Part shown: piece by piece, positions 1 to 20,423 of the stretch | Layout of the letters: each line of letters opens with the position of its first letter | How positions within the stretch are numbered: position 1 is the first letter of the stretch | Source: a virus | Length of the DNA stretch: 20,423 nucleotides | Virus record (IMG/VR): IMGVR_UViG_3300023238_000054 | Span: 1 to 20,423 of that record | Strand: one strand, 5' to 3' | Notes under the pieces: model-generated | What the model saw: only the letters and a program-made list of their open reading frames with translations | What the model was told of the DNA's origin: nothing | Databases searched by the model: none | Position numbers and translations under genes: made by a program

Positions 1-24
1 AAAGTGATTTTATTTGTAGTACGG

Positions 25-160
25 ATTAACACGCTAGGCATTTGAGACCGATGCCGATATTACAGAAAACGGGTTACGTGAAAGCAAACTATTCCCCTAA
101 GAGTGGGGAGGGCCGGTGCGACCTACCGAATACAGGGTTCCGAATAATGTAGTGTGTTAG
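25..160 (+). ncRNA. Candidate structured RNA (unassigned)
   Basis: The first 257 bases hold no convincing gene but show nested base pairing. Positions 27-36 pair with 150-159 as a 10-bp helix with one G-U pair. Directly inside it, GGCAT (37-41) pairs with ATGCC (51-55), and TCCCC (93-97) pairs with GGGGA (105-109). This would form a multibranch RNA of about 130 nt just upstream of the + strand cassette. No riboswitch, ribozyme, tRNA or group I intron consensus was recognised. The pairing was found by eye, and by rough estimate a helix of this kind has a modest chance of arising by accident. A leader RNA, an antitermination element or a phage small RNA are all possible. Confidence 0.3.
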
Positions 161-201
161 GCGAAAGAAGGCAGAGACCAACCTGTTAATATATTAGGGC
201 T

Positions 202-231
202 TTTACATAAGGTCTATATGACAACTATTGT
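202..231 (+). promoter_or_regulatory. Candidate sigma70-type promoter
   Basis: TTTACA (202-207) is one mismatch from the -35 consensus. It is followed after 18 bases by TATTGT (226-231), which has two mismatches to TATAAT. This would start transcription about 20 bases before the small membrane peptide at 258 and could drive the whole + strand cassette. The match is only fair and could be chance. Confidence 0.25.
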
Positions 232-257
232 CTGAATAACAGCAGCAAGAGGTTCAA

Positions 258-338
258 ATGAAGCAGAAATTTATAGACCTAACGTTATCAACAGTCTTTT
301 TATTATTCCTTATCGGTATTTATGGACTAGCATCATAA
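258..338 (+). CDS. Small single-pass membrane peptide (26 aa)
   Basis: This ATG-started 26-residue frame begins with a polar, basic segment (MKQKFID). One hydrophobic stretch of about 17 residues (8-24, rich in Leu, Phe, Ile and Val) then runs almost to the stop, which predicts a tiny single-pass inner-membrane protein. A good Shine-Dalgarno AAGAGG (247-252) lies 5 bases before the ATG, which is the main reason to believe the gene. It precedes the 145-aa gene by 35 bases and probably shares its transcript. Phage micro-proteins of this type include holin-like, superinfection-exclusion and lysis-regulating peptides. Nothing in the sequence decides among these, and no family was recognised. Confidence 0.5.
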   Translation: MKQKFIDLTLSTVFLLFLIGIYGLAS

Positions 339-373
339 AATGATACAGTTCCTGTGACTTAAAGGAGTAAGAA

Positions 374-811
374 ATGAGTGATACAGAAACTATGATAAAG
401 GTAATGTCTGCTTATGTAGATGGGGACATGATCGAATGGAAGCCCCGTGGTAAGAATCGCCCTTGGCAGGATATTATTGGTGGTTCACCTCGTTGGAATT
501 GGGGCAAGAACGATTACAGGATCAAGCCAGAAGAGGCTGAGCATGTAAATATTGGCACAGACAAAAGGCTTTGGGCGCTGGAGCAACAAGTTAATAATTT
601 GCAGTTGGCGCTACGAGAAGTCAGATTAAATCAAAATTCCAAATGGACAGGGACAATGCTAAAGAAGCCCGAAGAAGTAATGATTGAGACTTGGGTTTAT
701 AAGCAAACTGGCGGCGTTCGCTTTTGCATTAGCGGAAGTAGGGCATCAAAAGAATTAGAAGCAGACGCTAAAGATTTTTACTTATTGACGATTAAGTCCT
801 CTAATGTTTGA
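374..811 (+). CDS. Conserved phage protein with W-rich YRIKP domain
   Basis: The product is 145 residues of unknown function. The first 55 residues match a small domain seen in many phage accessory genes: a DG.MIEWKPRG-like strand, then W...I.GG.PRWNWG and a closing DYRIKP. Residues 62-90 look like a short amphipathic helix or coiled coil (RLWALEQQVNNLQLALREV). The C-terminal third contains a second β-rich piece (WVYKQTGGVRFC). The start is supported by AAAGGAG at 361-367. The gene overlaps the following NinB-fusion gene by 8 bases, so the two are probably translationally coupled. The N-terminal domain recurs in phage early and accessory regions but has no established role, and none is assigned here. 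Confidence 0.8.
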   Translation: MSDTETMIKVMSAYVDGDMIEWKPRGKNRPWQDIIGGSPRWNWGKNDYRIKPEEAEHVNIGTDKRLWALEQQVNNLQLALREVRLNQNSKWTGTMLKKPEEVMIETWVYKQTGGVRFCISGSRASKELEADAKDFYLLTIKSSNV

Positions 812-1427
812 TCAATTCTGGACTATATATCCAAAGAAAACGGGTCGTTTGGCAGCAGAAAAGAAGTTCAATGCTCTAAAGCCAGAGGTTCAAAAAGAGA
901 TCCTGAATCACCTGGCTATTCGAGTAGAGGCAGATAAAGGCTGGAAAGATGGCTTCATACCACTACCTGTAACATTCTTGAATCAGGGTAGATGGATGGA
1001 TGAATATGAGAAGATAGAGCGGTTCAGACCTAAGATGGACGCGGTTAAGGTTGAGATATGCCCTAACTGTAGAAGTCTAACCGCCTCTCAAATCCATCAA
1101 GACCAATGCGTTAAAGGGGCAGCACAAAACAGGATTTTACCTCCAGTGGTAGATAAGAAATACCGCTCAAATGAACAGAATCAGCGTTTTCATGCTATGT
1201 GCGGTGATATAACGACTCACTTGAAGGCTAAAGGCTCGAAAGTCTCTGCCTTGATGGTGAAGGCATTGGTTAAAAAGCATTTTGGCCCGAATGTCACGAT
1301 TGAGGTGGGCGGAATAACTGAAGAAGTTGTTAAGCCTTCAAGTAAATACACACCAAAGGAAATGACTGATCTAATGGATGAAATAACCGCTTGGGCCGCT
1401 ACTGATTTAGAGTTGGTATTAAGATGA
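804..1427 (+). CDS. Replication-initiator-like / NinB-domain fusion protein
   Basis: The 207-residue protein appears to have three parts. Residues 2-70 (FDQFWTIYPKK, IPLPVTFLNQGRWMDEYE) match the C-terminal module of phage replication initiator and DnaT-like proteins, with the usual FW..YPKK and P.TFLN.GRW signatures. Residues 86-102 form a CxxC-x8-H-x3-C pattern that could bind zinc. Residues 119-207 resemble lambda NinB (Orf), a recombination mediator that acts on SSB-coated single-stranded DNA. The shared features are YRSNEQNQRFHAMCGDI, a central Lys-rich helix and SSKYTPKEMTDLMDEITAWA. The start lies inside the previous gene (8-base overlap) and the end makes an ATGA overlap with the next. 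Likely role, inferred: linking replication or SSB-coated DNA to recombination. Confidence 0.75.
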   Translation: MFDQFWTIYPKKTGRLAAEKKFNALKPEVQKEILNHLAIRVEADKGWKDGFIPLPVTFLNQGRWMDEYEKIERFRPKMDAVKVEICPNCRSLTASQIHQDQCVKGAAQNRILPPVVDKKYRSNEQNQRFHAMCGDITTHLKAKGSKVSALMVKALVKKHFGPNVTIEVGGITEEVVKPSSKYTPKEMTDLMDEITAWAATDLELVLR

Positions 1428-1618
1428 GTCGAGGCAGATATACTGACACCAGGGCTTATTCATTCTTACCAGCTAGAGTTTTGATTATTGCTAAAGACGC
1501 AGCTAGAGCGGGGATTATTGCTAAGAAATTGGGACTACTGCAACGGCAATATATATGGGAGACTGCTGATAGACCATTTTCGAGCGGCATGAAGATACAT
1601 GATCGAGAATACTTATGA
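1424..1618 (+). CDS. Hypothetical small protein (64 aa)
   Basis: This is a 64-residue basic protein that I do not recognise. Its ATG overlaps the NinB-fusion stop in an ATGA arrangement (1424-1427). No strong Shine-Dalgarno site precedes it, so translation would depend on coupling. Residues 18-38 (ARVLIIAKDAARAGIIAKKLG) look like a β-strand followed by an Ala-rich helix. The C-terminus is polar, ending HDREYL. Its tight packing is the main argument that it is real. An intrinsic terminator follows after about 40 bases, so this may be the last gene translated from the short form of the upstream transcript. Confidence 0.6.
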   Translation: MSRGRYTDTRAYSFLPARVLIIAKDAARAGIIAKKLGLLQRQYIWETADRPFSSGMKIHDREYL

Positions 1619-1701
1619 ATTCCCTAACGGGATGCTCCAGCAGGTTAGTCCCCTGCATTACCTCTCCCCTTCCCCAAGGGGTTGAGGTTTTTTTAACATA
1701 G
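1615..1701 (+). CDS. Possible 28-aa leader peptide running through the terminator
   Basis: An ATG overlaps the previous stop (ATGA at 1615-1618) and opens a 28-codon frame beginning MNSLTGCSSRL and ending VEVFLT. It reads straight through the intrinsic terminator at 1661-1694. Its stop TAG (1699-1701) touches the GGAG ribosome-binding site (1701-1704) of the next gene. If translated, ribosomes would melt the hairpin and deliver themselves to the next start, which is an attenuation-like arrangement. There is no independent Shine-Dalgarno site and the peptide has no recognisable family, so it may be a chance frame. Confidence 0.3.
   Translation: MNSLTGCSSRLVPCITSPLPQGVEVFLT
1661..1694 (+). terminator. 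Intrinsic terminator inside the + strand cassette
   Basis: CCTC (1661-1664) pairs with GAGG (1684-1687) and CCCCTT (1666-1671) pairs with AAGGGG (1676-1681). The tetraloop is CCCC, with a small internal bulge. Seven T residues follow at 1688-1694. This is a textbook Rho-independent terminator, oriented to stop the 374-1618 transcript. The next gene starts only 17 bases later with no obvious promoter between, so downstream expression needs read-through or antitermination. Confidence 0.75.
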
Positions 1702-1710
1702 GAGATAGTC

Positions 1711-1938
1711 ATGGATGATATGCGAAGGATCAACAAAGACGGTGTATTTCAGAAAACAGAAATGGATAGAAACCGCATTGCCAGTGATGTAGAAGCATTT
1801 TTGGCAAAAGGTGGCTCTATAGAAGTAATCGAGCAAGGCGGAACATCTACTGTAGACCATGTAACAAGCCAGTACATTTCATATGGTAAGCGTGGCGCAA
1901 AAGCATCGGGGAGGAATAAAAGTGGACGTTATTCATAG
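1711..1938 (+). CDS. Small phage protein with FLAKGG motif (75 aa)
   Basis: The product is a 75-residue basic protein. Its core, residues 20-45 (NRIASDVEAFLAKGG, then IEVIEQGG), matches a short motif common in small phage and bacterial proteins, where a helix is followed by FLA.GG.I..I..G. Some of these are annotated as transcriptional-regulator-like without experimental support. The C-terminus is Gly/Arg/Lys-rich (GKRGAKASGRNKSGR), suggesting nucleic-acid contact (inference). The start is set by GGAG at 1701-1704. It is the first gene after the internal terminator, and its end overlaps the start of the next gene by 17 bases. A regulatory role would suit the position but is unproven. Confidence 0.65.
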   Translation: MDDMRRINKDGVFQKTEMDRNRIASDVEAFLAKGGSIEVIEQGGTSTVDHVTSQYISYGKRGAKASGRNKSGRYS

Positions 1939-2080
1939 CCCACCACCTAATAACCTGGTTGAAACAGTCGATGGATATGTCCCTAAGTGTAAAGATTGGG
2001 TCAATCTATCAGATGGTGGGGCTTTGACTGACGAGCAGATAACTAGAAGAATCGAATATTCAGAAAGGAATAAGAAGTGA
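1922..2080 (+). CDS. Hypothetical small protein, GTG start (52 aa)
   Basis: I place the start at GTG 1922 rather than the in-frame ATG at 1883. A strong GGGGAGG (1908-1914) lies 7 bases before the GTG, while the ATG lacks a good site. The resulting 52-residue protein begins VDVIHSPPPNN. It has a WVNLSDGGALTDEQITRRIEYSE segment that may end in an amphipathic helix. No family was recognised. It overlaps the previous gene by 17 bases and the next by 4 (GTGA at 2077-2080), so it is translationally coupled on both sides. Confidence 0.6.
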   Translation: MDVIHSPPPNNLVETVDGYVPKCKDWVNLSDGGALTDEQITRRIEYSERNKK

Positions 2081-2952
2081 CTAATCCATATTTTATAGAC
2101 GAGCCAGCAGCAATCAGTTTCTCCGGCGGTAGGACATCGGCTTATATGCTTTACAAAATACTCGAAGCGCATGGCGGAAAGCTGCCTGACCACATCAAAT
2201 GTTTGTTCAGTAACACTGGTAAGGAGCTTCCAGAAACCTTGGATTTCGTGCAGGCGTGTTCTGACAATTGGGGTGTTGAAATTGTTTGGCTTGAATTGGA
2301 AAGCATCCGGCGATTGACGGGCGGCAAGGTTAATAATGATATGGCGATCAGGGCTGACGAGTACGAAAGAAAATACAAGTTGGTTGATTACAACACAGCA
2401 AGCCGTGATGGACTGCCTTTCACCAGATTACTCATGGGCCTGCCTCAAATTCCTAATGCTGTACAGAGAACTTGTACTGTAAATCTAAAGATCAGAGCGA
2501 TGAAATGGTATCTGGAGTCCATCGGGTATGAGTCGCCGTGGGTTCAGTTTATTGGCATTCGTGCTGATGAGGAACGCAGGGCCAGAAAACTCCACGGCAA
2601 GATTAGCGAAGGACACGAGGCGGTTTGCCCGCTATGGGTCGATGGGATCACAAAGGAAGATGTTGGTGATTTCTGGCGGAAGCAAAATTTCGATTTGAAA
2701 CTTCCAAACAACAATGGAACTACGGATTGGGGCAACTGTGATTTATGCCATCTTAAATCTAGGTCGAAAAGGCTCTCAATAATTCGAGAAAGACCAGACC
2801 TTGCAGACTGGTGGATACAAGCCGAGGGATTTAAAGGCCAGAGATTCCGCCCCGACGAGCCAAGTTACGAACAGATGAAATTAATAGCGATAGATCAGGG
2901 TAACTTGTTCGAGTTTGACGATGAATCTATCCCATGTTTTTGTGGGGACTAG
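2077..2952 (+). CDS. PAPS reductase-like adenine nucleotide alpha-hydrolase family protein
   Basis: This 291-residue protein belongs to the phosphoadenosine-phosphosulfate reductase/ATP-pyrophosphatase superfamily. The nucleotide-binding PP-loop is clear at residues 14-21 (SFSGGRTS), followed by AYMLYKIL and a strand with CLFSNTGKELPETLDFV. Other family features are TCTVNLKIRAMKWYL (near 132), the basic ERRARKL segment and a Cys cluster NCDLCHLKS (near 219-227). The C-terminus ends CFCGD, another possible metal or redox pair. Phage members are common, but their substrate is mostly unknown. Sulfur transfer in DNA or RNA modification (DndC-like) or sulfur assimilation are the usual suggestions. 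The start is GTG in a GTGA overlap with the upstream gene, with GAAAGGA before it. The stop directly abuts the ninG-like start. Confidence 0.85.
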   Translation: MTNPYFIDEPAAISFSGGRTSAYMLYKILEAHGGKLPDHIKCLFSNTGKELPETLDFVQACSDNWGVEIVWLELESIRRLTGGKVNNDMAIRADEYERKYKLVDYNTASRDGLPFTRLLMGLPQIPNAVQRTCTVNLKIRAMKWYLESIGYESPWVQFIGIRADEERRARKLHGKISEGHEAVCPLWVDGITKEDVGDFWRKQNFDLKLPNNNGTTDWGNCDLCHLKSRSKRLSIIRERPDLADWWIQAEGFKGQRFRPDEPSYEQMKLIAIDQGNLFEFDDESIPCFCGD

Positions 2953-3378
2953 ATGAGAGGCAGAAAAGGCCCGAGGGATATAAACTCTAAAACTATCCCG
3001 CAATTACAAAATACTTTATGGCCGATATTCGCGCTATACATCAAAAAGAACCATTCGGTTGATGGTGTTCATTGTAAATGCTTCACCTGCGACAAGGCTC
3101 TAAAGATTGGGGATCGCGACTGCCAAGCGGGACACTGGATACCTAGAACCTATAGCCCTGTAAAGTATGAAGAAGATAATCTTAGGCCCCAATGTAGCCA
3201 ATGCAATGAATTCTGGCATGGTAGGCCGGTAGAATTTGAGCGCAGGTTAAGATTAGAGATTGGGGATGAAAGGGTAGGCGAATTAAAAACACTGGCTACC
3301 CAATCGTGGAAATGGGATAGAAGTTGGCTAAAAGATCAAATAGCGTACTATAAAGAGCAGTTAAAGGATTATGAATGA
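2953..3378 (+). CDS. ninG: NinG/Rap-like recombination nuclease
   Basis: This 141-residue protein matches lambda NinG (Rap), a structure-specific endonuclease that cuts Holliday junctions and D-loops. Visible signatures are C43, C46 and C57, then AGHWIPR (59-65, with His61), then EEDNLRPQCSQCNEFWHG (73-90, with C81 and C84). Together these form the zinc-bound HNH-like core typical of the family. The C-terminal RLRLEIGDERVGEL segment also matches the usual R..L...IG.ERV..L helix. The gene begins at the base after the PAPS-reductase-like stop and overlaps the following gene by 4 bases. With the NinB-like fusion upstream, it suggests a phage-encoded recombination pathway. Confidence 0.85.
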   Translation: MRGRKGPRDINSKTIPQLQNTLWPIFALYIKKNHSVDGVHCKCFTCDKALKIGDRDCQAGHWIPRTYSPVKYEEDNLRPQCSQCNEFWHGRPVEFERRLRLEIGDERVGELKTLATQSWKWDRSWLKDQIAYYKEQLKDYE

Positions 3379-3599
3379 TGTGGAAAAACTTTACCCGTGA
3401 AGAATTTGCCTGTAAACACTGCGGCGCTAATGAAATTCAAGACATAACGATTGATATGGCGCAAGAGGTTAGGGATAAAGTCGGGTTTGCGTTACCCATA
3501 TCGAGCGGGTATAGGTGTCCAGATCATCCAATCGAGAAAAGAAAGGCTAAACCTGGTACTCATTTTATTATGCAATACCTAGATAAAAAAGGGGCTTAA
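3375..3599 (+). CDS. C-terminally truncated M15-type D,D-peptidase (probable remnant)
   Basis: The 74-residue product matches the N-terminal half of small phage M15 peptidases, which cleave peptidoglycan cross-links as endolysins or exolysins. Seen here are F.CKHCGANE (11-20), the RD..GFALPISSGYRCPDHPIEK block (33-55) and GTH (61-63). The family normally continues H..G.A.D, a further β-sheet and a last metal-binding His near residues 110-130. Here His63 and an Asp70 at the right spacing remain, but the Gly is lost. The protein stops four residues later, exactly at the hairpin that ends the opposing operon. It is therefore probably inactive. The start has AAGGA 6 bases upstream and overlaps ninG. 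Deletion at the convergent junction is the simplest explanation. Confidence 0.65.
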   Translation: MMWKNFTREEFACKHCGANEIQDITIDMAQEVRDKVGFALPISSGYRCPDHPIEKRKAKPGTHFIMQYLDKKGA

Positions 3600-3605
3600 A
3601 GCCCC
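3585..3605 (-). terminator. Intrinsic terminator of the - strand operon
   Basis: GGGGC (3591-3595) pairs with GCCCC (3601-3605) around a short TTAAA loop that can pair further. On the - strand the hairpin is followed by six T residues (A 3585-3590 on the + strand). On the + strand the downstream bases are TATCT, so it works mainly for leftward transcription. The stop codon of the 57-aa gene sits in its stem base, and the stop of the truncated peptidase sits in its loop. Confidence 0.7.
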
Positions 3606-3778
3606 TATCTAACGCTACCGCTTGATTCCCGTAGATGCTTGCAAAATTCGTTCACTTGCTCGATTGCCCATGTTGGAACGGTAACCCTGATCCGCACGAT
3701 CCCGTTTTTCTCGCGTTGCCTAACCCTAAACTCGCGTTGATGCCTCGCGTTTTGTTCTGCCCTCGTTTCCTTTTTCAT
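3605..3778 (-). CDS. Small RHH-like phage protein (57 aa)
   Basis: This leftward frame starts at ATG 3778, immediately after the stop of the preceding gene (TGA 3781-3779), and ends at TAG 3605. AAAAGGG lies upstream of the start. The product is strongly basic at the N-terminus (MKKETRAEQNARHQREFRVR). It then has a strand IVRIRVTVP and a helix WAIEQVNEFCKHLRESS. This R.RV.VP-plus-helix pattern is common in small phage proteins and resembles half of a ribbon-helix-helix or MetJ/Arc-type unit. A DNA-binding role is therefore plausible but inferred. It is the last gene of the operon, and the terminator hairpin overlaps its stop codon. Confidence 0.65.
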   Translation of the reverse strand: MKKETRAEQNARHQREFRVRQREKNGIVRIRVTVPTWAIEQVNEFCKHLRESSGSVR

Positions 3779-3970
3779 TCATTCACCCTTTTCTATATCA
3801 TTGAGTATTTTTGCCCAAATTAACAAAACAGCATCATACCCCTCCAACAAAGCTTGGTGCTGCAAGCCAAACCAAGAATTAGGATCTTCTAACAATTCAA
3901 GGCTTTGTTTTAGTCGAAGAATACTTTTTTCTGTTTCTTGCTTGTTGATTGTCGCGCTAGATTTATACAT
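3779..3970 (-). CDS. Hypothetical helical protein (63 aa)
   Basis: The product is a 63-residue mainly helical protein with no recognised family. Residues 9-29 (NKQETEKSILRLKQSLELLED) look like an amphipathic helix. After an NSWFG turn, residues 38-61 (HQALLEGYDAVLLIWAKILND) form a more hydrophobic helix. The ATG overlaps the last base of the previous stop (TAATG), and its own stop directly abuts the ATG of the 57-aa gene. The gene is therefore embedded in a tightly coupled operon, which is the main evidence that it is real. Confidence 0.6.
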   Translation of the reverse strand: MYKSSATINKQETEKSILRLKQSLELLEDPNSWFGLQHQALLEGYDAVLLIWAKILNDIEKGE

Positions 3971-4281
3971 TACGCGGCACCTATATTCGTTTGAGATAAT
4001 GCCGCTTTACATTCTTCGACTTGCTGCATGTAAGAGGCATACTTCCCGACTTCAGGAATATCCGCGTATGAGTACCACCATTTACCGTCCGGCTGTTTCG
4101 TGGCACTGCCCAGGACACCATGAGCATTAATCAACCCTACTTTCTCTTTTCTCATATTCATTATGGTTACTGATTTTTTATTACGCTTGGCATACCCTGA
4201 GCACGTACCTCCACTCTCAAAGAGACTATCGACGAACTCGCTATCAGATTCTGCAAACTTATTGCCATTTAAAATAATCAT
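3970..4281 (-). CDS. Conserved small phage protein (103 aa)
   Basis: This 103-residue protein belongs to a widespread but uncharacterised phage family. I recognise the order NG.KFA...EFVDSLFE.GGTC.GYAK (5-31), KSVTIMNMRKEKVGLIN..GVL (36-57) and a GKWWYSYADI..VGKY segment (66-80). It looks like a small α/β cytoplasmic protein with no membrane segment or signal peptide. The start has AAGGGG upstream, within a 12-base sequence also found upstream of the 96-aa gene. The ATG overlaps the stop of the 23-aa micro-ORF (ATGA), and its stop overlaps the next start. Members are usually found in clusters of small accessory genes, as here. The function is unknown. Confidence 0.75.
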   Translation of the reverse strand: MIILNGNKFAESDSEFVDSLFESGGTCSGYAKRNKKSVTIMNMRKEKVGLINAHGVLGSATKQPDGKWWYSYADIPEVGKYASYMQQVEECKAALSQTNIGAA

Positions 4282-4349
4282 TTATTACCCCTTAAACAGT
4301 TAATTAGTTGGTCTCGCGTGTATCGTTTGCCGTGATATAGGTAGGTCAT
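4278..4349 (-). CDS. 23-aa micro-ORF coupled to both neighbours
   Basis: A 23-residue frame, MTYLYHGKRYTRDQLINCLRG plus NK, starts at ATG 4349 inside the stop region of the 96-aa gene (ATGA). It ends at TGA 4280-4278 inside the start of the 103-aa gene (ATGA). A good AAAGGAG precedes the ATG. ATGA overlaps on both sides plus a ribosome-binding site make chance unlikely. The peptide resembles very short phage proteins with a Y.Y.GK.YTR.QL pattern, suggesting one small hairpin plus helix. It may act mainly as a coupling peptide or be a genuine microprotein; its function is unknown. Confidence 0.6.
   Translation of the reverse strand: MTYLYHGKRYTRDQLINCLRGNK
4289..4300 (-). repeat. Repeated leader element, copy 1
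   Basis: On the - strand this reads ACTGTTTAAGGG and contains the ribosome-binding site of the 103-aa gene. The same 12-mer with one difference occurs at 4645-4656 before the 96-aa gene. Here it also forms the 3' end of the 23-aa micro-ORF. Confidence 0.45.
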
Positions 4350-4636
4350 TTGTTCAACTCCTTTCCTGTTTCAATGCCTGAAATAAAGTGTTTTACAGCG
4401 TGGTAGCACTCTTTTTTTGTGCCATATTCCATAGATATTGGATCACCTTGTGCAGTACAGCCAACATCCCGCGACATTCTAGACAACTTCACGCCTCCAT
4501 AGGCCCAGTCGAGTAGGTAGCATCCTGCATTCGGTTGATAACGGCCGTCTACCATTGAATAGGGGACTACCGGCATCCCAGTGATTTGGTTGAGCAAAGT
4601 AACGCGGTTTTCTAGGTCTGATTTTGATACTTTCAT
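4346..4636 (-). CDS. Conserved small phage protein, first gene of the - strand operon (96 aa)
   Basis: This 96-residue protein is of a type seen in many phage accessory clusters. It starts with a helix LENRVTLLNQITGMP. A G.Y.LDWAYGGVKLSRM segment (37-55) follows, and it ends GTKKECYHAVKHFISGIETG (72-91), the latter being a common closing motif (T..E....... FI.G...G). The function of the family is unknown. AAAGGA precedes the start, and a candidate promoter lies about 35-60 bases upstream, so this is probably the first gene of a five-gene leftward operon. Its stop overlaps the 23-aa micro-ORF. Confidence 0.75.
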   Translation of the reverse strand: MKVSKSDLENRVTLLNQITGMPVVPYSMVDGRYQPNAGCYLLDWAYGGVKLSRMSRDVGCTAQGDPISMEYGTKKECYHAVKHFISGIETGKELNK

Positions 4637-4644
4637 TTTATATT

Positions 4645-4656
4645 CCTTTAAACAGT
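4645..4656 (-). repeat. Repeated leader element, copy 2
   Basis: On the - strand this reads ACTGTTTAAAGG and includes the ribosome-binding site of the 96-aa gene. It matches copy 1 at 11 of 12 bases. It may be a duplicated translation leader or a binding site for a regulator or small RNA. Confidence 0.45.
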
Positions 4657-4668
4657 GAATGTGTATCT

Positions 4669-4696
4669 ATATTAGCACCCTTATCCCATAAGGCAA
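4669..4696 (-). promoter_or_regulatory. Candidate promoter of the - strand operon
   Basis: Reading leftward, TTGCCT (4696-4691) and TAATAT (4674-4669) are separated by 16 bases. Each matches the sigma70 consensus at 4 of 6 positions. The predicted start lies about 20-25 bases before the ATG at 4636. A 10-bp palindrome, CCATATATGG (4707-4716), lies just upstream and could be an operator or UP-like element. Confidence 0.35.
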
Positions 4697-4706
4697 GCTA
4701 AGAAGC

Positions 4707-4716
4707 CCATATATGG
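4707..4716. promoter_or_regulatory. 10-bp palindrome, possible operator
   Basis: CCATATATGG is a perfect palindrome just upstream of the candidate leftward -35 element. Position and symmetry fit a repressor or activator site, but no family is implied. Confidence 0.25.
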
Positions 4717-4810
4717 CGCTCTCCTTAGACCGTGTGATTATGTTAAAGTCCTGTTATCAGTGGTTTAGGTTATATGGGTGTAATAACTGCTGAATTTGCC
4801 TCTATTACTC

Positions 4811-4904
4811 GACGATTTGGAATATATCACCATGTATATCTCAGTGGATAACCTTGTATAACTCGATGGAATATGAATGAGCTTCTTCATAACCAGGTGG
4901 AATA
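4811..4904 (+). repeat. Degenerate TGGAATA repeats (iteron-like)
   Basis: TGGAATA occurs at 4818, 4867 and 4898, with a variant TGGATAA at 4845. There are thus four units in 87 bases at spacings of 27, 22 and 31. Two are preceded by ACTCGA (4808 and 4861), and related CATGTATA/CTTGTATA steps lie between. The pattern resembles replication-initiator iterons or multiple operator sites. It is degenerate and unevenly spaced, so chance is possible. Confidence 0.35.
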
Positions 4905-4940
4905 AGCTATACCGTTATGATCTAAACAGTAGGTTAGTAA

Positions 4941-4992
4941 GGGCTAGGGGGGTGGGTGAAGGAGGAAGGGGGGGTGGTGTTGTGGGGTAGGG
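4941..4992 (+). repeat. G-rich tract with quadruplex potential
   Basis: Of 52 bases, 35 are G and only one is C. There are six runs of three or more G, including runs of six and seven, at 4941-4992. This extreme strand asymmetry stands out from everything around it. The + strand could fold into a G-quadruplex. No gene covers it with confidence. Confidence 0.7.
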
Positions 4993-5108
4993 AAGCAATT
5001 CCTCGTAAATCGTTTTTGAAACCAATTCACCGTAACCCATTCTCAAACCAAAAAAACAGATCCTGAGATCACTTCGTTTGAATACATTTCTTGTGGCCGT
5101 AGTAACCC

Positions 5109-5286
5109 TTTTACTTCGAACAGTAAAATTAGGTTTCTATGGCGGTTACCTGGATAGGTTGCTGACTTATCCGAATAGCTAGTCTCTGATATGCCCTGTT
5201 TCCTCAGTCATATCCGCTCTGTCAAGTAGGGTCAACTTCGTCTCTGTGTTTAGTTTATTCACAGCCTTGAGCGAGTCAGCAAGGTT
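5109..5286. repeat. Cluster of inverted repeats
   Basis: Several hairpins follow one another. TTTTACT/AGTAAAA is at 5109-5128 (7 bp). GGATAGGT/ACTTATCC is at 5152-5172 (8 bp with one G-U). GATATG/CATATC is at 5188-5214, and AGCCTTG/CAAGGTT is at 5263-5286. None has a T tail, so they are not ordinary terminators. Single 5-6-bp hairpins are expected by chance in this length; the 7- and 8-bp ones are the better candidates. Confidence 0.35.
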
Positions 5287-5333
5287 ATTCTACCTAATGA
5301 CCTTCCTGATCAACAATTCGTTACAAGAATACT

Positions 5334-5361
5334 TTGCATAACTTTTGGTTATAGATATGAT
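5334..5361 (+). promoter_or_regulatory. Candidate promoter of the late operon
   Basis: TTGCAT (5334-5339) and TATGAT (5356-5361) are separated by 16 bases. The -10 element has one mismatch to consensus, while the -35 is weak at 3 of 6. Transcription would begin near 5368, about 22 bases before the 50-aa gene at 5391. A weak -35 suits a phage late promoter that needs an activator, but that is inference. Confidence 0.35.
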
Positions 5362-5390
5362 GTAAGTGTCCACTAACCACGGGGGATGAT

Positions 5391-5543
5391 ATGAAGGTTA
5401 TGTATGCAGGTAAATTACACAAAGCAGAAGTGATTTTTAAGGATTCAAAGCCTTACTTGATCTTGGGTGAAATAAACGTGATCATTCCTCTTTTGGAGTG
5501 TGCTGTTGAGACTAGATTATCCTGTCAACTGGAAGCCGCGTGA
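5391..5543 (+). CDS. Small protein at the head of the late operon (50 aa)
   Basis: ATG 5391 follows GGGGGATGAT, a usable Shine-Dalgarno site. The 50-residue product begins MKVMYAGKLHKAEVIF and continues with β-like segments (KPYLILGEINVIIPLLE). It then ends in a stretch dictated by its 38-base overlap with the terminase start. No family was recognised; it is too short and of the wrong type for a standard small terminase subunit. It may be a genuine small protein or mainly a coupling leader that brings ribosomes to the weak TTG start of the terminase gene. Confidence 0.55.
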   Translation: MKVMYAGKLHKAEVIFKDSKPYLILGEINVIIPLLECAVETRLSCQLEAA

Positions 5544-6945
5544 TTATCAGCAAGGTGTTTGGGACTATCTAGGCAATGGTGGTCGTCATGCTGAACTTAT
5601 CTGGCATCGTCGTGCAGGTAAGGATGATATAGCCCTTCGTCATGCTGGCTGTGAAATGCTCACAACCCCTGCTAACTATTGGCATATGCTGCCTAAGTCT
5701 AACCAGGTGCGTAAAGCCATTTGGGAAGCGGTTAATCCTCATACGGGTATTCGACGGATTAAAGAAGCCTTCCCGCCTGAGTTATTCAACTACCGTGAAA
5801 CCGATATGGTCGTGTCGTGTAAGAAGAACTCTTCTACATGGCAATGTCTTGGTTCTGATAACTATGAAGGCGCTGTAGGATCGACACCCAAGGGAATTGT
5901 CTATTCTGAGTGGGCATTGGCTAACCCTGCTGCTCGCGGTTATTTGCGACCGATTATTGCTGAAAACAATGGCTGGCAAATCTTTGTTGGCACACCTCGG
6001 GGTAAGAATCATGCCTACCAAACTTTCAAAGCATCACAAAAGCGCAAAGCCGCCTACTCGGAAATCCTCACGATCCACGACACCGGAGTGCTCAGCCCGT
6101 CACAGCTTATTGAAGAACTTGAAGAATACATCTCGACCTATGGTGAGGACTACGGACTAGCCCTTTATGAGCAGGAGTATGAATGTTCATTCGATTCGGC
6201 TATTTTAGGTGCTTTCTACGCCTTAGAATTCAACAAGATTGATAAACAGGAGCGTGTCCGTGATACAAAATGGAATCCCGATTACCCTGTTCATGTTGTC
6301 ATGGATATTGGTCGTCGTGACGATACTGCGATGTGGTTCTTCCAAGCATATGGGGGACAACTATATATTTTGGAGTATTTCGCTGCTTCTGGTCGCGACC
6401 CTTCTTTTTATATGGGGGTCGTGGCTGGCCGTGGGTGTAACGTAGACATTATCGACGGTCACTGTAAGGTTTCATGGGGTGATACGAACGATTTTGCTGA
6501 ACACTCGCTTTGGGACATAGCTTCTATCTGGATGCCACATGATGCCAGGGCGAAGAAGTTTGATACTCTAAAGACGGGTGAAGAACAGTTTGCGGCGGGC
6601 TTTGGATGGGGTAAAGTCCATATTGTCTCGAATATCTCAATTCAGGACGGTATTAATGCGGGGCGTATGGCACTAAACTACGCTCAGTTTGATGAAGACA
6701 AGACGCACGATGGCTTAGAAGCTCTTAGGTCTTATCATCGTGAGTGGGATGATTCAAAGAAGATATTTAAGCAGACAGCAGAGCATGATTGGTCTAGCCA
6801 CGGTGCTGATGCTTGGCGATATTTGGGGGTAGTTTGGAGTCAGGATCGTCTTCCTGCTGAAAAAGCACCCATGAAGACCAACTTAGACCGATCATTTAAC
6901 AACTTGGTCGAGTCAAACAAGAAGCGGAGGCTAGGCAATGAGTAG
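5506..6945 (+). CDS. terL: Terminase large subunit (ATPase and nuclease)
   Basis: This is the DNA-packaging motor that pumps and cuts concatemeric DNA at the portal. The ATPase domain begins PRDYQ. Its Walker A-like loop HRRAGKD is at residues 34-40, and a Walker B-like GIVYSEWA is at 130-137, using the Ser-Glu form typical of this subfamily. The VGTPRGKNHAY coupling motif follows. The RNase H-like nuclease has a first Asp in VVMDIGRRDD (D267) and a last one in HGADAWRY (D435). I prefer TTG 5506 as start because GGAG (5495-5498) is 7 bases away, whereas GTG 5500 is only 1 base from it. No adjacent small terminase gene was recognised. The end overlaps the next gene by 8 bases. Confidence 0.93.
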   Translation: MRLDYPVNWKPRDYQQGVWDYLGNGGRHAELIWHRRAGKDDIALRHAGCEMLTTPANYWHMLPKSNQVRKAIWEAVNPHTGIRRIKEAFPPELFNYRETDMVVSCKKNSSTWQCLGSDNYEGAVGSTPKGIVYSEWALANPAARGYLRPIIAENNGWQIFVGTPRGKNHAYQTFKASQKRKAAYSEILTIHDTGVLSPSQLIEELEEYISTYGEDYGLALYEQEYECSFDSAILGAFYALEFNKIDKQERVRDTKWNPDYPVHVVMDIGRRDDTAMWFFQAYGGQLYILEYFAASGRDPSFYMGVVAGRGCNVDIIDGHCKVSWGDTNDFAEHSLWDIASIWMPHDARAKKFDTLKTGEEQFAAGFGWGKVHIVSNISIQDGINAGRMALNYAQFDEDKTHDGLEALRSYHREWDDSKKIFKQTAEHDWSSHGADAWRYLGVVWSQDRLPAEKAPMKTNLDRSFNNLVESNKKRRLGNE

Positions 6946-7225
6946 GGAGTGGAAGTACGCGGTTGTAGATTTATCGACCAACTCAACAACGGTGAGTGAT
7001 GTGCCTTGCATAGTTAAAGGGTTCTACGTGAATACCACTATGTCTGCCCATGAATGCCTGATTAAAGATGATACAACGCCCGTTATTAGAATCCCTGCGT
7101 CTACTGCTGCTGCTGCTGCCAGTGATTTTGACCAACTGAGGTTTGAAACTAGCCTTGTGGTCGACCCTGACGACTCTGCCACTGGTGAACTGCTGATTAT
7201 GTTTGATCAGATGGAACAGATATGA
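6938..7225 (+). CDS. Small β-rich virion-region protein (95 aa)
   Basis: This 95-residue protein looks like a single small β-sandwich. It has alternating strands such as KYAVVDLS, VPCIVKGFYV and ECLIKDD, a short Ala run (TAAAAASD) and a closing SATGELLIMFDQ. Similar short proteins with a saTG.l.v.y ending occur between terminase and portal in related phages, but no function is known. GGAGG (6926-6930), inside the terminase coding sequence, lies 7 bases before the ATG. The two genes overlap by 8 bases and are probably translationally coupled. A minor head or fibre-associated role is possible from position alone. Confidence 0.7.
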   Translation: MSREWKYAVVDLSTNSTTVSDVPCIVKGFYVNTTMSAHECLIKDDTTPVIRIPASTAAAAASDFDQLRFETSLVVDPDDSATGELLIMFDQMEQI

Positions 7226-7255
7226 GTATTACTTCAGGCGATACCCAGGAGAATT

Positions 7256-7549
7256 ATGGACATTATTGAGACTATCACGCATCCGATTAGAGCAATTGTT
7301 CACCTTAAAGAAGATGAGGATCGAGCGGTTGCGACATTGACTAGATTGCCTTTATTTCAGGTAGTGTTGCCTTCTGACCCACAGTTTTACTCTCCAACAG
7401 GCGATTATATCCGTCTGAATTTTGAGAATGACTCGATGGGCAACCCTATGAACGAGCTTCATGGGTGGTTTAAGGTAGAATCTATTATTATTGACGAAGT
7501 TCTTGAAGAATACGTCGAACAAGAGTGGGTAGAAACTGCAAATGGATGA
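7256..7549 (+). CDS. Hypothetical protein upstream of portal (97 aa)
   Basis: The product is an acidic 97-residue protein that I do not assign to a family. It has a helix and strand start (IIETITHPIRAIVHLKED), a central hydrophobic LTRLPLFQVVLP, and a GDYIRLNFEND strand. It ends with an acidic helix-like segment (IIIDEVLEEYVEQEWVE). AGGAG (7247-7251) gives a well-spaced start at ATG 7256. The end overlaps the portal start by 8 bases. Its place between terminase and portal suggests a head-assembly accessory, but this is inference from context only. Confidence 0.65.
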   Translation: MDIIETITHPIRAIVHLKEDEDRAVATLTRLPLFQVVLPSDPQFYSPTGDYIRLNFENDSMGNPMNELHGWFKVESIIIDEVLEEYVEQEWVETANG

Positions 7550-9638
7550 GAATGAAGACAAGCCCCTAGACGGGCCGCAACAGGCGAAGAAATGGGCCAA
7601 AGAGATCGACTTATCGAAAAAACGCGATGAGGACTACCTGAAAGAAGGTAAAACGATCAATAAGCGGTATAGAAATGAGGCGAAAGCTGCCGATAGAGGC
7701 AGTAATTCTCAAGGTGGGGCTTCTCAACAGTTCAATATCCTATGGGCTAATACTGAAACCATCTGCCCTGCTCTATACGCACAAAGCCCTAGACCCGATA
7801 TTCGTCGCAGGAATGGCAGTCAAGAAGCTGCATCACTCACGGCCGCAGAGATTTTAGAACGAGCGTCCACTTATACCTTTGAAATGGCCGATTTTGACAA
7901 CTATATGCTGTCATCTGTTAAGGATATGCAGTTGCCAGGTCGAGGTTCTTTAAGGCTTCACTATGAGGCCAAGTTTGAGCAAGTAGAAGACGAAGAAGGT
8001 GAAATGGTTGATGGGGAGGTAACTTCCGAAGAAGTCTATTACTCTAGTATTGATTGGGATTGCCTGTTGCTTGGCCCTGCCGAACGATGGGAAGACCTAC
8101 CTTGGCTGGCTATTAAGCACAAATTCGACAAAGAGGCGGTTAAGAAGCAATTTCCAGACTTTGCTGACAAGGTAAACTACTCAGAGACTCAAAAGGGCGA
8201 GAATCAGGACGATGATGAGAATGCACGTGTTGAGCCTGAAGCGGTATTTTGGGAGATTCTGGACAAAGATACTCGTCAAGTTCTCTGGTACGCGGAAGAT
8301 TATAGAGACTCATTAGTTAAGGTCGTTGACGATCCTTGGGGATTTAAAGACTTTTGGCCGCTACCAAAGCCGCTTTATGCGTTTGCTTCGACAACCTCAA
8401 TGGTGCCGGTGGCAGAGTTTCTTCAATATGACGTTCTTGCCGATCAACTAGAGGATATTACTGTTCGTATGGGCCGTATTATCAGGGCTATACGGGTGCG
8501 AGGTATTTACGACTCCACTATGTCTGAGCTAGGAAAGCTCTTTGATGGTGGTGATAATCAGATGATACCTGCTGAAAACCTCTCAAGACTGATTGATAAC
8601 GGCGGTTTAGAGAAATCGATATGGATGTTCCCCAATAACGACTTGGTGAACGTGCTTCAACAACTTTGGCAATCGCGCCAGCAGTTAATTCAGCAAATTT
8701 ACGAGATTACCGGCATTTCAGACATTCTACGGGGCCAATCTAACCCTAACGAGACTTTGGGCGCTCAACAGATAAAGGCCAACTTTGGCTCTCAGAGATT
8801 GTCATCAAAGCAAAAGGAAGTGCAGAAATACGCTCGGGATACGTTGAGAATGACTTGCGAGCTAATTGCAGAGAAGTTCTCGATTGAAACTCTGAAAGGC
8901 ATGACTTCAGTTGAATTAATGACTGAAGAAGAAAAGATGATGCAGATCCAGCAGTTTCAGATGCAGCAACAACAACAGATGCAAGCCGCACAACAGCAAC
9001 CACCTCAACCTGGTCAACAACCTCCGCAACCACAACAGCCACCTGAAGAACTGGTTAACGCTGTTACGTGGGAGAAAGTTAAGCAGTTGATGGAGAATGA
9101 GCTACTTCGCAATTATCTGATCGACATTGAGACTGATTCAACGATTGAAGCTGATCAATCTGCTGACCAACAAGCCCTATCGTCTATGCTTCAGGGTATT
9201 TCGCAGTTTGGAGCCAATGTAGGCCCATTACTGGAATCGGGTATTTTGTCCAAAGATGCGGCAAAACAACTATTAGTCTCCATGCTCAGGCGCTTTAAGT
9301 TAGGCCGTGAGGTAGAAGAAGCTATTGATCAGCCTATTGAAGAAACTCCTGATGAAGATGCAGGGGCGAAACAGGCCGAACAGCAAGCTCAACAGATGGA
9401 AATTCAGAAATCTCAGGCTGAAATGCAGTCTAGGATGCAGGAACTTGAAATGAAGGGTCAGCAACAGCAGCAGCACATGCAGTCTGAAATGCAAAAAATG
9501 CAGATGCAGGGGCAGCAAGACCAGATGGCTCATCAGGCTAAGATTAAAGAAATCGAGATGAAAATGGTTCAGGATCGTGAAAAGCACCAGTTTGAGATGC
9601 GATCTTTAGCGGTTAAGGAGAATCAAGTTGGCAAGTAA
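7542..9638 (+). CDS. Portal protein with Q/P-rich insert and coiled-coil C-terminus
   Basis: The 698-residue portal forms the ring at the capsid vertex through which DNA passes. Family features include FNILWANTETICPALYAQ.PRPDIRR (64-90). The well-conserved stem/wing segment EITGISDILRGQSNPNETLGA (about 387-408) continues into AQQIKANFGSQRL. After this comes a low-complexity Gln/Pro insert (about 467-505), including QQQQQ and PPQP runs. From about 612 to the end, a long Q/E/K/M-rich heptad-like helix fits the barrel-like coiled coil seen at the C-terminus of P22-type portals. The start overlaps the preceding gene by 8 bases, and the end overlaps the next gene, whose ribosome-binding site lies within this gene. 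Confidence 0.9.
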   Translation: MDENEDKPLDGPQQAKKWAKEIDLSKKRDEDYLKEGKTINKRYRNEAKAADRGSNSQGGASQQFNILWANTETICPALYAQSPRPDIRRRNGSQEAASLTAAEILERASTYTFEMADFDNYMLSSVKDMQLPGRGSLRLHYEAKFEQVEDEEGEMVDGEVTSEEVYYSSIDWDCLLLGPAERWEDLPWLAIKHKFDKEAVKKQFPDFADKVNYSETQKGENQDDDENARVEPEAVFWEILDKDTRQVLWYAEDYRDSLVKVVDDPWGFKDFWPLPKPLYAFASTTSMVPVAEFLQYDVLADQLEDITVRMGRIIRAIRVRGIYDSTMSELGKLFDGGDNQMIPAENLSRLIDNGGLEKSIWMFPNNDLVNVLQQLWQSRQQLIQQIYEITGISDILRGQSNPNETLGAQQIKANFGSQRLSSKQKEVQKYARDTLRMTCELIAEKFSIETLKGMTSVELMTEEEKMMQIQQFQMQQQQQMQAAQQQPPQPGQQPPQPQQPPEELVNAVTWEKVKQLMENELLRNYLIDIETDSTIEADQSADQQALSSMLQGISQFGANVGPLLESGILSKDAAKQLLVSMLRRFKLGREVEEAIDQPIEETPDEDAGAKQAEQQAQQMEIQKSQAEMQSRMQELEMKGQQQQQHMQSEMQKMQMQGQQDQMAHQAKIKEIEMKMVQDREKHQFEMRSLAVKENQVGK

Positions 9639-9915
9639 GCGTAATGAGAAGTTTCTATTAACCCGCTTGAAGTCTATGTATGGCGAGGACTTTGACCCGA
9701 TCATTCAGATTGCCGAGAACGCTGCTCGACTACAAGCGGCGATAATGAAGCGTATTGAAGATGGTGCTGCTGATTCCGACTTATCTGCCTTGATCGAAGC
9801 TAACAAGGAATGGGAGCGTATGGCTCAGTTCACGCATCCTAAACTCAAGTCTGTTGAGCATACGGCTGAAGACGGGTTCTTTGAGGTACATATTCATAAA
9901 GGCGGTGATAAATGA
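9628..9915 (+). CDS. Conserved head-region protein, TTG start (95 aa)
   Basis: This 95-residue, mostly helical protein is of a type commonly found just after the portal gene. It shows RLKSMYGEDFDPI, then IAENAARLQAA, then a helix ending KEWERMAQFTHPKLKSVE and a final β-strand (FFEVHIH). Proteins with this W..iA.f..PKLK.vE pattern are conserved in podovirus-like genomes but have no proven function. Some annotations call them terminase-small-like, which I cannot confirm. The TTG start is chosen because AAGGAG (9615-9620) lies exactly 7 bases upstream and no nearby ATG fits. It overlaps the portal by 11 bases and the next gene by 4 (ATGA). Confidence 0.75.
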   Translation: MASKRNEKFLLTRLKSMYGEDFDPIIQIAENAARLQAAIMKRIEDGAADSDLSALIEANKEWERMAQFTHPKLKSVEHTAEDGFFEVHIHKGGDK

Positions 9916-10415
9916 GCAAGGGTTCAGGGCGCAGGCCAAGGGCAATCTCTCTAGCTGATGAAGCATCTAAATGGGAGGCTGCATTCGGTAAACGGGGTGA
10001 GAACGAAGACCTAGACTCTGAAACCCAAGCAGTTCGGTACAAACAAGACCCCAAGAGCGGGAAGTTAGTGCCTGACTTTATGTGGGCGCAGTACGATATG
10101 TTGCCCCGAGAAACGGTCAAAACAGCCTTTATACAGCGCGATACCACTGTTGAATACGTTTCTGACGTTACCGGCAAGCTAGTCTCTGGTAGACGCGCTC
10201 ACAGGTATGATCTTCACTCCACTGGCTCAAGAGTCTATGAAGGTCGTAAGACTGAACAGCAAGAAGCAGACAATTACAAAGCCCACGAAGAAAAGAAGCT
10301 AATGGAGGCAATCGACAAATCTTTACCCGAGACATTAAATGATATTAAATACGGCAATAATCCACCATCAGAACAAGATAAAAACGGCGATGCCAAAATA
10401 TCTTGGACGTTCTAA
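9912..10415 (+). CDS. Conserved virion-region hypothetical protein (167 aa)
   Basis: This 167-residue protein starts with a basic tail (SKGSGRRPRAISLADEASKWEAAFGK). Its recognisable core is YVSDVTGKLVSGRRAHRYDLHSTGS (about 82-106). It matches a small phage family with the pattern Y.S..TG..I.sR..HR.HL..., usually between portal and scaffold. The C-terminal third is a charged helix (EEKKLMEAIDKSLPETLNDI) followed by a polar tail. No enzymatic motif was identified. It is coupled by an ATGA overlap to the previous gene and has AAAGGCGG upstream. A role in head assembly is inferred from position only. Confidence 0.7.
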   Translation: MSKGSGRRPRAISLADEASKWEAAFGKRGENEDLDSETQAVRYKQDPKSGKLVPDFMWAQYDMLPRETVKTAFIQRDTTVEYVSDVTGKLVSGRRAHRYDLHSTGSRVYEGRKTEQQEADNYKAHEEKKLMEAIDKSLPETLNDIKYGNNPPSEQDKNGDAKISWTF

Positions 10416-10430
10416 CAGCGGAGTACACCT

Positions 10431-11438
10431 ATGCCAGAACAAAGTCTCGACGAATCAATGGAAGAAACCCTAGCCGACATTAAAGGTCGTGCTGAAGAAG
10501 AAGTCGAAGAAGAAATCGTTGGTGAAGTCGTAGATGAGCCTGTTGCTGAGGTAGAAGCTCCTGTTGAAGAACCTGTATCAGAAACTCCTGTCGAGGAAGT
10601 TGAAGAAGAACCTGTATTTGAAGATCCCTCCATTGCCAATCCTCCTTCAACCTGGCGTGCGGCCGCAAAATCCAAATGGGGCGCTCTCGATCCCGAAGTC
10701 AGGGCTGAGATTAGAAAACGTGAATTAGACGTATCTAACGGGTTTTCTCAATATAAGCAGAAAGTAGACGAATTCAACGAGATTGAGGCTGTTACCAAGC
10801 CTTATGAGCAGATGATTAGGGGCGAGAATAGCTCGACGAAAGAGGTTGTAGGCGCTATGCTGCAATCTGCATACATCGTCAGGCATGGTCAGCCTAGCCA
10901 AAAAGTACAGATGGTGGCTAGATTAGCCAATGACTATGGCTTTATTAATGATCTTCGGGCATATTTGACTCAAGGAGCGATTCCGCAGCAACAACAGCCG
11001 CAAGGTATGAGTGCTGATGAGGTAAGAACTTTACTTCAACAGGATCGACAGGAAAGCGAACAGAAGCGTCAGGATTACGAAGTTACCCAACAGGTAAGTA
11101 GTTTTCAGAACGCTCAAAACGAAGACGGGACGTTAGTTCATCCCTACTTTGAGAACGTGCGGCCCTTGATGGCTGCAATGATTGAAGCTAATCCAAGTCT
11201 AGGTTTGGAGGACGCTTACAATAACGCATTATGGGCTAGTGATGAGACTCGACCGTTTGTAGAACAACAAACCTCGTCCCAATCGCAAGCTAAGGCGCAT
11301 ACGGAGAAAGCGAAGAAGGCTTCACAAGCCAATATTCGTAAAAAATCTTCTCATGCTGCCGAACAGCCAGAACCCACAGGAAGCGTTGAAGATACAATGG
11401 CTGAGACTATGAGAAAAATTAAGTCTCGAAACAATTAA
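10431..11438 (+). CDS. Putative capsid scaffolding protein
   Basis: The 335-residue protein lies directly before the coat gene, the standard place for a scaffold. A very acidic, Pro/Val/Glu-rich N-terminal stretch (about 22-65) looks disordered. It is followed by WRAAAKSKWGALDPEVRAEIRKRE (about 74-97) and helical, Gln-rich regions (about 185-225). The C-terminus is basic. The segments SLDESMEETLADIKGR (5-20) and SVEDTMAETMRKIKSR (318-333) are clearly similar, so the same helix appears at both ends. Scaffolds of many phages bind coat through a charged C-terminal helix-loop-helix, so the repeated element may be a coat-binding clamp (inference). GGAG (10420-10423) sets the start. Confidence 0.8.
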   Translation: MPEQSLDESMEETLADIKGRAEEEVEEEIVGEVVDEPVAEVEAPVEEPVSETPVEEVEEEPVFEDPSIANPPSTWRAAAKSKWGALDPEVRAEIRKRELDVSNGFSQYKQKVDEFNEIEAVTKPYEQMIRGENSSTKEVVGAMLQSAYIVRHGQPSQKVQMVARLANDYGFINDLRAYLTQGAIPQQQQPQGMSADEVRTLLQQDRQESEQKRQDYEVTQQVSSFQNAQNEDGTLVHPYFENVRPLMAAMIEANPSLGLEDAYNNALWASDETRPFVEQQTSSQSQAKAHTEKAKKASQANIRKKSSHAAEQPEPTGSVEDTMAETMRKIKSRNN

Positions 11439-11457
11439 ATGATCTTGTGAGGTATTT

Positions 11458-12444
11458 ATGACTTCCCCAAATAGTACGTTTTCGGAGCTAGTCACCACTA
11501 CGTTCCGTAAGCACCAAGGCAGTTTTGCCGATAACGTGAGCAACAACAATGCTCTGTTAGGCAGAATGAAGACGAAGGGCCGAACTGAGAAAGTTGATGG
11601 CGGTCTTTCAATCGTTGAAGAACTGGACTATGCCGAGAATGGCACGTACCAGCGTTATTCAGGTTATGACTCTCTGGATATTTCTGCATCTGATGTTCTT
11701 TCTGCTGCTGAATACAACTGGAAGCAATCTGCGGTCCATATCACGGCTTCTGGTCGAGAACTGCGAATTAACTCTGGTGATTCTCAAATTACCAACCTGG
11801 CTAAGTCTCGTTTAAAGAACGCCATGCGAACCTACGCAAACAGCATGTCTACAGATATTTATTCTGATGGATCTGCTTCAAATCAGATTAACGGGCTTCA
11901 GTCCATTATCCCTGATACTGCTGGTGGCACGCTTGGTGGCATTGATGGCGATACTTACACGTTCTGGCAAGCTGTAGTTCAGTCTGCTGCTGCACCGATT
12001 TCTGGTAGCGCAATTACTCTTTCTACAACAACCTTTGAACAGCCATTCTTGCAACAACTTTGGCTCCAACTGGTTCGCGGCGTGGACAAGCCTGATTTGC
12101 TTGTTATGTCTAACGACTACTACACCTTCTTTGAAGGCTCTCAGGTGTCTCTAAAGCGTTACACTTCCGATACTGACCGATCTGCGGATTCTGCCAGTGC
12201 TGGTTTTGTTTCACTGAAGTATAAGACTGCTGACGTAGTATTTGACGGTGGTTCCGGTATTTCTTCTGCTCATGGTTATGCCTTGAACACAGATTACCTC
12301 AAGCTCGTTTGTCACACTGATGCCAACATGACTGAAGTTGATGAGCAACGAGCAATCAATCAGGACGCGGTTGTTATCCCAATTATTTGGATGGGTAACA
12401 TGTGTTGTTCTAACCGTTCACTTCAAGGCGTGCTGAAAGCATAA
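11458..12444 (+). CDS. Major capsid protein
   Basis: This 328-residue protein is the likely coat subunit that builds the icosahedral shell. It sits between scaffold and decoration genes and has the expected length for the HK97-fold coats of this phage group. Recognisable parts are LVTTTFRKHQGSFADNVSNNNALL near the N-terminus and the HITASGRELRIN region (94-105). The conserved LKNAMRTYAN..STDIYSDG and GGIDGDTYTFWQ segments follow. GAGG 6 bases upstream supports the ATG. The codon choice looks regular and the reading frame is undamaged. I assign the HK97 fold from family resemblance, not from structure. Confidence 0.87.
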   Translation: MTSPNSTFSELVTTTFRKHQGSFADNVSNNNALLGRMKTKGRTEKVDGGLSIVEELDYAENGTYQRYSGYDSLDISASDVLSAAEYNWKQSAVHITASGRELRINSGDSQITNLAKSRLKNAMRTYANSMSTDIYSDGSASNQINGLQSIIPDTAGGTLGGIDGDTYTFWQAVVQSAAAPISGSAITLSTTTFEQPFLQQLWLQLVRGVDKPDLLVMSNDYYTFFEGSQVSLKRYTSDTDRSADSASAGFVSLKYKTADVVFDGGSGISSAHGYALNTDYLKLVCHTDANMTEVDEQRAINQDAVVIPIIWMGNMCCSNRSLQGVLKA

Positions 12445-12454
12445 GGAGATAGTT

Positions 12455-12931
12455 ATGAGTGGATTAATTGGTGTACAACTGACTAGCGTTGATTCCACGG
12501 CTCAGTTCGCTGAAGGTCTTATTGATCAGCACTATGACGGTAAAGTTTACAAGTACGTGAAAGTTCGTAATGAGACTGCAACTGTTGCCGGTGAAGCTGG
12601 TGACGTTGTTGGGTATCTAGGATCTCCTAGTGCTACCGAGAGCAACACTGTTGTAACTGACAATACTGATGCGGCTACTAAGCCTGTTGGTGCTGGCGTG
12701 TTACTCGCTGATGTTGCTGGTGTTCTAGCGACCTCTTACTTCTGTTGGGTGCAGATTCGCGGCCCATTTACAGCAAATCAGGATCTAGCGGATACGCCTG
12801 CTGATGGTGATGCGCTGTTCTTGTCTACCACGGATATGACTCTAACTCTCGCTACTGCTGCTGATGATCCTGTCTGCGCTTATGCGATTGATGACTCTAC
12901 TGATAAATGTATGGCTGCTTTTGCCTTCTAA
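12455..12931 (+). CDS. Capsid decoration (cement) protein
   Basis: This 158-residue, Ala/Asp/Thr-rich protein is predicted to be nearly all β-strand. It matches small head-decoration proteins that stabilise the mature shell. Typical features are YVKVRNETATVAGEAGDVVGY, then GAGVLLADVAG, then YFCWVQIRGPFT and ADGDALFLSTTDMTLTLAT. The C-terminus ends in a strand (CMAAFAF). The gene follows the coat gene by 10 bases. A strong AAGGAG (12443-12448) overlaps the coat stop codon, consistent with high co-expression of the two proteins. Confidence 0.8.
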   Translation: MSGLIGVQLTSVDSTAQFAEGLIDQHYDGKVYKYVKVRNETATVAGEAGDVVGYLGSPSATESNTVVTDNTDAATKPVGAGVLLADVAGVLATSYFCWVQIRGPFTANQDLADTPADGDALFLSTTDMTLTLATAADDPVCAYAIDDSTDKCMAAFAF

Positions 12932-12971
12932 TATCAGTTAGGAAAATATGGCTCCTTGGATGATGGTCTGA

Positions 12972-12990
12972 GGGGCTATTTTTTCGCCCC
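12972..12990. promoter_or_regulatory. Intergenic hairpin after the decoration gene
   Basis: GGGGC (12972-12976) pairs with GCCCC (12986-12990) around a T-rich loop. No T run follows on either strand, so it is not a standard terminator. It may be a processing or mRNA-stabilising hairpin that sets high capsid expression apart from later genes. Confidence 0.4.
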
Positions 12991-13038
12991 ATGAAAGTAT
13001 AAAGTGACTTTTTATTACACACTAATAGGAACCATTCT

Positions 13039-13911
13039 ATGAGCATGATGGACACACCTCAGATCGACGCTACAACAGCAGAGCAGATTGCGCGTAATGG
13101 CGGTAAAGGGCTTCAAGAGGACGATCCACCCCTATTGAGGTTTGTTGAGGATACAGTTGTTGATACAAATGCGACTGAAAAGCAGGGTAGAACGGTCTAT
13201 TTGCCTCAAGTGAAGGTGTTTATCCGCGCTATTGGCGATACCAAGTGCGAAACGCCTGATATTGTTGAAGGCTGGCGGGTAGAAGAAAAGCTCATTGAGA
13301 AGACCCGTAAGAAGAAAGTCTACCGAACACGCGAAGTTGAAGGTCAGGTTCGTGAGATTGAGGAAGAAATTGACGAACGTTATGAGGAGTCATACTTCTT
13401 CAACGTCCCGTATACGCCCTGGTTCGATAAGATCAAAGAGCGTCTGCATCACGGTCATATCTCTCAACGTTATTCTGATGCTTGCCACGCGGCTTACACT
13501 CGCTGGAAAGAGAAGCATTCTGACCCTATCGACGGTACTCCGGTCATTAGTTGGAACATGGTAAACATGGCTCAACAGAAGAATATGGTTGATTTGGGCG
13601 TTGTCTCGATTGAGTTAGCGGCTGAAATGAACGAAGAAACAATGGATGCTCTAGGCATGGGCGCTCGTGAGATTAAGAAGAAAGCGATCAATTATCTCAA
13701 GTCTTCTACTCAGGAAAATGCTGAAGTTGTCGCTCTTAGGGCTGAAAACGCTCTATTGAGAGAGGAAGGCGAGTCTAAAATGTCTGCTGTCGAGCAAAAA
13801 CTTGCTGATTTGCAAGAAAGAGCCGAAAATACCCCCAAGAAACGCGGCAGACCACCTAAAGGGATAGAAGGTAATGGCACTACTGGGAATGATTCAGAAG
13901 GTAACGGCTAG
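13039..13911 (+). CDS. Conserved phage structural-region protein with AT-hook-like tail (290 aa)
   Basis: The 290-residue protein has an N-terminal part of unknown fold with VYLPQVKVFIRAIGD. A charged central region (KTRKKKVYRTREVEGQVREIEEE) follows. Its C-terminal half matches a common phage motif, GTPVISWNMV..A.QKNMVDLGVVSIELAAEMNEETMDALGMGAREIKKKAINYL, which resembles a helix-hairpin-helix-like repeat. It ends in a coiled coil (about 228-260) and a KKRGRPPKG sequence (267-275) with the AT-hook core RGRP. It sits between decoration and adaptor genes. Because the tail may bind DNA, an assembly or packaging role is possible (inference). The start has AGGA upstream, and the end overlaps the next gene by 38 bases. 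Confidence 0.75.
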   Translation: MSMMDTPQIDATTAEQIARNGGKGLQEDDPPLLRFVEDTVVDTNATEKQGRTVYLPQVKVFIRAIGDTKCETPDIVEGWRVEEKLIEKTRKKKVYRTREVEGQVREIEEEIDERYEESYFFNVPYTPWFDKIKERLHHGHISQRYSDACHAAYTRWKEKHSDPIDGTPVISWNMVNMAQQKNMVDLGVVSIELAAEMNEETMDALGMGAREIKKKAINYLKSSTQENAEVVALRAENALLREEGESKMSAVEQKLADLQERAENTPKKRGRPPKGIEGNGTTGNDSEGNG

Positions 13912-14590
13912 GATAGGTATATCAACGCCTACGAACGTCATAGGCAATAGTGATTCGCAAGTCGCTCAACTTCTGGCGCTGGCACAAGAGGAAGGTGAAG
14001 ATTTAAGGGCTAGGTTTCAGTGGTCGGCCCTTGTTAGAAATAACACCTTCACCATTACTTTGGCTGCGTCCCAAGGCGCTCTAAACGGTACGGTTATCTC
14101 CGACGGGGATTATGACTACATCACTGATCAAACGATGTGGAACCGTACCACTAGCCTGCCTATCATTGGCCCGCTAAATTCAAGATCATATCAAACACTT
14201 CAAGCATTCCCTGTTACCGGCCCATATCAACAATGGATGCTGCGCGGCAAGAATCTCATTCTCGATCCTGTCCCAACATCTGCCGATACAGCGGCTTTTG
14301 GCTACTATTCAACCAGTTTTTGCGAATCCTCCGGTGGTACTGCTCAACAAGCGTGGGCTGCTGATACGGATGAAGGTCTTTTAAATGAATCTCTAATGAC
14401 TTTGGGTATTCGCTGGAGATGGTTGAAAGCCAAAGGTCTTGAGTATGCAGAGGACTTTGCGACTTATGAGCGTAGAGTGACTGATGCTATGGCTCGGGAT
14501 GGTGGTAATGAGACATTGAGCCTTGAGTCTAGGGATAGAGATTATCGTCAAGCGGGCATTATTGTTCCAATTACAGGTTATGGCTCGTGA
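13874..14590 (+). CDS. Head-tail adaptor-like protein
   Basis: The 238-residue product resembles adaptor (gp4/gp15-like) proteins that form the ring below the portal. Seen are an N-terminal helix IQKVTARIGI and the typical Q.LALAQEEGEDLRARFQWSALV segment. The pattern LPIIGPLNSRSYQTLQAF follows, then WMLRGKNLILDP.P..ADTAAF.YYS, a repeated feature in this family. The C-terminal part is helical (LGIRWRWLKAKGLEYAEDFATYERR). It overlaps the preceding gene by 38 bases, longer than other overlaps in the operon; an internal ATG at 13889 is an alternative start. The GTGA overlap couples it to the next gene. Confidence 0.75.
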   Translation: MALLGMIQKVTARIGISTPTNVIGNSDSQVAQLLALAQEEGEDLRARFQWSALVRNNTFTITLAASQGALNGTVISDGDYDYITDQTMWNRTTSLPIIGPLNSRSYQTLQAFPVTGPYQQWMLRGKNLILDPVPTSADTAAFGYYSTSFCESSGGTAQQAWAADTDEGLLNESLMTLGIRWRWLKAKGLEYAEDFATYERRVTDAMARDGGNETLSLESRDRDYRQAGIIVPITGYGS

Positions 14591-16167
14591 GACAGCCTGC
14601 ATTTAGGAAGAAAGGTCGAGGTAGACAGGTTTCGACAGCAGCTTCCCTTCCTGCTCCTACGGGTGGTTGGAATACGCGGGATAACCTGGCAGATATGAAC
14701 GAATTATATGCTGCTTCGACTGATAATTGGTTTGGTGAAACAACGGATATTCGGGTTCGCAGAGGATTTGCAGACCATGTGACGGGTGCTGGTGCGGCAA
14801 TTGAAACGCTAATGCCTTATAACTCGCAGGATAGTACCCAAACACTCTTTGCTGCTGCGGGTGATTCGTTTTATGACGTTACTTCAGCGGGCGCTATAGG
14901 ATCGGCGGTTCAGGGCAGTCTTTCTAACGCTCGATGGCAGTACGATAATTTCACAAACTCTGCTGGAACCTCCTATTTAACGTGTTTTAACGGTGCTGAC
15001 TCACCTAGATACTGGAATGGTTCCACGTGGACAACTATTACAGGTGGTTCTTCCCCTGCTATTACGGGCGTGACGACGACTGATATTGTCAATTCCTTTG
15101 TATTTAAGCGTCGAATGTACCTGATTCTGAATAACTCGCTTTCGCTCTATTACCTCCCTGTTGACTCAGTTGGTGGTGCTACAAACAGAACCCGACTTGA
15201 CGGTTACTTTGATCGTGGCGGGTATATTGTCGCTGGCGGTAGTTGGACGCTCGACGGTGGTGACGGTATAGACGATAAATTGGTCGTTATATCCTCTGAG
15301 GGGCAGATTGCGGTGTTTAGGGGGACTAATCCATCATCTTCATCCTCATGGGCCTTAGAGGGCGTGTGGAACGTTGGAGAGCCTATTGGACGCAGATGTT
15401 TAATCAAGAAAGGAGGTGATCTACTTATTCTGACGGTGGCAGGGCTATTTCCTCTATCTAGGGCGTTAATTTCATCCAATGATGAGAAGGCTGTAGATGA
15501 GAGCGTTTCTCTGACCTACAACATTGAACAGTCGATGAGGACTTCGGCAGAGCAATATAAGGCCAATTATGGCTGGTCTATGTCCTACTTCCCTGGTGGC
15601 AATCAGTTATTTTTGAACGTTCCTGTAGTCGAAGGCTCTGAACAGCAACAGTACGTAATGAATACTACGACTTCATCATGGTGGCGTTTCACTGGCGTAG
15701 AAGCTAACTGTTGGGCGGTCTTTAACGAGGATCTGTACTTTGGTGGCGCGACGACTGTCGGTAAGTTTGGTGCTGTTTTCGCTGATAATGGCGAGGATAT
15801 TAGGACTAATATGAAGCAGGCGTTCTCATATCTTGGTCAGAGAGGGCGTTTAAAGCAACTTAAAGCGATGCGGCCGAACTTCTTGGCTAATGGTGTTCCG
15901 AGTGTTTCAGTGGCGTTTGCTATTGATTTCGGTGAGCAATCACCTGATACCTCTTTGAGCTTTACTCCACAATCTTCTGGTACTTGGGACTCATCCTCAT
16001 GGGATGGCGGGATATGGGGCGGCGATGTTAGTGCCTTCAATGATTGGCAGACAGTTGGTGCCGTAGGTACTGCACTTAGTTTGAGGATGATCAGCCTTAC
16101 AAACGGCCTAGATTGCAGATACACTTCAAGCGATATATTATACGAGAATGGCGGGGTCATTGGATAA
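14587..16167 (+). CDS. Tail-connector structural protein, probable β-propeller
   Basis: This 526-residue protein belongs to a family placed after the adaptor gene in many podovirus-like phages. The start PAFRKKGRGRQVSTAASLPAP is followed by TGGWNTRDNLADM and NWFGETTDIRVRRGFADH, all typical of the family. Repeated Trp- and Ser-rich strand pairs suggest a β-propeller or β-sandwich platform: SPRYWNGSTW, GVWNVGEPIGRR and DSSSWDGGIWGG. It likely forms the tail tube or hub below the adaptor (inference from position). Translation starts at GTG in a GTGA overlap. The end overlaps the GNAT-like gene by 20 bases. Confidence 0.8.
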   Translation: MRQPAFRKKGRGRQVSTAASLPAPTGGWNTRDNLADMNELYAASTDNWFGETTDIRVRRGFADHVTGAGAAIETLMPYNSQDSTQTLFAAAGDSFYDVTSAGAIGSAVQGSLSNARWQYDNFTNSAGTSYLTCFNGADSPRYWNGSTWTTITGGSSPAITGVTTTDIVNSFVFKRRMYLILNNSLSLYYLPVDSVGGATNRTRLDGYFDRGGYIVAGGSWTLDGGDGIDDKLVVISSEGQIAVFRGTNPSSSSSWALEGVWNVGEPIGRRCLIKKGGDLLILTVAGLFPLSRALISSNDEKAVDESVSLTYNIEQSMRTSAEQYKANYGWSMSYFPGGNQLFLNVPVVEGSEQQQYVMNTTTSSWWRFTGVEANCWAVFNEDLYFGGATTVGKFGAVFADNGEDIRTNMKQAFSYLGQRGRLKQLKAMRPNFLANGVPSVSVAFAIDFGEQSPDTSLSFTPQSSGTWDSSSWDGGIWGGDVSAFNDWQTVGAVGTALSLRMISLTNGLDCRYTSSDILYENGGVIG

Positions 16168-16606
16168 GTACCAATTTGTAGCCACGACCGAAGAATATGC
16201 TGAACTTGCAGGCATACCTTTTGACCCTAAAGGTTGTTGTGGAGTTACGGCGATAAAGGACGGTAAAGTGTCCGGTGTTTGTGTTTTAGACAATTGGACT
16301 GAGAATGCGTGTGAAATACACATGAAAGTACCGGATAAGTGGGCTTTCAAGCATGGTTATTTAGAGGAAATTTTTAACTTTATATTTTGCGAGGCTGACC
16401 GAGGACTTGTTATTGCAACTCCAAAGTCAGACAACAACCAACTCAAACGATTCGTTACTGATCTTGGATTTAAACGTGTTGGTGTTATTCCGAATGGTTA
16501 TAAAGTAGGCGTTGATGTTGAAATCAACATTTTACTAAAAGAAAACTGTAGGTATATCACTAATGGGATTTCTCGGAACAGGCGACAGCGCACCGCCACC
16601 ACCTGA
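16148..16606 (+). CDS. GNAT-like N-acetyltransferase family protein
   Basis: The 152-residue protein fits a small GNAT fold. Residues 36-46 (DGKVSGVCVLD) are a central strand, then CEIHMKVPDKW and a helix (EEIFNFIFCEAD). Next come GLVIATPKSDNNQLKRFVTDLGFKRVGVI, the usual N..A..F...LGF closing signature, and VDVEINILLKENCRY. The pyrophosphate loop (Q/RxxGxG/A) is not clear, so activity is unproven. Such genes recur among tail genes of podovirus-like phages; their substrate is unknown. It overlaps both neighbours (20 bases upstream, 44 downstream), and the last 14 or so residues may only reflect that overlap. Confidence 0.7.
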   Translation: MAGSLDKYQFVATTEEYAELAGIPFDPKGCCGVTAIKDGKVSGVCVLDNWTENACEIHMKVPDKWAFKHGYLEEIFNFIFCEADRGLVIATPKSDNNQLKRFVTDLGFKRVGVIPNGYKVGVDVEINILLKENCRYITNGISRNRRQRTATT

Positions 16607-19430
16607 TTATGCGGCTCAAGCAAGAGCGCAGGGTGAAGCGAATAAAGATGCAGCCTATCAGACGACTGTATTAAGCAACCCTAACATCTATACGCCAACA
16701 GGCTCCCAAACAACCACTTGGGGGCCGGCTAATCAGGGGCAACCAGGTTCAACTTCGACTCCTTGGCAAAACCAGCCTTTAGCGGGCGGTCTTTACTCGC
16801 CTACTGGTGGTGGCCCTGGTGATTGGCAGCAGAACGATGCAACTGCCTCCACTCAAGGCTCAGGGCCTCAAGGTGGCGCTCAGACTACTCAGAATTCTGG
16901 ATTTAATAATACGGGCAATGCTAATCAAAACCCACAGTCAGGACTAGACCCCTTACAGGGAGCGCAATGGAATCCTGCTACTGGGACATTGCAAAATCCA
17001 GACGGAACTACATTTGACCCAACTCAGGCATATAATTCTGCTGCTGGCGGGAACGGAATACCTCCTGCACTTGCAGGAATACCCCAAGCAACGGTTAATC
17101 AGCATCTATCGCCTACTGAACAGGCCAAGATGGATAAGAATGACCTTCTGCAACTCTCATTACTGGATACCGCCCAAGGTGGTCTAGGTCGTGTGAATAA
17201 CATGATGGATACGCCATTTGATATGAGCAATATCACAGAAATTTCCGATATTGATACTGGAAACGGCTTTAATGCTCAGAGATATTTGGCTGAAAACCCC
17301 GATGTTGCTGCTGCTGGCGTTGATCCTTACCAACATTACCAACAATACGGCAAAACTGAGGGTCGGGGCGGTGCTGGAATCCCTACTCTGAACTCCAACG
17401 GCTTGCAGGAAATGTCAGGTGTTGATATTGGTCAGTTATCCCCGCAGGGCAATATTGATACTTCTGGATTGACCGAGCTACAGGGTATTGATACTTCTGG
17501 ATACGGGCAATACGGGAACATTGATACGAGTCAATTAGCCGATCAGGGCAATATTGATACTTCTGGATTGACCGAGCTACAGGGTATTGATACTTCTGGA
17601 TACGGGCAATACGGGAACATTGATACGAGTCAATTAGCCGATCAGGGCAATATTGATACTTCTGGAATGAATCAAGGTGGCTCGCTGAATACTGATGGGA
17701 CTAGAAATTATGAGTCTCTAAACCGAAATGGACAGCCTAATATAAACGGATTGTCTCAGGAGGGTAGCGTTCAAGGTCTTGATAGAAATGGGATGCAGAA
17801 TGTCCGTGGATTGGATCAAAACGGGCTTCCTCAGCAGTCTGGAATCAACCGCAATGAACTCAGTGCTAACGGTGAGTTGAATTCAAACGCTCGGTCTTAT
17901 ATGGATCAGCGAGAAACAACCGGAACAGTCGGTGGTAATGATCGTGTTTATGACTCTCTAGTTCAGCGTAGACAAGGCCAGTTCGATCAACAGCGTGAGC
18001 AGGCCGAATCAGACCTTATTTCAAGAGGATTTGTGCCAGGTAGCGAAGGTTATCGTGAGCGAATGCGCGAGATCGACCAAGAAATGAACGATTATAAGTT
18101 GGCTGCAATGGCTCAAGCGGGTCAGGAACAGCAAAGATTGTTCAATATGGAAAGTGGAATGCGTGATCAAGATTTTGGTCAAGCGCAGGCATCGGCTCAG
18201 TTTGCTCAACAATTGAGAGCGCAGGGCATGGATGAACAGCAGGTTCAGGCTCAAGTTAATGATATGAACCGTAGTCAGCAGTTTTCTGAACGTCAGGATA
18301 TGTCGAACTTTGATATGAGGCGTCAGGATCAGCAGTTTGGTCAGAAACAGGCTGTATCGCAATTCTCTCAGAACCAGAATCAGCAGGATTTCAATCAGCG
18401 TCAGAATGTCTCGAACTTTGATTTGCAGAGTAACCAGCAGGATTTCGCTCAGAGACAGGCAGTTTCTAATGATGCTCAATCTCAAAGGGCGCAGCAAATG
18501 GCCGAAAGAGGGCAAATTGCCAACTTTAATGAAGGCCAGCGTGTTCGTGAATTTGGTGAGCAAGAGTCTTTGGCCCAGTTTCAACAGCAATTACGCGCTC
18601 AAGGTCTTAATGAGCAACAGATTCAGGCTGAAATGCAGAATAAACAGCGTTCTATGCAGTTATCTGAAGATCAGTCTATGGCTGACAACGCGGTCAGAAA
18701 CCGTACCCAACAGTTCAACGAGCAAGAGCGTATGGCTCAGTTTGCTCAAGGTCTACGAGCGCAGGGGCTTAGTGAGCAACAGATTCAAGCTCAAGTTAAT
18801 AACGCAATGCGTAGCCAGCAGTTTGGCGAACGTGCTGCAACTGCTGGATTCGATCAATCTGAAGCTCAGAGACAGTTTTCTAACAGTGCTGCTCAGAATC
18901 AAGCGACTGCTCAACAGCGTCAGCAAGAGATTCAGGAGCAGGCTTACCTTAGAAGTCTGCCATTGAACGAGATAAACGCCCTTAGAAGTGGCTCACAGGC
19001 TTCATTACCTCAGTTTCAACAGTATACAGGCGCTAACGTAGCTCCTCCTCCACTGTTTGATGCTGCTGTAGCCCAAGGTAACTTTGACCAAGCCTCTTAC
19101 GCTAACTCCCCTGACGTATTGGGTGGGTTGTTTAGTCTTGGCGGCGCTGCTCTAGGCGGGATGACAGGCGGCGCTACAACCGCCCTACAAGCTGGTGCTG
19201 CTGGCGCATTCGGGACACCTAGTGACATTCGACTGAAAGATAACTTAGTCGAAATTGGTGAACTTGGCCCTCTGAAGGTCTTTGAGTGGGATTGGAATGG
19301 AAAACTTGGGCTTAAAGGCAAGAGCAAAGGCTTTATTGCGCAGCAAGTTCAGAAGCTATTTCCTCAGTTCGTTATTGAGAAATCTGGTTATCTCCATATT
19401 AAATATGATGAGTTATTGGAGGCGATCTAA
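16563..19430 (+). CDS. Large Q-rich repeat virion protein with minimal S74 C-terminal chaperone
   Basis: The 955-residue protein begins MGFLGTG, then APPPPDYAAQARAQGEANKDA, a start seen in many phage tail-associated proteins. Residues 30-180 are a low-complexity Gln/Gly/Asn/Thr region. About 296-440 is an 11-residue repeat (G.IDTSGL.EL-like), including a perfect 99-bp duplication. Residues 455-850 are Gln-rich helical repeats, with three FAQ.LRAQG..EQQ.QA units at 547, 673 and 727. A Gly/Ala-rich segment precedes the last 69 residues, SDIRLKDNLVEIG to KYDELLEAI, which match the peptidase S74 intramolecular chaperone. Ser887 and Lys892 keep the S-x4-K spacing of its self-cleaving dyad. It is probably a trimeric tail or ejection-associated protein. 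Confidence 0.8.
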   Translation: MGFLGTGDSAPPPPDYAAQARAQGEANKDAAYQTTVLSNPNIYTPTGSQTTTWGPANQGQPGSTSTPWQNQPLAGGLYSPTGGGPGDWQQNDATASTQGSGPQGGAQTTQNSGFNNTGNANQNPQSGLDPLQGAQWNPATGTLQNPDGTTFDPTQAYNSAAGGNGIPPALAGIPQATVNQHLSPTEQAKMDKNDLLQLSLLDTAQGGLGRVNNMMDTPFDMSNITEISDIDTGNGFNAQRYLAENPDVAAAGVDPYQHYQQYGKTEGRGGAGIPTLNSNGLQEMSGVDIGQLSPQGNIDTSGLTELQGIDTSGYGQYGNIDTSQLADQGNIDTSGLTELQGIDTSGYGQYGNIDTSQLADQGNIDTSGMNQGGSLNTDGTRNYESLNRNGQPNINGLSQEGSVQGLDRNGMQNVRGLDQNGLPQQSGINRNELSANGELNSNARSYMDQRETTGTVGGNDRVYDSLVQRRQGQFDQQREQAESDLISRGFVPGSEGYRERMREIDQEMNDYKLAAMAQAGQEQQRLFNMESGMRDQDFGQAQASAQFAQQLRAQGMDEQQVQAQVNDMNRSQQFSERQDMSNFDMRRQDQQFGQKQAVSQFSQNQNQQDFNQRQNVSNFDLQSNQQDFAQRQAVSNDAQSQRAQQMAERGQIANFNEGQRVREFGEQESLAQFQQQLRAQGLNEQQIQAEMQNKQRSMQLSEDQSMADNAVRNRTQQFNEQERMAQFAQGLRAQGLSEQQIQAQVNNAMRSQQFGERAATAGFDQSEAQRQFSNSAAQNQATAQQRQQEIQEQAYLRSLPLNEINALRSGSQASLPQFQQYTGANVAPPPLFDAAVAQGNFDQASYANSPDVLGGLFSLGGAALGGMTGGATTALQAGAAGAFGTPSDIRLKDNLVEIGELGPLKVFEWDWNGKLGLKGKSKGFIAQQVQKLFPQFVIEKSGYLHIKYDELLEAI
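17445..17666 (+). repeat. Perfect 99-bp tandem repeat, two copies plus a partial third
   Basis: Two copies at 17445-17543 and 17544-17642 look identical base for base. A further 24 bases (17643-17666) repeat the start of the unit. Each copy encodes 33 residues made of three 11-residue sub-repeats. Lack of any silent difference indicates recent slippage or unequal recombination, or an assembly duplication. Confidence 0.85.
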
Positions 19431-20423
19431 TGCCAACAGGATACACACCACAGTCTTCACTTGATCGACGCAAGGCCTTGATGAATCAACTCCGTCAAAC
19501 GCCCATGAACGATACGGGCAAGAAGACGGATTGGGGCAGGGGTCTAGCTCACATGTTGAGACAGTACCAAGCAGGTCAAATGGGTCGTGAGCAGGAAGAG
19601 CAGATTGCCCGTAATACTGAAATCCAAGGCACTGAAATGGCTGACTTGGTTTCTGGTATATCGAATCCGGGCGCTAGTAAAGCTCAGGACTTTGGCTCAA
19701 TGGGAGTATTTCAAGGCGGTGCACCTCAACCCAAGGCAGATCCAAGTCAAAGTGGCGGTCAGGGCATAGACCCTTATTCAAGTGCTGTATCTGGAATTGG
19801 CCAAGATTTGGGATCAAGAATGTCCGGTGGCGAAGCGGTAGACCCCGCTATGCTTGCTGGTGCTCAAGAAAACGCTGTATCAACTCCTGCCTTGGGTGAC
19901 AGGAAGTACTCTTCTCCTATGGCTCAGAAACTCAAGATGCAGCAAGTTCTCAATAATGCCTCTAGTGATAGAGCGCGTGGGTTCTCTGAATCTGATGCCG
20001 CAAGAGATCATAAAAACGCATTAGAATTGCAAGGCGTTAAGAATAAAGGGAGCGGTTTTAGGTCAACCCCACGGCCAATAGCTACAGATAAAGGTTATAT
20101 GCAGTACGTTGATGGTCAATGGATTCCAATGGTTGATGAGGATGGAGATCCTAGACTTGCGGCTCAGTATTCTGCGGCACTTCAAGGGGAAATATCTGAA
20201 ACAAAGGCCCAAGGCGCAGCTACAGGCAAGCGGAATTATGGGATGCAGGGCATTAGTGAAATCATAGCTAATGGCAGAGCGATCCTAACGGGCGATCAGG
20301 CTCCTACGGCAAGTGGCGTTGGCGCTATGGCTGACTCTGTGGGCGGATTCTTTGGCTACTCTCCTGACGGTGCTGATAAGGCTGCTGAGATGAAAGCGGT
20401 TGGCGGTGCGTTGACAGCTAAAA
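19430..20423 (+). CDS. Ejection-type or internal virion protein (5' part, runs off the window)
   Basis: An open frame runs from ATG 19430 to the end of the window, with 331 codons visible and no stop. GGAGG (19418-19422) is 7 bases upstream, and the ATG overlaps the preceding stop (TAATG). The protein is polar and Gly/Ser/Gln/Ala-rich. It starts with LDRRKALMNQLRQTPMND, then GRGLAHMLRQYQAGQMGREQ. The last part, GYSPDGADKAAEMKAVGGALTA, matches a conserved segment of large phage internal proteins often annotated as DNA-ejection or structural proteins; the family normally continues with a KMPRMEGPQS-like motif that would lie beyond 20423. Position after the S74 protein supports a virion role. 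Confidence 0.7.
   Translation, partial: MPTGYTPQSSLDRRKALMNQLRQTPMNDTGKKTDWGRGLAHMLRQYQAGQMGREQEEQIARNTEIQGTEMADLVSGISNPGASKAQDFGSMGVFQGGAPQPKADPSQSGGQGIDPYSSAVSGIGQDLGSRMSGGEAVDPAMLAGAQENAVSTPALGDRKYSSPMAQKLKMQQVLNNASSDRARGFSESDAARDHKNALELQGVKNKGSGFRSTPRPIATDKGYMQYVDGQWIPMVDEDGDPRLAAQYSAALQGEISETKAQGAATGKRNYGMQGISEIIANGRAILTGDQAPTASGVGAMADSVGGFFGYSPDGADKAAEMKAVGGALTAK

Follow-up and report, generated by a model that had tools for sequence, protein, structure and literature searches.

The lambda Orf (NinB) protein (PF05772, PDB 1PC6) is described as binding SSB and single-stranded DNA, and binding to SSB is reported for YbcN as well (PMC4118853). According to the same account, its beta1-alpha1-beta2 segment comprises a RAGNYA motif and takes part in the dimer interface, and the positions of R41, Q45, N46 and W50 are conserved, with tryptophan or histidine at position 50 (PMC4118853). 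The C-terminal domain of Red-beta is reported to have an Orf-like fold and to bind SSB and exonuclease (PMC8303780). Fusions of Orf to HNH nucleases are already in print, including DUF968 proteins and phiNM1 Gp16 (PMC4118853, PMC12817073). The gene described here resembles these proteins in joining an Orf/NinB-type domain to another DNA-metabolism domain, but their partner is a C-terminal HNH nuclease, whereas here it is an N-terminal domain that we call FW. No Pfam HNH family matched the protein up to E 10, and the best PHROG HNH match had E 0.16 over residues 85-132. In the titles and abstracts of the open-licence literature, we found no NinB fused to a replication initiator or replisome organizer.

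The FW domain is otherwise familiar from phage replisome organizers and initiators (phrog_270, phrog_9474), where in many relatives it follows, on the C-terminal side, N-terminal parts of various types (for example DUF1376 or Lin1244_N). The fusion shares the FW domain and its conserved positions with these proteins. Unlike them, it carries FW at its N-terminus, with no DNA-binding part before it and NinB after it. The window analysed here comprises 20,423 nucleotides (IMG/VR record IMGVR_UViG_3300023238_000054) and is part of a tailed-phage genome, as indicated by terminase-like and portal-like ORFs recognized by eye and by NinG and endolysin-type matches. The following features of the window are relevant.

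374 to 811, plus strand: upstream overlapping gene of 145 aa, phrog_21668, with no assigned function (ORF call, PHROG match).
804 to 1427, plus strand: FW-NinB fusion gene, ATG start, 207 aa (ORF call, domain matches, identical copy in a second contig).
807 to 1019, plus strand: FW domain, residues 2-72, a small all-helical domain of the type found at the C-terminus of phage replication initiators and replisome organizers (phrog_270).
1059 to 1109, plus strand: possible zinc knuckle C86-x2-C89-x8-H98-x3-C102 (from the sequence; modelled without confidence).
1152 to 1424, plus strand: NinB/lambda Orf core, residues 117-207; no beta-alpha-beta segment was modelled with confidence (PF05772, phrog_72, AF2, VIA).
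1424 to 1618, plus strand: small downstream overlapping ORF of 64 aa (ORF call).
2953 to 3378, plus strand: NinG (Rap) endonuclease gene, downstream of the fusion (PF05766 E 3.9e-9; phrog_5034 E 4.5e-20).

A preliminary description of this DNA had proposed that a replication-initiator-type domain is fused to NinB in 804-1427 and had named a sequencing error as what might undo the proposal. Both domains were matched by profiles and are read in one frame, such that no frameshift is necessary. The gene shares 8 bases with its upstream neighbor and 4 bases with the downstream ORF, for which a PHROG search up to E 1 returned no match. Overlaps with both neighbors are as in a compact operon. Moreover, a second contig of 32,884 bases (IMGVR_UViG_3300022844_000012) holds the same ORF at 100% identity. 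The entire window lies within that contig at 100% identity and is flanked there by additional sequence on either side, and the end points of the two contigs differ. The ORF and its in-frame fusion are thus confirmed as real, and we regard the gene as a natural fusion so far known from a single tailed-phage lineage. It is highly improbable that a chimera or an indel merged two genes during assembly, given that two contigs with different ends carry an identical gene and that the alternative frames contain stops at the junction. What speaks for an artefact is that only two virus contigs are known to carry the gene, and these may have one virus population as their common source.

Two further arrangements were considered and rejected. 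An N-terminus of NinB displaced into another frame was discarded because both other frames of 988-1200 have stops. The gene at 374-811 was considered as the missing N-terminal half of a split initiator; it has no initiator-type match in PHROG and is therefore not an evident half of one.

Residues 2-72 matched phrog_270, which represents the C-terminal domain of phage replication initiators, with E 3.5e-15. Additional PHROG matches fell inside residues 2-74, namely phrog_9474 (E 6.8e-13) and phrog_9327, a 'primosomal protein' family (E 1.2e-8). When the FW half was searched alone, its PHROG matches were kept and no Pfam family appeared. Across an alignment of 30 FW sequences, F5, P53 and R63 were invariant. 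No Pfam or NCBIfam family matched more than one of these 30 members, with the best stray match at E 0.0025. FW might be related to the primosomal protein DnaT, although the Pfam matches of the 30 members included no DnaT model. The AF2 model of FW has five helices (mean pLDDT 84.2, pTM 0.70), and several of its BFVD matches are named replisome organizer, the best with probability 1.00 and E 1.1e-3; no BFVD match reached 1e-3 or below. Solved structures provided no convincing counterpart by profile (best E 0.33), by Foldseek (best E 8.3), or by VIA, where none of three chains compared reached Z 2 or more. Likewise, a phmmer search of the whole 207-aa protein against solved structures had a best E of 0.75. 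The absence of structure matches does not make the FW fold new.

The claim of a replication-initiator-type module held for the C-terminal domain of such proteins and failed for their DNA-binding part. FW starts at residue 2 with an in-frame stop just upstream at 786-788, and the N-terminal DNA-binding part of initiators was found neither in the fusion nor in the upstream ORF. This arrangement is shared, since FW lies within 20 codons of the start of the open frame in 28 of 179 complete distinct FW ORFs, fusion included, among the matches listed. Small FW-first phage proteins (about 120-130 aa) that lack a preceding DNA-binding part are encoded in L141 (1463-1834), L185 (3001-3363), L216 (2995-3378), and other surveyed loci. 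They resemble the fusion in that FW begins within the first residues, but their tail is about 52-58 residues long, whereas that of the fusion consists of the knuckle and the NinB core. In L141 and L216, the FW-first gene is located downstream of a small ORF that, on visual inspection, resembles Cro. The fusion gene likewise has such an ORF upstream (L002, 4669-4869), which also looks Cro-like by eye and had no PHROG match.

As a separate observation, 21 of 137 distinct FW ORFs among the matches listed terminate in -PF, preceded by a short stretch that is often acidic (for example, IDSIPF at the end), and thereby resemble the C-terminal tail of SSB. They occur in L003, L006, L007, L009, L205, L221, L249, and others. 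Because many of these ORFs are closely related, fewer than 21 of them represent independent cases.

The C-terminal half was matched by PF05772 over residues 116-200 (36.2 bits against a cut-off of 23.8, E 6.3e-9, profile positions 35-125 of 131) and by phrog_72 (NinB/Orf) over residues 118-200 (E 1.4e-13). Both matches were kept when this half was searched alone, and the gene provided the only NinB match within the window. In an AF2 model beginning at residue 73, the block 117-207 had pLDDT values of 93-98, and residues 73-112 were near 50. Foldseek placed 1pc6 first for this model, albeit at E 0.022 and with nothing at 0.001 or below. The VIA alignment of the core to lambda Orf (1pc6) starts at residue 37 and has Z 9.1 over 90 residues at 4.5 A. 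The profile of our alignment A6 matched 1pc6 with E 1.8e-31, and in this alignment R121, Q125, N126 and H130 correspond to Orf R41, Q45, N46 and W50. Hence, the core shares its helices, a beta hairpin and the conserved R..QN positions with lambda Orf. In contrast, the N-terminal beta-alpha-beta (RAGNYA) segment of Orf was neither recognized nor confidently modelled, and its position is taken in the fusion by a linker that may contain a zinc knuckle and that follows FW.

VIA also matched the core to the C-terminal domain of the 80alpha Sak protein (8qe9, Z 6.7) and to that of Red-beta (6m9k, Z 6.1; 8tg7, 5.7; 8tfu, 5.5), although Z values of 5.5-6.7 can reflect a common arrangement. In Red-beta and Sak this domain is attached to an annealase rather than to FW, and for the fusion SSB binding is a prediction. 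The proposal that NinB is fused here was thus borne out by the Pfam and PHROG matches but needs narrowing, as the NinB part is probably not whole and, judging from the model, begins after the beta-alpha-beta segment of lambda Orf. The loss of this segment is tentative, since an alignment confined to positions from at least 26 onward of a 135-position profile was seen for 9 of 130 distinct NinB ORFs, fusion included and some of them fragmentary, among the matches listed. Because the core matches 1pc6, Sak and Red-beta and the beta-alpha-beta segment was not recognized, the modelled NinB part looks like a docking core rather than a whole toroid. The replacement for that segment was modelled at a pLDDT of about 50, and SSB or DNA binding may therefore be lost or differ.

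Between the two domains lies the CxxC-x8-H-x3-C motif named in the preliminary description, which is present as C86, C89, H98 and C102. When the protein was shuffled 20000 times, this exact spacing appeared once and a looser form of the motif 50 times. The looser form was also present in 65 of the 1648 distinct stop-to-stop ORFs (150 codons or longer) from the surveyed loci, which were called mechanically and are not all genes; the motif alone is therefore suggestive only. A zinc-type tail after FW was found in 2 of 179 complete FW ORFs among the matches listed, the fusion and an ORF of L034. We consider the zinc knuckle a plausible candidate.

We surveyed viral sequences for relatives of the fusion. 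The survey comprised 326 loci plus the window, with three scans contributing their best 80 loci each. Searching with the full-length protein returned 40 viral loci, one of which (L002) is this phage; in the other 39 the matching ORF carries FW in 38 cases and NinB in one (L041). The best 80 loci obtained with the NinB query all had NinB ORFs without an FW domain. Matches were also obtained in phage records (122) and plasmids (21), each below 80% query coverage. Scans for patterns of the FW and R..QN motifs with the spacing of the fusion hit 15 and 22 stretches, none of which belonged to a second ORF with both domains besides that of this phage, and a scan of genome contigs gave one FW-only relative. 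Among the matches listed, there were 201 distinct FW ORFs and 130 distinct NinB ORFs, and a single distinct ORF, in seven copies that are all of this phage, had both domains. No diverged relative of the fusion was found among the matches listed from viral loci, phage records, plasmids and pattern scans. These results agree with the earlier suggestion that the architecture is not standard, in that no second fusion was found among the matches listed in any of the phage, plasmid, pattern and locus searches.

NinB had also been described as normally a free protein, and this is how it was encountered. Among the matches listed, FW and NinB occur as separate ORFs in 69 loci, a count of loci that includes some near-identical ones and leaves out copies of this phage. 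The two ORFs are on the same strand in 67 of these loci, with FW upstream in 66. A DnaB-like ORF lies between them in 40 of the 66 FW-upstream loci among the matches listed, and the median gap is 1002 nt. For example, Podoviridae sp. MW202481.1 is annotated with SSB, exonuclease and Erf-type genes on one strand and with Cro, replisome organizer, 'DNA polymerase' and NinB on the other, and its 'DNA polymerase' scores as DnaB-like in our scan. The fused gene would have originated through a deletion between FW and NinB genes or through capture of NinB by an FW-first gene.

FW and NinB genes are often separated by about 1 kb on a single strand, a distance that one deletion can remove to join them. 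This is the basis of the main rival to a functional fusion, namely that a deletion between neighboring genes accidentally left FW joined to a truncated, non-functional NinB remnant and that only FW works. The occurrence of the fusion in one lineage only, among the matches listed, and the start of the NinB profile match at position 35 of 131 are in line with such a remnant. However, the conserved Orf-core positions are kept, the frame is open through the NinB C-terminus, the core was modelled at high confidence, and the window offers no other NinB match. On balance, we consider an accidental joining somewhat unlikely.

We next considered the genes surrounding the fusion. In the 32.9-kb contig, genes for a Sak annealing protein (PF06378 E 1.9e-48), a YqaJ exonuclease (E 2e-18), and an SSB (E 2.1e-33) lie upstream of the fusion on the opposite strand. 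The phage SSB has the C-terminal end DDIPF. Using the DnaB-like protein P0003 of the relative L047 as query at E 1e-5, no ORF matched in the window or in the 32.9-kb contig. That contig has no end overlap and may be incomplete, which makes the apparent lack of a helicase or initiator tentative.

Several other observations concern this phage. Beside NinG, window 2077-2952 encodes a PAPS-reductase-like protein (phrog_424 E 1.5e-47), and a 74-aa ORF at 3375-3599 matches part of the peptidase M15/endolysin families and is possibly a truncated lysis enzyme. Direct repeats spaced about 99 nt apart with 94% identity lie at 17422-17670, inside a 955-aa ORF. A stretch of roughly 700 nt that separates a small HTH-looking ORF from the following gene (L044, 8518-9218, the right part of which is window 1-373) has no listed ORF of at least 60 aa and could be a regulatory region or an origin. 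Rfam gave no RNA element match at E up to 1 across L044 8300-9700, and the sole repeat found in the ORF-poor region was one 14-nt imperfect inverted repeat. Nearby, L044 7542-7851 holds an extended array of units of 12 bases, with 16 overlapping register copies, within overlapping minus-strand ORFs, where it would encode Gly-Tyr-Gly-Ser/Asp or Met-Asp-Leu-Asp repeats.

The preliminary description had further held that the architecture couples helicase or primosome loading to the handling of SSB-coated DNA. The first half of this claim found no support: FW comes without a DNA-binding part, and the phage contig, which is perhaps incomplete, yielded no DnaB-like ORF. Helicase or primosome loading was deduced from where FW occurs. 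The same two absences in the window and the 32.9-kb contig, together with a neighborhood of recombination genes, could mean that the protein is essentially a NinB recombination mediator, in which FW serves as an accessory element for protein contact or dimerisation that replaces the lost beta-alpha-beta segment and has no replication role. We find this quite unlikely because both this FW domain and those of relatives match replication-initiation and primosomal families. Furthermore, FW occurs alone in FW-first genes, and those of L141 and L216 occupy a position like that of the fusion, downstream of a Cro-like-looking small ORF.

We therefore prefer to view the gene as a functional single-lineage fusion encoding an adaptor that brings a replication-module contact to SSB-coated DNA, to which we assign a rough probability of 0.5. 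We infer the adaptor as the likeliest role from the domain identities and the gene neighborhood. In this adaptor, FW would be the helical C-terminal module of replisome organizers in its FW-first form, free of a DNA-binding part. The linker, with its possible zinc knuckle and putative zinc binding, would connect FW to the NinB/Orf core. The core would dock on the C-terminal tail of SSB on single-stranded DNA, either that of the phage or that of the host. FW would then bring its usual replication-module partner, perhaps a host helicase, loader or primase, to that DNA. The outcome would be replication coupled to the Sak, exonuclease (YqaJ) and NinG recombination set. A requirement for Sak and Ssb in replication is reported for the staphylococcal phage 80alpha (PMC5499656).

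A broader 'Rosetta stone' reading, which we consider unlikely, is that FW and SSB-docking domains of the NinB/Red-beta type cooperate in many phages, in trans or, as here, in cis, directing replisome assembly to SSB-coated recombination or restart intermediates. This reading cites the separate FW proteins that end in the SSB-tail-like -PF. The partners given for NinB in the published lambda two-hybrid map are FI, U, Orf79, Ea8.5 and S', with no replication protein among them (PMC3224144), which counts against a general contact between FW and NinB. If the broader reading were true, FW-first phages would not depend on a classical origin-binding initiator to start or restart replication.

The fusion highlights the FW domain, which is widespread among phage replication proteins and has no model in the searched Pfam and NCBIfam libraries that matches more than one of the 30 members. 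If functional, the fusion would constitute a covalent link between the replication and recombination modules of a phage, and it would point to an interaction between two common phage proteins.
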